Part shown: one piece after another, positions 1 to 64,000 of the stretch
How the letters are laid out: each line of letters starts with the position of its first letter
Position numbering within the stretch: the stretch's first letter is position 1
NCBI RefSeq assembly: GCF_017498505.1
Contig: NZ_CP071798.1
Span: 434,001 to 498,000 of the forward strand
Reading direction: 5' to 3'
DNA: 64,000 bases
DNA from: Sporosarcina sp. Te-1
GTDB lineage: Bacteria > Bacillota > Bacilli > Bacillales_A > Planococcaceae
Notes under the pieces: generated by a model
Databases searched by the model: none
Seen by the model: only the letters and a program-made list of their open reading frames with translations
Told to the model about the DNA's origin: nothing
Translations under genes and position numbers: made by a program

Positions 1-110
1 GAAGGTGAGTGACCTTTCGTTTCCGGTTGTTTTTTGATGGAGCCTTAAGAGGCCAGGCCTGAACCGTGGTGGCAGATTCCCTGGGCCCCCTTTGGGCTTC
101 GCTTGTTCAA

Positions 111-1490
111 TTAAAACTTCAAGCGTTCCTCGATATAATCTTTTACTTCGCTGATCGGCATACGCACTTGTTCCATGGAATCACGGTGTCGTACTGTTAC
201 TTGGCGATCCTCTTCTGAATCAAAATCGTATGTGATGCAGAATGGTGTCCCAATTTCGTCTTGGCGACGGTACCGTCTTCCAATGGACTGGGAATCATCA
301 TACTGGACTGCAAAGTGTTTGCTGAGTTCGAAATAGACTTCCTCCGCACTGTCCGCAAGCTTTTTGGAGAGTGGCAGAACCGCCGCTTTCACAGGCGCTA
401 GAGCCGGATGGAAGCGCAGGACGGTCCGTACATCGTCGCCCTCGAGCTGCTCTTCATCGTAAGCGTTGCAAAGGAATGCAAGTGTCACTCGATCCGCTCC
501 GACGGAAGGTTCGATGCAGTATGGAACGTATTTTTCGTTCGTCACCGGATCTTGGTAGTGGAAATCCTCGCCTGAATGCTCCATATGGCGTTTCAAATCA
601 AAGTCTGTCCGATTCGCGATGCCCCACAGCTCACCCCAGCCAAATGGGAACTTGAATTCAATATCCACCGTGCCTTTGGAGTAGTGGGACAGTTCATCTT
701 CGCTATGCTCGCGCAATCTGACATTTTCGTCGCTAAGGCCAAGGTCGAGCAGCCATTTTTTAGAGAAGTCGCGCCAGTATTCATACCAGTTCATATCCTC
801 GCCAGGCTTACAGAAGAATTCTAATTCCATTTGTTCAAATTCCCTTGTTCGGAACGTGAAGTTACCCGGCGTGATTTCATTTCGGAAACTTTTACCGATT
901 TGAGCGATGCCAAACGGCATTTTTTTCCGCATGGAACGTTGGACATTTTTGAAATTGACGAAAATCCCCTGTGCTGTTTCCGGGCGGAGGAAGATTTCAT
1001 TTGCGGATGAATCCGTCACCCCTTGAGATGTTTTAAACATTAAGTTGAATTGACGGATTCCAGTGTAATCCATCTCGCCGCAGTTAGGGCAGACGATGTG
1101 GTGTTCCGCAATCAATTCTTCCATCTTTTCAAATGGGAGGCCATCGACGACCATCTCGATGCCCTTCGCTTCGAGGGCATCTTCGATTAGCTTATCGGCC
1201 CTGTGGCGCGTTTTACATTTCTTGCAGTCAATCATCGGATCATTGAAATTCCCGATATGCCCGGATGCTTCCCACACTTTTGGATTCATCAGGATGGCCG
1301 CGTCCAATCCGACATTGTATTTGGATTCTTGGACAAACTTCTGCCACCATGCCTTCTTTACATTGTTTTTCAACTCGATGCCAAGTGGGCCGTAATCCCA
1401 AGTATTCGCGAGACCACCATAAATTTCAGATCCCGGGAAAACAAATCCCCTCTGTTTTGCTAAATTGACAACCTGATCCATTGATAGCAT
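111..1490 (-). CDS. glyQS: Glycyl-tRNA synthetase, single-chain homodimer type
   Basis: Charges tRNA-Gly with glycine in the cytoplasm. The 459 aa product opens [15 protein letters not shown] and carries the class II motif 2 (FRNE, residues about 202-205) and two CxxC pairs (89/92 and 134/137), as in the single-polypeptide bacterial/eukaryotic type, not the split GlyQ/GlyS form of B. subtilis. An in-frame ATG exists 90 bases upstream at 1580, but the ATG at 1490 has a GGAGGG ribosome site 7 bases away and gives the usual family length. It reads opposite to the ccpN-yqfL-dnaG genes and is preceded by a T-box leader, so it is probably induced by uncharged tRNA-Gly. Confidence 0.95.
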
Positions 1491-1694
1491 TGCAATTCCC
1501 TCCAAATCATTTTTACTACTTCCGTTAATGTTGAACATATCTTCAAGTGAAGACCGCATAGAATACATATCGTATGCCATCCGTTCCGCTTTCCCCCATT
1601 ACACCAATGTGAATGAAGAGTGAAGTTTGGCGCAGCAGGAGCCGTGTGATAAAGATACGCTTTCTAGACAATGTGGCAAACCTGTCTTGAAATG

Positions 1695-1909
1695 CAAAAA
1701 ACGCACCCATCCCCGGACAATAACTGTCCGGGGACGAGTGCGTAGACCCGCGGTTCCACCCCGATTGGCTTGAAAAAGCCCTCTTTCGATCACGTTTATG
1801 GCTCCAGGCTGCCGTTTCATGCCGATTGCAGGCTTTCACTATCCCCGCTCGCTTATGCTGGCACTACTTATTGACCTTTCTTCACCTATAGATTATGAGT
1901 ACAAGTGTA
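1695..1909 (-). promoter_or_regulatory. T-box leader of glyQS with promoter and terminator
   Basis: Reading the minus strand, a sigma-A promoter (TTGCCT at 1927-1932, 17-base spacer, TACACT at 1904-1909) precedes a structured leader. The leader contains GAGCGGGGATAGTG and the near-invariant T-box GGGTGGAACCGCGG at about 1748-1762. It ends in a strong terminator, with GTCCCCGGACA pairing across a short loop to TGTCCGGGGA, extended by GCAC/GTGC pairs and a T run (1695-1743). T-box RNAs bind uncharged tRNA and then form an antiterminator. The specifier codon was not assigned by eye; glycine is inferred from the gene downstream. Confidence 0.93.
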
Positions 1910-1999
1910 GCATGCTTCGTTCCTTCAGGCAATGCCTTAGTGTTTTTTTGATGAAGTGATTCGTTTTGGCGCGGAGTGATAGGAATTCTGTTGGGGAAA

Positions 2000-2008
2000 T
2001 GCTATACT
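2000..2008 (+). promoter_or_regulatory. Extended -10 element, ccpN promoter
   Basis: TGCTATACT at 2000-2008 is an extended -10 element about 40 bases upstream of the ccpN start. No good -35 hexamer sits at the expected distance, which is common for extended -10 promoters. Confidence 0.45.
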
Positions 2009-2050
2009 AGTCAGGTATATATTAATGAACGATTGAGGCGGTGATTCATA

Positions 2051-2680
2051 TTGGAACTGAATAAGCGCCAGAACGAAATATTGGAAATCGTCCAGACGGA
2101 TGGACCGATCACAGGGGAGCAAATCGCGGAAAGACTGAATTTGGCCCGTGCGACCATCCGGCCGGATCTAGCGATTTTAACGATGGCGGGGTATTTGGAC
2201 GCAAGACCCCGTGTCGGTTATTTCTATTCTGGCAAAAAGCCCGCCCAATCTGTCGGCGATGGCATGATCGGTATGAAAGTGGGCGATTTTCAATCAATAC
2301 CTGTCGTGGTCGCCGAAAACATTTCCGTCTACGATGCCATATGCCAAATGTTCTTGGAGGATGTCGGGACATTATTCGTAGTCGATAAGGATTCCCATTT
2401 ATCAGGTGTGCTATCGCGGAAAGATCTGCTTCGCACAAGCTTAGGCAATAAAGAGTTAGATAAGATACCGGTCCATGTCATTATGACAAGAATGCCGAAC
2501 ATTACATACTGTAAGAAGCAGGACACGTTGCTCTATGCGGCCAAAAAGATGATTGAACAACAGATTGATTCATTGCCTGTCATTATTGAGAGGGAGCATG
2601 GCCTGGAAGTGGTGGGAAGGATCACAAAGACAAATATTACTGCCGCTTTTTTGTCCTTGGCCGATGATCATGATTTGTAA
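2051..2680 (+). CDS. ccpN: CcpN-type transcriptional repressor (HTH plus CBS pair)
   Basis: In B. subtilis CcpN represses gluconeogenic genes (gapB, pckA) during glycolytic growth. The 209 aa product has an N-terminal winged helix (about 1-65, with IAERLNLARATIRPDL as the recognition segment) and two CBS domains (about 80-140 and 145-205) that would sense nucleotides. The start is TTG at 2051, behind GAGGCGGTGA; no in-frame ATG lies nearby. yqfL follows after 24 bases, the same pair as in B. subtilis, where YqfL modulates CcpN activity. Confidence 0.9.
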   Translation: MELNKRQNEILEIVQTDGPITGEQIAERLNLARATIRPDLAILTMAGYLDARPRVGYFYSGKKPAQSVGDGMIGMKVGDFQSIPVVVAENISVYDAICQMFLEDVGTLFVVDKDSHLSGVLSRKDLLRTSLGNKELDKIPVHVIMTRMPNITYCKKQDTLLYAAKKMIEQQIDSLPVIIEREHGLEVVGRITKTNITAAFLSLADDHDL

Positions 2681-2704
2681 TGCTTGGGAACTAGGAGTGA
2701 TCCA

Positions 2705-3520
2705 ATGAGTAAATTGACTTTGTTCATCGTTTCTGATTCGGTCGGCGAGACGGCGGATCTTGTCGCCAAGGCGGCAGCAAGCCAGTTTAGGCATGATCTT
2801 GAAACGGTATCGATGAAACGGTTTTCACATGTGGAAGATGAATCGCAATTACGCGAAATCGCCTACTTGGCCAAAGACCAGAACGCCATCATCATATACA
2901 CGTTAGTGAAAAGCTGCATGAGGCAGCGAATTAAGCAGGAATGCAAGGAACATGGATTAAAATGCATCGATCTGCTCGGACCGATCGTTGATAAGATTGA
3001 AGAGGAATTGAGTGAGAGACCATTCGAAGAACCGGGTCTCGTTCGGCAATTGGATGAGGACTACTTCAAAAAAATAGAGGCGATTGAATTTGCCGTCAAA
3101 TACGACGATGGCAGAGATCCGAGAGGTATTATGAAAGCCGATATCGTCCTTGTTGGAGTATCGCGTACGTCAAAAACCCCGCTCTCCCAATATTTAGCCC
3201 ATCGGACATACAAGGTGGCCAATGTGCCACTAGTGCCCGAAGTCGATCCGCCGGAGGAATTGTTCCGAATTAATCCTGCCAAATGTTATGGACTTGTGAT
3301 CTCTCCGGAGAAGTTAAATTTTATCCGGAAAGAGCGGCTTTTGGCACTCGGTTTGAAAGATGATGCGAATTACGCTCAAATCGAGAGAATTAAACAGGAG
3401 ATCGACCACTTTAACCGGGTCGTTTCAAAAATCGGGTGTAAAGTCATTGATGTGACGAATCGAGCAGTAGAGGAAACGGCAAACGTCATTTTACACGATC
3501 TGGCAAATAAAATTGAATGA
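2705..3520 (+). CDS. yqfL: Pyruvate, phosphate dikinase regulatory protein-like kinase/phosphorylase (DUF299)
   Basis: A 271 aa member of the PPSR/PDRP family, ADP-dependent Ser/Thr kinases and Pi-dependent pyrophosphorylases that control PPDK or PEP synthase. The nucleotide loop GVSRTSKT is at 151-158 and the N-terminal SDSVGETAD motif is intact. The ATG at 2705 follows AGGAGTGATCCA and is preferred to a TTG at 2684. No PPDK gene is seen here. In B. subtilis the homologue YqfL acts as a positive modulator of CcpN, so the linked role in carbon control is likely. Confidence 0.9.
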
Positions 3521-3526
3521 ATACTG

Positions 3527-3567
3527 AAAAGAAGGACCGCCTGGGCAAAATGGTTGGTTCTTCTTTT
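3527..3567 (+). terminator. Intrinsic terminator after yqfL
   Basis: AAAAGAAGGACC pairs with GGTTCTTCTTTT (one G-U) across a 17-base loop. The stem ends in T residues just downstream of the yqfL stop. Confidence 0.6.
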
Positions 3568-3589
3568 GTGGATTGTGTACAATATTATT

Positions 3590-3618
3590 TTGCGATTGCC
3601 CTTTAAAGATGATATAGT
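3590..3618 (+). promoter_or_regulatory. Sigma-A promoter of the dnaG-rpoD unit
   Basis: TTGCGA (3590-3595), a 17-base spacer and TATAGT (3613-3618) lie about 170 bases upstream of dnaG. Transcription would begin near 3625 and immediately enter two hairpins. Confidence 0.6.
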
Positions 3619-3631
3619 TTCCTTCTGGTGG

Positions 3632-3688
3632 CCGGACTTATCCGGATGCCTGGAGAATAGCAGTAATTGCTGCTTCAGGAAATTTTTT
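3632..3688 (+). ncRNA. Two-hairpin leader with T run upstream of dnaG (attenuator or small RNA candidate)
   Basis: Hairpin 1 is CCGGA/TCCGG (3632-3636 with 3641-3645, loop CTTA). Hairpin 2 nests CCTG/CAGG (3649-3652 with 3676-3679) around AGCAG/CTGCT (3659-3663 with 3670-3674). Six T residues follow at 3683-3688. The layout of promoter, structure and T run fits an attenuator or a roughly 65-nt transcript. No known family was recognised. Confidence 0.4.
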
Positions 3689-3785
3689 AAATGAGCACGT
3701 CTATGGAAATCATAATAATTTTTTTGTCGAATAAGCAGGATTTTTGAAACCTATCTCGAATTCAAGTAGATAGAGGGAAACGGTG

Positions 3786-5603
3786 ATGGAAATGACTAAA
3801 ATACCAGAGGAAACGATCGAAGAAGTCCGTTCGAAAACTGACATTGTTGACTTAATCGGCGAATATGTTCAGTTGACGAAGAGGGGGAGAAATTGGTTTG
3901 GCCTTTGTCCATTCCATGGTGAAAGCACCCCTTCCTTCTCTGTCTCAGAGGATAAGAACCTGTTTCATTGCTTTGGGTGCGGAGCGAGCGGAAATGCAAT
4001 TACATTCGTCATGGACATTGAAAACACTTCCTTCACCGAAGCGATATCCAAGCTGGCTGACCGTGCAGGCATCGAACTGACTGTCCCTATCGCGAGCAAT
4101 GCTGCAAGCGCTCATAAAAATGAGCATCAGTCAATGAAGGAAGCCCTCGCACTTGCAGCGAACTTCTATAGTCATATACTACTGAACACTGTAGAGGGGG
4201 AAAAAGCATTACAATATTTGCAGAAAAGAGGATTTTCACGAGAGCATATCGAACAGTATGGAATTGGGTGGTCTCTCGAAGACAGAGAGACATTGACAAA
4301 TCTCCTCATCCGTAAGAAATTCGATATGAAGGAAATGGAGCAGGCCGGCCTCTGCATTATGAAAAATGATGGGACAGGCTATTTTGATAGGTTCCGGGGA
4401 CGTATTATGTTCCCATTACATGACGATAATGGGAATATCGTCGGCTTTTCCGGTCGAACCCTTTCGAATTCAAAGGAAGAGGCCAAATACTTGAACAGCC
4501 CGGAGACTCCAATCTTTGAAAAGAGCAAATTACTATATAATTTTCATCGAGCTCGTCTTAATGTTCGGAAAACGGGTAAAGTAATATTGTTCGAAGGTTT
4601 CATGGATACCATAACAGCAGAGCGGGCTGGCGTGATGAACAGTGTCGCCGTAATGGGTACTTCTCTTTCGGAAATTCATCTGTTGAAGCTGAAACGCATT
4701 GCGAACCAGCTGATCATTTGTTGTGATGGAGATAACGCCGGTTGGGAAGCGGCAAAACGTTTTGCCAATTTGGCTATGCAAAAGGGTCTTTCCATTCAAA
4801 TTGCCTTGCTTCCGGGGAAAATGGATCCCGATGAGTATATTTCAACTTACGGGGGAGAAGCTTTCCAGGAAAAGGTGTTAGGCAATCCGCATACGTACAT
4901 GTCATTTATGTTGGCGTATGCCAAACGCGGAAAGAACTTGACCCATGAAAATGATGTTTTACAGTATATCCATGAAGTCCTGGATGAGCTGGCCGCAAAG
5001 GTCTCTCCGATTGAGCGGGATCTGCTCGTCCGGCAGATGGCAACGGAAACAGGGGTTTCCGAGCAAGCGTTAAACGAACAGTTGATGAAAAAGGTCGGTA
5101 AACTGGCTAAGGACGAAAAAAAGGAACAATCGATCGGCGGTTCGCAGCAAATGCAGGCGCCGAAGTCCAAGAAAGTCTCCGGAGTGGATCGGGCAGAACG
5201 GATCCTACTTGCCCATCTGTTGAATGATGGTGTCATATTCGATCGGCTGCGTGCGGAAGGAAGCGAGCTGTTTATCCGCGATGAATACAATGCTGTATTT
5301 ATCCGGCTAGCCGGTTTCTACGAGCAATATAGCAACCCGGATTTTCATCGGTTCGCCGAATCATTGGAAGACCGGGAAATGCGTAAAATTGTTATGGAAG
5401 CTGCCATGATGGAACGTGACCCCGACCATGCGGATCAGGAAGTAACGGACTGTATCCAACATCTGGAGAAGCAGCGGGTGATCCGAAAAATAGATGAAAT
5501 GCTGCACCAATCAAGAGAAGCGGAAAAAATGAATGATCATACCCGGGCGCTGGAGCTGGCCAGGGATATTATACAGCTCCGGAAATCATTATCGGCATTG
5601 TAG
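3786..5603 (+). CDS. dnaG: DNA primase
   Basis: Synthesises RNA primers for replication at the fork together with DnaB helicase. The 605 aa protein has the CHC2 zinc finger (C41, H44, C62, C65), the Toprim catalytic core with E270 in EGFMD and the D314-G-D316 metal-binding pair, and a C-terminal helicase-binding region. The ATG at 3786 lies 8 bases after GAGGG; a GTG at 3783 is closer and less likely. rpoD begins 36 bases later, the conserved dnaG-sigA macromolecular synthesis order. Confidence 0.96.
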   Translation: MEMTKIPEETIEEVRSKTDIVDLIGEYVQLTKRGRNWFGLCPFHGESTPSFSVSEDKNLFHCFGCGASGNAITFVMDIENTSFTEAISKLADRAGIELTVPIASNAASAHKNEHQSMKEALALAANFYSHILLNTVEGEKALQYLQKRGFSREHIEQYGIGWSLEDRETLTNLLIRKKFDMKEMEQAGLCIMKNDGTGYFDRFRGRIMFPLHDDNGNIVGFSGRTLSNSKEEAKYLNSPETPIFEKSKLLYNFHRARLNVRKTGKVILFEGFMDTITAERAGVMNSVAVMGTSLSEIHLLKLKRIANQLIICCDGDNAGWEAAKRFANLAMQKGLSIQIALLPGKMDPDEYISTYGGEAFQEKVLGNPHTYMSFMLAYAKRGKNLTHENDVLQYIHEVLDELAAKVSPIERDLLVRQMATETGVSEQALNEQLMKKVGKLAKDEKKEQSIGGSQQMQAPKSKKVSGVDRAERILLAHLLNDGVIFDRLRAEGSELFIRDEYNAVFIRLAGFYEQYSNPDFHRFAESLEDREMRKIVMEAAMMERDPDHADQEVTDCIQHLEKQRVIRKIDEMLHQSREAEKMNDHTRALELARDIIQLRKSLSAL

Positions 5604-5639
5604 GGCCAGATTCCGGTGAATTAAGGAGGAACGGGTATA

Positions 5640-6827
5640 ATGGATAAAAAAGAGCGAGCTGGAGAGATGGAAAACGATATGACGTTGGATGAAGTGAAAG
5701 CAAGTTTATTGGAAACAGGCAAGAAGAATGGTGAATTGACGTTAGAGGAAGTAACGGATAAACTGTCCGTCTTCGAAATGGAACCGGATCAGTTTGAGGA
5801 ATTTCTTGATCAGATCGAAGCCCAGGGCATTGAGATGGACCGGAAAGACGATGAGGAAGAAGAAGCGGTAAAACCGGTCGCGGACGATGAACAGTTCGAC
5901 TTAAACGATTTAAGCGTACCGCCCGGCGTTAAAATCAACGATCCTGTCCGCATGTATTTGAAAGAGATCGGTCGTGTCGATCTTTTGACAGGCAACGAAG
6001 AGGTCAAATTAGCTGTCGCCATTCAGGAAGGTGTAGAAGCGGAGGAAAAGCTCGCTTCGATGGACCATCCGGATCCGGAATTGCAGGAGCTGGTAGAAAA
6101 AGGCGAGAACGCGAAAAAGAAACTGGCTGAAGCCAACTTGCGACTTGTTGTCAGTATAGCAAAACGCTATGTAGGACGCGGCATGCTGTTCCTCGATTTG
6201 ATTCAGGAAGGCAATATGGGTCTGATCAAAGCGGTAGAGAAGTTCGACCATACAAAGGGATTCAAATTCAGTACGTATGCCACTTGGTGGATTCGTCAGG
6301 CAATCACACGCGCAATTGCCGATCAGGCGCGTACCATTCGTATTCCGGTCCACATGGTTGAAACGATCAATAAGTTAATTCGCGTTCAACGTCAACTGTT
6401 GCAAGACCTGGGACGTGAACCATCACCGGAGGAAATTGGCGAAGAGATGGATCTGTCCGCCGACAAAGTCCGTGAAATCTTAAAAATCGCTCAAGAACCG
6501 GTGTCGCTTGAAACGCCGATTGGGGAAGAAGATGACTCCCACCTCGGTGATTTCATCGAAGATTCCGAAGCCCAGTCTCCATCGGATCACGCGGCTTATG
6601 AGCTGTTGAAGGAGCAATTGGAAGATGTTTTGGATACGCTGACCGATAGAGAGGAGAATGTCCTCCGCCTCCGCTTCGGATTGGATGATGGTCGGACTCG
6701 TACATTGGAAGAGGTCGGTAAAGTCTTTGGCGTGACACGGGAACGGATCCGCCAAATTGAAGCGAAAGCATTACGGAAGCTGCGTCACCCATCTAGAAGT
6801 AAACGTCTGAAAGATTTTCTAGAATAA
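5640..6827 (+). CDS. rpoD: RNA polymerase primary sigma factor SigA
   Basis: Housekeeping sigma factor, 395 aa. An acidic region 1.1 occupies about 1-85. Region 1.2 starts near [12 protein letters not shown]. Region 2 contains [20 protein letters not shown] and the -10 melting helix with [10 protein letters not shown]. Region 4.2 ends in the helix-turn-helix [18 protein letters not shown]. The ATG at 5640 sits 10 bases after AGGAGG. It is cotranscribed with dnaG and followed by the structured element at 6884-7038. Confidence 0.97.
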
Positions 6828-6883
6828 TAACAGGTTGTCCAGCTGCTCATTTTGCAGTGGCACACATACGTTTTAGCATAGGT

Positions 6884-7038
6884 CACTGTCCTCCCAGAAT
6901 GGACAGTGTGGAGAATCGCTAGAAAAGGCGAAACGCTAGCAGGCGTAGCTTGAGCGGCGCAATGATGGTGGGGAACCCCCCAGCCATTCCATAGGCCGTA
7001 GCTGACTCCTGCAGCAAGCGGCCTTTCTGGCGTTTTTT
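6884..7038 (+). ncRNA. Long structured element ending in a T run, downstream of rpoD
   Basis: A perfect 8-bp hairpin CACTGTCC/GGACAGTG (6884-6891 with 6901-6908) is followed by one elongated fold. Its closing stem joins CGCTAGAAAAGGC (6917-6929) to GCCTTTCTGGCG (7021-7032). Inside are GCAGG/CCTGC (6939-6943 with 7008-7012), AGCT/AGCT, GCGGC/GCCGT (6954-6958 with 6995-6999) and TGG-TGGGG/CCCCA-CCA (6966-6986). Six T residues at 7033-7038 follow the closing stem on the plus strand only. It could be a small RNA, an elaborate rpoD terminator, or a REP/bcr-like repeat, since GACTCCTGC resembles such elements in Bacillaceae. It is the only content of this 300-base gap. Confidence 0.5.
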
Positions 7039-7124
7039 CGTCCTCTTTTTTTACAATCGATAGAGAGAAACATGTCCCACCTTGTAGAATACTAGTGTTA
7101 GCCTGATCGGAAGGGGGAGTGGGA

Positions 7125-7682
7125 ATGAATGCACAACGGAAGCGGATCATCATTACGGAGATTCAATATTGGAAGCAAAATAAGCTGTTGCCGGAGCATT
7201 ATTGTGATTTCCTCATTACGTTATATGCACGCGGAGAGGAAGATGGCACGGAAGAGATGAAAGGCTCTAAAGGAATCTTGGAGCATGAAAAGAAAACTAG
7301 AGTGGGAAGAGTGATCGCCATCAGCCTTCTAACGATTCTGGTTTTCGGAGGAATGTTCCTTCTGAAGAACTATTCAGTCTGGCCCATGTCGGCTGCAGCT
7401 GTTTTGGCAACAATCCTGCTGATCATTTCACTTGGCAAGTCTCGGGTTTCCTCAAATTTTACATCGCTGTTATACATATTGTCGGCTTTTTTGTTACTTG
7501 GCCTGTCACTAAAAGTTTGGATGATCTTTTTTGAAACTGAAACGATGTTGCTGATAGGATTGCTCGTGTTGAATTGTGTACTCTGGTTATTTGCTGGCAG
7601 ATTGCTAAAATTACTATATTTTACGATTTCCGGGTCAGTCGGATTGCTTCTCATTATCGGCTTCCTGTTCCTTTCCATGTGA
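7125..7682 (+). CDS. Membrane protein of unknown function downstream of sigA
   Basis: A 185 aa protein. The N-terminal 55 residues are soluble and carry EIQYWKQNKLLPEHYCDFL, a segment of the kind conserved in uncharacterised Bacillales membrane proteins. Five hydrophobic segments follow (about 62-80, 84-101, 109-128, 134-151 and 160-183). The start ATG at 7125 follows AAGGGGGAGTGGGA. Not assigned to a named family with certainty. No partner gene suggests a role. Confidence 0.75.
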   Translation: MNAQRKRIIITEIQYWKQNKLLPEHYCDFLITLYARGEEDGTEEMKGSKGILEHEKKTRVGRVIAISLLTILVFGGMFLLKNYSVWPMSAAAVLATILLIISLGKSRVSSNFTSLLYILSAFLLLGLSLKVWMIFFETETMLLIGLLVLNCVLWLFAGRLLKLLYFTISGSVGLLLIIGFLFLSM

Positions 7683-7866
7683 CTCAGGAAGGGAAGCTGA
7701 TTTTACCAATAAAACGTCTTCTATTTGCTACCTTCCTCTTAAAAACGCATCCAGTTAAAAGAGAATTAGAACCACCTTACAGTATGAATACATACTCTTC
7801 GGAATTGCCAGGCTGTTATGCCGTTTCCCCAATATGTTGCGTTGCTATGAAAAACTGACAGATTGG

Positions 7867-7915
7867 TTGTGAAATTGTTAGTCTATTCGTTATACTAAGA
7901 ATGTAAGCGTTCACA
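7867..7915 (+). promoter_or_regulatory. Sigma-A promoter with cre (CcpA) operator
   Basis: TTGTGA (7867-7872), an 18-base spacer and TATACT (7891-7896) are followed at once by TGTAAGCGTTCACA (7902-7915). That sequence fits the catabolite-responsive element consensus TGNAANCGNWNNCA at every fixed position. The operator covers the expected transcription start, so CcpA should repress acyl-CoA dehydrogenase expression on preferred sugars. Confidence 0.8.
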
Positions 7916-7933
7916 ACAAGGGGGATGAAACGG

Positions 7934-9079
7934 ATGAATTTTGATTTGACGGACGAGCAACTGATGATTCGTCGGACGATGAAGGAATTCGCAGACGAAG
8001 TGGTCGCACCTGGAGCAATTGAAAGGGATCGGACAAAGGAATTCCCAGCTGCGATTTTTAAACAGTTGGGGGATATGGGAATGATGGGGCTGCCGTTCCC
8101 AGAAGCTTATGGGGGAGCAGGGGCGGATACAGTCAGTTTTGCTATCGTCACGGAAGAATTAAGCCGGGCGTGTGCGTCAACAGGGATTACCTACTCCGCG
8201 CACATTTCTCTGGGAGGAGCACCGTTGCATTTATTTGGCACGGAAGAACAAAAAGTAAAATATTTGACGCCGATATGTACTGGGGAGTCATTCGGTGCTT
8301 TTGGTCTCACGGAACCGAATGCCGGTTCGGATGCAGGAGGAACGCAAACGGCGGCAGTGGAAGATGGAAACGATTATATTATTAATGGATCCAAAGTGTA
8401 TATTACCAATGCAAGTTATGCCAAACATTTAGCTTTGACAGCTGTTACCGGCATTGTAGACGGCAAGAAAGAGATCAGTGCAATCATCGTTCCGACTGAT
8501 GCCGAAGGGTTTAAGGTAATTGATAACTACGAAAAGATGGGGCTTCATGCCTCAAACACCACTGAACTTGTATTGGAAAATGTTCGCGTGCCGAAAGAGA
8601 ATCTTCTTGGGAAACGAGGAGAGGGATTCCGGCAATTCCTCGTAACGCTAGACGGGGGCAGAATCGGCATCGGTGCAATGGCAGTCGGGATTGCACAGGC
8701 TGCCTATGATAAAGCGATGAAATACGCCAAAGAGCGGAAGCAATTTGGCAAGGCGTTGGCAGAATTCCAAGTGACTCAATTTAAGCTGGCAGATATGGCA
8801 CTCAAAATTGAACTTGCCCGCAATATGGTCTACAAAGCGGCTTGGTTGAAGGACCAAGGTAGGTCCTTTACAAAGGAAGCAGCGATGTGCAAATTGTATG
8901 CTTCGGAAATAGCAATGGAAGTCGCCAATGAAGCCATTCAGATACATGGAGGCTATGGTTATATGAAGGAATATGAGGTGGAACGGTTGATGCGTGATGC
9001 TAAATTACTGGAAATTGGGGAAGGGACTTCGGAAATTCAGCGTATGGTCATTGCCCGCCAGATCGGAGTCATCGCCTGA
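7934..9079 (+). CDS. Acyl-CoA dehydrogenase, short/medium-chain type
   Basis: FAD-dependent first step of beta-oxidation or branched-chain amino acid breakdown, in the cytoplasm. The 381 aa product has the family signatures (FGLTEPNAGSDAG near the substrate/FAD pocket, QIHGGYGYMKEY, and GEGTSEIQ, which holds the catalytic glutamate). The ATG at 7934 is 10 bases from AAGGGGG; an ATG at 7925 abuts the ribosome site and is rejected. This gene is not in the B. subtilis sigA-cccA interval, so it is an insertion into the backbone. The cre operator suggests a catabolic role. Confidence 0.9.
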   Translation: MNFDLTDEQLMIRRTMKEFADEVVAPGAIERDRTKEFPAAIFKQLGDMGMMGLPFPEAYGGAGADTVSFAIVTEELSRACASTGITYSAHISLGGAPLHLFGTEEQKVKYLTPICTGESFGAFGLTEPNAGSDAGGTQTAAVEDGNDYIINGSKVYITNASYAKHLALTAVTGIVDGKKEISAIIVPTDAEGFKVIDNYEKMGLHASNTTELVLENVRVPKENLLGKRGEGFRQFLVTLDGGRIGIGAMAVGIAQAAYDKAMKYAKERKQFGKALAEFQVTQFKLADMALKIELARNMVYKAAWLKDQGRSFTKEAAMCKLYASEIAMEVANEAIQIHGGYGYMKEYEVERLMRDAKLLEIGEGTSEIQRMVIARQIGVIA

Positions 9080-9189
9080 CTGGCGCGAAATCGGCCGAAA
9101 GTTTGTCGAAATTGTCACAAAGAGCGAATTCTGCATGGATAACTCTTTCAGTTTTTCATGGGATACAGTACAATAATAGTTGTGCACTG

Positions 9190-9195
9190 TATAAT
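9190..9195 (+). promoter_or_regulatory. TATAAT -10 box upstream of the cytochrome c gene
   Basis: A perfect TATAAT preceded by TG lies 35 bases upstream of the start. No convincing -35 hexamer was found. Confidence 0.35.
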
Positions 9196-9230
9196 TTACA
9201 GAATAGATCCTGGTGAAGGAGGGTAATTCA

Positions 9231-9602
9231 TTGAAAAACAATCCTGTTGTACCATTTATCCTGATTTTCGCGCTTGGATTAGGACTCATTTTCTTCATGT
9301 CTCTTTACGGAATCGATCAAAAGAAGGAAATCGCTGGGGCGGATGAAGAAGGAAAAACGGAAGATACGGCGTCCAATGCTGAGGAGTTCGATCCGGAAGG
9401 ATTCACTCAACAAAAATGTATCGGTTGCCATGGTGGAGACTTGACTGGTGGAATGGGACCTAACCTTCATGGTCTATCGGATTCTAAGGAAACGATTCAC
9501 GGCATCATCAAGAATGGTCAAGGCGCTATGCCTGCATTCGGTGGACAAATTTCCGATGAACAAATTGACCAATTAGCAGACTACATTTTATCACTTAAAT
9601 GA
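9231..9602 (+). CDS. cccA: Membrane-anchored cytochrome c550
   Basis: Small electron carrier of the respiratory chain, anchored outside the membrane. The 123 aa product has an N-terminal transmembrane segment (about 4-26), a linker rich in E and D, and one class I cytochrome c domain with the heme motif C63-I-G-C66-H67 and the axial Met in MPAF (M100). The start is TTG at 9231, 7 bases after AAGGAGGG. cccA also lies between sigA and trmK in B. subtilis. Confidence 0.9.
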   Translation: MKNNPVVPFILIFALGLGLIFFMSLYGIDQKKEIAGADEEGKTEDTASNAEEFDPEGFTQQKCIGCHGGDLTGGMGPNLHGLSDSKETIHGIIKNGQGAMPAFGGQISDEQIDQLADYILSLK

Positions 9603-9608
9603 GAAAAG

Positions 9609-9650
9609 GAGTCACCCGATGTGCGTCAGCATATCCGGTGGCTCTTTTTA
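9609..9650 (+). terminator. Intrinsic terminator after cccA
   Basis: GAGTCACC (9609-9616) pairs with GGTGGCTC (9637-9644), one G-U pair, followed by TTTTT. Confidence 0.8.
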
Positions 9651-9712
9651 ATTGCAGGAGATGCAACGGAAAACGACATCATATACAATGGGAAAGGAAA
9701 GGTGGAGGTCAC

Positions 9713-10411
9713 TTGAATCCATTAAAATTATCAGAACGTCTTGCGACAGTGGCATCATTTATTGAAAAAGGGGCCGTTATGGCTGATATTGGAAGCGATC
9801 ACGCCTATTTGCCATGTCATCTTGTTCGCGCAGGGGCCATTGAGCGGGCGGTTGCAGGGGAAGTAGCCAAAGGACCATACGAGTCTGCCGTTGCCAACGT
9901 AGCAAAGGAAGGACTCTCCGAGGTAATCACTGTCCGGCTTGCGAATGGGCTTGCTGCAATCCGAAAAGAAGATGAAGTAGATGCCGTCACAATTGCCGGG
10001 ATGGGGGGGACGTTGATTGCCGGTATTTTGGAAGACGGCAAAGCACGGCTGGAAGGAGTTAAACGCATTATCGCTCAACCGAATATCCATGCGATCGCGA
10101 TTCGGTCTTGGTGCCAAGACAACGGCTGGACCCTTGTGGATGAGCGCATACTGAAGGAAGACGACAAAATTTATGAAGTCCTCGTTTTGGAGAGGGGCGA
10201 GGCGGCATTTTCCGAAGTAGAACTGTTAGTCGGACCTTTTCTGATGGCCGAAAAATCGCTGGTTTTCATGGAAAAATGGACGCGGGAGCTGGAGGAGTGG
10301 AAACGGGTTCTACGTGCCATCGAAACTGCAGGTCATTCGGAGGATGCTGAAAAAAAGAAGGTTCAATTACAAGCGAAAATTGAAATGGTAGGGAAGGTGT
10401 TGTCGAATTGA
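9713..10411 (+). CDS. trmK: tRNA (adenine(22)-N1)-methyltransferase
   Basis: Methylates N1 of A22 in tRNA using S-adenosylmethionine. The 232 aa protein has the SAM loop VMADIGSDHAYLPC (about 22-35) and the AGMGG motif of the COG2384 family. The TTG at 9713 lies 4 bases after GGTGGAGG; the open frame extends upstream but without conserved residues or a ribosome site. It overlaps the next start by 4 bases, as trmK and yqfO do in B. subtilis. Confidence 0.9.
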   Translation: MNPLKLSERLATVASFIEKGAVMADIGSDHAYLPCHLVRAGAIERAVAGEVAKGPYESAVANVAKEGLSEVITVRLANGLAAIRKEDEVDAVTIAGMGGTLIAGILEDGKARLEGVKRIIAQPNIHAIAIRSWCQDNGWTLVDERILKEDDKIYEVLVLERGEAAFSEVELLVGPFLMAEKSLVFMEKWTRELEEWKRVLRAIETAGHSEDAEKKKVQLQAKIEMVGKVLSN

Positions 10412-11526
10412 AAAAAGTGAATGGACATGAAATCATCACCCTCTTTGAACAATGGGTACCAAAACGGTATGCGGAAGATTGGGATCCCGTCGGTTTGCAT
10501 ATTGGGCAATTGAACAGGCCGGTTGAAAAAGTAGTTGTGACATTGGATGTGAATGATGCTGTCGTGGCGGAGGCAATTGAAAATGGTGCCAACTTAATCA
10601 TCGCCCATCATCCGCCAATTTTTAAACCGATGAAGTTTTTATGGACGGATACACCGCAAGGCCGTTTAATTGAAACATGCATCAAGAACGATATCGCTGT
10701 GTATGCGGCACACACGAATTTAGACGTGGCGCCCGGCGGGGTCAATGATTTGCTGGCAGACCGCTTAGAATTGACGAATACGTTGGTTATGGAGCCCACA
10801 ATTCACGATCCTTTGTACAAGCTCGCAGTATTTTGTCCAGTCGATCATGCTGATCGTCTTCGGGATGCTCTGGCGAAAGCAGGTGCAGGAGCGATCGGAG
10901 ATTATGTGGGATGCAGTTTTACATCGACTGGAACTGGAAGATTTATTCCTGCTGAAGGGGCAGATCCGTTTATCGGAGAGATCGGGAAATCGGAGGAAGT
11001 CCCTGAAGAGCGGATAGAAGTTGTCATGCCTGGAACACTTCGGACAAAAGTGCTGAAGGCGATGCTGGCCGTCCACCCATACGAAGAGCCGGCTTATGAC
11101 TTTTTCGTGCTCGATCAAAGGACAAATGAATTGGGCTTGGGCAGAGTCGGAGAACTTCGTGAAAGTATGTCACTTGCGCAATTCGCCGACCATGTAAAGC
11201 GAACTCTAGAGGTGCCGGTCGTCCGGATCGTCGGAGATCTGGATAAGCCGATTCGGAAGGTGGCAGTTCTTGGGGGCAGCGGACACAAATACATTCAGTC
11301 TGCGAAGCGAAAAGGTGCAGATGTTTTCGTAACAGGAGATATGGATTACCATACAGCCCAAGACGCGGAGAACATAGATCTAGCCATTGTCGATCCGGGT
11401 CATCATGTAGAAAAGGTAATGATTTCCGGAGTCGCAGACTATATGCAAAAATTATGTGCGGAGAAAAATCTTGATGTAACGTTTATTCCGTCTACTATCC
11501 ATACAGAACCATTCCGATTCGGTTGA
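10408..11526 (+). CDS. yqfO: Nif3-like dinuclear metal centre protein with PII-like insert
   Basis: A 372 aa member of the Nif3/YqfO family (often named GTP cyclohydrolase I type 2), forming hexameric toroids with two metal ions per subunit. The metal-binding histidines IAHHPPIF and DPGHHVE flank the central insert (about 130-230), which resembles PII/CutA folds as in B. subtilis YqfO. The start TTG overlaps the trmK stop as TTGA. The exact reaction is not settled for the family. Confidence 0.88.
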   Translation: MKKVNGHEIITLFEQWVPKRYAEDWDPVGLHIGQLNRPVEKVVVTLDVNDAVVAEAIENGANLIIAHHPPIFKPMKFLWTDTPQGRLIETCIKNDIAVYAAHTNLDVAPGGVNDLLADRLELTNTLVMEPTIHDPLYKLAVFCPVDHADRLRDALAKAGAGAIGDYVGCSFTSTGTGRFIPAEGADPFIGEIGKSEEVPEERIEVVMPGTLRTKVLKAMLAVHPYEEPAYDFFVLDQRTNELGLGRVGELRESMSLAQFADHVKRTLEVPVVRIVGDLDKPIRKVAVLGGSGHKYIQSAKRKGADVFVTGDMDYHTAQDAENIDLAIVDPGHHVEKVMISGVADYMQKLCAEKNLDVTFIPSTIHTEPFRFG

Positions 11527-11554
11527 AAGAGCAAATAAGGAATGGAGACGAATC

Positions 11555-11597
11555 ATTAAAAAAGCTGCCCCCTATAAAATAGGAAAGGCAGCTTTCA
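11555..11597 (-). terminator. Terminator shared by yqfO and ispH
   Basis: AAAGCTGCC (11561-11569) and GGCAGCTTT (11587-11595) form a 9-bp stem. The A run before it gives a T run on the minus strand, so ispH is ended here, and yqfO may also be. Confidence 0.8.
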
Positions 11598-11630
11598 ATC
11601 AATATATTTAAAGTCGAATCAATGATGGAA

Positions 11631-12608
11631 TTACAATTTGGCGTACGGTTCGATCCGATTTACCGGGGATGGATTTTTGATCTTTGGAAGAATTTTTTCC
11701 AATTGGAATTTACGTTCTGGTTTATGGGTCGATGGATCCTCTGGATCAAACTGGTCAAGGAACGCAATCACTTCCCGGACAACGATCGTTGGTGTGGAGG
11801 CGCCTGCAGTGACAGCCACCGTTTCTACACCATGTAACCAATCGACATCAATTTCGGATACATCAGAAACTCGATAGGCTGGCGTGTTGGCGATCTCCAC
11901 CGACACTTGTGTCAAGCGGTTCGAGTTATTGCTTTTCGGATCGCCAACGACGATTAGAAGATCGGCTTCACCCGCCTGTTCAGCGACAGCTTCCTGCCTG
12001 ACTTGGGTAGCAAGGCAAATTTCCTTATGCACTTCAATATGTGGATACTTTTCTTTCAATGCATCCATAATATGGGCAACGTCCCATTGACTCATCGTCG
12101 TTTGGTTCGTCACGAGCAACTTCTCGTTGTCGATTGTCATATTCTCGACATCTTCCACTGTCTCGATCAAATGAACGGCATGCGGTGCAATGCCGATTGC
12201 ACCTTCCGGCTCGGGATGATACTTTTTCCCGATGTAGATGATGTCGTATCCTTCAGCCACTTTTTCTTCTATCAAATGATGGGTGACAGAGACATCCGGA
12301 CAAGTGGCATCGATCGAGACAAGTCCTTTCTTGCGAGCCAGTTCCCGGACTTCGGGAGAAACGCCGTGGGCAGTAAAAATGACAGTGCCGGTTTCCACTT
12401 TGTTTAAGATGTCCAGGCGGTCTTTGCCGTCAAGCGTGATGATCCCGTCCTCTTCAAATGCATCTGTAACGTGTTTATTATGAACAATCATGCCCAAGAT
12501 ATAAATGGGCCTTGGTAATGTTTTGTCGAGCGCTGCATTTCTTGCAATCACCATTGCATCGACAACCCCGTAGCAATAGCCCCTCGGGGAAATCTTTAAC
12601 ACTTTCAT
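11631..12608 (-). CDS. ispH: 4-hydroxy-3-methylbut-2-enyl diphosphate reductase
   Basis: Last step of the MEP isoprenoid pathway, giving IPP and DMAPP. This 325 aa Bacillus-type IspH has the three iron-sulfur cluster cysteines C12 (RGYCYG), C103 (DATCPD) and C198 (EICLAT), plus the TAHG and PKSNNSNRL motifs. The ATG follows GAGGAGTGAGTTTCA. A strong private promoter lies in the 63 bases behind yqfQ. ispG, ispA and dxs of the same pathway also lie in this window. Confidence 0.96.
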
Positions 12609-12640
12609 TGAAACTCACTCCTCTAATGGGCTCTATGTCC

Positions 12641-12669
12641 ATTATAGTTGGAGTCGACTTGAGTTTCAA
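12641..12669 (-). promoter_or_regulatory. Sigma-A promoter of ispH
   Basis: Minus strand TTGAAA (12664-12669), a 17-base spacer and TATAAT (12641-12646), between the yqfQ stop and the ispH start. Confidence 0.75.
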
Positions 12670-12671
12670 AC

Positions 12672-13109
12672 TTATAAAGTCGGTGGCTGGAAAATACGAG
12701 GTGTAGATGTGCCTGCGGCTACTCTAGGCGCAGCAGCTGCAGCTGCTTTAGCTGTGCTTTGCGCAGCAGTTCCGGCTGACGGGAGTGATTGGAAACCTTT
12801 ATATAATTTCCACATCGCCGGCAAATTTTGAAGCATCGGAGCAAATTGCTGGATCAGCGGAGCGTATTGTTGAGCAGTATTCATGAATCGGTTTGCTGTC
12901 TGCATGTACATTTCCATTTTGGACGTGTTTTGTCCAGGTGCTCCTTGACCTGCGGCGCCAAGTTGATTCCCCATGCCTGGACCAGGGAAAGGTTGTCTAG
13001 GCATTTGCTGGTTTCCGGGCTGGAATTGTGGGCCAAACCCGGATTGTCTCATTGCCACGGGGGGTGACTGCTGTTGCCGCATGAATGGATAGAAGGATTG
13101 ATATCTCAT
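12672..13109 (-). CDS. yqfQ: YqfQ/VrrA-family protein, Q/P/G-rich
   Basis: A 145 aa protein. The N-terminal half is low-complexity, rich in Q, P, G and M (residues 1-62). A conserved helical block follows (NRFMNTAQQYAPLIQQFAP ... MWKLYKGF, about 70-105), and then an alanine-rich tail. Position next to ispH and composition match B. subtilis YqfQ and B. anthracis VrrA. Function is unknown; a spore or surface role has been suggested for the family. The ATG at 13109 follows GAAAGGGG. Confidence 0.8.
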   Translation of the reverse strand: MRYQSFYPFMRQQQSPPVAMRQSGFGPQFQPGNQQMPRQPFPGPGMGNQLGAAGQGAPGQNTSKMEMYMQTANRFMNTAQQYAPLIQQFAPMLQNLPAMWKLYKGFQSLPSAGTAAQSTAKAAAAAAPRVAAGTSTPRIFQPPTL

Positions 13110-13169
13110 TATGAACCCCTTTCTTTTAAATGGTTTTGCCCTTCACACTATATAGTATGCGAAATTCAC

Positions 13170-13197
13170 TTACGGCGGAACGGAATCATGCTACAAT
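13170..13197 (+). promoter_or_regulatory. Promoter of cshB
   Basis: TTACGG (13170-13175), a 16-base spacer ending in TGC, and TACAAT (13192-13197), 24 bases before the start codon. Confidence 0.5.
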
Positions 13198-13220
13198 AAG
13201 AGTATGTTAGGAGGCATACA

Positions 13221-14516
13221 ATGTCTAAGTATACAGATTATCAATTCAAACCATTTCTACGGGATGCGATTGCCCGTCTCGGTTTTGTGCAACCGACACC
13301 AATTCAAAAAGAAATGATACCACTCATCTTAAAAGGTTCGAATGCTATTGGCCAAGCCCATACAGGGACAGGGAAATCACATAGCTTCCTTATACCGATC
13401 GTCGAGAGATTGGAGATAGATACCGATCAACTTCAAGCCGTCATCACGGCACCTACACGGGAACTTGCAACCCAGTTGTTCACGGAGTTGAACAAGTTGA
13501 CCGAAGAGACAGAAATACGGAGTGCTTTGCTGATCGGGGGGACGGACAAGCAAAGAACGATTGGAAAGTTGAAATCGGCACCTCATATTATCGTAGGTAC
13601 GCCTGGGCGGATTCGAGATATGGCGGAGAACGGAGCACTCGGAATCCACACAGCTTCCATATTGGTAATCGATGAAGCCGATTTGGCGTTTGATATGGGA
13701 TTCATTGAGGATATCGACCGGTTTGCAGCTAGGATGCCAGCTGATTTGGAAATGTATGTATTTTCAGCTACCATTCCAGAAAAGTTGAAGCCATTTCTTG
13801 CAAAGTATATGGAATCGCCGGTCCATATCCAGATCGGCGAGCGAAAACCGTTGACCGAAGGAATGCATTATTCGCTGGTTCCAGTTCGTTCAATGGACAG
13901 GAAGAAAAAGCTGCTGCAAGTATTGAACAGCATTAATCCATATTTGGCCATCGTGTTTACCAATACAAAGCAGCATGCGGATGAAATTGCTGAATATTTA
14001 GCTGGTCACGGCATCAAGGCAGGGCGTATACATGGTGATTTAACGCCGCGTGAAAGAACTCGCATGATGAAACAGGTGCGGGATCTGGAATTCCAATACA
14101 TTGTCGCGACGGACTTGGCAGCCAGAGGAATTGATATACCAGGCGTCAGCCATGTCATCAACTATGAATTGCCGGATGACCTGGAATTCTTTATCCATCG
14201 GGTAGGAAGGACTGCGCGTGCAGGGTTAGAAGGTATCGCCATTACTTTGTACGAGCCTTCGGAAGACGATAAAATTGTCCAGATAGAAAAAATGGGCATT
14301 CCATTTGTCCATGAAGATATCAAGAATGGCGAATGGCAGGAAGTGAAAGAGCGACATGCTAGAAAAAGACGTGTGAAAGAAACGGATGAACTAGATAGAA
14401 AAGCTGCCTCCTATGTCAGAAAGCCAGACAAAGTGAAACCAGGTTATAAAAAGAAAATGGCAAGAGAGATGGAGAGCTTCAAAAAGAGGGAAAGGAGATT
14501 GAAACGTAAAAAATGA
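13221..14516 (+). CDS. cshB: DEAD-box RNA helicase CshB
   Basis: ATP-dependent RNA helicase linked to ribosome assembly, mRNA turnover and cold adaptation. The 431 aa product has the Q motif (PTPIQK), Walker A AHTGTGKS (46-53), D151-E-A-D154, the SAT motif (182-184), [10 protein letters not shown], and a lysine/arginine-rich C-terminal tail for RNA contact. The ATG follows AGGAGGCATACA. The stop overlaps the nfo start (ATGA). Synteny with B. subtilis yqfR supports CshB over CshA. Confidence 0.93.
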
Positions 14517-15406
14517 AACAGCAACCAATCCTATTGGGATCCCACGTATCGATGAGCGGCAAGGAGATGCTGCTTGGTTCAAGCAAGGAAGCGGCAAGCT
14601 ATGGAGCGAGCACTTTCATGATTTACACGGGGGCGCCGCAAAATACGAGAAGAAAGCCGATTGAGGAATTAAACATTGAGGCGGGACAGCTCCACATGCG
14701 TGAAAATGGCATGTCAAATATCGTCGTCCATGCTCCTTATATTATTAATATCGGCAATACGACCAAGCCGGAAACATTTCGCCTTGGGGTCGATTTCCTG
14801 CAAAAGGAGATCGAACGGACAGGAGCGCTCGGAGTCGATCAAATCGTACTCCATCCAGGGGCGCATGTTGGAGCCGGACCGGAAGCGGGAATTGCCAAAA
14901 TCATCGAGGGCCTGAACGAAGTCTTGTCCGATGATTCGAACGTGCGTATCGCCTTGGAAACGATGGCCGGAAAAGGAAGCGAATGCGGCAGGAATTTTGA
15001 GGAGCTGGCCCGGATCATCGACGGCGTTACGAACAACGAACGGTTGTCAGTATGCTTCGACACCTGCCACGTCCACGACGCTGGCTATGATATTGTGCAT
15101 GATTTTGATGGTGTCTTGAATGAATTTGATCGGATGATCGGTAAAGAGAGAATTTCGGTTATTCATGTCAACGACAGTAAAAATGAATGTGGTGCCATGA
15201 AGGATCGCCATGAGAATATCGGCTTTGGACATATCGGGTTTGACCCATTATGCTATATTGTTCACCATCCAGAGTTTCAATCGGTGCCGAAGATATTGGA
15301 AACTCCTTTCATTGGAACGGATACAAAAAATAAAAAGGCGCCATATGAGCAGGAAATTGAAATGCTGCGAACGAAGACCTTTCAAAATGAGCTGCTAGGT
15401 GTATAA
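14513..15406 (+). CDS. nfo: Endonuclease IV
   Basis: AP endonuclease of base-excision repair, opening abasic sites 5' of the lesion with a three-zinc centre. The 297 aa product shows the family motifs [30 protein letters not shown] and HVNDSK, with the expected metal ligands. Translationally coupled to cshB by a 4-base overlap. The same helicase/nfo pair occurs in B. subtilis. Confidence 0.95.
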
Positions 15407-15447
15407 AAGCCTGAGCATAGCTTGCTTGCCTGCCAGGCTGAGTTGTG

Positions 15448-15492
15448 GAAGGGGGAAGAGAAGAATCAGCAACGGTTCTTCTCCACTCCTTC
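15448..15492. terminator. Hairpin between convergent nfo and DUF2624 genes
   Basis: GAGAAGAATC (15458-15467) pairs with GGTTCTTCTC (15474-15483), extended by GAAGG/CCTTC. Neither strand has a clean T run, so terminator function is only likely from its position. Confidence 0.4.
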
Positions 15493-15500
15493 TATGCCTG

Positions 15501-15746
15501 TTAAATCATATCCAAATAGCTTCTGAACAGTTCTTCTCCTTTTTTTTCCCCGACTGCTCGCTTCACCTTTGCGATGAAACTTTCCGGAACACCAGAAAAC
15601 AGCCAATGGAATGAAATCTCATCCAACAAGGGACGTAAAGCCTTGATTTCCTGGAGAGTTAATGCGATGCCATAGGAGCTGGCTAAACGTTGCGCTTCTT
15701 CGTCGCTGCTCGTTTTCAATTGATTGATAAACTGAAGTAACTCCAA
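15501..15746 (-). CDS. yqfT: YqfT-like DUF2624 protein
   Basis: An 81 aa helical cytoplasmic protein with LTLQEIKALRPLL and ISFHWLFSGVPESF, which I recognise as DUF2624 (B. subtilis YqfT). The start is TTG at 15746, about 10 bases after GAAGGA. In B. subtilis it follows nfo on the same strand; here it faces nfo, so the small gene has been inverted. Function unknown. Confidence 0.75.
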   Translation of the reverse strand: MELLQFINQLKTSSDEEAQRLASSYGIALTLQEIKALRPLLDEISFHWLFSGVPESFIAKVKRAVGEKKGEELFRSYLDMI

Positions 15747-15770
15747 ATTACACCATTCCTTCTCAATAAG

Positions 15771-15830
15771 TTGTCAGAAGACCGAAATTCCGCTATACTA
15801 CATAGGCAACAAACCGTAACGGTTACTATT
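15771..15830 (+). promoter_or_regulatory. Promoter and Zur-like operator of znuC-znuB-zur
   Basis: TTGTCA (15771-15776), a 17-base spacer and TATACT (15794-15799). At 15812-15830, AACCGTAACGGTTACTATT matches 14 of 18 fixed positions of the Gram-positive Zur box AATCGTAATNATTACGATT and contains the perfect inverted repeat GTAAC-G-GTTAC. It covers the start of transcription, so Zur with zinc bound should shut off the operon that encodes it. Confidence 0.7.
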
Positions 15831-15893
15831 ACTGTGGATAGTTTCTTGCTAAATCAAGTGATACCGCCTGTTTTGATAGAGAGGGATTTGTCT

Positions 15894-16664
15894 ATGAAAA
15901 ATACAATAATTGAATGCAAGGATGTCAGTTTCACGTACGATCGTACGGAAGTCCTTGAACATATATCGTTGAAAGTCGAGCAGGGTGAGTTTTGGGCGCT
16001 TATTGGTCCAAATGGTTCTGGGAAGTCGACGTTGATCAAACTCATATTAGGCTTGATAAAACCAAGCAGCGGTTCAATCGAATTGTTTGGTGAGAACATT
16101 TCATCGTTTCGTCAACGTGAGCGGATCGGTTATGTTTCCCAAAAGTCGAACGCTTTCAATTCCGGCTTTCCGGCCACTGTCTTGGAAGTAGTCCGAAGTG
16201 GTTTGACCCGTAAAACTGGACTGTTCAAGCGATTTACAAAAAGGGAAGACCAACAGGCGATGGAGGCTTTGAAAATCGTCAAAATGGATTCCTATCATTC
16301 GCGTCCGATTGGCGAGCTTTCCGGCGGTCAACAACAACGGGTTTTCATTGCCAGAGCGCTTGTTGGGAAACCGGATCTTCTCATCATGGATGAACCGACG
16401 GTAGGGATCGACCAGCAAAATATCGCGTCTTTCTATACTATGCTTCAAACGCTCAACCGTGAACATGGAATTGCCATCCTGCTTGTGACGCATGAAATAG
16501 ATATTGTCACCGATCTGGCATCGCATGTCGCATGTCTAAATCGGACAATCCATTTCCATGGCGTACAGTCAGACTATAAGAAAATGGACGATATTGACAT
16601 ATCGAACTGGTATGGTCATCCTGTGCGCAGAGTCCACCAAAGCGATGGGGAGGTGGAAAAATGA
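15894..16664 (+). CDS. znuC: Zinc ABC transporter ATP-binding protein
   Basis: ATPase of a high-affinity zinc importer. The 256 aa product has Walker A GPNGSGKS (38-45), signature LSGGQQQR (142-149), Walker B with D166-E167, and a switch histidine in VTHEID. The ATG at 15894 lies behind AGAGGGA; the longer reading frame covers the promoter and operator and is not real. The permease and Zur overlap downstream. No solute-binding protein gene is present here, so it must be encoded elsewhere. Confidence 0.92.
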   Translation: MKNTIIECKDVSFTYDRTEVLEHISLKVEQGEFWALIGPNGSGKSTLIKLILGLIKPSSGSIELFGENISSFRQRERIGYVSQKSNAFNSGFPATVLEVVRSGLTRKTGLFKRFTKREDQQAMEALKIVKMDSYHSRPIGELSGGQQQRVFIARALVGKPDLLIMDEPTVGIDQQNIASFYTMLQTLNREHGIAILLVTHEIDIVTDLASHVACLNRTIHFHGVQSDYKKMDDIDISNWYGHPVRRVHQSDGEVEK

Positions 16665-17527
16665 TTGAGGCTATTCTGACGTATGATTTTCTTCAAAATG
16701 CGTTTTTGTCGGGGATGATCATTGGAATCGTGGCACCGTTGCTCGGTTTGTTCATTGTTGTGAGACGGCTTGCCCTCATTGCTGATGCGCTGAGCCATGT
16801 GGCGCTTGCCGGGATAGCGGGGAGTCTGTACCTGAGCCAGCAAGTATTGTTTTTCTCGGCGCTGAATCCTGTTTATTTGGGCATGGCAGCTGCGGTGGGC
16901 GGTTCTTTGTTAATTGAACGGCTGAGGGGGGCATACCGGCATTTTGAGGAACTTGCCATCCCGATCATTTTGTCAGCGGGCATCGGATTTGCGGCAATCT
17001 TCATCTCACTGGCAAAAGGCTTTGGGACGGACCTCGTCGGCTATCTTTTCGGTTCCGTTTCGGCAGTAAGCCGGCAGGACTTAGGAATCGTCGCTGTTAT
17101 TGCGCTTTGCGTAATTGGCTTTATATATTTCTTTTACAAGGAATTATTTGCCCTGTCGTTTGATCGAGAGTACGCCAAAGTATCTGGCGTTCATGGCAAA
17201 GTGATTCAAACAGTTTTCATGATCATTGTGGCACTTGTAATTGGGGCGTCAATGCGGATTGTCGGGATTCTGCTCGTATCCTCCTTGATGACACTGCCGG
17301 TTGCTGCGGCCATCCAACTGGCGAAAAGTTTTAAGGGGGCTATGCTTTATTCGATCGGAATTGGTGAGTTATCTGTCTTGATTGGTTTGATCGCAGCATA
17401 TTACCTTGATATCGCGCCTGGTGGTACAATCGTGATTACATCGGTCATCATTTTATTGCTCGTCTTATTATTTAAAAAGACTTTGCGTAAAATGGTTGGA
17501 ACAAAAGGGGAGGCGGATTTGATATGA
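16661..17527 (+). CDS. znuB: Zinc ABC transporter permease
   Basis: A 288 aa integral membrane protein of the ABC-3 (metal) permease family, with about eight to nine transmembrane segments. The family feature RRLALIADALSHVALAGIAG is present near residue 40. It overlaps both znuC (ATGA) and zur (ATGA), so the three are translationally coupled. Confidence 0.93.
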   Translation: MIEAILTYDFLQNAFLSGMIIGIVAPLLGLFIVVRRLALIADALSHVALAGIAGSLYLSQQVLFFSALNPVYLGMAAAVGGSLLIERLRGAYRHFEELAIPIILSAGIGFAAIFISLAKGFGTDLVGYLFGSVSAVSRQDLGIVAVIALCVIGFIYFFYKELFALSFDREYAKVSGVHGKVIQTVFMIIVALVIGASMRIVGILLVSSLMTLPVAAAIQLAKSFKGAMLYSIGIGELSVLIGLIAAYYLDIAPGGTIVITSVIILLLVLLFKKTLRKMVGTKGEADLI

Positions 17528-17940
17528 CACTTGATGAAGCTTGGAGAATTTTATCCGAACACCAATTCAAACGGACAAAAAATAGGGAAACGCTGCTCGA
17601 ATACTTTGCAGAGCACGATAAATACATGTCGGCCATGGAAGTACGGAATTTTATGGCTGAAGATAATCCGGGCATCAGTTACGACACCATCTACAGGAAC
17701 TTGGCTACCTTTTCTGAGCTTGGGATTCTGGAAGAGACGGAATTGAATGGAGAACGCCATTTTCGGATGCAATGTGATGCGAAGAACCATCATCATCATT
17801 TCATCTGCACGGAATGCGGCAAAACGAGAAGCATTTCTCATTGCCCAATGGAAACTATTACAGGCGAGCTGTCAGGTTATGAAGTGGAAGGGCATAAATT
17901 TGAAATCTACGGCAAATGTCCGATTTGCATTTCACAATAA
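17524..17940 (+). CDS. zur: Zinc uptake regulator, Fur family
   Basis: Zinc-sensing repressor, 138 aa. It has an N-terminal winged helix with YDTIYRNLATFSELGIL (about 53-69), an HHHHF metal-sensing stretch (89-93), and two CxxC pairs (C95/C98 and C132/C135) that hold the structural zinc. It is encoded with the transporter it should control, and a matching operator lies upstream of znuC. PerR and Fur lack this tight genetic link to znuBC. Confidence 0.92.
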   Translation: MTLDEAWRILSEHQFKRTKNRETLLEYFAEHDKYMSAMEVRNFMAEDNPGISYDTIYRNLATFSELGILEETELNGERHFRMQCDAKNHHHHFICTECGKTRSISHCPMETITGELSGYEVEGHKFEIYGKCPICISQ

Positions 17941-17943
17941 ATA

Positions 17944-17988
17944 AAGGGCATGAATCCTCATAAAGTTTGAGGTTTCATGCCCTTTCTT
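17944..17988. terminator. Bidirectional terminator between zur and yqfW
   Basis: GGGCATGAA-T-CCTCA pairs with TGAGG-T-TTCATGCCC (14 bp with one T/T mismatch), with an A-rich left and T-rich right flank serving both converging genes. Confidence 0.85.
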
Positions 17989-18571
17989 AATTAATCGGTT
18001 GTTCAATAGGGAAAAGACGTCTCATCCATTGATCCGCTTCGTTCCAATTAGTGACCCGTATAACACCGTCTGGAATCGGAAGGCGGTTATATGGAGTGTC
18101 AAACAAGAACACAGGTATGTTCAGCTCTTCATGGAGAGCGACTGCATTGTCATGCTTATCTTCAAAAAAGCAATGGACTCCAAATTGTTTGGCCGCCTCT
18201 ATTTTGTGGTGACTTCCGATGAGTTCGATATGGTCATAAGGAATTCCTTCCCGTTGGAACCATTCTACTGTACAATCAAAAACGTTTTCCCCACGCGCGG
18301 AAATATAGAACAGCTCAAACGTCTCCTGCCAGTTGGATAAGATGTCTTTCGCATATTCTTGAGCTGGTGAGGTTCTGTAAATGTTCTCCTCAGCCTGCCG
18401 GTACCACTCGTAAAATTCAACCTCATCGACGTCAAATGCTTTTGTCAGGTCGTACTCCTTAATATCCTCCAGCCCCAGATTACATCCGAATCGCTCATTA
18501 ATATGAGGCAGCAGCGACGTCGGACAGGTGACGGTTCCATCGATGTCGATGCCTAGACGAAATCGTCTCAT
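17987..18571 (-). CDS. yqfW: HAD-family nucleotidase-like protein
   Basis: A 194 aa haloacid dehalogenase-fold protein with the catalytic D9-I-D11-G-T loop, a later serine motif (ISARGEN), and FFEDKHDNA for metal binding. The fold is that of the 5'-nucleotidase (NT5C) group and matches B. subtilis YqfW. Substrate unknown. It overlaps the ispG stop region by 4 bases and is probably cotranscribed with ispG. Confidence 0.85.
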
Positions 18572-19692
18572 TCCACCGATCCGCCTTGGAGCTGCAATTC
18601 TTCCTGACGTTTCTTTTCGAAATATTCTGCTGCGATTTTATCAATTTCGATCTTCAATTCCTCAACCATCGTTTCTTCCGGAACTTTACGAACGGTCTTC
18701 CCTTTCATGAACAACAGTCCTTCACCGCGGGCACCTGCAATGCCGATGTCAGCTTCACGGGCTTCACCCGGTCCGTTGACGGCACAGCCAAGTACTGCCA
18801 CCTTAATAGGAGCTTTGATGGTTGAAATATATTCTTCCACTTCATTGGCGATGGAGATCAAGTCGATTTCAATCCGGCCGCAAGTAGGACAGGAGATCAA
18901 GGTCGCCGCATTGGATGAAAGGCCAAACACCTTCAGCAATTCACGAGCCACTTTCACTTCCTGTACAGGATCCGCGCTGAGAGATACACGTAATGTATTG
19001 CCGATACCTGCAGAAAGCAATGTTCCAAGACCTGCAGCACTTTTAATGGAGCCGGCGAATAATGTACCCGACTCGGTAATGCCCAAATGCAATGGGTAAT
19101 CAAAGGCTGCCGCAGCTTTTTTATACGCTTCTACCGCTAAATTGACGTCAGATGCTTTTAAAGAAACGATAATATCGTGGAAATCCAGATCTTCCAGAAT
19201 CTTAATATGGTGAAGCGCGCTTTCTACCATACCGTCTGCAGTTGGATAGCCGTATTTTTTAAGTATGTGTTTTTCGAGGGACCCGGCATTTACACCGATG
19301 CGGATCGGAATCCCTTTTGCTTTGGCTGCTTTTACAACCGCTTCGACTTTTTCTTGGCGGCCGATGTTCCCTGGATTGATCCGGATTTTATCCGCACCTT
19401 GTTCGATGGCGATTAAAGCTAATTTATAGTCAAAATGGATATCTACTACCAATGGAATGTTGATACGTTTCTTAATTTCGCCAATCGCGTAGGCTGCCCG
19501 TTCATCTGGGCAAGCAACCCGCACAACTTGGCAGCCGGCTTCTTCAAGACGTAAAATCTCAGCGACTGTCGCATCCACGTCATGTGTCTTCGTTGTCGCC
19601 ATACTTTGAATGAATAGTTCGTTGCTGCCGCCGATAGTCAAATTACCGACTTTGACGGGACGTGTTTTTGATCTGTGTATCATTTCACTCAT
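18568..19692 (-). CDS. ispG: 4-hydroxy-3-methylbut-2-en-1-yl diphosphate synthase
   Basis: Iron-sulfur enzyme of the MEP pathway converting MEcPP to HMBPP, the substrate of IspH. The 374 aa protein has N-terminal TIM-barrel sequence ([16 protein letters not shown]) and cluster ligands C268, C271 (CPTCGR) and C303 (GCAVNGPGE). The ATG at 19692 follows AAGGAGAG. Next to yqfW as in B. subtilis. Confidence 0.96.
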
Positions 19693-19779
19693 TTATGTTC
19701 TCTCCTTAAAAACTCGTATCTACTTACTCATTTTATCAATCAACCTGATAAAAAGAAAGGAACAGTACTTGGGTTTAGT

Positions 19780-20109
19780 TCAATCACATTGTTTTCCAGT
19801 ATTCGTAGACAAAGGCAATTTAACTGTCAGACCGCCAATAATCTGCTGGTTTTGTAAATGGGGATTCAGGGAATAGAATATGGATAAACGTTCTATAAAT
19901 GATTGAGAAGCATCTGGATATAAAGCGAATAAAGACTCAATCGTATCCCCATCGATTGTCGTAACCTGAATCATTTCCGGCTTGTCCTCTACGCAAGGTT
20001 CTTCTTCAGTAAAGAAAGCGGCCAGTGGAATCGTACCGTCTGTCAGGTCTTCTTTTAAAATGTGAAAGATGAAAAATAAAATGATTGCTGCGAATAAAGT
20101 TCTCATCAT
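19780..20109 (-). CDS. YqfZ-like membrane-anchored protein with a LysM-like domain
   Basis: A 109 aa protein with a single N-terminal transmembrane segment (about 3-18), an acidic linker, and a C-terminal region (VTTIDGDTIESLFALYP ... SLNPHLQNQQIIGGLTVKLP) shaped like a degenerate LysM domain. Position next to ispG corresponds to B. subtilis yqfZ, a LysM protein. The start follows GGGGGGATAT. Function unknown, possibly at the cell wall. Confidence 0.65.
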   Translation of the reverse strand: MMRTLFAAIILFFIFHILKEDLTDGTIPLAAFFTEEEPCVEDKPEMIQVTTIDGDTIESLFALYPDASQSFIERLSIFYSLNPHLQNQQIIGGLTVKLPLSTNTGKQCD

Positions 20110-20153
20110 ATATCCCCCCTGCGGGCAATATATGCGAATGAATCACCGACTAT

Positions 20154-20657
20154 TCATTTCTTCATTTTCGGATAGTATTTCACAGCCGCTGCAATGTATA
20201 ACAAGTGCACAATAGATGACAGATAGATGCCGTTTGAACGGAATGCAGGAAAGGAATCCAGCACCAGCGTAATGAGCAGGGGAACTGTGACCGAAACGGC
20301 GGTCGTCCGCCAAAGATGGCGATATTCTGCTTTCCGTTTCATGATCATGGCAATTAACACGCCTGCCAATCCGAATAGGCTGATCCGTACAAAGATGTAA
20401 AATGTAGCAATTACAAATTGCAGGACGAGCGCAATGGGATAAATGAGCCATCCGATCGTTTGGCTGTATTCCAGTAATTCAGGAGAGGCGTCAAAGAGAC
20501 TTGCATCCCCCAAAACAAAACGCGTGAAAGAAACAATGGTATAGATGGAGATAAAAATAAAAACATATTGAATGACCTTGCCGATCGGCAATAATCTGAA
20601 AGCCGCGAGTTTTTTTGGTTCTTTTATTGCGGCGATAAATAGTTGATGGAATTTCAA
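20154..20657 (-). CDS. DUF1189 family membrane protein, YqgB-like
   Basis: A 167 aa integral membrane protein with about four segments (26-49, 70-90, 92-105 and 118-155). The opening FHQLFIAAIKEPKKLAAFRLL and the overall layout resemble the DUF1189 family (B. subtilis YqgB, near sodA). The TTG start at 20657 follows AAAGGAGGAGCC. No known function. Confidence 0.65.
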   Translation of the reverse strand: MKFHQLFIAAIKEPKKLAAFRLLPIGKVIQYVFIFISIYTIVSFTRFVLGDASLFDASPELLEYSQTIGWLIYPIALVLQFVIATFYIFVRISLFGLAGVLIAMIMKRKAEYRHLWRTTAVSVTVPLLITLVLDSFPAFRSNGIYLSSIVHLLYIAAAVKYYPKMKK

Positions 20658-20859
20658 ATGAGGCTCCTCCTTTATCTATAGATAGTCTACCATATTAGAG
20701 AGTTACACCAGGTTGTTAGTAAATTCGACAGATTCATGACTTTTATTATTTCAATTGTAAAGGCTATGTAAAGATTTTCCCGGTTCTATTTACAATTCGT
20801 TAATACTGTCAACATAATATAGTCGATACATATTCAGGATGATGGAGGTTGACTCTTTA

Positions 20860-22491
20860 ATGGAGGTAAATTGGCAAGAAATGATCTTCCAATTCGTTGG
20901 TGGACTGGGGATATTCCTTTTTGCTATCAAATACATGGGGGACGGATTGCAAAAGGCAGCAGGCGACAGGCTCCGTTCTATCCTTGACCGTTTTACGACC
21001 AATCCTTTCATGGGCGTATTAAGCGGTATAATTGTAACCGTACTGATTCAGTCTAGTTCAGGTACGACGGTTATTACGGTGGGACTCGTCAGTGCTGGTT
21101 TTATGACACTGAGACAAGCGATCGGCGTCATAATGGGAGCTAATATCGGGACTACTGTCACAGCATTTATCATCGGTCTTGATGTAGGGGCTTATGCATT
21201 GCCTATTATGGCAATCGGTGCATTCCTTATTTTCTTCATTAATAAGAGCACTGTGAAAAGTATAGGGGAAGTCATCTTCGGATTTGGAGGACTTTTTCTC
21301 GGGTTGGAATTGATGAGTAGTGGAATGAAGCCGCTGCAAACGATGAACGCATTTACAGACTTTACGCTTTCGATGAGTGATCATCCATTGCTAGGGGTCG
21401 TAGCGGGAACAGTGTTTACGCTGATAGTCCAAAGCTCCAGTGCAACAGTCGGCATACTTCAGGGATTGTATGCTGAGAATTTAGTTGAATTGAAAGGTGC
21501 CTTGCCGATTTTATTCGGAGATAATATCGGGACGACGATTACGGCCATTCTTGCAGCATTGGGCGCATCGGTCGCGGCTCGGCGGGCAGCGGCCACTCAC
21601 GTTCTTTTCAATGTGGTAGGCACCATTATCTTTATGATATTTCTTTACCCATTTACCATGTATATAGAGTGGATCAGCGGCCTCTTGAACTTGGAAAACA
21701 AGATGCAAATCGCCTTCGCCCATGGTTCATTCAACGTTGCGAACACGATCATCCAGTTTCCTTTGATTGGCGCTTGGGCATACTTTGTCACAAAGCTGAT
21801 TCCAGGAAAAGATGTGACGATCGAATATAAGCCGAAACATCTGGATCCAAATTTCATCAATCAGTCTCCAGCGGTTGCGATTGGACAAGCGAAGGAGGAA
21901 ATCATCCGGATGGGTGATTTTGCGGTACAAGGCCTGGGAGAAACGTTTGAATATCTGAAGACAAGCAATAAAAAGCATGCGGAAACCGCCTATCAGATTG
22001 AAGACGCCATCAATAATCTTGATCGGAAGATAACGGACTACCTCGTAGATATTTCGGCAGTTAACATTTCTCCGGTTGAGTCCGCACGCCACGTCATGTT
22101 GATGGATACGGTCCGGGATATTGAAAGGATCGGCGACCACTTTGAGAATATTATTGAACTGATTGATTTCCGTGAGGTCAATCGAGTTAAATTGACAGAA
22201 GATGCCTTGCAAGATTTAACGGAGATGTTCTCCTTGACGATTGAAACGGTTGGAAAAGCAGTGAAAGCACTGGATTTGAATGATACCGAACTGGCGCGTG
22301 CCGTTGCAGAGCAAGAAGACTTGATCGATAAGATGGAAAGAAGATTCCGGAAAAACCATATTGTTCGATTGAATGGCGGACATTGTTCTGCGCAGGCCGG
22401 AATTGTTTTCGTCGATATTGTCTCCAATCTCGAACGGATTGGCGATCATGCAGTAAATATAGCAGAAGCTGTGTTAGGGAAACGGGCGTAA
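20860..22491 (+). CDS. Na/Pi cotransporter family protein with PhoU-like domain
   Basis: Phosphate transporter/exporter of the NptA-YjbB type, 543 aa. The membrane part (about 1-320) contains two inverted QSSS repeats (VLIQSSSGTT and LIVQSSSATV) that form the transport core and GANIGTTVTA/GDNIGTTITA. The C-terminal cytoplasmic part (about 330-540) is a PhoU-like helical domain. The ATG at 20860 is 11 bases after GGAGG; an ATG at 20839 lacks a ribosome site. The B. subtilis region nearby carries pst genes, so phosphate handling is kept in a different form. Confidence 0.88.
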   Translation: MEVNWQEMIFQFVGGLGIFLFAIKYMGDGLQKAAGDRLRSILDRFTTNPFMGVLSGIIVTVLIQSSSGTTVITVGLVSAGFMTLRQAIGVIMGANIGTTVTAFIIGLDVGAYALPIMAIGAFLIFFINKSTVKSIGEVIFGFGGLFLGLELMSSGMKPLQTMNAFTDFTLSMSDHPLLGVVAGTVFTLIVQSSSATVGILQGLYAENLVELKGALPILFGDNIGTTITAILAALGASVAARRAAATHVLFNVVGTIIFMIFLYPFTMYIEWISGLLNLENKMQIAFAHGSFNVANTIIQFPLIGAWAYFVTKLIPGKDVTIEYKPKHLDPNFINQSPAVAIGQAKEEIIRMGDFAVQGLGETFEYLKTSNKKHAETAYQIEDAINNLDRKITDYLVDISAVNISPVESARHVMLMDTVRDIERIGDHFENIIELIDFREVNRVKLTEDALQDLTEMFSLTIETVGKAVKALDLNDTELARAVAEQEDLIDKMERRFRKNHIVRLNGGHCSAQAGIVFVDIVSNLERIGDHAVNIAEAVLGKRA

Positions 22492-22507
22492 GAAAGGAGC
22501 GTTTTTT

Positions 22508-22993
22508 ATGGAATGGATCGGTTGGATTGTCGCGGTTCTCTTTTTTCTAGTGGCATTCGCTGGATTGATTTATCCGATCATTCCGTCTGTCGTATTCGTC
22601 ATCGGCGGATTTCTGCTTTATGGATGGATCGTGTCATTCGATGGGTTGAATTGGCTATTTTGGCTGATTGAAATACTCTTTGTCATTCTTCTGTTTTCAG
22701 CCGACACGTTAGCTAATCTTGTCGGCGTGAAGAAATTCGGAGGGTCCAAAGCCGGCATGTGGGGAAGCACGGTCGGATTGCTTGTCGGTCCGTTCGTCAT
22801 TCCAGTGGCAGGGATCTTACTCGGTCCGTTTATCGGTGCTGTGATTGCCGAACTGGTCGTGTCGAGGTCCGGATTGAAACAGTCGATTCTTACAGGAATC
22901 GGTTCGCTTGTCGGCTTCTTGACATCTGTAATAGCAAAAGGTGGAATTATGATTGTGATGATTGCCATATTTATTCTATTCGTTGCCAAATAG
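22508..22993 (+). CDS. DUF456 family membrane protein, YqgC-like
   Basis: A 161 aa very hydrophobic protein, five or six membrane segments, with G-rich turns (LVGPFVIPVAGILLGPFIGA) typical of DUF456. It stands just before sodA, the position of B. subtilis yqgC. Function unknown. The ATG follows AAAGGAG. Confidence 0.8.
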   Translation: MEWIGWIVAVLFFLVAFAGLIYPIIPSVVFVIGGFLLYGWIVSFDGLNWLFWLIEILFVILLFSADTLANLVGVKKFGGSKAGMWGSTVGLLVGPFVIPVAGILLGPFIGAVIAELVVSRSGLKQSILTGIGSLVGFLTSVIAKGGIMIVMIAIFILFVAK

Positions 22994-23078
22994 TTCATTT
23001 CAATTGATTGGATTTCTTTATTTTGATACTGTTAAATACGTAGGATAATTATTGAATCTATTGAGGAGGAATGGACAA

Positions 23079-23681
23079 ATGGCTTATCAATTACCAGAAC
23101 TGCCATACGCATACGATGCGTTAGAACCGCACATCGACAAAGAAACGATGAACATCCACCACACAAAACACCATAATACGTACGTGACAAACGTAAATAA
23201 TGCATTGGAAGGACATGACGATTTGGCTTCCAAATCGGTCGAAGAGCTTATTTCCAACATGGATGCTATCCCGGAGGATATTCGCACTGCAGTCCGCAAC
23301 AATGGCGGCGGCCATGCAAACCATTCTCTTTTCTGGCAAATCCTTTCGCCAAATGGCGGCGGCCAACCAACGGGCGCACTTGCGGAAGCGATCGATAAGA
23401 AATTCGGCAGCTTCGATGCGTTCAAAGAGGAATTTGCAAAAGCTGCAACGACACGCTTCGGTTCAGGATGGGCTTGGCTCGTTTTGAACAATGGCGAGCT
23501 TGAAATCATCTCAACACCAAACCAAGACAACCCGCTTATGGAAGGCAAGACACCTCTTCTTGGCTTGGATGTTTGGGAGCATGCATACTACCTAAACTAT
23601 CAAAACAGACGTCCTGACTATATTGCGGCGTTCTGGAACGTTATCAATTGGGACGAAGTCGCAAAACGTTTCGAAAAGTAA
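23079..23681 (+). CDS. sodA: Superoxide dismutase, manganese type
   Basis: Dismutates superoxide in the cytoplasm. The 200 aa product has metal ligands H27, H82, D164 and H168 ([11 protein letters not shown]). The [10 protein letters not shown] and FGSGWAWLV signatures, together with the Q after the AFW/NVIN context, favour Mn. The ATG at 23079 lies 9 bases after GAGGAGG; an upstream in-frame start at 23052 has no ribosome site. Confidence 0.96.
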
Positions 23682-23699
23682 TTGTATAGAAGCAACCTG

Positions 23700-23740
23700 G
23701 CATACATCTTGTTCGTCAAGATGTATGCTTTTTTCTTTTT
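23700..23740 (+). terminator. Terminator after sodA
   Basis: Perfect 12-bp stem GCATACATCTTG/CAAGATGTATGC with a 5-base loop, followed by TTTTTT. Confidence 0.95.
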
Positions 23741-23746
23741 GAATGA

Positions 23747-23752
23747 TATAAT
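23747..23752 (+). promoter_or_regulatory. TATAAT -10 box upstream of the PBP gene
   Basis: Perfect TATAAT 40 bases upstream of the start. The region where a -35 should be lies in the T run of the sodA terminator. Confidence 0.4.
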
Positions 23753-23792
23753 GCAATAGGTTTACTGAAAAGAACGGTGAGGGGGGAGACTG

Positions 23793-25985
23793 GTGAAAAA
23801 GCCGATGCGCAAAACGGATCAGGCGAAAATACGGCAGCGCAAGCACATCGCATTCAGGATGAACTTCCTGTTTTTTTCTATTTTCATTCTGTTTTCGCTA
23901 CTCATTTTCCGTCTAGGCTATTTGCAAATTGTCAAAGGCGAGGATTATAAACTCGAGTTGGAGCGAACAGAGGAAATTGCGGTTAATACAAGCGTCCCGA
24001 GGGGCCGGATTTACGATAGGACAGGCAAGGTGCTCGTTGATAATGAACCGAAAAATGCCATTACATACACGAAAACGACGTCCACTACTTCTGCAGAAAT
24101 GCTTGATATTGCACGTGAACTTGCCAAGCTAATTGAGCAGGACACGAAGCGAATTACGCTTGGGGACAAAAGGGACTATTGGATTCTGTTGCATTCAGAG
24201 GAAGCTGCATTGAAAGTCCCGCCTGAGGAAATTGCAAAGATTCGTAAGAAGAATGATAAGCTGACAGAAAAAGAAATACAAAAACTGGTCAATCAACTCA
24301 CTCGTGAGAGAATTACGGATGAAGAATTAGAGTCCTTCTCAAAGGACGAATTAGAAGTGTTGGCAATCTATCGCGAGATGATGTCCGGATATGCATACTC
24401 GCCGCAAATCATCAAAAGCGGAGATGTATCAGAACGTGAATTTGCCGCCGTCTCCGAACGGCTGAGTGAATTGCCCGGCGTGAATACAACAACTGATTGG
24501 CAGCGGGTGAAGCTGTCCGACAATACGATCATCGGTTCCACAACTAGCCCGATTCAAGGGATTCCCCGGAATCGATTGGACTATTTCCTGGCAAGAGATT
24601 ACTCTCGGAATGACCGAGTTGGTGTCAGTTACTTTGAACAATATTATGAGGAATTGCTGAAGGGCCAAAAGACCATTGTGAAAAATGTCAAGGATCGGAC
24701 AGGCCGAGTTGTTGAGACGAAGACAGTGCGAGAGGGAGAGCCCGGCAAAGACCTTGTCTTATCGATGGACAGTGAATTGCAGGAATCACTGGAGGAACTC
24801 GTTTCTGATAAATTGTTGAATTTGAAGAAAATGAGTACATCCGGCCTGTTGGATCGTGCATTTCTGGTCATGTTGAATCCGAATAACGGGGAGGTGCTGG
24901 CACTCGTCGGCAAGCAGCTTGTGCAGAATGAGGAAACCGGCAAATGGGAAATACGTGATTATGCGTTCGGTACCTTTACCTCCGCCTACGAGGTCGGTTC
25001 GACGGTCAAGCTGGCCACAGTTTTGACCGGTTATAACCAAAAGGTCCTGAAGATCGGCGAAGTCAAAATAGATGAACCGATTTACATCGGTTCTCAAGTG
25101 AAACGTTCTTTATTCAACCAGAATGGCAGAGTCGCCATCAACGATATCGAAGCGCTCGGGAAGTCTTCCAACGTGTACATGTTCAGGATTGCTATGGATC
25201 TTGGGGATGCGGTCTACCGTCCGCATAAAGGTCTCCCGATCAATATCGAGGGATTCGAACGCCTGCGCCAATCATATGCTTCGTTCGGTCTTGGGGTGAA
25301 GACTGGCATTGACTTGCCGGGGGAATATACAGGTTACACAGGTACGGAGACCATTTCAGGTAAACTGCTCGACTTTGCAATTGGCCAATTCGATACGTAT
25401 ACACCGTTGCAGCTTGCTCAATATGTCTCCACTGTCGCCAATGGCGGGTACCGGGTTGCACCGAGAGTATTGAAAGAGGTTCGTGAGCCGTCTCCAGACG
25501 GTGAAACATTCGGACCGTTGCTTCAGGAAACGGAAACGACTGTGTTGAACCGGCTACCTAATACGGACGCGGAAATCAATCAAGTGAAGAAAGGGATGCT
25601 GTATACGTACAGTCCACGAGGAACAGCACCTAATTTATTTGCGGGGGCGGATTACACGGTAGCGGGGAAAACGGGTACAGCCCAATCGGCTTACTATGAT
25701 GGAACAGATCGAAGCAAGTATGGAACGAAAACGGTCAACTTGACCCACATCGGATATGCGCCGGTTGAGGCGCCGGAAGTCGCTTTTTCGATTGTCATTC
25801 CAAACATCTCGACAAATCGGAGCAAGTATCCACATACGAGCAACGAAATCGCACGGGAAGCCTTGGATATTTATTTTAATCTCAAGAAAAAGAGGATGGA
25901 AGAACAGAAGCTGGATTCAGCTGATTTGAAGATTGATCGGCAAAAAGATAAGAAAGAAGCAGACAATAAAAGCGTCGAACGGTAA
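23793..25985 (+). CDS. pbpA: Class B penicillin-binding protein (PBP2A/PBPH-like transpeptidase)
   Basis: D,D-transpeptidase that cross-links peptidoglycan during rod elongation. The 730 aa protein has an N-terminal anchor (about 24-46), a dimerisation/pedestal domain (RGRIYDRTG near 70), and a transpeptidase domain with S403-T-V-K406, S458-S-N460 and K626-T-G628, all active-site motifs present. It ends in a charged K/E/D-rich tail. The GTG at 23793 follows GAGGGGGGAGAC. Position after sodA equals B. subtilis pbpA. Confidence 0.9.
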   Translation: MKKPMRKTDQAKIRQRKHIAFRMNFLFFSIFILFSLLIFRLGYLQIVKGEDYKLELERTEEIAVNTSVPRGRIYDRTGKVLVDNEPKNAITYTKTTSTTSAEMLDIARELAKLIEQDTKRITLGDKRDYWILLHSEEAALKVPPEEIAKIRKKNDKLTEKEIQKLVNQLTRERITDEELESFSKDELEVLAIYREMMSGYAYSPQIIKSGDVSEREFAAVSERLSELPGVNTTTDWQRVKLSDNTIIGSTTSPIQGIPRNRLDYFLARDYSRNDRVGVSYFEQYYEELLKGQKTIVKNVKDRTGRVVETKTVREGEPGKDLVLSMDSELQESLEELVSDKLLNLKKMSTSGLLDRAFLVMLNPNNGEVLALVGKQLVQNEETGKWEIRDYAFGTFTSAYEVGSTVKLATVLTGYNQKVLKIGEVKIDEPIYIGSQVKRSLFNQNGRVAINDIEALGKSSNVYMFRIAMDLGDAVYRPHKGLPINIEGFERLRQSYASFGLGVKTGIDLPGEYTGYTGTETISGKLLDFAIGQFDTYTPLQLAQYVSTVANGGYRVAPRVLKEVREPSPDGETFGPLLQETETTVLNRLPNTDAEINQVKKGMLYTYSPRGTAPNLFAGADYTVAGKTGTAQSAYYDGTDRSKYGTKTVNLTHIGYAPVEAPEVAFSIVIPNISTNRSKYPHTSNEIAREALDIYFNLKKKRMEEQKLDSADLKIDRQKDKKEADNKSVER

Positions 25986-26003
25986 CACGTTCGACGCATT
26001 TTT
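25972..26003 (+). terminator. Terminator after the PBP gene
   Basis: GCGTCGAACG/CGTTCGACGC, 10 perfect pairs with a 6-base loop, then ATTTTTC. The stop codon at 25983-25985 lies inside the loop. Confidence 0.9.
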
Positions 26004-26471
26004 CTATTTACCCTTCGTAATGATCGCGGCAATCGTCTTGAGATCCATCGAGGAATCGACCTCGTAATCCCCGACCTGGATGCGGCCGGAGAGGCCGTTA
26101 GTTTGTAGATACTGATCAAACTCTTTGGCGCTGTCAATGATGCCTGCCCGTTCAAGACGAGAAGAAATCTTGGTGGAAACGGCTCCTGTTTCAATTGTAA
26201 GGATAGTTTTGACAATTTGGCCCTCTGAAGAAGTCGCTTTTTCCTTCTGTGGCTTCTCGGTTTGGTTGACTTTGTTGGTGTCGACCGAGGAAGTTCTTTG
26301 GGCGATCGCCAATTCCTTTTTCACCGCTTCCAATTCCTCTTCCAGCTGCTTTACCCGGCTATCGTCAGCAGTTTTGGGGTGGCCTTCACTGGCCGGACCC
26401 ACAAAATAGAGGATGCCCCCTGCCAATAGGCAGCCGATACCGACCGATCTAAAAATATCCCGAAGCATCAT
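26004..26471 (-). CDS. Membrane-anchored coiled-coil protein with MltG/YceG-like LysM-type domain
   Basis: A 155 aa protein: N-terminal hydrophobic segment (about 9-25), coiled coil (VKQLEEELEAVKKELAIA, about 40-57), Q/K/S linker, and a C-terminal domain of about 65 residues (ISSRLERAGIIDSAKEFDQY ... VGDYEVDSSMDLKTIAAII). That domain resembles the LysM-like domain preceding the catalytic part of MltG/YceG; the lytic domain itself is absent. Coupled to the upstream gene by a 4-base overlap. It may correspond by position to B. subtilis yqzC, which I cannot confirm. Confidence 0.7.
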   Translation of the reverse strand: MMLRDIFRSVGIGCLLAGGILYFVGPASEGHPKTADDSRVKQLEEELEAVKKELAIAQRTSSVDTNKVNQTEKPQKEKATSSEGQIVKTILTIETGAVSTKISSRLERAGIIDSAKEFDQYLQTNGLSGRIQVGDYEVDSSMDLKTIAAIITKGK

Positions 26472-26830
26472 CGTGCTCCTCTCACGCGCAGCACTTCGGA
26501 TACTTCCTCTGTGGAGAGGGAGGATCGTTTAGAAATGTCTGCGATAGAATACCCTTGGGCATGGAGGGATAGGATTTGATTGACGATGATTTCATGAACT
26601 GGCTTTGTTTTGGTTTTCACGACGTTGGAAGGGTTGACGTGTGAGACTCCGATCATCAGCTCCTCCTCAACTGCTTTTAATCTTTTCTTCAGCTGATTCG
26701 TTTCCTGATGAAGACTGATAGAGATGTTTTCAATTTCATCCGCCTGTTTATGGGAGGAGCGTCCAAAAAGGAAGGAAAGCAAAACGCAAATGATCCCGAC
26801 GATCAACAATAGTAATACAATGTTGTCCAC
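26468..26830 (-). CDS. Small membrane protein with coiled coil and HTH-like C-terminus
   Basis: A 120 aa protein: transmembrane segment at 2-21, helical/coiled region (about 25-60), and a C-terminal block (ILSLHAQGYSIADISKRSSL ... VLRVRG) that looks like the helix-turn-helix seen in DUF6115-type proteins. The GTG at 26830 follows GGAGG by 7 bases; the open frame extends to 26866 without a ribosome site. It pairs with the downstream MltG-like gene. Role unknown; anchoring of a DNA- or wall-associated factor is a guess. Confidence 0.65.
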   Translation of the reverse strand: MDNIVLLLLIVGIICVLLSFLFGRSSHKQADEIENISISLHQETNQLKKRLKAVEEELMIGVSHVNPSNVVKTKTKPVHEIIVNQILSLHAQGYSIADISKRSSLSTEEVSEVLRVRGAR

Positions 26831-26908
26831 TATAATTCCTCCGGTAAAATAAACCTTTTCCCCCATAGTACCACAACCAAAAGGCTAATGAAATTTCAAA
26901 CTTTCCTC

Positions 26909-26936
26909 TGGACAAATACAGCAAATATGTTACAAT
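26909..26936 (+). promoter_or_regulatory. Promoter of rpmG
   Basis: TGGACA (26909-26914), a 16-base spacer and TACAAT (26931-26936), 68 bases before the L33 start. Confidence 0.6.
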
Positions 26937-27003
26937 TGAAAAGTCGTATAAATCATGCTCATAAAAGATTAAATGTAGATTGCAATGAGTGGGAGGGACA
27001 ACA

Positions 27004-27153
27004 ATGCGCGTAAATATTACACTTGCTTGCACTGAATGTGGAGAGCGTAATTATATTTCAAAGAAAAACAAGCGTAACAATCCGGAACGCCTTGAAATGA
27101 AAAAATATTGCTCACGTGACAAGAAACAGACTTTGCATCGTGAAACGAAATAA
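27004..27153 (+). CDS. rpmG: Ribosomal protein L33
   Basis: A 49 aa protein of the large ribosomal subunit, opening [17 protein letters not shown] and ending HRETK. It keeps C9 and C12 of the zinc ribbon and C36, but the fourth ligand position reads D (YCSRD). The ATG at 27004 follows GGGAGGGACAAC. It has its own promoter and terminator, upstream of the 5-FTHF cyclo-ligase gene. Confidence 0.95.
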
Positions 27154-27161
27154 TGCTTATG

Positions 27162-27190
27162 CCAAAACCTTCACGGGTTTTGGTTTTTTA
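27162..27190 (+). terminator. Terminator after rpmG
   Basis: CCAAAACC (27162-27169) pairs with GGTTTTGG (27176-27183), followed by TTTTTT. Confidence 0.85.
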
Positions 27191-27213
27191 TTTCGAAATG
27201 GGGGAATATGATA

Positions 27214-27783
27214 ATGGGTAAATCGCTTGCTCGAAAGCAAATCATTAGCATATTAAAAGGAATGGGGCAGGAGGAGTATGCCAGAAAATCCTCTGCCATA
27301 TGTGAAAGTTTCATGGCGTCTGAGTGGTTTGTGCGTGCACAAACCATAGGAATCACCCTATCCCGTTTTCCGGAAGTGGATACGAGACCGATCATTGAGG
27401 CGGCATGGAATGACGGGAAACGCATTATTGTGCCCAGATGCCTGCCAGCAACTAGAGAGATGGATTTCCGGGAAATCAAATCTTTCGATTGTCTGGAAAC
27501 AGTCTATATGGATTTGAAGGAACCAATTGTACAACAGACGAAAGCAGTCGACCGGGAAAAAATCGACTTGCAAGTCGTGCCTGGCGTCGTTTTTTCGGAT
27601 GATGGGTACCGGATCGGCTTTGGCGGTGGTTATTATGATCGCTATTTGAAAGGTTTTTCGGGGAAGTGTGTTGCGTTGGCTTTTGCCAGTCAGACAGGAA
27701 AGAAGTTTCCTATTGAACCACACGACATTCCGGTTGACGCCATCTTTACAGAAGAGGGCACCATCCGTTGTGTAAGGGCGTGA
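27214..27783 (+). CDS. yqgN: 5-formyltetrahydrofolate cyclo-ligase
   Basis: ATP-dependent conversion of 5-formyl-THF to 5,10-methenyl-THF, a folate salvage step that removes the side product of glycine hydroxymethyltransferase. The 189 aa product has the signature VVPGVVFSDDGYRIGFGGG followed by YYDRYL. The ATG at 27214 is 9 bases after GGGGG, better than the ATG at 27208. Shares folate metabolism with gcv and folD in this window. Confidence 0.92.
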   Translation: MGKSLARKQIISILKGMGQEEYARKSSAICESFMASEWFVRAQTIGITLSRFPEVDTRPIIEAAWNDGKRIIVPRCLPATREMDFREIKSFDCLETVYMDLKEPIVQQTKAVDREKIDLQVVPGVVFSDDGYRIGFGGGYYDRYLKGFSGKCVALAFASQTGKKFPIEPHDIPVDAIFTEEGTIRCVRA

Positions 27784-27789
27784 TTGAAT

Positions 27790-27978
27790 ATGAAAAGTTA
27801 TTATGACGTTTTGCAATTTTTAAAGGGTTTCGGCACATTCATTTACACAGGCGATCCTCGTTCTGACTTGGAAATGATGATGGCCGAGGTCAAAGAACTA
27901 TATGAAAATGGTTTAATAATGAAGGAAGATTACTTGAAAGCTTTAATGATTTTACGAGCAGAATTACAGGACAAATGA
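27790..27978 (+). CDS. yqgQ: YqgQ family small protein (DUF910)
   Basis: A 62 aa soluble three-helix protein. SYYDVLQFLKGFGTFIYTGD and the acidic helix ELYENGLIMKEDYLKALMIL match YqgQ of Bacillus. The ATG at 27790 gives the better fit to the family N-terminus; a TTG at 27784 is closer to the AAGGG. In B. subtilis glcK follows yqgQ, but here no glcK is present. Function unknown. Confidence 0.85.
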   Translation: MKSYYDVLQFLKGFGTFIYTGDPRSDLEMMMAEVKELYENGLIMKEDYLKALMILRAELQDK

Positions 27979-28018
27979 CATGTTTCCATAAAATTTTTGG
28001 AAGTTTCTTGTTCGAATC

Positions 28019-28046
28019 TGAAACTTTTTGGAATGTATTCCGTCTA
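28019..28046 (+). promoter_or_regulatory. ECF sigma factor promoter (sigma-M/X/W type) of ltaS
   Basis: TGAAAC (28019-28024), exactly 16 bases, then CGTCTA (28041-28046). This is the textbook extracytoplasmic-function promoter TGAAAC-N16-CGTC. It lies 72 bases upstream of LTA synthase. In B. subtilis a sigma-M promoter drives the ltaSa (yfnI) paralogue, so envelope-stress control is a reasonable inference. Confidence 0.75.
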
Positions 28047-28117
28047 TATAGACAGTGCTAGAACCAATGGTAGGGTAAGCGCAGTTGATTTCACTAGGCT
28101 AGAAAGGAAGAGAAAGA

Positions 28118-30013
28118 ATGAAAAAAGTGACCTGGCCCAAACATTCCGTACTCCTTATTGCCATAGCTGCAACCTGGATTACAACATACATCGGTTACCA
28201 TACAAGCTTTAATATGTCGATCGACAATGTGGTACAAGAGTTTATACTCTTCATGAACCCGCTCAGTTTCCTATTGTTTATATATGGGATTGCGCTCTTC
28301 ATGAAAAGCAGAAAGCGCCGGAACATCTATATCTTTTCGGTCAGCTTGATTACATCAATAATTATGTTTGCAAACGCGGTATTTTATCGTTTCTTTAGTG
28401 ATTTTATTACGTTGCCTTTATTATTCCAAACGAGCAATTTCGGAGATTTGTCATCGTCCGTTACAGCAAACCTCCATTGGACTGATATTTTCTTCTTTTC
28501 TGATGTGATCATTGTCTTATTGGCCATCAAATTTTTGAAGGTCCGGGAAACGGTATCAGTGTCGAGTGGCCGGAAAATCGGAAGAAAATTGTATTTTGTC
28601 GTTGCTGCTGCGGTTTTAATGGTCAACCTAGGCCTTTCCGAAGCGCAAAGACCGCAACTGTTGACAAGAAGTTTCGACCGTGAGTTGCTAGTGAAAAATA
28701 TTGGTACGTACAATTATCATCTTTATGATTTGTTTATCCAATCCAAAACACACGCAGAACGGGCCTTGGCAGATGGCAGCGAACTAACGGAAGTTGCCAA
28801 CTACATCAATGCGAACTATGCAGAACCGAACCCAGACATGTTCGGCGTTGCCAAAGACCGGAATGTTATTATTGTGTCGCTTGAATCCTTGCAAAACTTT
28901 GTCATCAACAATGAAATGAACGGGCATGTTGTTACACCGTTCCTCAATGAATTGACAAAGGATCCAGATACGTTCTATTTCGACAATTTCTACCATCAGA
29001 CGGGTCTAGGAAAGACGTCGGACTCAGAATTTATTTTGGAGAACTCGCTATATGGCCGCAATGGCGGAGCCGTCTTCTTCACAAACAGCGGCAACACGTT
29101 CAACTCTTTATCTGAACGCCTCGGCCAAAATGGATATTTCACAAGTGTCATGCACGCGAACAACCGCAGTTTCTGGAACCGCGATATTATGTATCAAGCA
29201 CTGGGAATCCAGAAATTTTATGACGTCGAAAGTTATCATATCGGGGAAGGGCAGTCGGTTAACTGGGGAATGAAAGATATCCCATTCTTCGATCAATCGG
29301 TCGAAATCATGAAAGATATGCCACAGCCTTTCGCAACCAGAATGATTACACTAACAAACCACCATCCATTCGATTTGGATGAAGAGGATATGCTGATTCC
29401 AGCATACGATTCTAACTCAAACACATTAAACAAGTACTTCCAATCAGTACGTTACATGGATGAAGCAATCAAAACGTTCTTTGAGGATTTGAAGAAAAGC
29501 GGACTCTATGATAACTCCATCATTATTATGTACGGTGACCACTATGGTATTTCTGAAAACCATAATAAAGCGATGGGCATGTATTTGGATAAAGAAATTA
29601 CACCATTTGACAACGCGGAATTGCAAAAAGTGCCGTTGTTCGTCCATATTCCTGGTTATGGTAAAGGAGAAGTCAAGGATGAGTTGGCCGGTCAGTTAGA
29701 TTTAAGACCAACCATTCTGCATCTGCTTGGTATTGATACAAAAGAAGATATGCAAATGGGAGCAGACATTTTCTCGAAAGACCATGAGCCGTTCGTCATT
29801 TTCCGTGATGGCCGTTTCGTAACAGACGATGCGATTTATGCGCATGAAGTTTGTTATGATGCCCATACAGGAAAACCGACGGATGAATCGGTATGCGAGC
29901 CTTATGTGAAGCGGGCAACAACGGAGCTCGGATATTCCGATCTGATCATTAATGGAGATTTACTTCGGTTTACGGATGATGGCCAAGAGAAAAAGCGGTT
30001 GAACGATAAGTAA
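28118..30013 (+). CDS. ltaS: Lipoteichoic acid synthase family protein
   Basis: Glycerol-phosphate polymerase that builds lipoteichoic acid from phosphatidylglycerol on the outer membrane face. The 631 aa product has five N-terminal transmembrane segments (about 9-27, 42-61, 70-90, 117-136 and 158-174) and an extracellular sulfatase-like domain. The catalytic threonine is T300 in GLGKTSDSEF, and YGDHYGISENHN carries metal ligands. Position corresponds to B. subtilis yqgS; it may equally be the main LtaS of this organism. The ATG follows AAAGGAAGAGAAAGA. Confidence 0.92.
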   Translation: MKKVTWPKHSVLLIAIAATWITTYIGYHTSFNMSIDNVVQEFILFMNPLSFLLFIYGIALFMKSRKRRNIYIFSVSLITSIIMFANAVFYRFFSDFITLPLLFQTSNFGDLSSSVTANLHWTDIFFFSDVIIVLLAIKFLKVRETVSVSSGRKIGRKLYFVVAAAVLMVNLGLSEAQRPQLLTRSFDRELLVKNIGTYNYHLYDLFIQSKTHAERALADGSELTEVANYINANYAEPNPDMFGVAKDRNVIIVSLESLQNFVINNEMNGHVVTPFLNELTKDPDTFYFDNFYHQTGLGKTSDSEFILENSLYGRNGGAVFFTNSGNTFNSLSERLGQNGYFTSVMHANNRSFWNRDIMYQALGIQKFYDVESYHIGEGQSVNWGMKDIPFFDQSVEIMKDMPQPFATRMITLTNHHPFDLDEEDMLIPAYDSNSNTLNKYFQSVRYMDEAIKTFFEDLKKSGLYDNSIIIMYGDHYGISENHNKAMGMYLDKEITPFDNAELQKVPLFVHIPGYGKGEVKDELAGQLDLRPTILHLLGIDTKEDMQMGADIFSKDHEPFVIFRDGRFVTDDAIYAHEVCYDAHTGKPTDESVCEPYVKRATTELGYSDLIINGDLLRFTDDGQEKKRLNDK

Positions 30014-30025
30014 GTATTGTCTACG

Positions 30026-30058
30026 ATCTGCACGGTCTCCTGCCGTGCAGATTTTTTT
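30026..30058 (+). terminator. Terminator after ltaS
   Basis: ATCTGCACGG (30026-30035) pairs perfectly with CCGTGCAGAT (30043-30052), followed by a T run. Confidence 0.93.
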
Positions 30059-30089
30059 ATCTTATTTCGGGAAAGGAGGGCTAAACGTC

Positions 30090-31172
30090 TTGATAAAAAG
30101 AATCATCCCACTTCTGTTGTTTGGAATTTTGTTATCGGGATGTACTGTGAAGGAATCCCCCCCTGCTGTCCAGCCGAATACAGATACGGATGTATCAAAT
30201 CAGGTTGATGAACCAGAGAGAGATACGCTGTACATGCTGCATGTACAGCCGGGACATTTCCAGTACGTGGTCGATTGGCTGTCGGACACAGAAATAATTT
30301 ATGTTGAGCAAGAAGAAGATACATACGCGATCAAACGTTTTGATCGATTGACCGGGAAGAGTCATTTGATTGACCGGGAAGATTCATTTATCAATGACGT
30401 CCTCGTCCATCCCTCTAAACAGTCCATACTTATACATATGAGCGATGATTCGGATGCAGCGACAGTCAAAGTGATTGCTTTGGATGGAACGGTGCTGCAT
30501 AAGCTGACTATCGAATCCAAAGAAATATCGATTGAATGGAATGATATCGATGAGAATCTCCTTCTATTGACCGCATTCCATGAGGATTGGTCTTTTGATT
30601 TGTTTTATTATGACGGTTATGAGCAAGAGATGACCTCAATCCATTTGGAAGACCCCTTTCCAAAATGGCTTGGAACAGATCAGCTTTTGACTCTCCATCA
30701 GGACGAAGACGGGACGCTGTATGCGTATGATCTTCGAACAAATAAAATGATCGATACAGGAATTTCCGATGTTGTTCAATTTGATACGTATTTTGACTCC
30801 CTTCTGACAATGATGCCAAGTGACGACCAATCAGTTACAGTGGATGTCAGAGATCGTGATGGAGAGATGTTAGGAAAAGTGGAGATGCCATCCATATCCA
30901 GTTTTTCTGGTCTAGTGATGCCTGACTTTGACTGGGTATCTAAAAATGAGCTTGTTTTAAAATTCCCGACTGTCAGTGGAAAGTTGGTTGAAATGACTGA
31001 GCCGTTTCACTTGGTTCGCGTCAAGGAAGGGGAAGTCAAGAAACTGATGGAGGATGTGCCGGAAGGACCGCTGCACTGTTCGCCTTCGGGGCACGCATGC
31101 CTGATTGGCTACGAGGGAGAAAACGTGATCGATTTAGGGAAAAGAGAGCTGCAAAAATGGCTTGACCAATAA
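30090..31172 (+). CDS. yqgU: YqgU-like lipoprotein with beta-propeller-like repeats
   Basis: A 360 aa predicted lipoprotein. The signal peptide ends in lipobox LLSG-C18. The mature part alternates D/E-rich turns and short beta segments (for example DWLSDTEIIYVEQEEDTYAIK, split by turns), as in beta-propellers. Position downstream of the yqgS-like gene matches B. subtilis YqgU. The TTG at 30090 follows AAAGGAGGG by 9 bases. Function unknown. Confidence 0.8.
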   Translation: MIKRIIPLLLFGILLSGCTVKESPPAVQPNTDTDVSNQVDEPERDTLYMLHVQPGHFQYVVDWLSDTEIIYVEQEEDTYAIKRFDRLTGKSHLIDREDSFINDVLVHPSKQSILIHMSDDSDAATVKVIALDGTVLHKLTIESKEISIEWNDIDENLLLLTAFHEDWSFDLFYYDGYEQEMTSIHLEDPFPKWLGTDQLLTLHQDEDGTLYAYDLRTNKMIDTGISDVVQFDTYFDSLLTMMPSDDQSVTVDVRDRDGEMLGKVEMPSISSFSGLVMPDFDWVSKNELVLKFPTVSGKLVEMTEPFHLVRVKEGEVKKLMEDVPEGPLHCSPSGHACLIGYEGENVIDLGKRELQKWLDQ

Positions 31173-31204
31173 AAAACATCCTTCAACCAGGAAGGATGTT
31201 TTTT
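31171..31204 (+). terminator. Terminator after yqgU
   Basis: AAAAAACATCCTTC/GAAGGATGTTTTTT, 14 perfect pairs with a 6-base loop; it begins at the stop codon and could work in both directions. Confidence 0.9.
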
Positions 31205-31231
31205 GTACCCGTCAGAAAGTCTGCATCAGGT

Positions 31232-31411
31232 TTAATGAAGTTTCGGCGGGTAACCTTGGTAAACGATTGTCGCAACGGTGAAAGCACCGAAAATGACAAC
31301 TGCAGCCAAATTGAAAACAATGCTTAAAATATTGCGTTCTTTGAAGCCTTGAACTGTACCGACCACCGCCAAAATAGCAACAAGACCGAAAATAACCATT
31401 AAAATGTTCAT
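31232..31411 (-). CDS. DUF2759 small membrane protein
   Basis: A 59 aa protein with two transmembrane segments (about 3-20 and 29-49). NILMVIFGLVAILAVVGT and the tail IVYQGYPPK fit the DUF2759 family found in this position in bacilli. The ATG at 31411 lies 10 bases after AAAGGAG. Function unknown. Confidence 0.75.
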   Translation of the reverse strand: MNILMVIFGLVAILAVVGTVQGFKERNILSIVFNLAAVVIFGAFTVATIVYQGYPPKLH

Positions 31412-31471
31412 GTAGTAGACACTCCTTTCAAAAAAGAAAAAATGAATGCCGATTAGCAATATTCCTTTTCT

Positions 31472-31500
31472 ATTGTACTGTCTATTATGATTTTTGTCGA
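31472..31500 (-). promoter_or_regulatory. Sigma-A promoter of the DUF2759 gene
   Basis: Minus strand TCGACA (31495-31500), a 17-base spacer and TACAAT (31472-31477). Confidence 0.6.
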
Positions 31501-31520
31501 GGTTAATTCATGACGATTGT

Positions 31521-31549
31521 TTGAATTCGCTATGCAACTTGATTAAGAT
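31521..31549 (+). promoter_or_regulatory. Possible promoter of yqgX
   Basis: TTGAAT (31521-31526), a 17-base spacer and TAAGAT (31544-31549), 25 bases before the start codon. Confidence 0.4.
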
Positions 31550-31573
31550 GAAATATATAGGAGGGATTCATAT

Positions 31574-32212
31574 ATGAAAGTGCATACATATCCACTAGGT
31601 CCCATACAGACAAATTGCTATATTATTGAAAATGATGAAGGAGAATGCTTGCTGTTCGATCCGGGTGAAGAGGCAGAGAAAATTGTAAAAATTCTTCAAG
31701 ACACCAAGCTGACACCGATCGCGATTTTGTTGACGCATGCCCATTTTGACCATATTGGTGCAGTGGATGATTTGAGAGATCAATATGGCATTCCTGTCTA
31801 TCTTCATAAGGCAGAGGCAGCTTGGATGAATGATCCGTCACTGAACGGATCTGCACGCTATCCGGGCCTTCCGCGTATTGTAAATCGTCCTGCAGATCGC
31901 TTGCTTAGTGAAGAAGGGGAGCTGCGGGTCGGTTCATTTACAATGGAAGTCCGCCATGTGCCTGGCCATTCGCCTGGCAGTGTGCTCTATTCATTCCCGG
32001 AGGAACGGTTTGCGATCGTCGGGGATACGTTGTTTCAGCGAAGTATAGGACGCACGGATCTCCCGGGCGGTAATACAAAAACGCTGCTCGATTCTATCCA
32101 TACGAAAGTCTTGACGTTGGATCCTGATTGTTTCTTATTTCCTGGCCATGGCTCGTATACGTCCCCGGGAGAAGAGGAAGATGCCAATCCGTTCCTGCAT
32201 GGATTTGAGTGA
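31574..32212 (+). CDS. yqgX: Metallo-beta-lactamase fold hydrolase, YqgX family
   Basis: A 212 aa enzyme of the glyoxalase II-like branch. The metal motif H55-A-H57-F-D59-H60 is intact, with further ligands in VPGHSPGS, FAIVGDTLF and FPGHG. Likely a thioester (glyoxalase II-type, bacillithiol-linked in this phylum) hydrolase; the substrate is not shown by sequence. The ATG follows AGGAGGGATTCATAT. Confidence 0.88.
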   Translation: MKVHTYPLGPIQTNCYIIENDEGECLLFDPGEEAEKIVKILQDTKLTPIAILLTHAHFDHIGAVDDLRDQYGIPVYLHKAEAAWMNDPSLNGSARYPGLPRIVNRPADRLLSEEGELRVGSFTMEVRHVPGHSPGSVLYSFPEERFAIVGDTLFQRSIGRTDLPGGNTKTLLDSIHTKVLTLDPDCFLFPGHGSYTSPGEEEDANPFLHGFE

Positions 32213-32225
32213 GCTGCACCAATAA

Positions 32226-32252
32226 AAAAAACAGCCAAAGGGCTGTTTTTTT
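32226..32252. terminator. Bidirectional terminator between yqgX and the DUF2626 gene
   Basis: AAACAGCC aaag GGCTGTTT with A residues on the left and T residues on the right, serving both convergent genes. Confidence 0.9.
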
Positions 32253-32258
32253 ATGCGC

Positions 32259-32504
32259 TCATTCGTGGCCGACACCTGGTACGTGAATGAAAGTAGCATA
32301 ATAGCTGAATCCGACCATGAAAATCATCAAGTAAGCGCCGAACATGTACATATACATACGCTCAGTAAGATTCAAGTATCCAAGCAACAGGAAGAAAATC
32401 GTACTAGCGACGAAGATGAGCGATGCAGGCAACATGCCGCCTACAAAGAACATAACTGCGAATACCCCTGTCCAGAAACCACATAGTTTGAACATGTTAT
32501 CCAT
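32259..32504 (-). CDS. yqgY: DUF2626 family membrane protein, YqgY-like
   Basis: An 81 aa protein with three hydrophobic segments. KLCGFWTGVFAVMFF, GYLNLTERMYMYMFGAYL and the closing SYYATFIHVPG are family-typical (B. subtilis YqgY). The ATG at 32504 follows AAGGAGGGAC. Function unknown. Confidence 0.82.
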   Translation of the reverse strand: MDNMFKLCGFWTGVFAVMFFVGGMLPASLIFVASTIFFLLLGYLNLTERMYMYMFGAYLMIFMVGFSYYATFIHVPGVGHE

Positions 32505-32550
32505 ACGTGCGTCCCTCCTTAACGTAAAACAATACAATGATCTCACAATC

Positions 32551-32580
32551 ATTATAAAGGAAACAATCTGCAAATGTAAA
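32551..32580 (-). promoter_or_regulatory. Sigma-A promoter of yqgY
   Basis: Minus strand TTTACA (32575-32580), an 18-base spacer and a perfect TATAAT (32551-32556). Confidence 0.7.
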
Positions 32581-32663
32581 CTTATATCGGACGGCATTGT
32601 GACAAAATGGTGTATTCTGCTACATACTGCTGAAATTCAAGATTTGCGGCGAAAGTGCCTCTG

Positions 32664-32707
32664 AAAACTTCGTTTTGAACGTTTTTTGCCCCTGAAAATT
32701 CGAGTTT
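32664..32707 (+). promoter_or_regulatory. ComK box upstream of comGA
   Basis: Two AT-boxes: AAAACTTCGTTTT (32664-32676, a perfect AAAA-N5-TTTT) and AAAATTCGAGTTT (32695-32707, one mismatch). They are separated by exactly 18 bases, one of the spacings used by ComK (8, 18 or 31). A TATACT -10 element follows at 32742-32747 without a good -35, as expected for an activated promoter. Confidence 0.8.
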
Positions 32708-32795
32708 GCCCATAACCATTCCCTTACGCATATTGGACATGTATACTAGTTGGTAGACGGAAAGCGATCTTTCGTCATTGAAAGAGGGGTGTTGA

Positions 32796-33803
32796 ATGGA
32801 TAAGCAGGAAAACATGATTGAAAAGAAGTGCTTTCGCCTGTTGGAAAAAGCCATTGGGCAGGATGCGGCAGATATTCATCTCGTCCCCCGTCCAGGTGAA
32901 TACGAAATTGCCTTCAAAATTGGCGTTAAACTGGAACGGTCCGGCACACTCCCCCTACAATTGGCGGCCCGTATGATTTCATTTTACAAATACCTCTCTT
33001 CGCTCGATATTAGTAATCGGCGGAAACCTCAAAGCGGTTCATTCCACAAACAATTTAACAATGAAAATTTCTCTTTTCGAATCTCCACCATTCCATCAAT
33101 CCATATGAAGGAAAGTGTCGTCATCCGGCTGCAAAAACATGATCGCATCGTTCCGGTCGATCGGCTATGTGCAAACGAAACATGGGCAGCACAACTGAAG
33201 CACGCCATCTCCAGTGAACAAGGACTGCTGTTAGTGACAGGTCCGACAGGAAGCGGAAAAACCACAACGATCTATTCTCTATTGGCGCACTGTGTAAATG
33301 AATTGGGTCGCCATGTCATCACATTGGAAGATCCGGTGGAGAATAATCATTCCCATTTGCTCCAAATTCAAGTGAACGAACAAGCAGGTATGACGTATGC
33401 TGACGGTTTAAAGGCGATACTCAGGCATTCACCCGATGTCATTATGATTGGGGAAATCCGTGATGCGGATACCGCAAAAACCGCTGTCCAAGCAGCTTTG
33501 ACCGGACATTTGGTTGTTACTTCAGTCCATGCGAAGGATGCGGTGGGCTGCTTCTATCGGATGTTGGATTTCGGTGTTTCATTGGAGGAGCTAAGACAAA
33601 CGGTTATTTGCATCTCTTCCCAGCGGTTAGTCGAAACAGCCGCCCGTAAGCTGTCCGCCAGATTCGATATTTTGGATGCGGACTTGCTGGAACTGACTAA
33701 AGAGCAAGTGGCGAAAGGAGAACGAGTGGTCACGGTGCTGGAGAGTGACCGTGTCTTTTTGAATTACGAAGCGGGCAAATCATTCGTGAAACGGTCGCCA
33801 TGA
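32796..33803 (+). CDS. comGA: Competence pilus assembly ATPase ComGA
   Basis: Traffic ATPase (GspE/PilB family) that powers the competence pseudopilus for DNA uptake at the membrane. The 335 aa product has Walker A GPTGSGKT (149-156), the Asp box ITLEDPVE, Walker B VIMIGEIRD, and the His box LTGHLVVTSVHA. The ATG follows AAAGAGGGGTGTTGA. It heads an overlapping comGA-GG operon behind a ComK box. Confidence 0.95.
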   Translation: MDKQENMIEKKCFRLLEKAIGQDAADIHLVPRPGEYEIAFKIGVKLERSGTLPLQLAARMISFYKYLSSLDISNRRKPQSGSFHKQFNNENFSFRISTIPSIHMKESVVIRLQKHDRIVPVDRLCANETWAAQLKHAISSEQGLLLVTGPTGSGKTTTIYSLLAHCVNELGRHVITLEDPVENNHSHLLQIQVNEQAGMTYADGLKAILRHSPDVIMIGEIRDADTAKTAVQAALTGHLVVTSVHAKDAVGCFYRMLDFGVSLEELRQTVICISSQRLVETAARKLSARFDILDADLLELTKEQVAKGERVVTVLESDRVFLNYEAGKSFVKRSP

Positions 33804-34840
33804 GATGGACAACACGTTCGAAGAATCAGATGCTTGTAAACCGCTCTTCCTTTTTAAGACGCTTGGCCGAGCTGTTGGAAGAGGGATATACGTTTCATGA
33901 TAGCGTTATCATCCTGATGCCTCATTATGTGCAGGAATATGAGTCGGTATTGGCAGCCGCTGAAAACTCGCTTCGTGCTGGTTTATCCGTGTCCCAAGTG
34001 TTGGAAGTGATCGGCTTCAAACGAAATACCCTTCTGCCAATTGCAGTGTCGGAAGTGGATGGTACCTTGATCCTTTCTCTAAAAGAATTAGCTAAACGCT
34101 TGGAAGTGAAGGAAGCGCGTGAAAAACGATTGAGAAGCATCCTGATCTATCCTATGTTCCTTTTCATCTTCATGGCGGCTCTCCTCTTGTTGTTCCGCCA
34201 ATATTTTTTGCCGAACTTTCAAGCATTGACGCAGGCACGGCATGCAGAAACGGGCTTGAGTTCGTACTTGCCACTTATTGTCGGGAAAATTCCGGATATA
34301 TTGCTTACTATGCTGCTCATTACGAGTTTGGTGGCGTTCCTGAGCCGGAAAGTGTTCACGAGGTTGCCACCTGCGGAAAAAATTCGAAAACTCGTTAGAA
34401 TTCCAGTTGTCGGTGTGTTGTTGAAGAAAACGAAAACGTCGGAATTGACAGGAGAACTTGGTTCCTTGCTTCGGAGCGGTTTACCGATACAGGATGCCTT
34501 AGCCGTGTTAGAAAGTCAGCGATTGGACGGGATCATTGCGGAGGTAGCGAGCAATCTGAAACGGCATCTGATCCACGGAATACCGTTCGAGCAAGCTGTC
34601 TCCCTGACTGAAGGACTAGAACCCAATTTGGCTTCCTTTGTTAAGCACGGCTCAGATACAGGACACTTGGCGGAAGAGCTGATCCTGTATAGTGCACACA
34701 CTTTCGAGACACTTGAGTCTGATGTCGCGAAATGGGTTTCTCTCATCCAACCAGTTTTATTCGCGTTGCTTGCCGTTTGTATTGTATTGGCATACTTGGC
34801 CATTTTGTTACCGGTGTACGGAATGATTGAAACAATGTGA
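33800..34840 (+). CDS. comGB: Competence pilus membrane platform protein ComGB
   Basis: GspF/PilC-family inner membrane protein, 346 aa, with three transmembrane segments (about 113-134, 168-187 and 320-343) and two cytoplasmic GspF domains; the repeats FLRRLAELLEEGYTF and LGSLLRSGLPIQDAL are recognisable. It overlaps comGA by 4 bases (ATGA). Confidence 0.92.
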   Translation: MRWTTRSKNQMLVNRSSFLRRLAELLEEGYTFHDSVIILMPHYVQEYESVLAAAENSLRAGLSVSQVLEVIGFKRNTLLPIAVSEVDGTLILSLKELAKRLEVKEAREKRLRSILIYPMFLFIFMAALLLLFRQYFLPNFQALTQARHAETGLSSYLPLIVGKIPDILLTMLLITSLVAFLSRKVFTRLPPAEKIRKLVRIPVVGVLLKKTKTSELTGELGSLLRSGLPIQDALAVLESQRLDGIIAEVASNLKRHLIHGIPFEQAVSLTEGLEPNLASFVKHGSDTGHLAEELILYSAHTFETLESDVAKWVSLIQPVLFALLAVCIVLAYLAILLPVYGMIETM

Positions 34841-34853
34841 GGAGAGTGTAAAG

Positions 34854-35189
34854 ATGTTTCGAAATGAGAAGGGCTTTACATTGATCGAAATGATGATCGT
34901 CCTATTAATTATCTCAGTATTGGTTCTCATCGCTATTCCGAACGTGACGAAACATTCGCGTTCGATCGATGAAAAGGGGTGTGATGCCTATGTCAAAATG
35001 GTTCAAGGTCAGGTGCAGGCATATAAGATGGACCTGAAGGAAATCCCTACCTTGGAATCTTTAAAAGAAAAGGAGTATCTATCGGAAAATCCGCAATGTC
35101 CGGACGGCAGATCATTGACGATTTCTTCTGATGGTGAAGTGACGCCGGAACCATTGCCTGGCCAAGCCGGGGATCTGGATGCGGACTAA
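34854..35189 (+). CDS. comGC: Major competence pseudopilin ComGC
   Basis: Structural subunit of the DNA-uptake pseudopilus, 111 aa. The prepilin peptidase (ComC) site is NEKG/FTLIEMM (cleavage after G8), followed by the hydrophobic helix. C43 and C81 (KGC, PQC) could form the disulfide seen in ComGC. The ATG at 34854 lies behind GAGGAGAG; a longer frame from 34827 would displace the short leader. Confidence 0.93.
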   Translation: MFRNEKGFTLIEMMIVLLIISVLVLIAIPNVTKHSRSIDEKGCDAYVKMVQGQVQAYKMDLKEIPTLESLKEKEYLSENPQCPDGRSLTISSDGEVTPEPLPGQAGDLDAD

Positions 35190-35616
35190 GGAATCTGGCT
35201 TCACTTTTTTGGAACTTCTTCTGGTACTGAGCATCGTCGCCATTTTGACGATGCTCGCCCTGCCGTTTGGCGGAAAGTGGATGACTCACCAGGCGGAGGA
35301 AGAGGCGTTGCAAGTGTTCATCGCCTCCATTTACAAAATGCAGTCACATTCATTAGCAAGCGGATCGCCGACAGAGATGACATTGAAATATGACGGGGCG
35401 GTCTACATTATAACTTCATATGTTGATGGGGAAATCGGACGGGTCGAATTTCCGGAGGGCATGCGAGTCATTAGCACGGGCAGCATGAGGCGGCTTGAGT
35501 TCAACGGAAATGGACAAATACGCGAGCCGGGGACGATCGCAGTGAAGATGGCCCGGCGGACAGTTGAAATTCGATTTCAAATACAGTATGGAAGGATGAT
35601 CTTATATGAACGATAA
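35179..35616 (+). CDS. comGD: Minor pseudopilin ComGD
   Basis: A 145 aa minor pseudopilin with leader MRTKESG/FTFLELLLVLSI and a beta-rich C-terminal domain. Overlaps comGC by 11 bases. Together with ComGE, GF and GG it should prime pilus assembly. Confidence 0.88.
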   Translation: MRTKESGFTFLELLLVLSIVAILTMLALPFGGKWMTHQAEEEALQVFIASIYKMQSHSLASGSPTEMTLKYDGAVYIITSYVDGEIGRVEFPEGMRVISTGSMRRLEFNGNGQIREPGTIAVKMARRTVEIRFQIQYGRMILYER

Positions 35617-35905
35617 AGGCTATTCATGGCCGGAAGCGTTGCTGGTTCTACTTCTCACTTCAGTCATTTTTGGGACGCTCTTGCCCTTCGCTACGAAAAT
35701 GGCAATGGATTTGGCGCAAAAGAAACAAGCCATGTTTGCCGCAAGGACGGCATACCAAGGAGTTATCCTCCATTCGACCTATGGGACGGTGTCTGGGGTA
35801 GAAGATGTGGAAGAGACGCAATTCGGCTGGATGATCCAAGGGATGTCTGTTTGTGTGTCGTATACGAGCTTTGAAAAGGATATCCGAACGTGTTACGGCA
35901 TCTAA
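35606..35905 (+). CDS. comGE: Minor pseudopilin ComGE
   Basis: A 99 aa protein with prepilin-like N-terminus NDKG/YSWPEALLVLLL, where the +5 glutamate is retained. The short C-terminal domain contains two cysteines (C82, C96). Overlaps comGD by 11 bases. Confidence 0.85.
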   Translation: MNDKGYSWPEALLVLLLTSVIFGTLLPFATKMAMDLAQKKQAMFAARTAYQGVILHSTYGTVSGVEDVEETQFGWMIQGMSVCVSYTSFEKDIRTCYGI

Positions 35906-36333
35906 GGCGGGAATCGGGCTATACGTTGTTGGAATCATTGTTCCAGCTCGCTATTATGGTCGCGTTTCTGCATTTGATCATTCTATTTTTCTACTGGAAA
36001 TATACAATTGAACGGCAAATCGGGTCGAATTCTTCGACAGAATGGGAGCTGTTCACAGCCGAACTGCAAACGTCACTCTCTCAAGTGAATTCTATTGAGC
36101 TGGAAATGGATGGCCGTGCATTGCTCTTTCGTAATGAAAGGGGAATGCACACGATCAGTCAGAGCGGTTCTGTCATTCGAAAAACGGTGGATTCCAAGGG
36201 GCATGTCCCGCTTTTCACGAACAGCCAGTCCGTTCTATTTTCAATTGAAGGGGAGATGGTACGGATGAAAGTGGTGACTGTGGATGAAAAAATAAAGGAA
36301 AGGAGATTTGCGGTTGGACTTTATCCGGAATGA
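35890..36333 (+). CDS. comGF: Minor pseudopilin ComGF
   Basis: A 147 aa protein with a prepilin-like start RRESG/YTLLESLFQLAI and the ComGF-type C-terminal beta domain (SQSVLFSIEGEMVRMKVV). The start is GTG at 35890, overlapping comGE by 16 bases. Confidence 0.87.
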   Translation: MLRHLRRESGYTLLESLFQLAIMVAFLHLIILFFYWKYTIERQIGSNSSTEWELFTAELQTSLSQVNSIELEMDGRALLFRNERGMHTISQSGSVIRKTVDSKGHVPLFTNSQSVLFSIEGEMVRMKVVTVDEKIKERRFAVGLYPE

Positions 36334-36598
36334 AGATGGTTCTATGTTCGCTTCTGCGCTTATTTTATTATTTTTTGTCAGCCTCTTTCTTTTTACCCTT
36401 GTTTCATGGCATAGTAATCTATATGAAACATACGATTCCCTTGAACAATACTACGAAAAGGAATTGATCAAGACAGTAAATAGGGTGGATGAAAATGAAG
36501 AAAGTCTACTTGGTCGGATACATGGGCAGTGGGAAAAGTGCCATTGGCAAACGGTTGAGCACGATGGTGAACATGCCTTTTTACGATATGGACGCTGA
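36314..36598 (+). CDS. comGG: ComGG-like minor pseudopilin, short and overlapping aroK
   Basis: A 94 aa protein with DGS/MFASALILLFFVSLFLFTL, the position and hydrophobic N-terminus of ComGG. The TTG at 36314 is 8 bases after AAAGGAG. The last 34 codons run through the 5' part of aroK in another frame, and the product is shorter than B. subtilis ComGG (about 124 aa). The tail is probably not a conserved domain: either a true overlap or truncation by the start of aroK. Confidence 0.6.
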   Translation: MDFIRNEDGSMFASALILLFFVSLFLFTLVSWHSNLYETYDSLEQYYEKELIKTVNRVDENEESLLGRIHGQWEKCHWQTVEHDGEHAFLRYGR

Positions 36599-37010
36599 AA
36601 TTGTAAACGATACCGGGATGACGATTCCGCAAATATTCGAGACGTATGGAGAAGAGTGTTTCCGGAAGATGGAGACAGACTTCTTGCGGCACTTCCCGGA
36701 TGAGTATTGCATTATTGCGACGGGCGGAGGGGTAGCTATGCGTGAAGAGAACCGGCGTATCATGAGGGAAACGGGCTTGGTCTTTTTCTTAAATGCGCCT
36801 TATTACGAAATTTGGCGTCGGATTGCAACAGATAAAAATCGTCCTATCGTTCAGCGATCAACCCGCCAAGAATTAGAGAGCCTATATTTCAAGCGCAAAC
36901 CACATTATTTGAAAAGCGCCCATTTCAGAGTGGAGACGGCCGGTCGCTCCATTTATGAAATTGCCGATTACATATCGTTCCAGATCGGTAGGTTGAAAGA
37001 AACGGAATAG
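36495..37010 (+). CDS. aroK: Shikimate kinase
   Basis: Phosphorylates shikimate in chorismate synthesis. The 171 aa product has P-loop GYMGSGKS (8-15), the shikimate-binding DMDAEI segment, ATGGGVAM and the lid RPIVQ. The ATG at 36495 is 6 bases from AGGGTGG; an ATG at 36489 is too close. Follows comGG as in bacilli (where yqzE and aroK are nearby). aroQ of the same pathway is at 49417. Confidence 0.93.
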   Translation: MKKVYLVGYMGSGKSAIGKRLSTMVNMPFYDMDAEIVNDTGMTIPQIFETYGEECFRKMETDFLRHFPDEYCIIATGGGVAMREENRRIMRETGLVFFLNAPYYEIWRRIATDKNRPIVQRSTRQELESLYFKRKPHYLKSAHFRVETAGRSIYEIADYISFQIGRLKETE

Positions 37011-37144
37011 CCAGCCATGGAAGTTGAAATGAAGGGAATTCCAAATTCACCTTACTAATCAAAATAGAGAATGATGATAAAAGACGAACGTTATTTAATA
37101 TTAATCATGAAACATTCGTTTATTTTATGAGATGCTAAAAATGA

Positions 37145-37173
37145 TTGCGTAGACAGATGTGAAATGTTAAGAT
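37145..37173 (+). promoter_or_regulatory. Sigma-A promoter of the gcv operon
   Basis: TTGCGT (37145-37150), a 17-base spacer and TAAGAT (37168-37173), about 70 bases before the first glycine aptamer. Confidence 0.6.
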
Positions 37174-37245
37174 ATAAGGCAATAGGGTACTGATTCGTCG
37201 GAATCTTACACATTTTTCGCAAGCAATCGAATATCGCGGATGATT

Positions 37246-37442
37246 GAGCGGGGAGAGCACGCATTAGGCGTCGCCGAAGGAGCAAGTAACGAGGTTATGA
37301 ATCTCTCAGGTAACAAGACCCGTTCATGACGCATCTCTGGAGAGCGCCGATTTAAACGGCCACCAACGAGGAAAGCCGCAAGGTCAAACTTTCAGGTACA
37401 CGGACAGAGGTTCCTTTATATAGGGGACTTCTGTCTTTTTTT
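37246..37442 (+). promoter_or_regulatory. Tandem glycine riboswitch with terminator
   Basis: Aptamer 1 (about 37246-37345) has GAGCGGGGAGAGC, GTCGCCGAAGGAGCAAG, CTCTCAGGTAACAAGACCCG and CATCTCTGGAGAGC. Aptamer 2 (about 37346-37410) has GCCACCAACGAGGAAAGCC and TTTCAGGTACACGGACAGAGG. These are the conserved blocks of gcvT-type riboswitches. The terminator GACAGAGGTTCC/GGGGACTTCTGTC (37403-37435) shares its 5' arm with aptamer 2 and ends in seven T residues. Glycine binding should prevent termination and turn on glycine cleavage. Confidence 0.95.
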
Positions 37443-37563
37443 CGTGTGCGTAGTGCTTCGAATTATGCAGAGGGTTTGTGGTAGATTGCTTGCATGACCG
37501 AGCAACAGGCGGACCTGTATAGTTTGGTGCTCTACTTTACTATTAGACTAGGGGGAATTTGGC

Positions 37564-38661
37564 ATGGTTGAATCTTTGAAACGCACGGCCCTTTTCGACA
37601 CATATTCGGAGTATGGAGGCAAAACGATTGATTTTGGCGGCTGGGAATTGCCGGTTCAATTCTCGGGCATCAAAGCTGAACATGAAGCGGTGCGAACACA
37701 AGCCGGACTATTCGATGTGTCCCATATGGGAGAAGTTTTCGTATCCGGAGAAGGGGCTTTTGCTTTTCTACAAAAGCTTGTAACGAATGATGTCTCCAAG
37801 TTAAAGGACGGGCAGGCCCAATATACGGCCATGTGTTATGAAGACGGCGGTACAGTGGACGATCTCCTCATTTATAAGAGAGGAGAAAACGATTATTTGC
37901 TAGTCGTCAATGCGTCCAACATCGACAAAGATGTTGAGTGGATGAAAAAGCATGCCACACAAGACGTCAACATTGAAGATAAATCAAATGATTATGGCTT
38001 ACTGGCTCTTCAAGGACCGAAAGCACAAGAAGTGTTGCAGCAGTTAACTGACCTGCCTTTGGATGAAATCAAGTTTTTCCGCTTCAAAGAAGGTGTTCAA
38101 GTAGCTGGAAATGATGTACTTGTCTCAAGAACCGGATATACAGGGGAAGATGGATTCGAACTTTACGGCTCGCCAGATACAATCGTCGCTTTATGGTCGG
38201 CCATTCTCGAAGCAGGAAAAGAGGAAGGGGTTCTGCCGGCAGGTTTAGGAGCACGTGATACATTGCGTTTTGAGGCAGGTCTGCCCCTCTATGGCCAAGA
38301 ATTATCCAAAGACATTTCTCCTTTGGAAGCGGGTCTGGGATTTGTTGTTAAACTGAACAAAGAGTCCGACTTTCTTGGTAAGGAGGCGTTGGCTTCCCAA
38401 AAGGAACAAGGCATTCCAAGAAAACTCGTCGGCATCGAAATGATCGATAAAGGCATTCCGCGTACTGGTTATAAAGTGTTTAACGGGGATGAGGAAATCG
38501 GCGAAGTGACGACTGGCACGCAGTCGCCTACATTGAAAAAGAACATCGGTTTCGCCCTCGTTGCTTCTTTTCACGCGGAAGTAGGAAACGAAGTGGAAGT
38601 CGAAATTCGTTCGAAACGTTTGAAAGCGGTTGTCATTGCAACACCATTTTATAAACGATAA
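37564..38661 (+). CDS. gcvT: Glycine cleavage system T protein (aminomethyltransferase)
   Basis: Transfers the methylene group from aminomethyl-GcvH to THF, releasing ammonia. The 365 aa product has family motifs ([34 protein letters not shown], and the folate-site [11 protein letters not shown]). The ATG follows AGGGGGAATTTGGC. First gene after the riboswitch; gcvPA and gcvPB follow. gcvH is not present in this window. Confidence 0.96.
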
Positions 38662-38686
38662 TGAAATGAAGAGGGGATTTGTGGAT

Positions 38687-40033
38687 ATGAAGCATCGTTA
38701 TATTCCGATGACGGAGACGGACCGCGACGAAATGCTGGCGGCCATCGGCATCGCAACTGTGGATGAATTGTTTGAAGATATTCCTGAAGAGGTTCGATTC
38801 AAGGGCGAATTAAACATTAAAGCCGCAAAATCGGAAACAGCATTGATGAAAGAATTATCACATTTGGCAAGTAAAAATGCTGATTCACGCCATTATACGT
38901 CGTTCCTAGGTGCTGGCGTCTATGATCACTATAAGCCAATTATTGTCGACCATGTCATTTCCCGTTCCGAGTTTTATACTGCCTATACACCTTATCAGCC
39001 GGAAATTTCCCAAGGGGAACTCCAGGCGATCTTTGAATTTCAAACGATGATCTGTGAATTGACAGGCATGGATCTCGCAAACTCCTCCATGTATGATGGC
39101 GGAACTGCACTTGCCGAGGCGGGAACGTTGGCAGCTGGCCACACACGTCGAAAGAAACTTCTCGTTTCTGAAACAGTTCATCCGGAGTCAAGGGATGTCG
39201 TGAATGCTTATGCAGCAGGGCAATTTATTGAAGTGGTCACGATTCCACATAAAAATGGCGTGACGGATCTGGAAAAATTGGAACAGCTTATTGATGGCGA
39301 TACGGCTGCGGTGCTTGTCCAATATCCAAACTTCTTCGGTCAGGTTGAAGATATCGAGCAGATTGGAAAAATTGCACATGATCAAGGCGGGCTGTTCATC
39401 GTTTCCTCTAATCCGCTCGCACTTGGTGTTTTGACGCCTCCTGGTAAACTCGGTGCAGATATTACAGTCGGGGATGCTCAACCATTTGGCATTCCTGAAC
39501 AATTCGGTGGCCCGCATTGCGGATATTTTGCCACAACGACAAAGCTTATGAGAAAAGTGCCTGGACGTCTAGTCGGTGAGACGACGGACGAAGATGGCAG
39601 ACGGGGATATGTTCTCACACTACAAGCCCGTGAGCAGCATATCCGCCGTGATAAGGCGACATCTAATATTTGTTCTAACCAAGCCCTAAACGCTCTTGCC
39701 GCTTCTGTTGCGATGACGGCACTCGGAAAAGTGGGCGTCAAGGAAATGGCGTATCAAAACATTGCCAAAACAAGATACGCGAAAGAAGCATTCGAGAAAG
39801 CCGGCTTTGACGTGAAATTCGGCGATATTCATTTTAATGAGATTGTTGTCGATGTGAAAAAGCCAGTGGCGGAAGTGAATGAACAATTGTTCCAAAAAGG
39901 GACGATCGGTGGTTACGATCTAGGTTCCACATACCCGGAACTCGCTAACCATACATTGATTGCTGTCACGGAACAACGTACAAAAGAAGAAATTGATGCG
40001 CTTGTGCAGGAAATGGAGGCCCTTCATGCGTAA
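38687..40033 (+). CDS. gcvPA: Glycine dehydrogenase (decarboxylating) subunit 1
   Basis: N-terminal half of the P protein in split form, 448 aa, the same length as in B. subtilis. Motifs: [25 protein letters not shown], and [10 protein letters not shown]. The ATG at 38687 is 10 bases after GAGGGG. It lies 25 bases after gcvT and overlaps gcvPB by 8 bases, so the two subunits of the heterotetramer are coupled. Confidence 0.95.
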
Positions 40034-41507
40034 TGAAAATCAACCGCTGATTTTTGAAATATCGAAAGAGGGACGGATCGGCTATAGCCTCCCTGAATTG
40101 GATGTACCGGAAGTTGATTTGACAAACCTATTGCCTAAAACCTATATCCGTTCGGAAGAAGCAGCACTGCCGGAAGTGTCAGAGCTTGATATTATGCGTC
40201 ATTATACTGCGCTTTCCAATCGGAATCACGGAGTGGATACAGGTTTTTACCCGCTTGGATCTTGTACAATGAAGTACAATCCGAAAATCAATGAAGCAGT
40301 TGCCCGTCTCTCAGGATTTGCGAATATCCATCCGTTGCAGGAAGAATCCACTGTGCAAGGCGCGATGGAAATCATGTATGACCTGCAAGAGCATCTTTCT
40401 GAAATAACAGGGATGGATGAAGTGACGCTTCAACCGGCAGCGGGTGCCCATGGTGAATGGACAGCTCTCATGATGATCCGTGCATACCATGAGGCGAACG
40501 GCGATTTCAACCGTACAAAAGTATTAGTACCAGATTCCGCCCACGGAACTAACCCCGCATCCGCCACGGTGGCTGGTTTTGATACGATTACAGTTAAATC
40601 GAATGACAACGGTTTGGTTGATATCGAGGATCTGAAATCCAAGGTGGGCGATGATACAGCCGCCCTCATGTTAACAAATCCGAATACGCTCGGACTCTTT
40701 GAAGAGGATATTTTAAAAATGGCCGAAATCGTTCATGGAGTCGGCGGTAAATTGTATTACGACGGCGCCAACTTGAACGCGGTCATGGCCAAAGCGCGAC
40801 CGGGAGATATGGGCTTTGACGCGGTACACTTGAATTTGCATAAGACATTCACTGGCCCCCATGGCGGCGGTGGACCAGGTTCAGGTCCGGTCGGCGTAAA
40901 AGCGGATTTGGCTCCATTTTTGCCAAAGCCGGTTCTTGTCAAAGAAGGGGAGCGCTATACATTTGAGTATGACTGCCCGCAATCAATCGGCCGTGTGAAG
41001 CCTTTCTATGGCAACTTCGGCATCTACCTGCGAGCCTACACATACATCCGTTCCATGGGGCCGGATGGATTGAAGGCTGTTACGGAGTATGCAGTACTGA
41101 ACGCTAACTACATGATGCGTCGATTGGAGCCTTACTTTGATCTGCCTTATCCGCAACATTGTAAGCACGAGTTTGTCCTTTCGGGCCGTCGCCAAAAGAA
41201 ACTCGGTGTCCGTACACTCGATATGGCGAAGCGCCTGCTTGACTTCGGCTTCCATCCGCCAACCATCTACTTCCCGCTCAACGTGGAGGAAGGTATGATG
41301 ATTGAACCGACTGAAACCGAATCGAAGGAGACTCTCGATTCCTTCATCGATGCAATGATCCAAATTGCCAAGGAAGTTGAAGAAACGCCGGAAATCGTTC
41401 AAGAGGCACCGCATACGACAGTCGTCAATCGTCTGGATGAAACAAAAGCGGCGCGGCAGCCGGTACTCCGCTATAAGAAAAAAGAAGAGGAACTGGTTAA
41501 CGCATAA
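40026..41507 (+). CDS. gcvPB: Glycine dehydrogenase (decarboxylating) subunit 2
   Basis: PLP-carrying subunit of the P protein, 493 aa. The Schiff-base lysine is K273 in [32 protein letters not shown] and [10 protein letters not shown] are family motifs. The ATG at 40026 follows GGAGGCCCTTC inside the end of gcvPA. Decarboxylates glycine and passes the aminomethyl group to GcvH. Confidence 0.95.
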
Positions 41508-41526
41508 TTAATTATAAGAGTTATCT

Positions 41527-41575
41527 ACTGCACATCGGTTGTTTGGAAACAAACAACCAGATGTGCAGTATTTTT
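41527..41575 (+). terminator. Terminator of the gcv operon
   Basis: CTGCACATC-GGTTGTTTG pairs with CAAACAACC-AGATGTGCAG around a GAAA loop (one mismatch), followed by TATTTTT. Confidence 0.93.
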
Positions 41576-41677
41576 GTTATCAACTTTTCCCGGAAAAAGT
41601 GCACGGATGGACCTTTCTGAATTCGAAAACCTTTCTCGGGCACCGGATAAATGAAGCAGAGGGCGGGGGGGATGTAT

Positions 41678-41749
41678 TCTGAAGAGGCCAGGGAGCTTCT
41701 ATCGCCTCGATATGCTCCGAGGGTTCCTGTCTCCTTCAGACGCTTTTTT
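41678..41749 (+). ncRNA. Second long hairpin with T run between gcvPB and the rhodanese gene
   Basis: TCTGAAG (41678-41684) pairs with CTTCAGA (41734-41740). Inside lie CAGG/CCTG, GGAGC/GCTCC and ATCG-cct-CGAT. T residues follow from 41744. Because gcvPB already has its own terminator at 41527, this element needs another explanation (separate transcript or decayed repeat). The rest of the 317-base gap holds no gene that I can see. Confidence 0.4.
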
Positions 41750-41794
41750 AGAACAGAATAGTATATAAGATGAAGGACAACTCGCCGGCAATAG

Positions 41795-41823
41795 AAAAAG
41801 TTCCTCCCGAAGGAAGAACTTTG
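41795..41823 (-). terminator. Terminator after the rhodanese-like gene
   Basis: AAAGTTCCTCC/GGAAGAACTTT hairpin with a T-rich end on the minus strand. Confidence 0.75.
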
Positions 41824-41824
41824 C

Positions 41825-42202
41825 TCATTTGCTTCTGATTTTGCCTGTCCATGTACGGAAACCGCCTTGCAGGTGGAACAGTTGGGTATACTCTTTCTTC
41901 TTCAAGAATAGAGCGGCCCGCGCACTTTTGCCGCCGTTTTGATCGTAAAGATAAACCGGTTTATCAGGTCGGATTTCTTTATAACGCTGACGGAATTGGG
42001 AGTAAGGGATGTTTCTGGCACCGAGAATGTGACCTGCTTCATACTCCTTTTGTTCCCGCACATCAATAAGCTGCGCTTTTCGATAGCCGTTGATAAAATC
42101 CTCTTGTGTCAAGTTCGTGACTGCTTTCCGCAGGCGCAACATTGTAACAACCATATAGAGGATGAGGAGAAGGACGACCGCCCCTAAGATATATAAATCC
42201 AC
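41825..42202 (-). CDS. yqhL: Membrane-anchored rhodanese-like protein lacking the catalytic Cys (YqhL type)
   Basis: A 125 aa protein with an N-terminal transmembrane segment (about 5-21) and a rhodanese domain (LIDVREQKEYEAGHILGARN). The active-site loop reads Y-D87-QNGGKSARAA: aspartate replaces the sulfur-carrying cysteine and K92 the usual arginine, so sulfurtransferase activity is unlikely. The GTG at 42202 is 9 bases after AAAGGGG. It lies between gcvPB and lipM as in B. subtilis. Confidence 0.85.
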   Translation of the reverse strand: MDLYILGAVVLLLILYMVVTMLRLRKAVTNLTQEDFINGYRKAQLIDVREQKEYEAGHILGARNIPYSQFRQRYKEIRPDKPVYLYDQNGGKSARAALFLKKKEYTQLFHLQGGFRTWTGKIRSK

Positions 42203-42411
42203 TTCAATTTTCCCCTTTCTTTCTATAAGTCCATTATAAAGATTAAGTAGCACATGTTCAATGAGAATGATAAAATGAAATTCGTTGTATTGAATCGGCA
42301 AGCATCTTTTTAATTTCCGCCGATCGATGGATGGCAATGGCGAGAACGCATAAGCAATGGACATTTCCAGCTATTTGATCGGCGACATTGTGGATTGGAA
42401 GGGGAATCGGT

Positions 42412-43248
42412 ATGGAAAAAGAGGTATGGCATTTCATCAATTCCGGAAAGTGTTCGCCATCTTTTAACATGGCGCTCGACGAAGCGTTGCTTGATTGGCA
42501 TAGCAGAGGGGACATCGGCCCGGTCCTGCGTTTTTATGAATGGGAGCCCGCTACGCTGTCGATTGGGTATTTCCAGCGCGTAGAAAAGGAAATCGACATG
42601 GAAGCTGTAAAACGGCATAATTTAGGATTCGTCAGACGGCCGACAGGCGGGAGAGGCGTTCTTCATGAACATGAACTGACTTACAGTGTTATCGTTCGGG
42701 AGGATTATGAGGACATGCCTGAGACGGTGACGGAAGCATATCGGGTCATTTCCGGCGGACTGTTGGAAGGGTTCCGGAATCTTGGATTGCAAGCTGAGTT
42801 TTCCATACCGGTCACTGAGGAGCAAAATGAAAGGCTGCGCAAACCGAAAAGCGCAGTCTGCTTTGATGCGCCAAGCTGGTACGAGTTAGTCGTGGAAGGG
42901 AAAAAGGTTGCAGGCAGCGCACAAACCCGCCAAAAGGGGGTTATTCTGCAACATGGCGCTATCCTGCTCAGCCTTGATGAAGAAAAGCTCGTCTCCTTAT
43001 TCAAATTTGAGTCGGAAGAGACTCGGGAGCGGATGCGAAAAGGATTGCCGGAAAAGGCAGTGGCCATTGATCGGCTGGCAAACCGGCCGATTACTGTCGA
43101 TGAGTGCATTCCTGCCTTTGCGAAAGGGTTTGAGTCTGCTTTAGATATGACACTTGAACCATTGACTCTTACTGCTTCGCAACTTGAATATGTGAAAGAG
43201 ATCGAACGAACGAAATATTTGGCAGATTCTTGGACGTTCCGGAAGTAA
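42412..43248 (+). CDS. lipM: Octanoyl-[GcvH]:protein transferase / octanoyl-ACP transferase LipM
   Basis: Transfers octanoate from ACP to GcvH, the first step of lipoyl assembly, and so serves the glycine cleavage system encoded upstream. The 278 aa length equals B. subtilis LipM. Catalytic C150 (SAVCFDAPS), [18 protein letters not shown] and [10 protein letters not shown] are present. The ATG at 42412 follows AAGGGGAATCGGT. Confidence 0.94.
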
Positions 43249-43371
43249 AAATCCGACTTTCGTTTCATTTTTTATCGACGGATACCGACATTATCAGCTT
43301 TTTAATTGTGCGAAAATTTTTCTGCGTTGAACGTAGTTTCAAGATGTAGTAGATTAGGTTATATACATAAT

Positions 43372-43383
43372 ACAACATGTTGT
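43372..43383. promoter_or_regulatory. Perfect 12-bp palindrome upstream of nrdJ
   Basis: ACAACATGTTGT lies 34 bases before the nrdJ start. A possible promoter (TTGAAC, 17 bases, TAGATT) is upstream at about 43327-43355. The palindrome is not a clear LexA or NrdR box; its regulator is unknown. Confidence 0.4.
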
Positions 43384-43417
43384 GTTTTATTGGATTATGA
43401 TTAAGGAGGACGCAAGC

Positions 43418-45982
43418 ATGGTCATTGTTTCAAAGCACGAGGAACCGAAACTGGACAAGGCACAATTAAATGCGGATATTGCGAAATTTCCGCAGGTCCA
43501 CCCGATTACGGACGATATGAAAATCGAACATAGTGGAGTTTCGCGACTTGTCATGATAGATAGATATTCTTTCAAGGATACCGAAAAGAAAACGTTGAAA
43601 GTGGGGGACTTCGTTGTCCTCACAGTGAAGGAAGATCCGAAATTTCCAGCACGCGGCTTAGGCTTTGTCGTAGGATTGGACAAAAAAGCAGGTAAGGCCG
43701 ATATCTGGATCGAGAACGAATACAGATCCTCAATCGATGATCCTGCGGAACAGGAAAAAGGCATTGTTACAAGACCGCTCGATGTCCTTGAAAAGCCGCT
43801 CGAAGTTTTTTATGAGCAGATTGCTAAACGGAATGCGACTGGGCTGGCTGCTGTTGAGAAAAGCGAAGAACAACGGAAGACATCATTCGATCTGTTCTAC
43901 GAGCAATTGTCCAGCATGAATTTCGTTCCTGCAGGGCGTGTTCTCTACGGTGCAGGTTCTGACACCGAAGTTACGTTTTTCAATTGTTACGTCATGCCGT
44001 TTGTTCCTGATTCCAGAGAAGGGATTTCAGATCACCGCAAACAAGTGATGGAAATCATGAGCCGTGGCGGCGGGGTCGGCACAAACGGTTCGACGCTGCG
44101 TCCGCGCAACACTTTGGCGCGTGGAGTGAATGGGAAATCATCCGGCTCTGTCTCCTGGTTGGACGATATTGCGAAATTGACACATTTGGTCGAACAAGGC
44201 GGCTCCAGACGAGGCGCACAAATGATTATGCTGGCTGACTGGCATCCCGATATTTGCGAGTTCATTATCTCTAAAATGCAGAATCCGCGGATCCTTCGCT
44301 ATCTGTTAGAAAATACGGAAGAAGAATTGATTAAGAAGCTGGCGAACGAGAAGTTGAAGTTCAAACCATTGACGCCTCAAGAGGAAGCGATGTATCAGGG
44401 AATCTTGAACTATCGCACAATCCCGGGTATGGGCGGCTTCAATGAAGCGATCTTGCGCGATGCGGAAATGAAGCTTCGCGATGGCGGCACATATACGGTT
44501 CATAATCCTGAATTTTTAACAGGGGCGAATATTTCGGTGACATTGACAGATGACTTCATGAAAGCTGTTGAAGAAGATGCCGATTTTGAACTTCGCTTCC
44601 CGGCAGTGGAAAATTATTCACCTGAAGAGATGGAAATCTACAATGAGGAATGGCACAAAGTTGGAGATGTTCGGGAATGGGAAAGACAAGGCAATGAAGT
44701 GCGAGTCTACCGGACCATCAAAGCACGTGCTCTCTGGAATTTAATAAATATCTGTGCGACGTATTCCGCAGAACCTGGTATTTTCTTCATTGACAATGCA
44801 AACAAAGAGACGAATGCCAAAGCATACGGTCAACAAGTCGTCGCCACAAATCCTTGCGGAGAACAACCTCTTGCGCCTTATTCTGTCTGTAACCTTGCTG
44901 CGGTCAACTTGGCAGAAATGACCGATAAGGAAACGAAGACAGTCGATTATGACAAATTAAAAGAGACAGTCCGTGTCGGCGTCCGCATGCAGGATAATGT
45001 CATTGACTCTACGCCTTACTTCCTGGAGGAAAATAAAGTCCAAGCCCTTGGAGAGCGTCGGGTCGGTCTTGGTGTGATGGGTCTTGCCGATCTGTTGATC
45101 TACTGTGAAAAGGAATACGGTTCACCAGAAGGCAATGAGCTGGTGGATAAAGTATTTGAAACGATTGCGACAACAGCTTACCGTGAATCAATCGAATTGG
45201 CAAAAGAGAAGGGAAGCTTCCCGTTCCTGATCGGAAAGGACGAAGCGGAGACAAAGGCGTTGCGTGAAGCCTTCATCTCGACTGGCTATATGAAGAAAAT
45301 GCCCGAAGACATTCGTCAATCCGTTCTGGAGCACGGCATCCGGAACTCGCATTTATTGACGGTGGCACCAACTGGATCCACAGGAACAATGGTCGGGGTG
45401 TCGACTGGTTTGGAGCCATATTTCTCCTTTACGTATTACCGCAGTGGACGTCTTGGAAAATTCATCGAAGTGAAAGCTAATATCGTGGAAGAGTATTTGA
45501 AACGGAATCCGCAAGCGGATCCTGATCATTTGCCGCAATGGTTCGTCTCTTCTATGAGTCTGTCACCGGAAGCTCATGCTGATGTTCAATGTATCATTCA
45601 GCGTTGGATCGACAGCTCGATCTCTAAAACGGTGAACGCTCCAAGAGGATACAGCGTGAAGCAAGTGGAAAGCGTCTATGAACGCCTGTACAGAGGGGGA
45701 GCAAAAGGCGGAACAGTCTACGTCGACGGCAGCCGTGATTCCCAAGTGCTGACGTTGAAAGCAGAAGAGAATGTAATGGAAACGGCGCCGATGGAAGAAG
45801 AAATCGTCGAGCAACGAAAAGTCGTTCTCATCAATACCATTCAAGATCTACGCTCCACCAACGTCACGATCGGTTCGGAAGTCGGGAACACATGCCCGGT
45901 ATGCCGTCAAGGGACGGTAGAAGAAATCGGTGGATGCAATACATGCACCAATTGTAATGCCCAGCTAAAGTGTGGCTTGTAA
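43418..45982 (+). CDS. nrdJ: Adenosylcobalamin-dependent ribonucleoside-diphosphate reductase (class II)
   Basis: Reduces ribonucleotides to deoxyribonucleotides with a B12-generated thiyl radical, independent of oxygen. The 854 aa protein has MSRGGGVGTNGSTLRPR, NPCGEQPLAPYSVCNLAAVN (active-site cysteine), APTGSTGTMVGVSTGLEP, and a C-terminal zinc-ribbon/redox tail (CPVC ... CNTCTNC ... KCGL). No NrdF partner is adjacent. The ATG at 43418 lies 9 bases after AAGGAGG. B. subtilis uses a class Ib enzyme, so this is a lineage difference and implies B12 supply. Confidence 0.93.
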   Translation: MVIVSKHEEPKLDKAQLNADIAKFPQVHPITDDMKIEHSGVSRLVMIDRYSFKDTEKKTLKVGDFVVLTVKEDPKFPARGLGFVVGLDKKAGKADIWIENEYRSSIDDPAEQEKGIVTRPLDVLEKPLEVFYEQIAKRNATGLAAVEKSEEQRKTSFDLFYEQLSSMNFVPAGRVLYGAGSDTEVTFFNCYVMPFVPDSREGISDHRKQVMEIMSRGGGVGTNGSTLRPRNTLARGVNGKSSGSVSWLDDIAKLTHLVEQGGSRRGAQMIMLADWHPDICEFIISKMQNPRILRYLLENTEEELIKKLANEKLKFKPLTPQEEAMYQGILNYRTIPGMGGFNEAILRDAEMKLRDGGTYTVHNPEFLTGANISVTLTDDFMKAVEEDADFELRFPAVENYSPEEMEIYNEEWHKVGDVREWERQGNEVRVYRTIKARALWNLINICATYSAEPGIFFIDNANKETNAKAYGQQVVATNPCGEQPLAPYSVCNLAAVNLAEMTDKETKTVDYDKLKETVRVGVRMQDNVIDSTPYFLEENKVQALGERRVGLGVMGLADLLIYCEKEYGSPEGNELVDKVFETIATTAYRESIELAKEKGSFPFLIGKDEAETKALREAFISTGYMKKMPEDIRQSVLEHGIRNSHLLTVAPTGSTGTMVGVSTGLEPYFSFTYYRSGRLGKFIEVKANIVEEYLKRNPQADPDHLPQWFVSSMSLSPEAHADVQCIIQRWIDSSISKTVNAPRGYSVKQVESVYERLYRGGAKGGTVYVDGSRDSQVLTLKAEENVMETAPMEEEIVEQRKVVLINTIQDLRSTNVTIGSEVGNTCPVCRQGTVEEIGGCNTCTNCNAQLKCGL

Positions 45983-46025
45983 AAAAGCATACACCAGGTA
46001 GCTACAGCTTTGAAATAAAGTTTGA

Positions 46026-46073
46026 TAAAAAAACAACCTTTTCGGTATGATAGCCGTAAGAGGTTGTTTTTTT
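46026..46073 (+). terminator. Terminator after nrdJ
   Basis: AAAAAACAACCT/AGGTTGTTTTTTT with an inner TTTCGG/CCGTAAG stem. The 300 bases that follow up to the phosphoesterase are AT-rich. Confidence 0.85.
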
Positions 46074-46143
46074 ATTTCTGAAAAACAAAGTTATAAATGT
46101 TACCTAAATATGATTCGATATATAAATGTCTAGTTTACTTTAA

Positions 46144-46323
46144 ATGACCGACCAGAGTTTTAATAGGTGCCTCAGCTGTTGGATATTAATATCTCATTTA
46201 ATAGCTTTAATGGAAAAGTTAAAAGTATCAGGTGATGAATTTTTAACAAATTTATCTGCGCACCATTCTGTCAGTGAATTAGCCTTACATACAATACATT
46301 TCAGGGGTTTTATTTTTTTCTAA
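46144..46323 (+). other. 59-codon open frame, doubtful small gene or remnant
   Basis: An ATG-to-TAA frame at 46144-46323 encodes a protein with a middle part reading GDEFLTNLSAHHSVSELALH. There is no ribosome site, and AT-rich DNA can hold frames of this length by chance. It may be a piece of a broken accessory gene. Apart from this, the gap between nrdJ and the phosphoesterase holds nothing that I recognise. Confidence 0.2.
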
Positions 46324-46333
46324 GTTGTCCAAT
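46322..46333 (+). repeat. 12-bp direct repeat, left copy
   Basis: AAGTTGTCCAAT, repeated exactly at 47282-47293; the two copies enclose only the split phosphoesterase gene. Confidence 0.6.
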
Positions 46334-46382
46334 TAATGAACTTTGGTTTAAAATCAAAAATTGTATTAAGGAGTCAAATAAA

Positions 46383-47209
46383 GTGAGAATAGTTTATGCA
46401 TCAGATTTACATAGTAATAAGGAATTATATCACACATTATATGAGCTTATTTATAGAGAGAATGCTGATGAACTTATTTTAGGCGGGGATTTATTTGAAC
46501 ACTCAAGATTTATAGATGAGCAATTTCTTTTCTTACACGATTTTTTAATTCCTTTCTTTAAATCGACAAAGATCCCAATTTCCATAATAGCAGGAAATAC
46601 AGATATAGCTGTTGTCTTTGAGGAACTGAAAAAAACTTAAAACCAAAAAGGTTTAAATTTCTTAACTCACAGCCAATGTACATTGGTTCGAGTATTCCTT
46701 CATTTGGCTGTCCATTCATTACACCAAGTCCTTTTAAAATGAAAAATTTCGAACGGCGTGATTTGAGAGCGGATATTGTAAATCAATCTTCTTCTTATAT
46801 TTTGGATCAGGGTAGCCCAGTTCCTGTATCTGAGTATTATTTAAATGATTTACCTAGTATAGAAGAAGCAGTGGAATCTTTTGGTTTACCCAATTCTATA
46901 TGGGTAACTCATATTCCGCCTAGTGGTGGCATTTTAGATGTTCTTCAGAACGGTCAATCTGTTGGCAGTAAAGCACTTCGAAATAAAATAGTTAAGGAGC
47001 AACCACTTTTAACATTACATGGACATATTCATGAATCACCTATAATAACGGGTAGATGGTATGAAGAAATAGGAAATACAGTGTCAATCAATGCAGGTCA
47101 GGACAAAGATCTCCATGCGGTTATAATAGATATAGAACCTTCTAAGATAAGACTTAGACATACGTTGTTTGGGGGTCATTTAATAAATCAGGATAATTTA
47201 AATATGTGA
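46383..47209 (+). pseudogene. Metallophosphoesterase split by a frameshift in an A7 tract
   Basis: Codons from GTG 46383 (behind AAGGAGTCAAATAAA) to a TAA at 46638-46640 encode the N-terminal half, with D-x-H (DLHSN), GGDLFEH and GNTD. A second frame, readable from before ATG 46676 to 47209, encodes the rest, with VTHIPPSGG, LHGHIHES and NAGQ. Together they make one calcineurin-like phosphoesterase of about 275 aa. A -1 shift in the run CTGAAAAAAACTT (about 46628-46637) joins the halves with no loss. It could be a true lesion, a read error, or slippage. Marked lower GC and A/T-rich codons than its neighbours suggest transfer. Substrate unknown. Confidence 0.75.
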
Positions 47210-47271
47210 TAAAAGGGTAGCATACCTGTAATGCAGTTGTTGAAGAACAGATGATGGAAAATTACAAAATA

Positions 47272-47319
47272 TTTCTTTGTAAAGTTGTCCAATACGATAC
47301 AAAGAAAGCATCTTTTTTT
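47272..47319 (+). terminator. Weak terminator-like hairpin after the phosphoesterase, containing the right direct repeat
   Basis: TTTCTTTGTA (47272-47281) pairs perfectly with TACAAAGAAA (47298-47307), and a T7 run follows at 47313. The loop contains the second AAGTTGTCCAAT (47282-47293). Confidence 0.5.
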
Positions 47320-47340
47320 ATCAAAGTTTATTTTATAGCT

Positions 47341-47378
47341 ACAGGTAGAGGAAAACGAACGGTTTCTCTACCTGTTTT
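47341..47378 (+). terminator. Hairpin ACAGGTAGAG...CTCTACCTGT with T run
   Basis: ACAGGTAGAG-G-AAA pairs with TTTCTCTACCTGT (one bulge), followed by TTTTC. A second, stronger stop signal for plus-strand transcripts of the accessory segment. Confidence 0.65.
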
Positions 47379-47519
47379 CTTGATTAGAGAAACTGAAACA
47401 ATCATTTTTAGCTCAAGGTGAGCGGATGAAAAGAATAAACTAGCAGTCGTCGGAAAAATAAGTATTCTGCGGTAGAATTACAGGCGGTAGGACTAGTAAT
47501 AGTAGCATCGACCAGGTGA

Positions 47520-47673
47520 AATGAGCAGTCTGAGCAACTTTACGAGCGGTTGCCAAGCGATATGAGCTGATATAAAATTTTACGATCAGTTTTAACGTGT
47601 ATACGAGCACTCTATGCGGTAATACGAGCAGTCACCCCGACAATACGAGCGGTTGTGACGGGAAACGAGCGGT
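47520..47673. repeat. Degenerate tandem array, TAYGAGCRGT units with 20-21 bp period
   Basis: Eight units begin at 47520, 47541, 47561, 47581, 47602, 47623, 47644 and 47664. Each carries a variant of TACGAGCGGT at its start (examples: TACGAGCGGT, TATGAGCTGA, TACGATCAGT, TACGAGCACT, TACGAGCAGT), followed by 10-11 unconserved bases. The 20-21 bp spacing equals two helical turns, so the conserved faces line up. Mixed periods break the reading frame, so it is not coding. Two weaker units may exist at about 47482 and 47502. Confidence 0.7.
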
Positions 47674-47734
47674 GCCAGCTATTAGGAGACCGCCGATAAT
47701 AGAGTTTCTAAAGTAGACACAGTCCAATCCAAAA

Positions 47735-47778
47735 CAAAAAAACTGTAGGCTCCTTTTCAGGTATGCCTACAGTTTTTT
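47735..47778 (-). terminator. Terminator of yqhQ
   Basis: ACTGTAGGC (47742-47750) pairs with GCCTACAGT (47765-47773); A residues on the left give a T run on the minus strand, and T residues on the right allow plus-strand use. Confidence 0.9.
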
Positions 47779-48758
47779 CAATTTGCTTGAATGGTAGAAG
47801 AATGATCATCCGCAATAGTCTCGACAACTTCAACATTTTCGATGCCGTGCTCTTCAATTTCGAGCAACCGGTTGAAGGAGGCAATTGCCACTTCTACTTG
47901 ATCGTCATCGGGTTCTTTTGTTGTGAGCAATTGAAGCCATAACCCGGGGTATCCTAAGTATTTTAAGACCGGGATATTACGTAATGAGTTGGTGAATTGC
48001 AAGACTTCAAACGACACGCCAAGTACGACAGGGATTAAGAGAATCCGATTGACAATCCGCAGCCAGAACGGGTCGGTCGGAACGAGGAAATAGATGAACA
48101 TCCCTACGATGACGGTAAAAAGCAAGAAGCTGCTGCCGCATCGGTAATGGAGACGGGATTGCGCCTGTACGTTTTCAACCGTTAATGGAAGTCCGTTTTC
48201 GTAAGCATTGATGACTTTGTGCTCCGCCCCATGGTATTTGAAAACCCGTTTAATGAGCGGTGTCATAGAAATCAACGACACATACCCGAGAAGCAGGATT
48301 AACTTGAAGAAACTCTCCAACAATATTTGCGCGGTCTTGCCCGGAGCGAGAGATTCGAACAATTGCGCCAGAAAGACCGGGACAAGAGTGAAAGCGAATT
48401 TACCAAATAGAAAGGACAATACACCAACAGCGGCAACCCCAAGGATCATTGCCAGTTTGGACGATTCCTCCGGTGCTTGTTCAACTTCCTCGCCAGGCAT
48501 GACATCATATCGTTCGCTGGCAAAGGTCAAATGTCTCGAACCAATCCCGGCAGATTCAATCAATGCGACAATTCCACGGAGGAAAGGGATCTTTTTCAAT
48601 TTTTGTGCAAGTGGCTTTTGTTTTTTGGGCAGATAGAAATAATCGAGGGAACTATCTTTCCTGCGAATTGCGGTAACAGTATGATCCCGGCTGCCGAACA
48701 TGACACCCTCTATCAAGGCTTGACCTCCGTACGCAGGCGCTGCTTGCTTTTTGCTCAT
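47778..48758 (-). CDS. yqhQ: DUF1385 family membrane protein YqhQ
   Basis: A 326 aa protein with the family hallmark YGGQALIEGVMF near the N-terminus, several membrane segments (about 100-125, 148-168, 210-230 and 240-262) and the conserved FKYHGAEHKVINAYE and RLHYRCGSSF motifs with possible metal-binding histidine and cysteine. Function is not established. The ATG at 48758 was chosen over a GTG at 48770, which abuts the AAGGTG site. Confidence 0.88.
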   Translation of the reverse strand: MSKKQAAPAYGGQALIEGVMFGSRDHTVTAIRRKDSSLDYFYLPKKQKPLAQKLKKIPFLRGIVALIESAGIGSRHLTFASERYDVMPGEEVEQAPEESSKLAMILGVAAVGVLSFLFGKFAFTLVPVFLAQLFESLAPGKTAQILLESFFKLILLLGYVSLISMTPLIKRVFKYHGAEHKVINAYENGLPLTVENVQAQSRLHYRCGSSFLLFTVIVGMFIYFLVPTDPFWLRIVNRILLIPVVLGVSFEVLQFTNSLRNIPVLKYLGYPGLWLQLLTTKEPDDDQVEVAIASFNRLLEIEEHGIENVEVVETIADDHSSTIQAN

Positions 48759-48925
48759 AGGACTCCCCACACCTTCTTTTTATTAATGGGAACAAATGAA
48801 TTTGTAACGGGCCTTGTCCCATTATAGATTATTTCTCTATTGTACTAAAAAAGCGCCAAGGACTCCACAGAATAGGTTTAAAATTTCTTGATTGTCCCGA
48901 CACTTTCACGTAGGAGGGATGGTTA

Positions 48926-49354
48926 ATGAAAACAATAACAATGGTTTGGACATCGTTCATCGCCTCGCTGGGCATGTTGATCGCGCTGCGCGGCCTGCAC
49001 TATTTCAATTTCATCGACTGGTCGCCGGTTGGGTGGGCAGACCGCTGGAAACTGTTTGGTTCTTCAAGCGCGCTTTGGAAATGGACATTGCTATTTATCA
49101 TCATTTTGATCAGCACGGTCGTGTTTTATTATTTGATTGCATTGACAAGTTCCATACCGCCGACCATTACATCACTCATCGTCAGCATCATTTTGGCGCT
49201 GGCCATCGAATGGAGCATTCTCGTTCCTTCGACTCTGGCAGAGGGGCTGCGGACGATTTCATATCCGTTTTTTGCTATTCTGGCGGTTGCGATTCGTTTC
49301 ATTACAGGGACTGCCGTGTTTGTGAAGAAACTTCCGAAAGAAGCGACAAAATAG
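48926..49354 (+). CDS. yqhR: YqhR-like membrane protein
   Basis: A 142 aa protein with four predicted transmembrane segments. Conserved FNFIDWSPVGWADRW after the first segment fits YqhR of bacilli, and its place between yqhQ and aroQ agrees. The ATG follows TAGGAGGGATGGTTA. Function unknown. Confidence 0.78.
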   Translation: MKTITMVWTSFIASLGMLIALRGLHYFNFIDWSPVGWADRWKLFGSSSALWKWTLLFIIILISTVVFYYLIALTSSIPPTITSLIVSIILALAIEWSILVPSTLAEGLRTISYPFFAILAVAIRFITGTAVFVKKLPKEATK

Positions 49355-49416
49355 GTTGCGACAATGGAACGATATGATAAAATGGGAAAGAAAAAGATGA
49401 GGGGAATGGTGCGTCG

Positions 49417-49863
49417 GTGAAAGTACTAGTTCTGAATGGACCGAATCTGAATCGGCTGGGAAAAAGAGAGCCGGGGATTTATGGGGCGGAAACGCTGGAA
49501 GATGTTGAACGCAAGTTGCGTGATGCTGCGGCCGATTCCCTAGTGGAACTCCAGTTTTTCCAGTCGAATTCGGAGGGTGCCTTGATTGATCGTATCCATG
49601 ATGCGGATGATGCAGGGGTCGATGGCATCATTTTTAATCCCGGTGCTTTCACTCATTACAGCATCGCGTTGCGTGACGCGGTGGCATCGGTCAATGTACC
49701 GGTCATCGAGGTCCATATTTCAAACATACATAGCCGGGAAGCATTTCGACAGACGTCTGTCATCGCCCCAGTTTGCATCGGCCAACTATCGGGCTTTGGG
49801 ACAGATGGATACGAACTTGCCCTCCAGGCGTTCCTTCTCCGTGGAAAAGGGGTTACACTATGA
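49417..49863 (+). CDS. aroQ: 3-dehydroquinate dehydratase, type II
   Basis: Third step of the shikimate pathway. The 148 aa product has NGPNLNRLGKREP, the catalytic tyrosine in PGIYG, NPGAFTHYS and VHISNIHSRE. The start is GTG at 49417. The stop overlaps the yqhT ATG. aroK is 12 kb upstream in the same window. Confidence 0.94.
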   Translation: MKVLVLNGPNLNRLGKREPGIYGAETLEDVERKLRDAAADSLVELQFFQSNSEGALIDRIHDADDAGVDGIIFNPGAFTHYSIALRDAVASVNVPVIEVHISNIHSREAFRQTSVIAPVCIGQLSGFGTDGYELALQAFLLRGKGVTL

Positions 49864-50918
49864 AACTGGCGAAACTGAGAGAGTTGTTGAAAGAAAAAGG
49901 GGTAGACGCTTTACTCGTCACCAATCCATACAACCGGCGGTATATCACTGGATTCACCGGAACTGCCGGTGTTGCAGTCATTTCCAACGAGGATGCCGTT
50001 TTTATCACGGATTTCCGCTACACTGAACAGGCAGCCAAGCAAGTATCGGGCTTCCGTATCGTAAAACACGAAAAAACGATCATTGAAGAAGTTGCCGAAC
50101 AAGTGAAGTCAATGAACATCCAGACACTTGGGTTCGAGAAGGATGATGTTTCATTCGGCATGTATGAATTGTATAAAGAAAAAGTGGTCGCAGAATTACG
50201 TCCTGTCTCAGGTATTATTGAGACACTTCGGTTGGTGAAAACGCCTGAAGAGATTGAAATTCTCAAGCAGGCTGCCAAAATTGCCGATGATGCATTCGCT
50301 CACATTTGTACGTTTATCAAGCCAGGTGTGACAGAACTCGAAGTGTCAAACGAACTCGAGATGTTCATGCGGAAACAAGGGGCAGAGTCTTCTTCTTTCT
50401 CTACCATTGTCGCTTCTGGTATCCGGGGTGCACTGCCGCATGGCGTGGCTTCCGATAAAGTGATTGAGTCAGGTGACTTAGTGACACTTGATTATGGTGC
50501 ATTGTATAATGGATATATTTCTGATATCACACGGACGGTAGCAGTTGGGGAACCGTCTGCGCAATTGAAGGAAATATATGAGGTGACGCGGGTTGCCCAG
50601 CAATTGGCTTTGGAACAGATCAAACCGGGTATGACAGGTATTGAAGCGGATGCCATTGCACGCGATTATATCAAGTCAAAAGGATACGGAGATGCATTCG
50701 GCCATTCTACAGGACACGGAATCGGCTTGGAAGTGCATGAAGGACCTGCATTGTCGTTCCGTTCGGAAACAGTGCTCGTGCCGAATATGGCCGTAACAGT
50801 CGAACCGGGTATTTACTTGCCGGGCATCGGAGGCGTCCGGATCGAGGATGATATCATCATGACGGAAACAGGCAATGAACGTTTGACACATTCACCAAAA
50901 GAATTAATTATCCTATAA
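49860..50918 (+). CDS. yqhT: Xaa-Pro aminopeptidase YqhT (M24 family)
   Basis: A 353 aa metallopeptidase that removes the residue before proline, with a creatinase-like N-terminal domain (1-125) and an M24 pita-bread domain. Metal ligands sit in [39 protein letters not shown] and VRIEDD. The ATG at 49860 follows AAAGGGG; the longer frame from 49773 lies inside aroQ. Its pairing with efp, which helps translate proline stretches, is conserved in bacilli. Confidence 0.93.
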
Positions 50919-50940
50919 TGTTCAAAATGGAGGAAACAGC

Positions 50941-51498
50941 ATGATTTCAGTAAACGAATTTAAAACAGGTTTGACAATTGAAGTGGACGGGGATATTTGG
51001 CGTGTTATTGATTTTCAACATGTTAAACCAGGCAAGGGCGCAGCATTCGTACGTTCTAAATTACGTAACCTTCGTTCCGGCAACGTGAATGAGAAAACAT
51101 TCCGCGCGGGTGAGAAAGTCGAAAAGGCCCAAATCGACAACCGCCGCATGCAATACCTGTATGCAAACGGGGATGACCATGTATTCATGGACAATGAATC
51201 CTACGAACAAATCGAGCTGTCTTCCAATCAGATCGAAGAAGAATTGAAATACTTGAAAGAAAACATGGAAGTCCATATCGTCTCTTACAAAGATGAAGTA
51301 CTAGGTGTCGAGCTTCCATCGACTGTTACGTTGGAAGTCGTAGAAACAGAACCAGGTATCAAAGGAGATACAGCGAGTGGCGGTTCAAAACCTGCCAAAA
51401 TGGAAACAGGCCTCGTCGTTCAAGTTCCGTTCTTTGTCAATACTGGTGATAAACTTATCATCAACACTGAAGAAGGCGAGTACGTCTCAAGAGCATAA
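50941..51498 (+). CDS. efp: Elongation factor P
   Basis: Relieves ribosome stalling at polyproline. The 185 aa three-domain protein has K32 at the loop tip (KPGKGAAFV), the residue 5-aminopentanolylated in B. subtilis, and the closing [18 protein letters not shown]. The ATG follows GGAGGAAACAGC, 22 bases after yqhT. Confidence 0.96.
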
Positions 51499-51510
51499 TG
51501 CACACTGAAT

Positions 51511-51552
51511 ACACTTTGCATTCCTAAAACAGGAGTGCAAAGTGTTTTTTTT
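51511..51552 (+). terminator. Terminator after efp
   Basis: ACACTTTGCA (51511-51520) pairs perfectly with TGCAAAGTGT (51536-51545), followed by a T run. Confidence 0.9.
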
Positions 51553-51607
51553 GTTCTCCTGTTTTTCCAAAGGCAAATTCAATGAAGGAGAAACTAAAGA
51601 CAACATC

Positions 51608-51634
51608 ATAATTCCAAGCCGCACCTCATACGTT
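51608..51634 (+). promoter_or_regulatory. Possible sigma-E promoter of the spoIIIA cluster
   Basis: ATAATT (51608-51613), 13 bases, and CATACGTT (51627-51634) resemble the mother-cell sigma-E consensus ATATT-N13/15-CATACAAT. Transcription would start close to the ribosome site, which weakens the call. Confidence 0.3.
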
Positions 51635-51655
51635 AAAACAGGAGGGGGAAACCGT

Positions 51656-51865
51656 TTGGAATTGAGTGACTTATTGAGGATTGCGGGGATTGGTCTCGTC
51701 ATCGGTTTTCTACATGTATTTTTTGAGCAGACCGGAAAAAAGGAATTCTCGTTTTTCCTTTTCTTCCTTGCTTATATATACATTGCCGTTGAAATGCTCC
51801 GTTTCCTGCGAATCTTTTTCGCAGAGATTTCCGATTTTTTCCAATGGCTTTCGCTGGCGATGTAG
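51656..51865 (+). CDS. spoIIIAC: Stage III sporulation protein AC
   Basis: A 69 aa membrane protein with two segments (about 6-24 and 29-50). LLRIAGIGLVIGFLHVFFEQTGKKEF is family-typical (read in two parts: the first segment, then QTGKKEF). It is part of the SpoIIIA channel in the engulfed forespore. The TTG at 51656 lies behind GGAGGGGG. It is the first gene of the cluster here: spoIIIAA and spoIIIAB, which precede it in B. subtilis, are absent. Confidence 0.88.
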   Translation: MELSDLLRIAGIGLVIGFLHVFFEQTGKKEFSFFLFFLAYIYIAVEMLRFLRIFFAEISDFFQWLSLAM

Positions 51866-52243
51866 ATGTTCACATTATTCCAGATCATTGTCATCTATGT
51901 TGTCTTGCTCATTGTGGCATATGTAGCTCCGGGCTTAAAACCAATCCTATATGCCGCCATCTTTTTCATCCTTCTGCTGTATATCTTCAGTATGTTCCTG
52001 TTGCCTTTCAGTCAAACCATCATTGAATTATTCGGTATTGTGCCCGGCCCCTACGTCAAATTGCTTGTCGGCAGCGCCCTGCTTTTCGTGCTCTCGGAAA
52101 CGGTGGCGATGCATATTAGGGAGGAAGGGTACGGGTCCATCGCTTCATTATCCCAGTTGGCGATGAAGATTGTCATTTTGACATTATGGATTCCACATTT
52201 GAAAGCAATGATTGAAACACTTTCTTCACTAATCACTAAATGA
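51866..52243 (+). CDS. spoIIIAD: Stage III sporulation protein AD
   Basis: A 125 aa membrane protein with four segments, starting directly after the spoIIIAC stop. FQIIVIYVVLLIVAYVAPG and the ETVAMHIREEGY segment are recognisable. Length is near the family norm (about 133). Confidence 0.86.
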   Translation: MFTLFQIIVIYVVLLIVAYVAPGLKPILYAAIFFILLLYIFSMFLLPFSQTIIELFGIVPGPYVKLLVGSALLFVLSETVAMHIREEGYGSIASLSQLAMKIVILTLWIPHLKAMIETLSSLITK

Positions 52244-52258
52244 ACGGAAGAAAATCCT

Positions 52259-53158
52259 ATGTTGTCATTTTTGTTATCTGTTGTTGGAACGGTGCTGTCC
52301 TCTTTCATTGTCGTTTTGCTTGCGACGTTCATCGTCCTGCTGCTCGATTTTCTTTTTCCTTCCTTTTCCAAATGGACGAGGCTATTGCTTTTTATCGTGG
52401 TCATCTCGGTTGTGCTGCGTCCTGCCTTTGATCAATTTATCGCGATCCGCGATATTACCCATACTGTCGCTATGACTTTCATTTCAGTCTATCCACTGCT
52501 TACGGCGAGTATTATGGCATCCGGCGGAACGTTCGGTCTTCTTAATTTCCAGCCGGCCATGCTGCTGTTTGCGAACGGCATCGTGGTCTTATCTGAAAAG
52601 CTCTTGATTCCTATACTGGCTGCGGCACTTCTATTCGACCTCCTATCCAGACTGCAGCCGGCAATGGCTTTCACAAAGTTGTCGGAATTGCTGCGAACAG
52701 GCCTGCTCGGTGCGGTATCCGCCATTGTTGCGGCCTATGCCATTTTCATTACAACAGGCGGCACGATGTCTTGGGCATTATCCGGTGTCACTAGCGAACC
52801 AATCAAAGAGTTGATCAAGCAGAATATCCCGCTGATCGGGTCGCTAATGACCGATAGTCTAGGAGCGATGGGAAGGTATACATCAGGTGCCAGTGTCTTC
52901 ATAGGAGGCTGGTTGATCATGACCATATGGACAGTGGCCCTGCTGCCGACACTTAAGACGTTAGTGACAGCCTTTCTCTATCGATGGACAGCCGCTCTAA
53001 TCGAACCGTTTGCCAATGAAGATATTACCGGGACCCTCGATGATATCGGGAAGACGCTTTTCGTGTTATGTGCGATTTCCTTCTTAGTCGCATTTGCATT
53101 CATCTATACAGCGATCTTTTCGATTATCCTCATCAAATTGATGACAAGTGTGAAATGA
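52259..53158 (+). CDS. spoIIIAE: Stage III sporulation protein AE, lacking the N-terminal domain
   Basis: A 299 aa polytopic membrane protein resembling the membrane part of SpoIIIAE (YPLLTASIMASGGTFG, then IPILAAALLF). The B. subtilis protein is about 399 aa and begins with a signal peptide and an extracellular segment of about 100 residues; both are missing here. The ATG has only a weak ribosome site (GGAAG). The next gene starts directly at the stop. Confidence 0.83.
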   Translation: MLSFLLSVVGTVLSSFIVVLLATFIVLLLDFLFPSFSKWTRLLLFIVVISVVLRPAFDQFIAIRDITHTVAMTFISVYPLLTASIMASGGTFGLLNFQPAMLLFANGIVVLSEKLLIPILAAALLFDLLSRLQPAMAFTKLSELLRTGLLGAVSAIVAAYAIFITTGGTMSWALSGVTSEPIKELIKQNIPLIGSLMTDSLGAMGRYTSGASVFIGGWLIMTIWTVALLPTLKTLVTAFLYRWTAALIEPFANEDITGTLDDIGKTLFVLCAISFLVAFAFIYTAIFSIILIKLMTSVK

Positions 53159-53335
53159 GTGAACCCTATCGTCCAAATTTTGAATGGAATACTGTTGTTG
53201 TCTGTTCTATCTGTCGTAATGCCGCTATTTCTTCCCGATGAACTGGAAGACGACTTTCTGGCAATCATGAAAATTGCAATGGGCATTTGGATAATTCATT
53301 CGTTCTCCACATTTTTTGGTCATAGCTTGTTCTGA
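53159..53335 (+). CDS. spoIIIAF: Truncated SpoIIIAF-like two-segment membrane peptide
   Basis: GTG at 53159, directly after the spoIIIAE stop, opens a 58 aa frame: a hydrophobic segment, the turn LFLPDELEDD, an amphipathic stretch and a second hydrophobic segment (MGIWIIHSFSTFF). That equals the N-terminal hairpin of SpoIIIAF in place and pattern, but the C-terminal ring-forming domain of about 150 residues is gone. The assignment rests on position and topology only. Confidence 0.55.
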   Translation: MNPIVQILNGILLLSVLSVVMPLFLPDELEDDFLAIMKIAMGIWIIHSFSTFFGHSLF

Positions 53336-53400
53336 CCAAGCATACTGTTAAACATAGATGACTACCCATATCCGGCTCAAAGAAATGAAATGGTGATGAA

Positions 53401-53829
53401 ATGCAGAAACCAAAAAAGAAAACATTTCCTTTATTGTTAGGTTCCATTGTTGTACTTGTCATCATATTCATCAACACGACATTAGGATCGTTTGGGGGGG
53501 AGAAAGGAAAGGGGGAGGAGAGCCGGGAATATGCAGAACTTGAAAAGGCATTGATGAGTATTGAAGGGATTGGGGATGTGATCATCTATCCTCATTATGA
53601 AAAGGGCGAGAAGACTGCCGACCCGCTCTCGGACTATTTTTCACTGTCCAGCCGTTCCAATAAGACAGGCAATCCGCTGCAGGGGATATTAGTTGTAGTG
53701 GAGGGAGCAGATGATATGAGGATGAAAAATAGATTGAAGCAAATCCTTTCATCGGTACTTCAGCTGCCTGAACATCGAATTGTCATCGAAGAAATGAAGA
53801 AAAGGGGGACTCAACTTGAAAGCGAATAA
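53401..53829 (+). CDS. spoIIIAG: Stage III sporulation protein AG, short form
   Basis: A 142 aa protein with one N-terminal membrane anchor (about 9-27) and the ring-building motif domain (LEKALMSIEGIGDVII ... GILVVVEGADDMRMKNRLK ... LQLPEHRIVI). B. subtilis SpoIIIAG is about 229 aa and forms a large ring in the intermembrane space; the N-terminal cytoplasmic region and part of the middle region are absent. Overlaps spoIIIAH by 14 bases. Confidence 0.82.
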   Translation: MQKPKKKTFPLLLGSIVVLVIIFINTTLGSFGGEKGKGEESREYAELEKALMSIEGIGDVIIYPHYEKGEKTADPLSDYFSLSSRSNKTGNPLQGILVVVEGADDMRMKNRLKQILSSVLQLPEHRIVIEEMKKRGTQLESE

Positions 53830-54352
53830 ACGAACAGTGTGGTTTTTAACTCTACTTAGCCTCGTAGCGGTCATCTCCATCTATTATTTGAATAGAGAAG
53901 CGCCGATGCCTTTTGATGGACTTGCGATTTTTGGAGATAAAAATTCGGATGCCATTACATTGACCAGCACGCAAGATGAAACGAAGCCAGTCTTTGCCGA
54001 GTCTGTCCTATTTGAAGAAATGCGGATGCAAGTCCAAGACGAGCGAAGCAAGTTGAAGGAGCAATTGCAGGCAAAGACACTCTCCTCGGATTATACCGTC
54101 GAGGAAAAGAATGAAGCATATAATGCGTTGGAGGATTTAACGAAGCAAACGTCAGCTGAAGCCTTAATGGAAATGCAAATTAAAGCGTTAGGTTATCCGG
54201 AAGTGTTTGTCCGGAAAGAGGACGGGCGAGTCGAAGTGACTGTTCTATCTCAAGAGGGACATTCCAAAGAGTTGGCGGATGAAATCACGAAATACATCAT
54301 GGCCAGCTGGGACGATACAGGCACGGTGAAGGTAGACTTCACAGGAAACTGA
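53816..54352 (+). CDS. spoIIIAH: Stage III sporulation protein AH
   Basis: A 178 aa protein with an N-terminal anchor (about 8-24), a coiled linker, and the C-terminal domain that pairs with SpoIIQ across the forespore membranes (KALGYPEVFVRKEDGRVEVTV). Somewhat shorter than B. subtilis SpoIIIAH (about 218 aa), with the core domain intact. The start overlaps spoIIIAG. Confidence 0.86.
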   Translation: MKANKRTVWFLTLLSLVAVISIYYLNREAPMPFDGLAIFGDKNSDAITLTSTQDETKPVFAESVLFEEMRMQVQDERSKLKEQLQAKTLSSDYTVEEKNEAYNALEDLTKQTSAEALMEMQIKALGYPEVFVRKEDGRVEVTVLSQEGHSKELADEITKYIMASWDDTGTVKVDFTGN

Positions 54353-54439
54353 GCATCTAATAATGAGTAATACAATATAAGGTCGAAGCAGCAACTTTTC
54401 TTGAAATGTAGAACAATAGGACTATAACAATTCATTTTA

Positions 54440-54463
54440 GGCCCGTTATCAGGGTCTTTTTTT
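54440..54463 (+). terminator. Weak terminator after spoIIIAH
   Basis: GGCCC (54440-54444) and GGGTC (54452-54456) form a short stem with one G-U pair, followed by seven T residues. Confidence 0.45.
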
Positions 54464-54567
54464 GTTTCTCCCCGATATAATAACCTTTATCTATTTCATT
54501 CTCACGGAAAAACGTCTAAAATGAAGGGGAAGGATTCTAAATATATTGTAGTCAGGAGAATCGAGTC

Positions 54568-55086
54568 ATGTTAAAAATTCAAGAAATTCGTGAAATAATT
54601 AAATTGATTGATCAATCATCTATTGAAAAATTTACATTTGAATCTGAAGGTACGAAAATTAAACTTGAAAAAGCTGGCATCCAACAAGTCGTCCAAGCAC
54701 CGCAAGCGCCGATAACTGAGCAAGCGCCTTTGCAGCAGCCAGTAGCGGAACAGTCGAAAGAAGTACCAGCAGCCGCAACACAAGTGGAAAACAAAGAACA
54801 ACAACCAGCAGCCGCCCCGATTGAACAAGTTCAAGAGGATGCCTCGCTGCACAAGATCACTTCCCCGATGGTCGGAACATTCTACAAAGCTGCCTCGCCG
54901 GATGCAGATCCATATGTCCAAAAAGGCGATAAAGTAAAATCGGAATCGGTTGTTTGCATCGTCGAGGCGATGAAACTGTTCAACGAAATCGAAGCCGAAG
55001 TTTCCGGAGAAATCGTGGAGGTTCTTGTGGAAGATGGGCAGCTCGTCGAATACGGACAACCTCTCTTCCTCGTCAAAGAGAATTGA
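54568..55086 (+). CDS. accB: Biotin carboxyl carrier protein of acetyl-CoA carboxylase
   Basis: Carries biotin between the carboxylase and transferase parts of ACC for fatty acid synthesis. The 172 aa product has the N-terminal [14 protein letters not shown] segment, an A/P/Q/E-rich flexible linker (about 42-88) and a C-terminal lipoyl/biotinyl domain with K136 in VEAMKLF. The ATG follows AGGAGAATCGAGTC. accC follows after 13 bases. Confidence 0.95.
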
Positions 55087-55099
55087 GGAGGGGTTTGAA

Positions 55100-56443
55100 A
55101 TGAAAAAGGTACTTATAGCAAATCGTGGTGAAATTGCAGTTCGGATCATCCGGGCATGCAGGGAATTAGATATTAAAACAGTGGCCGTCTATTCGGAAGC
55201 AGATCAGGAAGCTCTTCATGTGGAGCTTGCGGACGAAGCTTATTGCATCGGGCCGAAGCTATCCAAGGACAGCTACTTGAACTTTTCCAATATCATTAGT
55301 GTTGCAAAATTGACGGGTTGTGACGGTATTCATCCGGGTTACGGCTTCTTGGCGGAAAATGCCAGCTTCGCGGAACTATGCGAAGAAGTTAATATCGAAT
55401 TTATCGGACCGACAGCCGATGCGATCTCAAAAATGGGGACGAAGGACGTGGCGCGGGAAACGATGCGCCAAGCGGGTGTTCCAATTGTTCCGGGATCCGA
55501 TGGGATTGTTGCCGATGAAGTAGAAGGTCTTGAAGTCGCGAAGCAGATCGGTTTCCCGGTCATCATCAAAGCGACTGCAGGCGGCGGAGGTAAGGGAATC
55601 CGCGTAGCAAGAAACGAAGAGGAACTCGTCAAAGGGATCAAGATTACCCAAAAAGAGGCGGCTGCCGCGTTTGGCAATCCAGGTGTCTATTTAGAGAAAT
55701 TCATTGAGGAATTTCGTCATGTCGAGGTACAAGTGCTTGCTGACAAGCATGGCAATACGATTCACTTGGGTGAACGGGATTGCTCCATTCAACGACGCAT
55801 GCAGAAACTTGTCGAGGAGGCGCCGTCGCCTGCTCTAACCCCTGAATTGCGCAAGGAGATGGGGGAAGCTGCGGTTAAAGCGGCGGAAGCCGTCAATTAC
55901 CGTGGAGCCGGGACAGTTGAATTCATTTTTGATCATATTAATAAGAAGTTCTACTTTATGGAAATGAACACCAGGATTCAGGTAGAGCATCCGGTCACTG
56001 AAATGATTACCGGCATCGACCTCATCAAACAGCAATTGCACGTTGCTGCAGGTGAAAAGCTGCCATACAAGCAAGAAGATATCCAAATTAACGGATGGGC
56101 TATCGAATGCCGGATCAACGCGGAGAATCCTGCAAAAAACTTCATGCCATCGCCTGGGAAAGTAACCATGTACATGGCTCCTGGCGGCTATGGTGTCCGG
56201 GTGGACAGTGCCATGTATCCAGGGTATTCGATTCCTCCGTATTATGATTCCATGGTGGCCAAATTGATTGTCCATGGTGATACTCGTGAAGAAGCCGTCG
56301 CGCGAATGAAACGGGCTCTCGGGGAATTCATTATCGAAGGTGTGAATACGACAATTCCCTTCCATTTGAATTTGATGGATCATGAAGTCTTCAAGTCAGG
56401 CGATTTCGATACAAAGTTTCTTGAGAAGTATGATGTGATGTAA
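55100..56443 (+). CDS. accC: Biotin carboxylase subunit of acetyl-CoA carboxylase
   Basis: ATP-grasp enzyme carboxylating AccB-bound biotin. The 447 aa product begins [18 protein letters not shown] and contains the ATP loop [36 protein letters not shown] and [14 protein letters not shown] with the catalytic arginine. The ATG at 55100 follows GAGGAGGGGTTTGAA. Confidence 0.96.
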
Positions 56444-56446
56444 GGA

Positions 56447-56474
56447 AGGCATGCCGATAGGTCGGCAGCCTTTG
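56447..56474 (+). terminator. Hairpin between accC and yqhY
   Basis: AGGC-A-TGCCGA pairs with TCGGCAGCCT (one bulge) and is followed only by TTTG; a weak terminator or processing site. Confidence 0.35.
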
Positions 56475-56505
56475 CATAGCATGATATCTGAGGAGGAGAT
56501 TTGGT

Positions 56506-56907
56506 ATGGCTGAAAAGACAAACCCATCATTTGTCGGTAAAGATCCGGCCGGCAATGCGGCACTTGGTCGCGTGCAGCTGGCTCCTGAAGTGTTGGAAGT
56601 CATCGTCGGCATCGCGACAAATGAAGTGGATGGAGTAGCAAAAACTAAAGGCAACTTTGCAACAGGCGTCGCTGAAAAGTTCGGCAAGGTGATACACGGC
56701 AAAGGTGTCAAAACGGATTGGTCTGACGAGGAACTGAAGATTGATATTTATTGTGTAGTCGAATACGGTCATTCCATACCGGAAGTCGCTACCAACATTC
56801 AAAAACAAGTTCGTCATGCTATTTACCATATGACTTCGCTCGAAACGAAAGAAGTGAATGTCCACATTACCGGCATCGACTTCGACGTGGCATCGGACAA
56901 TAAGTAG
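56506..56907 (+). CDS. yqhY: Asp23/Gls24 family protein YqhY
   Basis: A 133 aa acidic cytoplasmic protein. LAPEVLEVIVGIATNEVDGV, VVEYGHSIPEVATNIQKQV and VNVHITGIDF are DUF322 hallmarks. B. subtilis YqhY lies downstream of accBC and is linked to control of acetyl-CoA carboxylase, so a role in lipid balance is likely. The ATG follows GAGGAGGAGATTTGGT. Confidence 0.9.
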   Translation: MAEKTNPSFVGKDPAGNAALGRVQLAPEVLEVIVGIATNEVDGVAKTKGNFATGVAEKFGKVIHGKGVKTDWSDEELKIDIYCVVEYGHSIPEVATNIQKQVRHAIYHMTSLETKEVNVHITGIDFDVASDNK

Positions 56908-56982
56908 TGCATATCAGGTGAAAGAATTCACTCATCCTATCCATGAATGCGCTTCGAACAGTTCAATGGAAATCCGGGCAGA

Positions 56983-57014
56983 GAAAAGCATCGTCTTCGG
57001 ATGATGCTTTTCAA
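56983..57014 (+). terminator. Terminator after yqhY
   Basis: AAAAGCATC-G-TC/GA-T-GATGCTTTT around a TTCG loop. The T run is short, but the stem is very stable. Confidence 0.8.
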
Positions 57015-57091
57015 CTTGTTATGCTATATAAATACAAGCGAGATATGCTATGATTAAGCCCGAGATATACAGTAGTGGAGGAGAAAACCGA

Positions 57092-57475
57092 ATGAAACGA
57101 CGAGAAGCCAGGGAAAAGGCGGTACAAACGCTTTTTCAATTGGATAATACCGAAATGACCGCGGATGAGGCGATTGCTTATGTAGTAGAAGGGCGGATCG
57201 ATCCATTTTACGAAAAGCTCGTACGTGGCACAGTGGATCATTTGTCGGAAATCGATGAGCAATTGATCAGCAAACTGGAAAAATGGTCACTGGACCGTTT
57301 GCCAAAGATTGAAAGGACCATATTGCGACTGGCAGCTTTTGAACTGCTTTATGGCGAGGACGTACCACATAGAGTCGTCTTAAACGAGGCGATCGAGCTT
57401 TGTAAACTGTACGGAGATGAAAAATCGGGACGATTTGTAAACGGTGTTCTTTCGAAATTCGAAGAACAAGAATAA
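57092..57475 (+). CDS. nusB: Transcription antitermination factor NusB
   Basis: RNA-binding partner of NusE/S10 in rRNA antitermination. The 127 aa all-helical product starts KRREAREKAVQTLFQLD and contains LPKIERTILRLAAFELLY and the closing RFVNGVLSKF. The ATG at 57092 follows GGAGGAGAAAACCGA. Confidence 0.94.
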   Translation: MKRREAREKAVQTLFQLDNTEMTADEAIAYVVEGRIDPFYEKLVRGTVDHLSEIDEQLISKLEKWSLDRLPKIERTILRLAAFELLYGEDVPHRVVLNEAIELCKLYGDEKSGRFVNGVLSKFEEQE

Positions 57476-57496
57476 TATTGTCTGGAGGAATCAGTG

Positions 57497-58357
57497 ATGA
57501 CTGGCAAAGTGATTGATGGACGTGTAATCGGCAAGGAAATTAGGGAAGAGGTGAAGCAGAGTGTTGGCAAACTTGTACATAAAGGGTGCCAGCCAGGGCT
57601 TGCCGTCATTTTGGTAGGTGATAATCCCGCCTCGCAAACCTATGTGAAAAATAAAGAAAAGTCGAGCATTGAAGTCGGAATGAAGTCAGTCCTCATCGAA
57701 CTTCCTGATACGATTTCGACGGATGAGCTGCTGGAGAAAGTGGAAGAGTTGAATCAAGACGAATCGATCCATGGCATACTTGTACAATTGCCGTTGCCTA
57801 AGCATATTGATGAAAATTTGATCATCGGGTCGATTACACCTGCCAAGGATGTAGATGGGTTTCATCCGGTCAACGTTGGGAAGATGATGATCGGTCAAGA
57901 GACATTCCTGCCCTGCACTCCTCATGGAATCATGGCATTACTGGACCGATCCGGTATTGACCTGGAAGGGAAGCATGCGGTGGTCATCGGACGAAGTAAT
58001 ATTGTCGGGAAACCGATGGGACAACTGTTGTTGCAGAGAAATGCGACCGTTACGTATTGCCATTCAAGAACAAAAGACTTGTCGAGCTTCACGAAGCAAG
58101 CCGATATTTTAGTTGTGGCAATTGGAATTCCGAAATTCATTACCAAGGAGCATGTCAAAAAAGGTGCGGTTGTTATTGATGTAGGCATGAACCGGGATGA
58201 AAACGGCAAGCTTTGTGGAGATGTCGATTACGAAGACGTGAAGAATGTCGTATCCTCCATTACACCTGTCCCAGGAGGAGTCGGTCCTATGACAATCACC
58301 ATGCTTTTGAAAAATACATTGCAAAGCGCAGAAAAAGCTTGCAGCAAAAAATCCTAA
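57497..58357 (+). CDS. folD: Methylenetetrahydrofolate dehydrogenase / cyclohydrolase
   Basis: Bifunctional C1-folate enzyme, 286 aa, interconverting methylene-, methenyl- and 10-formyl-THF. Motifs: [14 protein letters not shown] (catalytic lysine), [21 protein letters not shown] and the closing [13 protein letters not shown]. The ATG at 57497 is 8 bases after GGAGG. Consumes the methylene-THF made by the glycine cleavage system. Confidence 0.95.
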
Positions 58358-58370
58358 TCCAGTCCAGGCA

Positions 58371-58416
58371 GGCGGAAGGCAGATGCTTTCCGCTCGAACT
58401 ACGCTGGGCGGATTTT
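58371..58416 (+). promoter_or_regulatory. Competing hairpins (attenuator candidate) between folD and xseA
   Basis: GCGGAAGGC (58371-58379) can pair with GCTTTCCGC (58384-58392). Alternatively CCGCTC (58389-58394) pairs with GGGCGG (58405-58410), followed by ATTTTT to form a terminator. Both need CCGC at 58389-58392, so the two are mutually exclusive. Confidence 0.45.
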
Positions 58417-58448
58417 TGTCTATTCTTGTCCGAGAGGTGAAAAATAAT

Positions 58449-59804
58449 ATGACCGGTCATCCATACTTAACCGTGAACGCTCTAACGAAATACATAAAAA
58501 GAAAATTTGACGCCGATCCACATTTGCGTAATGTGTTTGTCAAAGGCGAGCTGTCAAATGTCAAAGTCCATCCGAGCGGTCATATCTATTTCACGCTGAA
58601 AGATGACAAGAGCCGGATCCAATCTGCCATGTTCCGAACGAATGCTTCCCAGTTGAAATTCAAGCCGGAAGAAGGAATGAACGTCCTGTTGACTGGTGAC
58701 GTGAATGTATATGAGGCGAGCGGTCAATACCAACTATATGTTCAGACGATGCAACCGGATGGCATCGGCGCGCTTTATTTGGCTTTTGAACAACTAAAGG
58801 AAAATTTGGGGAAAGAAGGCTTATTTGATCCGCGCTGGAAACAACCGTTGCCCCTCTTGCCAAATAAGGTAGGGGTCGTAACCGCGCAATCAGGCGCTGC
58901 CTTGCGCGATATCTGCTCAACCATTAGCCGTCGCTATCCTCTTGCAGAAATTGTCTTGTTCCCGGCTATCGTCCAAGGTCCCCAAGCAGCCCCGTCCGTT
59001 GTGAAAGCGATTGCCCAAGCAGAATATTTTGGTTCGATTGACGTATTAATCGTCGGACGCGGGGGCGGTTCGATTGAGGATCTATGGGCCTTTAATGAAG
59101 AAATTGTGGCGAGAGCCATCTTTTCATCAAAGATTCCAATCATTAGTGCAGTCGGGCATGAAACAGATACGACGATCGCTGATTTTGTAGCCGACCGTCG
59201 AGCTCCGACACCAACTGCCGCGGCAGAAATGGCTGTGCCTTCCAAAGAAGAGCTGTTCGAGCGGATTCTGGATAGGAAGCGGTCGCTTTACCTTTCGCTA
59301 TCAAATCAAATCAAGCATGAGAGAAGGCGCCTGTCGGTCTGCGATTCTTCTTATCCATTCCAGTATCCGGAGCGCCTCTATCGGCCATTTACCGAGAAAT
59401 TAAGTGTCCTAGAGGATAGGATCTATCGAAGCGGGGCAGATATAACAGCACGACGGAAACTGGAACATCAACGCTTGGACAGGATACTGGCATTTTATTC
59501 ACCGGCCCAGCGAATTAGCGATGAACGGCGGAATATCGACCGGCACACCGAGAGAATGACATTGGCTGCGACCCGCTATATACAGACCCGGCAGGAACGT
59601 TTCACATCATCCATCCGCATGTTAAAAGCGTTGAATCCGCTTCAAGTCATGGAACGGGGTTTCTCTGTCACCTATCAGGAAGGCCAAGTCGTAAAAAAGG
59701 CCTCTGAGATTCATGTGGGGGATCCGGTCCAGATCCGGCTGCAGGACGGTGTGGTAGAGGCTGATGTGAAATCGGTACGACTGAATAACGAGGGGGAGAA
59801 CTAA
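58449..59804 (+). CDS. xseA: Exodeoxyribonuclease VII large subunit
   Basis: Processive single-strand DNA exonuclease subunit, 451 aa. It has an OB-fold N-terminus (TVNALTKYIKRKFDADPHL, FVKGELSNVKVHPSGHIYF), the catalytic core with VGVVTAQSGAALRDI, IVGRGGGSIEDLWAFNEE, SAVGHETDTTIADFVADRR, and a coiled-coil tail. The ATG at 58449 follows AGAGGTGAAAAATAAT. xseB starts at the next base after the stop. Confidence 0.94.
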   Translation: MTGHPYLTVNALTKYIKRKFDADPHLRNVFVKGELSNVKVHPSGHIYFTLKDDKSRIQSAMFRTNASQLKFKPEEGMNVLLTGDVNVYEASGQYQLYVQTMQPDGIGALYLAFEQLKENLGKEGLFDPRWKQPLPLLPNKVGVVTAQSGAALRDICSTISRRYPLAEIVLFPAIVQGPQAAPSVVKAIAQAEYFGSIDVLIVGRGGGSIEDLWAFNEEIVARAIFSSKIPIISAVGHETDTTIADFVADRRAPTPTAAAEMAVPSKEELFERILDRKRSLYLSLSNQIKHERRRLSVCDSSYPFQYPERLYRPFTEKLSVLEDRIYRSGADITARRKLEHQRLDRILAFYSPAQRISDERRNIDRHTERMTLAATRYIQTRQERFTSSIRMLKALNPLQVMERGFSVTYQEGQVVKKASEIHVGDPVQIRLQDGVVEADVKSVRLNNEGEN

Positions 59805-60047
59805 ATGGAAAACGACAATCTTCGTTTTGAGGAAGCGATGCTCAAATTGGAAGAGATCGTCCAACGGTTGGAAACAGGCGATGTGCCTTTGGAGGATGCG
59901 ATCTCCCTATATAAGAAAGGGATGGAGCTGTCGCAATACTGCCATGGTAAATTACAAGACGCTGAAAAACAATTGATTTCGGTCATTGATCAGGAAGGGC
60001 AGCAAAGACCGTTCAATCCGGAAAAAGGGGCCGAAGCAAATGAATGA
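59805..60047 (+). CDS. xseB: Exodeoxyribonuclease VII small subunit
   Basis: An 80 aa helical hairpin subunit that binds the XseA coiled coil. FEEAMLKLEEIVQRLETGD and LEDAISLYKKGMEL are the family signature. The ATG directly follows the xseA stop; the 3' end overlaps ispA by 8 bases. Confidence 0.94.
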   Translation: MENDNLRFEEAMLKLEEIVQRLETGDVPLEDAISLYKKGMELSQYCHGKLQDAEKQLISVIDQEGQQRPFNPEKGAEANE

Positions 60048-60924
60048 CAGACTGAAACGGTTCATTGAAGAAAAAATGCCTATAATCGATAAAGCCATGG
60101 AAGGCATGCTGGAGGAGGCAGGCATCCCTTCTTCATTGAAAGATTCCATGGCCTATTCTATACAAGCGGGAGGCAAGCGCATCCGGCCGATGCTTGTCTT
60201 GGCGACATTGGAAGATTTGCATGCGTCATCAGAAGATGCAGTGGCTGTCGCCTGCGCTGTCGAAATGATCCATACCTATTCACTTATCCATGATGATTTA
60301 CCAAGCATGGACGACGATGACTTCAGACGCGGCAAGCCGACGAACCATAAAGTATACGGTGAAGCCATTGCAGTTCTAGCGGGAGATGCGCTCCAAACAT
60401 TGGCATTCAAGCAGTTATCCACATTGAAAGAGACCCACCCGCTAGATGCACTTCGGATTATAACGCTTTTGGCGGACGCTTCCGGACCTCGTGGCATGGT
60501 CGGCGGACAAGTGCTTGACATTGAAGGAGAACACCGCTCTTTATCTCTTGAACAATTGGAGACGGTCCATTTGCATAAAACCGGCGCTCTGCTTTCCTTC
60601 TGTATTGAAGCGGGTGCCGTTCTAGCAAAGGCCGATGAGGAACAAATTGCCAAACTAAAAGACTATGCAAGGAATATCGGGCTCGCTTTCCAAATAAAAG
60701 ATGATATTCTTGATATCACATCCACAACCGAACAGCTCGGGAAGACTGCCGGCAGTGATGCGGAGAGGGAAAAATCGACATATCCGGCTTTGCTTGGACT
60801 CGAAGGAGCAACAGAACGTTTGCAGGAGCATCATCGATTTGCTCTGGAATCCATCCGGTTCCTGCCAGACGACCAACCGCTACTAGGCCTTTTCGCTGAT
60901 TATATAGTCGACCGTAATGCCTAA
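60040..60924 (+). CDS. ispA: Polyprenyl (farnesyl) diphosphate synthase
   Basis: Chain-elongating prenyltransferase making FPP from IPP and DMAPP. The 294 aa product has the first aspartate-rich motif DDLPSMDDDD (85-94), GGKRIRP at 44-50, and the second motif D221-D-I-L-D225. The residues before the first motif (YSLIHDD) fit a short-chain (C15) product. The ATG at 60040 lies behind AAGGGG, within the end of xseB. Confidence 0.93.
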   Translation: MNDRLKRFIEEKMPIIDKAMEGMLEEAGIPSSLKDSMAYSIQAGGKRIRPMLVLATLEDLHASSEDAVAVACAVEMIHTYSLIHDDLPSMDDDDFRRGKPTNHKVYGEAIAVLAGDALQTLAFKQLSTLKETHPLDALRIITLLADASGPRGMVGGQVLDIEGEHRSLSLEQLETVHLHKTGALLSFCIEAGAVLAKADEEQIAKLKDYARNIGLAFQIKDDILDITSTTEQLGKTAGSDAEREKSTYPALLGLEGATERLQEHHRFALESIRFLPDDQPLLGLFADYIVDRNA

Positions 60925-60968
60925 AGCGGAATAGGATTGAATTTATCTCATCCCTTCGGTCCAATATG

Positions 60969-60996
60969 TTGTATTGGAGACCCTTCTTGGTATAAT
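60969..60996 (+). promoter_or_regulatory. Promoter of dxs-yqxC
   Basis: TTGTAT (60969-60974), a 16-base spacer and a perfect TATAAT (60991-60996), 55 bases before dxs. Confidence 0.6.
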
Positions 60997-61050
60997 GAAG
61001 AAAGCGCTGTTGGAATCGTGGCAATCAATTAATGAAGGTGCGTGATATTG

Positions 61051-62952
61051 ATGGATCTTACTCAGATTAAAAATCCATCTTTCGTTAAAAATCTCAATAA
61101 GGAACAGTTGGCGGAGCTTGCTGCTTCGATCAGAAAATTCCTCATCGAGAATTTGTCTGTAACCGGTGGTCATATCGGACCGAACCTAGGCGTTGTCGAG
61201 TTGACAATTGCGCTTCATAAAATGTTCGATAGTCCGGAAGATAAAATTATATGGGACGTAGGGCATCAGGCATATGTCCACAAAATACTGACGGGCAGAG
61301 CCGGTGATTTCAAAACATTGCGGCAATACAAAGGGCTCAGCGGTTTCCCTAAAATGCTGGAAAGCGAGCACGATGTCTGGGAAACTGGGCATAGCTCGAC
61401 TTCTCTCTCGGCTGCAATGGGTATGGCGGCTGCACGGGATATAAAAAAAGGGAAGAATTTTGTCATCCCGATTATCGGCGATGGCGCTTTGACGGGCGGC
61501 ATGGCTCTTGAAGCGCTGAATCATATCGGTCATACGAAAACAAATATGACCGTCATCTTGAATGACAATGAAATGTCAATCGCCCCAAATGTAGGAGCGC
61601 TCCATGCTGTGCTAGGAAAATTGCGTACAGCCGGCAAGTATAATTCAGTGAAGGACGAATTGGAATATATCCTGAAAAAGATTCCAGCCGTCGGTGGGAA
61701 AGTCGCTTCTGCTGCCGAACGGGTCAAAGATAGCTTGAAATATTTGCTCGTCTCTGGCGTTTTCTTCGAAGAACTGGGCTTTACCTACTTAGGACCGGTC
61801 GACGGGCATGATTTTACGGATCTTGAACGGAATCTGCAGTATGCGAAAAAAATGGAAGGTCCCGTCCTTCTTCATGTCATCACGAAGAAAGGCAAAGGGT
61901 ACCGTCCGGCAGAAGACGATAAGATTGGAACGTGGCATGGGACAGGTCCATATAAGATTGACACCGGAGATTTTGTCAAATCTGTATCAAATGGCCCTGC
62001 TTGGAGCAGCCTTGTTTCGGAAACGGTACGGAAAATTGCCCGCAAAGATGAGCGGGTCGTCGCTATTACCCCGGCTATGCCGGTTGGTTCGAAGCTGGAA
62101 GGGTTTGCCGCAGAATTTCCGGATCGGTTCTTTGATGTGGGAATCGCGGAACAACATGCCGCCACGATGGCAGCGGGTCTTGCAACCCAGGGGATGAAAC
62201 CATTTTTGGCAATCTACTCAACGTTCCTTCAGCGGGCGTACGACCAAATGCTGCACGATATAACAAGACAGAATTTAAATGTGTTCATTGGCATTGACCG
62301 GGCTGGTCTTGTCGGAGCGGATGGCGAAACCCACCAAGGGGTTTTTGATATTGCCTTCTTGCGTCATATGCCAAATTTAGTTCTTATGATGCCGAAGGAT
62401 GAGAACGAAGGGCAGCATATGGTGAAAACCGCATTGGAGTATGACCAAGGACCAATTGCGATGAGATATCCTCGGGGCAACGGCCTCGGTATCCAAATGG
62501 ATGATGAACTCAAGACAATCCCGATCGGCACATGGGAAGTCCTGCGGGTCGGAACGGACGGCACGATACTGACTTTCGGTACGACCATCCCGATGGCCTT
62601 AAATGCAGCCGAGCAATTGGCCGCGAAAGGCATGAATGTGCAAGTGGTAAATGCGCGTTTCATCAAACCGCTTGATACGGCGATGTTGGATTACTTATTT
62701 GCAGCAGGAAAACCGATTATTACCCTCGAGGAAGCTGTATTGGCAGGTGGGTTCGGAAGCGCAGTCATCGAATATGCCCATGACACCATGAAAAATCCGG
62801 CACCAATCAGGAGAATGGGGATTCCAGATCAATTCATCGAACACGGCAATGTGGATAAACTGCTCGAGGAGATCGGTATGACCACTGAAAATCTGGCCCG
62901 GATGATGGAAGAATTCATTCTTGAACAGCAGACGGAAAGGGAAATCGTATGA
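61051..62952 (+). CDS. dxs: 1-deoxy-D-xylulose-5-phosphate synthase
   Basis: TPP-dependent first enzyme of the MEP pathway (pyruvate plus glyceraldehyde-3-phosphate). The 633 aa length equals B. subtilis Dxs. Motifs: [26 protein letters not shown], the TPP site [16 protein letters not shown], and [16 protein letters not shown] in the pyrimidine domain. The ATG at 61051 follows AAGGTG by 10 bases. With ispG, ispH and ispA it gives this window four isoprenoid genes. Confidence 0.96.
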
Positions 62953-63767
62953 CAGGCCAACGGAAAGAACGGGTCGATGTCCTGCTCGTCGAACAAGGAT
63001 TAGCGGAGACCCGGGAAAAAGCGAAGAGATCCATCATGGCGGGTCTTGTCTTTTCAGGTGAGACCCGGATGGACAAGCCTGGAGAAAAAATTGCTGTTGA
63101 CGCTCCCTTGACCGTAAAAGGATCGGCTTTGAAATACGTCAGCCGCGGCGGCTTGAAATTGGAGAAAGCATTAGAGGAGTTCGATGTTTCGGTAGAAGGT
63201 AAAACAGTTTTGGATATCGGTTCTTCGACGGGCGGTTTTACGGATTGTGCGTTGCAAAACGGAGCAAAGCATTGCTATGCCCTCGATGTCGGAACGAATC
63301 AGCTTGCTTGGAAAATACGGCAGGATCCACGGGTGACGGTCATGGAGCGAACCAATTTTAGGCATACAACCCTTGATCAGTTCCAAATGGGCCGTCCTGA
63401 GTTTGCGACAATCGACGTGTCGTTCATTTCCCTAGGGCTGATTTTCCCTCCACTAAAGCAGATCCTCGAGCACAAAGGCGACGTTATCGCGCTTGTTAAG
63501 CCGCAATTTGAAGCGGGGAAAGAAAACGTCGGGAAAAAAGGAATTGTGAAAGATCGGTCCATCCATCTGGATGTATTGAGAAAAGTAGCGGATCTCGCAA
63601 TGGAAGAAGGATTCTCCCTTTACGGAATGTCATATTCCCCGGTAACGGGCGGGGAAGGGAATATTGAATTTCTCTTTCACTTGCGTTCGGAAGAACAACC
63701 GTCAACCCGCTTTGAAGAAGATGACTTCAAGGCGTTGATTGCAACCGCACATGATGAATTGACGTAA
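62949..63767 (+). CDS. yqxC: TlyA-type rRNA (cytidine-2'-O)-methyltransferase YqxC
   Basis: A 272 aa protein with an N-terminal S4 RNA-binding domain (about 5-65, [20 protein letters not shown]) and an FtsJ-like SAM domain ([44 protein letters not shown]). The family includes the TlyA 2'-O-methylase of 16S and 23S rRNA. Overlaps dxs by 4 bases. ahrC follows, as in B. subtilis. Confidence 0.9.
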
Positions 63768-63788
63768 CGCGCAAACATGCGCGTTTTT
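63767..63788 (+). terminator. Terminator after yqxC
   Basis: ACGCGC (63767-63772) pairs with GCGCGT (63779-63784), followed by TTTT. Confidence 0.8.
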
Positions 63789-63838
63789 CGTCTTACCGAA
63801 TCAAAGCGGTACATACTATGGTTATCGGAGTGATGAGT

Positions 63839-64000
63839 ATGAACAAAGGACAACGGCATATCCGCATACGAGATATAATAATGAATGGCGAAGTAGAAAC
63901 ACAGGATCAGCTAGTTGATAAATTGAAAAGTGCAGGTGTCGATGTGACACAAGCGACCGTTTCGCGTGATATTAAGGAATTACATCTTATTAAAGTGCCT
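63839..64000 (+). CDS. ahrC: Arginine repressor AhrC/ArgR, 5' part (cut by window end)
   Basis: The first 54 codons of the arginine-responsive regulator: winged helix beginning [20 protein letters not shown], with the recognition helix [15 protein letters not shown]. The arginine-binding hexamerisation domain lies beyond the window. The ATG at 63839 follows GGAGTGATGAGT. recN would be expected next. Confidence 0.93.

Follow-up and report, generated by a model that had tools for sequence, protein, structure and literature searches.

Genomic location and predicted fold

The window that was analysed here is a stretch of 64,000 nucleotides from the genome of Sporosarcina sp. Te-1 (G000 in the comparisons below). 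It contains an rpoD gene, identified by a match to the NCBIfam RpoD equivalog (E 7e-196), with dnaG located directly upstream. An element at 6884-7038 is found between rpoD and a gene for a protein of 187 aa; it begins 56 nt 3' of the rpoD stop codon, and all three lie on the plus strand (Table 1). The 187 aa protein has no match in Pfam or NCBIfam, and its gene is present directly behind rpoD in most of the congeners examined.

The structure behind rpoD is a real and strongly structured element: positions 6884-7038, folded as RNA, have a minimum free energy of -75.2 kcal/mol (shuffle mean -50.8, sd 4.4, z -5.55), and this stability was reached by none of 200 dinucleotide shuffles. The 8-bp hairpin, the long bulged closing stem, the several inner stems and the T6 tract reported in the preliminary description of this DNA are all present. 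The 155 bases that were treated there as one unit consist of a conserved unit, which covers only about 6909-7038, and a 5' hairpin, which is a separate piece.

Table 1. Positions of the features discussed, numbered within the window
Feature	Position	Strand	Basis
rpoD, gene whose transcript would be terminated	5640..6827	+	ORF; NCBIfam RpoD
8-bp hairpin CACTGTCC...GGACAGTG, no T tail, outside the repeat	6884..6908	+	fold; G000 and G177 only
Putative member of the dispersed palindromic repeat family, diverged; probable terminator of the rpoD operon	6909..7038	+	covariance model R2, nhmmer, orthologs in three species
Closing stem, 5' arm (GAGAATCGCTAGAAAAGGC)	6911..6929	+	fold; kept in four species
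28-nt segment inside the stem, in-register homology with the canonical repeat	6930..6957	+	18/28 identical
Second stem, 5' arm (GCT-A-GCAGG), pairs with 7008-7015	6935..6943	+	fold
Second stem, 3' arm (CCTGCAGC)	7008..7015	+	fold; consensus
Closing stem, 3' arm (GCCTTTCTGGCGTTTT), overlaps the T tract	7021..7036	+	fold; consensus pairs
T6 tract behind the stem	7033..7038	+	sequence; T5-T6 in four of four orthologs
Weak promoter-like site 3' of the element, perhaps serving the 187 aa gene	7061..7090	+	consensus match 9/12 only
Next gene, 187 aa, family unassigned	7119..7682	+	ORF; no Pfam/NCBIfam match

The Rfam comparison proposed in the preliminary description gave no match for the element, at the gathering (curated) thresholds or at relaxed ones. 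A search for tRNA and tmRNA genes was likewise negative, plasmids and phages contained no match for the element, and a direct search for repeats in the window found none that involve it. Elsewhere in the window, Rfam recognises a glycine riboswitch aptamer (RF00504, 65.7 bits) at 37240-37331 on the plus strand. The longest inverted pair of the window consists of two 43-nt arms (45999-46041 and 47305-47347, 79% complementary, 1,263 nt apart), which possibly delimit an insertion.

Orthologs of the element behind rpoD

Our blastn searches of 261 genomes of the family have identified convincing homologs of the element in three other species only (viz. G177, G208, and G169), the homolog in G177 being 77% identical over the full length. 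All three are located directly behind rpoD in the same polarity as in G000. Their RpoD proteins share 98% identity with the RpoD of the window, a value that does not exceed 92.7% in the next congeners read. Several weak matches (L005, L006, and L133-L135) resemble chance or coding sequence and were dropped. Of the three other species only G177 keeps a 5' hairpin corresponding to 6884-6908. The closing stem is nearly invariant, with 12 of its 14 consensus pairs identical in all four orthologs, and the GC and GCAG pairs of the second stem are also kept in all of them. The sequence boxes that adjoin the closing stem are nearly invariant as well, while the flanks and the middle of the element diverge, the middle being its least conserved part.

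These observations bear on the possibility, raised in the preliminary description, that the element is a small RNA. Such an RNA would be stable, about 125 nt long, cut from the 3' end of the rpoD transcript or made from its own promoter, and would act in trans, with termination as a secondary role. The very stable fold and the conservation in four species of the boxes beside the closing stem, and not just of pairing, are consistent with this reading. We nevertheless consider it quite unlikely, as no Rfam family matches the element, no promoter-like site was found on the plus strand in the gap that separates rpoD from the element, the conserved positions lie mainly at the stem with the middle least conserved, and the element occurs in four species only. 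That the element is instead a cis-regulatory leader (an attenuator) of the 187 aa gene is suggested by the tandem orientation and by a T tract that ends about 80 nt before this gene. This seems extremely improbable, since the same gene follows a plain short terminator in most congeners, no conserved aptamer-like core is seen, the middle being least conserved, and a weak promoter-like site follows the element at 7061-7090.

A dispersed palindromic repeat family and its relation to the element

Although blastn of the element against its own 4.3-Mb genome found a single copy, a covariance model built from the four rpoD-linked orthologs (R1) has matches in 11 other genomes of the family beyond the orthologs (best E 1e-11 to 3e-5, at most 10 per genome), nearly all of them in one shared polarity; a search at the level of the order covered the same 261 genomes and added nothing. 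The matches are mostly palindromes of 118-134 nt with the arrangement GAAAATCG-stem-AGGCGACACTCCTGCGGGA...GCCCGCGGAAAGGGAGCC-stem-CGATTTTC. The canonical repeat is symmetric (GAAAATCG...CGATTTTC, of the form GAAAATCGCCAGAAAAGGCGACACTCCTGCGGGAA.AGCGTTAGCCGAAGACCCC...GAGGAGGCTAAGGCAACGCCCGCGGAAAGGGAGCCGTTCTGGCGATTTTC), and its closing stem occurs in several variants (viz. CCAGAA/TTCTGG, TTGAAA/TTTCAA, and TTCAGGA/TCCTGAA). An alignment of 16 copies contains 12 pairs with two-sided changes, and 44 such cells in total against a shuffle mean of 14.5, a value that none of 500 shuffles reached; the signal is lost when the structure is slid along the alignment. This covariation of stem pairs across copies indicates that base pairing of the stem is maintained in the repeats.

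A blastn search with a canonical copy found the core of the repeat in most congeners and at 15 places in G000. A second covariance model built from dispersed copies only (R2) has 18 matches in G000, on both strands, which include the rpoD element and about 17 others. The preliminary description had held that dozens of randomly oriented copies would speak against its structured RNA, which applies here only in part: the exact sequence is single copy, whereas the family recognised by R2 is dispersed on both strands. In view of both models, the single-copy blastn result no longer suggests a unique RNA.

Most copies in G000 are nearly identical to each other, also in their flanks, with such near-identical copies and identical flanks present at about ten loci. 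The copy that was examined is located just upstream of an IS1182-type transposase gene (L215, G000:C1:3894725-3900852). The identity of copies and flanks, together with the neighbouring transposase gene, indicates that a repeat copy has probably hitch-hiked with an insertion sequence. The core of the repeat alone is also found in five Bacillales plasmids. Direct repeats at the edges of the repeat exceed a shuffled control, but one TATTTAT-like sequence recurs in them at many loci, and they are hence part of the element; a target-site duplication of the kind expected for a MITE is thus unsupported. In one locus (L143, 1551-1617, minus strand), a Bacillaceae-1 RNA (RF01690, 73.5 bits) lies inside the loop region of a canonical copy, an instance of one dispersed element nested in another. 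At several loci in G208, G177, and G169 (L221, L222, and L224-L227), two copies whose closing stems differ lie about 100 nt from each other in inverted orientation, and together they make up a composite unit of about 350 nt.

The relation of the rpoD element to this family was also examined in the reverse direction. A sequence-only HMM built from 17 dispersed copies identifies the rpoD element by nhmmer as the best match in the window, with 25.5 bits (E 4.6e-7) against 4.8 bits for the second-best match there, and all four orthologs score with this HMM. Using R2, the match in the window covers 6906-7040 (31.4 bits, E 8.2e-6), and the three other orthologs score 39-41 bits (E < 2e-8), so that the element is significantly matched by a model that contains dispersed copies only. 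However, a plain hairpin at 47736-47782 reaches 20 bits with R2, which indicates that a generic stem accounts for part of the score of the element. The 28 nt inside the stem were for this reason compared separately and without gaps. In G000, 18 of the 28 positions are identical to the repeat, which ranks first among the 127,946 positions that the two strands of the window offer and was equalled by 3 of 20,000 shuffles; the corresponding numbers of shuffles as high are 8, 0, and 0 of 20,000 for G177, G208, and G169. The interior beyond these 28 nt has diverged from the repeat beyond recognition, and an HMM of the interior alone gives low scores (1 bit in G000, 7 bits in G208).

An alternative is that an oversized rpoD terminator was born in place, and that its likeness to the repeat consists only of G+C-rich stems ending in AATCG/CGATT. 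The weak interior-only scores and the bits that generic hairpins obtain with R2 would fit this alternative. We regard it as unlikely, in view of the in-register interior match being the best in the window, the single polarity of almost all R1 matches and the scores of all four orthologs with the sequence-only HMM. On the evidence of sequence comparison, the rpoD element is best explained as a fixed, diverged member of the dispersed palindromic repeat family.

The preliminary description had likened the element to REP and bcr repeats, and the part of this suggestion that stands is the dispersed palindromic repeat. REP elements (GTAG and CGTC superfamilies) are extragenic palindromes that measure 20-40 bp, carry an unpaired tag (GTAG or CGTC) and prefer tandem and convergent gene gaps (PMC3733652). 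The canonical repeats are similarly palindromic and extragenic and have a similar preference, but they are 118-134 nt long, and the ends of the 16 aligned copies are without an unpaired GTAG or CGTC tag. The bcr1-bcr18 repeats of the Bacillus cereus group, as described in a citing article (Kristoffersen et al., 2011, cited in PMC3446304), are also structured intergenic repeats of similar size in Bacillales, a likeness at the level of general description. About half of them are reported there to be present in transcripts, often in UTRs, so that it would be nothing unusual for a repeat to be transcribed within a 3' UTR. The Bacillaceae-1 RNA is likewise a dispersed structured element of the same genomes, but the window element does not match RF01690. 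No description of the repeat was found in the literature by searching its exact repeat words and keywords, a result that does not prove that none exists. This covarying family, common in Planococcaceae and without a match in Rfam, can seed false small-RNA calls when a single genome is read.

Probable termination of the dnaG-rpoD transcript by the element

In all 27 of the other congeners that were read, rpoD is followed within 10 nt of its stop codon by the onset of a short hairpin, mostly GCATCGGC...GCCGATGC, and then a T-run. No short hairpin terminator was found within 110 nt of the rpoD stop codon in G000, G208, and G169, and G177 has a weak hairpin-T site near the stop codon (GCAGTGG-CAT-CCATTGC-TTTTT). 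All four element-bearing species have a G+C-rich stem followed directly by T5-T6 on the rpoD strand. The element shares this arrangement, and its place at the 3' end of an operon, with intrinsic (Rho-independent) terminators, from which it differs in its length of about 125 nt and its branched or bulged interior in place of a short simple hairpin. The suggestion that the structure terminates the dnaG-rpoD transcript is supported by these observations, and the terminator and repeat ideas of the preliminary description, which had stood beside that of a small RNA, can be joined into one explanation.

The T-run that canonical copies carry on the opposite strand is intact in two of the four orthologs and, as read from the alignment, broken in G000 (CGATTCTC) and G208 (CGATTATC). 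The neighbouring genes could be called for 37 canonical copies, of which 17 occupy convergent, 18 tandem, and 2 divergent gene gaps. As a genome contains convergent and divergent gaps in roughly equal numbers, the ratio of 17:2 corresponds to a binomial p (two-sided) of about 7e-4, to be read with the heuristic ORF calls and the non-independence of paralogous copies in mind. The canonical repeats may accordingly act as two-way terminators, of which the rpoD copy would have kept one direction, although the bias could instead reflect avoidance of promoters.

We therefore favour, as the probable explanation, a vertically inherited, diverged repeat copy that was taken over as the rpoD terminator. 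The repeat would have entered the region downstream of rpoD in a common ancestor of the four species and would have been inherited vertically since. In the rpoD transcript, its arms would form a long stem with a U tract behind it, and these most likely end the dnaG-rpoD transcript, the repeat taking the place of the short terminator of relatives. This explanation draws together the fold, the homology to the repeat, the location that the four species have in common, and the finding that a simple terminator is missing or weak at this location. The little interior likeness to the repeat, the share of the generic stem in the R2 score, the weak hairpin-T site of G177 and the avoidance of promoters as an alternative were counted against this explanation. 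It appears very unlikely that the repeat behind rpoD also gives rise to a stable 3'-end small RNA, specific to this clade, which tunes the expression of the sigma factor or of other genes.

Elements of this kind are known; the interest of this one lies in its location and its apparent takeover. If the explanation is correct, an essential sigma-factor operon has had its terminator replaced by a scattered bacterial palindrome, which has since been retained for its stem and U tract. In another genome (L100, G183), the gap between rpoD and the 187 aa gene contains a different palindromic repeat (GTGGAAGCAGGCGTCTAGCCTCGACAGGC...), which lies behind the short rpoD terminator.

Follow-up and report, generated by a model that had tools for sequence, protein, structure and literature searches.

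The spoIIIA cluster of Sporosarcina sp. Te-1 lacks two genes and encodes three shortened subunits, and it is probably the normal spoIIIA operon of its family, the Planococcaceae, specifying a functional, reduced SpoIIIA-SpoIIQ (A-Q) complex from which SpoIIIAA and its partner SpoIIIAB were lost once, in the ancestor of the family. SpoIIIAA is treated as the motor of the SpoIIIA-SpoIIQ complex. The cluster lies in a 64,000-nucleotide stretch (the window), positions 434001-498000 of a complete one-contig genome of 4,297,762 bases (4.3 Mb). An earlier note on this DNA had proposed either a reduced but working mother cell-forespore channel or a cluster in early decay, its lineage being on the way to losing sporulation. 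The first alternative is supported by conservation across the family, purifying selection, and sigma-E-like promoters, by regulators and a SpoIIQ that are intact, and by endospores reported in strains with the same cluster.

The order of genes in the window, all on the forward strand, is efp, spoIIIAC, spoIIIAD, spoIIIAE, a 58-aa spoIIIAF, spoIIIAG, spoIIIAH and an accB-like gene. The upstream neighbor efp (50941..51498) encodes elongation factor P (NCBIfam TIGR00038, 1.7e-81). A spacer of about 157 nt, measured from the efp stop at 51498, separates it from the TTG start of spoIIIAC at 51656, which is preceded by AGGAGG; the cluster thus opens at spoIIIAC, essentially at the distance of 158 bases noted earlier. 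spoIIIAC (51656..51865) encodes 69 aa and matches both Pfam PF06686 (1.9e-5) and NCBIfam TIGR02848 (1.9e-6), and spoIIIAD (51866..52243), with 125 aa, matches PF06686 (1.7e-6). The spoIIIAE product (52259..53158; 299 aa) is without its N-terminal segment and matches PF09546 (6.4e-27) from profile position 41. Mini-spoIIIAF (53159..53335), recognized by hhalign to outgroup AF, has a GTG start directly 3' of the AE stop, and its 58 aa comprise two membrane segments only. spoIIIAG (53401..53829; TIGR02830, 1.5e-10) encodes 142 aa with a membrane helix and a predicted ring-building fold that is devoid of the cup-forming insertion, and spoIIIAH (53816..54352; PF12685, 7e-17) encodes 178 aa. Downstream lies the accB-like gene for a biotin carboxyl carrier protein (54568..55086), an ORF with the biotinyl motif EAMKL, which occupies the same place in most related loci that extend far enough to include it. 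AC, AD, AE, AG, and AH were identified by Pfam and NCBIfam, with scores mostly below the NCBIfam equivalog cut-offs. The closest named relatives are also Sporosarcina (S. cyprini, Sporosarcina sp. NCCP-2222, and S. luteola S00266), with 93% AE identity. Elsewhere in the window, at 37240-37331, a glycine riboswitch aptamer was recognized (Rfam RF00504, 65.7 bits).

Six-frame searches covered this genome and 150 further genomes of the family (151 in total), with B. subtilis as the control, which exceeded the cut-off in the AA, AB, and AF searches alike. Neither SpoIIIAA nor SpoIIIAB passed the cut-off in any of the 151 genomes, and no full-length SpoIIIAF was found in the complete genome of the strain itself. 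The absence of AA and AB, first noted from the cluster, therefore extends to the genome and the family, and the search for both genes and for a full-length AF elsewhere in the genome, suggested at the time, recovered none of them. The sole AF match over the cut-off among the 151 genomes was partial and was not accepted as a true AF; it lies in a frame of 299 aa, about 100 kb away from the cluster of that genome. Weak SpoIIIAA matches corresponded to P-loop frames that were RadA-like (about 430 aa) or, in other genera, ComGA-like (about 340-370 aa), and were rejected by their length and partial match. A search of the efp-AC spacers of 22 loci for remnants or a replacement of AA and AB gave nothing resembling either gene, and the spacer of this genome holds no new gene. 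In several other genera (seven loci), a gene encoding a nitronate monooxygenase-like protein of 333-339 aa is located between efp and spoIIIAC.

The short AE is present in 114 of the 151 family genomes, in every case as a single open frame without internal stops; the remaining 37 have no AE match whatever, and several genera are without the whole cluster. In an order-level search AE was found in 142 of 200 genomes and AA in none, all of them belonging, as far as listed, to the Planococcaceae. Across the class, 237 of 349 genomes have AE and 216 have AA. About 215 AE-positive genomes of this class sample from outside the family, by comparison of the listed genomes by eye, also carry AA, and none of the 21 AE-positive family genomes does; in a single fragmented draft, AA occurs but AE does not. 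The loss is thus confined to one lineage and, since AE and AA co-occur almost perfectly elsewhere in the class, it appears ancestral: the simplest reading of these sequences is that AA and AB were lost once, in the ancestor of the family, alongside a strong divergence of AE. Family AE proteins, in which the N-terminal part is usually missing, score 67-114 bits, versus mostly about 340-375 bits for the outgroup rows listed, with frames mostly of 390-430 aa.

Within the family the reduced form is nearly uniform. The gene order from AC to AH is constant across 48 loci, and in the window plus 72 named loci the lengths are 62-64 aa for AC (counted from a conserved codon), 123-127 for AD, 133-148 for AG, and 176-184 for AH; AE has a median of 299 aa, with one outlying value of 35 aa (locus L198). 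Some loci deserve separate mention. One genome (G053; 87% complete, 160 contigs) has two diverged spoIIIA clusters on different contigs, reflecting a duplication or a mixed assembly. A record titled Arthrobacter beigongshangensis REN13 contains a Sporosarcina-type cluster (AE identity 71%) and is probably misnamed or contaminated. In another genus of the family (g2), a single genome, G020, carries a cluster of the reduced type whose AE is divergent (27% identity), and the other listed genomes of that genus have no AE.

The shortening of AE, AF, and AG observed earlier was confirmed: the 299, 58, and 142 aa are real reductions, because the outgroup frames are much longer (about 390-480, 205-270, and 195-250 aa, respectively). 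The hhalign alignment of AE with outgroup AE begins at column 173 of 462. In several genomes of two genera, the match to the AE profile continues 5' of the AE frame, across a single in-frame TGA or TAA stop; this extension may be a vestige of the N-terminus that was lost. The structure model of AE (pLDDT 73) had no useful PDB match, the best rows being helical bundles at Z of about 10.

The 58-aa AF gave no match with standard models, and its homology to the membrane-spanning N-terminus of outgroup AF was seen only in profile-profile comparison (hhalign probability 94.6, E 6.5e-8). At 73 of 73 loci a corresponding hydrophobic frame, encoding a hairpin of 45-59 aa, separates AE from AG. No soluble ring domain of SpoIIIAF was found at these loci; judged by profile and position, AF survives in the family as a two-helix membrane hairpin and nothing else. 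The alignment of AG with the ring-building region of its outgroup counterparts (E 5e-18) has a gap at the outgroup insertion, where a loop of about 25 residues, with no strands predicted, takes the place of a much longer segment. AG matches SpoIIIAG of 5wc3 by phmmer (1.3e-4). The AlphaFold2 model has a core pLDDT of about 90, and its best match is again SpoIIIAG 5wc3 (Z 9.2, 79 residues). The modeling proposed earlier to evaluate ring assembly thus yielded a predicted ring-building fold for the single AG subunit, from which the cup-forming insertion is missing. In the 30-mer ring of SpoIIIAG, the insertion in the ring-building motif builds most of the "cup" (PMC6934232) and forms a cylindrical beta-barrel (PMC8092281), so a ring built of mini-AG would be without the barrel. 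AH matches the SpoIIIAH of the SpoIIQ complex 3uz0 by phmmer (1.4e-11).

The cluster also has putative promoters, recognized by a sigma-E-like consensus (ATA, spacer, CATA-NNN-T) that we take to be general for sigma-E promoters. One motif, TCATAAT-N14-CATACGTT (51606..51634, forward strand), lies ahead of spoIIIAC; a corresponding motif is found in 46 of 61 efp-AC spacers (shuffle mean 2.1), in nearly all cases 65-69 nt 5' of the same AC codon. The second, TCATAGC-N14-CATACTGT (53320..53348, forward strand), lies 5' of spoIIIAG; 67 of the 73 loci have such a motif, against a shuffle mean of 0.8. From the conservation of both motifs, the cluster appears either to have remained under mother-cell control when AA and AB were lost or to have come back under it later. 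An internal promoter ahead of AG is known in B. subtilis and C. difficile (PMC6934232; PMC4605598).

Selection on the remaining genes was estimated by the Nei-Gojobori method against the three closest relatives. The dN/dS values, which are rough as some dS values are near or above 1, were about 0.03 for AC, 0.02-0.03 for AD, 0.03-0.05 for AE, 0.05-0.07 for AH, 0.10-0.18 for AG, and 0.17-0.20 for AF, compared with 0.01-0.02 for efp and 0.11-0.12 for accB. Strong purifying selection thus acts on AC-AH, and the relaxed selection considered earlier as a sign of simple decay was not borne out. A separate observation concerns synonymous sites, whose divergence is strongly lowered at 53200-53850 of the window, covering the end of mini-AF and spoIIIAG and mostly the 5' half of AG. 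Against the closest relatives, 5-7 of 55-57 four-fold sites differ in AG and 70-78 of about 150 in AE. Of seven Sporosarcina groups, at least six show lower synonymous divergence in AG than in AE, and the amino-acid divergence of AG is not low. Neither a conserved overlapping frame nor an RNA structure signal was found in AG to explain this dip.

Beyond the cluster, the genome has intact frames for Spo0A, SigF, SigE, SigG, SpoIIGA, SpoIIAB, SpoIID, a SpoIIQ orthologue, and SpoIVB, together with a SigK candidate, SpoIIID, and a spoVAC-D-EB operon, so that the main sporulation regulators and SpoIIQ, which the earlier note had proposed to look for, were found. The SpoIIQ orthologue matches 3tuf_B (3.8e-27) and NF053738 (2.9e-48, under the cut-off of that model). 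A SpoIIM-domain protein of 200 aa (G000:C1:2752557-2753093; L212 2025-2627; PF01944, 63 bits) was not counted as the sporulation SpoIIM, because it has no NCBIfam match at 1e-5 and only 12 of the 151 family genomes contain such a domain match. Chloroform was used to select for spores in the isolation of Sporosarcina strains A4 and A15, both with the reduced form of the cluster, and the two strains are reported to form endospores (PMC10818898). According to two papers, spores are also formed by Lysinibacillus sphaericus and further members of the family in spite of the missing genes (PMC7924749; PMC3533761); the first of these also reports GerM as absent in Sporosarcina.

As the cluster is intact and conserved across a family with reported spore-formers, it is probably a working machine and not a decaying one. 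We infer the following course for its reduction, and with it the assembly, transport, and energy source of what remains. The ancestor of the family would have lost the ATPase SpoIIIAA and SpoIIIAB in a single event, and the same lineage would also have lost the soluble ring domain of AF, the cup-forming insertion of AG, and the N-terminal segment of AE. This would leave a membrane core of AC, AD, AE, and mini-AF, plus the ring-type domains of AG and AH facing SpoIIQ on the forespore side. The core might then serve as a passive or ion-gradient-driven conduit supporting the forespore, or at a minimum form part of an essential membrane complex; AH-SpoIIQ would keep the membranes together, and no ATP would be hydrolyzed by a dedicated motor. 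A more far-reaching version, which we put forward tentatively as a serious possibility, is that the whole endospore-forming family runs its mother cell-forespore channel motor-free, through a minimal passive or ion-gradient-driven conduit of AC, AD, AE, mini-AF, AG, AH, and SpoIIQ. Against motor-free operation, deletion of AA or AB in B. subtilis cuts sporulation to about 0.001-0.003% (PMC12720343). In C. difficile, a Walker B mutant of AA is only about three-fold down, the ATP-binding motif being far more important than the hydrolysis motif (PMC4605598), which implies that ATP hydrolysis is not equally needed everywhere. The strong divergence of AE also means that its function could have changed.

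The main rivals of a working conduit are a purely structural role and a replacement ATPase. On the structural account, no transport would be left and the cluster would act as a zipper or scaffold at the engulfing membranes through AH-SpoIIQ, the forespore being nurtured by another route. This is unlikely, although the soluble parts preserved best are AH and SpoIIQ, the cup-forming insertion has gone from AG, and AE has diverged strongly; the integral membrane proteins AC, AD, and AE, which have no obvious role in a zipper, are yet those under the strongest selection (dN/dS 0.02-0.05). It is also rather improbable that SpoIIIAA has been replaced by an ATPase from another locus, either unrelated to it or highly diverged. 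An ATPase without sequence similarity would escape the search, and the SpoIIIAA model does weakly match other P-loop proteins; however, the efp-AC spacer of this genome contains no new gene, that of other genera mainly the nitronate monooxygenase-like gene, and, because AB has also been lost and AF and AG have shed their soluble parts, loss of a whole module fits better than replacement of one subunit.

Two further explanations carry far less weight. Early decay, with sporulation being lost from the lineage, would account for the missing genes, which are essential in B. subtilis, and for the absence of the whole cluster from several genera of the family, but it is highly improbable: none of the 114 AE frames is interrupted, dN/dS is low, the promoter motifs are conserved, the regulators are intact, and relatives are reported to form spores. 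For the family, the uninterrupted AE, the dN/dS values, and the reported spores already contradict decay. That AA and AB were simply missed through an assembly or annotation error, as a 2012 survey suspected for L. sphaericus (PMC3533761), is hardly credible, being refuted by the six-frame search of a complete one-contig genome and 150 relatives with a positive control, and by the result for the order.

If a reduced, working complex is the correct reading, this conserved natural version without motor, AB, AF ring domain, and AG cup would mark the dispensable parts of the machine and offer a minimal system for work on structure and transport. Should the channel indeed be motor-free, ATP hydrolysis would be accessory rather than central to the A-Q machine. 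Short, diverged versions of this kind also escape equivalog models and presence/absence tables, as with AF, which was counted as lost.

The absence of AA, AB, and a recognizable AF in Planococcaceae is already published. The accessible text of the two reports (PMC7924749, from 2021; PMC3533761, from 2012, on L. sphaericus) describes it in spore-forming Sporosarcina, Lysinibacillus, Solibacillus, and relatives, AF being counted as absent in them, and the 2012 paper put aside its L. sphaericus genome as unreliable. In the same text of these two open-licence papers, the AF hairpin, the loss of the AG cup insertion, the short AE, the promoter directly before AC, the selection data, and the single ancestral loss with its near one-to-one AE/AA pattern were not found. 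With the B. subtilis A-Q complex the Sporosarcina version shares the arrangement of AC-AH, flanked by efp and the accB side, the partners AH and SpoIIQ, the predicted ring-building fold of AG, and, as putative motifs, a sigma-E-type promoter with an internal one before AG. It differs in having no SpoIIIAA or SpoIIIAB, an AF that is a membrane hairpin, an AG without the cup insertion, and an AE without the N-terminal segment. In the SpoIIIA-SpoIIQ system of C. difficile, AA hydrolysis likewise appears less important, but SpoIIIAA is kept and its ATP-binding motif is needed (PMC4605598). The mini-AG model also shares its ring-building fold (Z 8-9) with the flagellar and type III MS-ring proteins FliF, PrgK, and EscJ, which are different proteins, the likeness being one of fold only.
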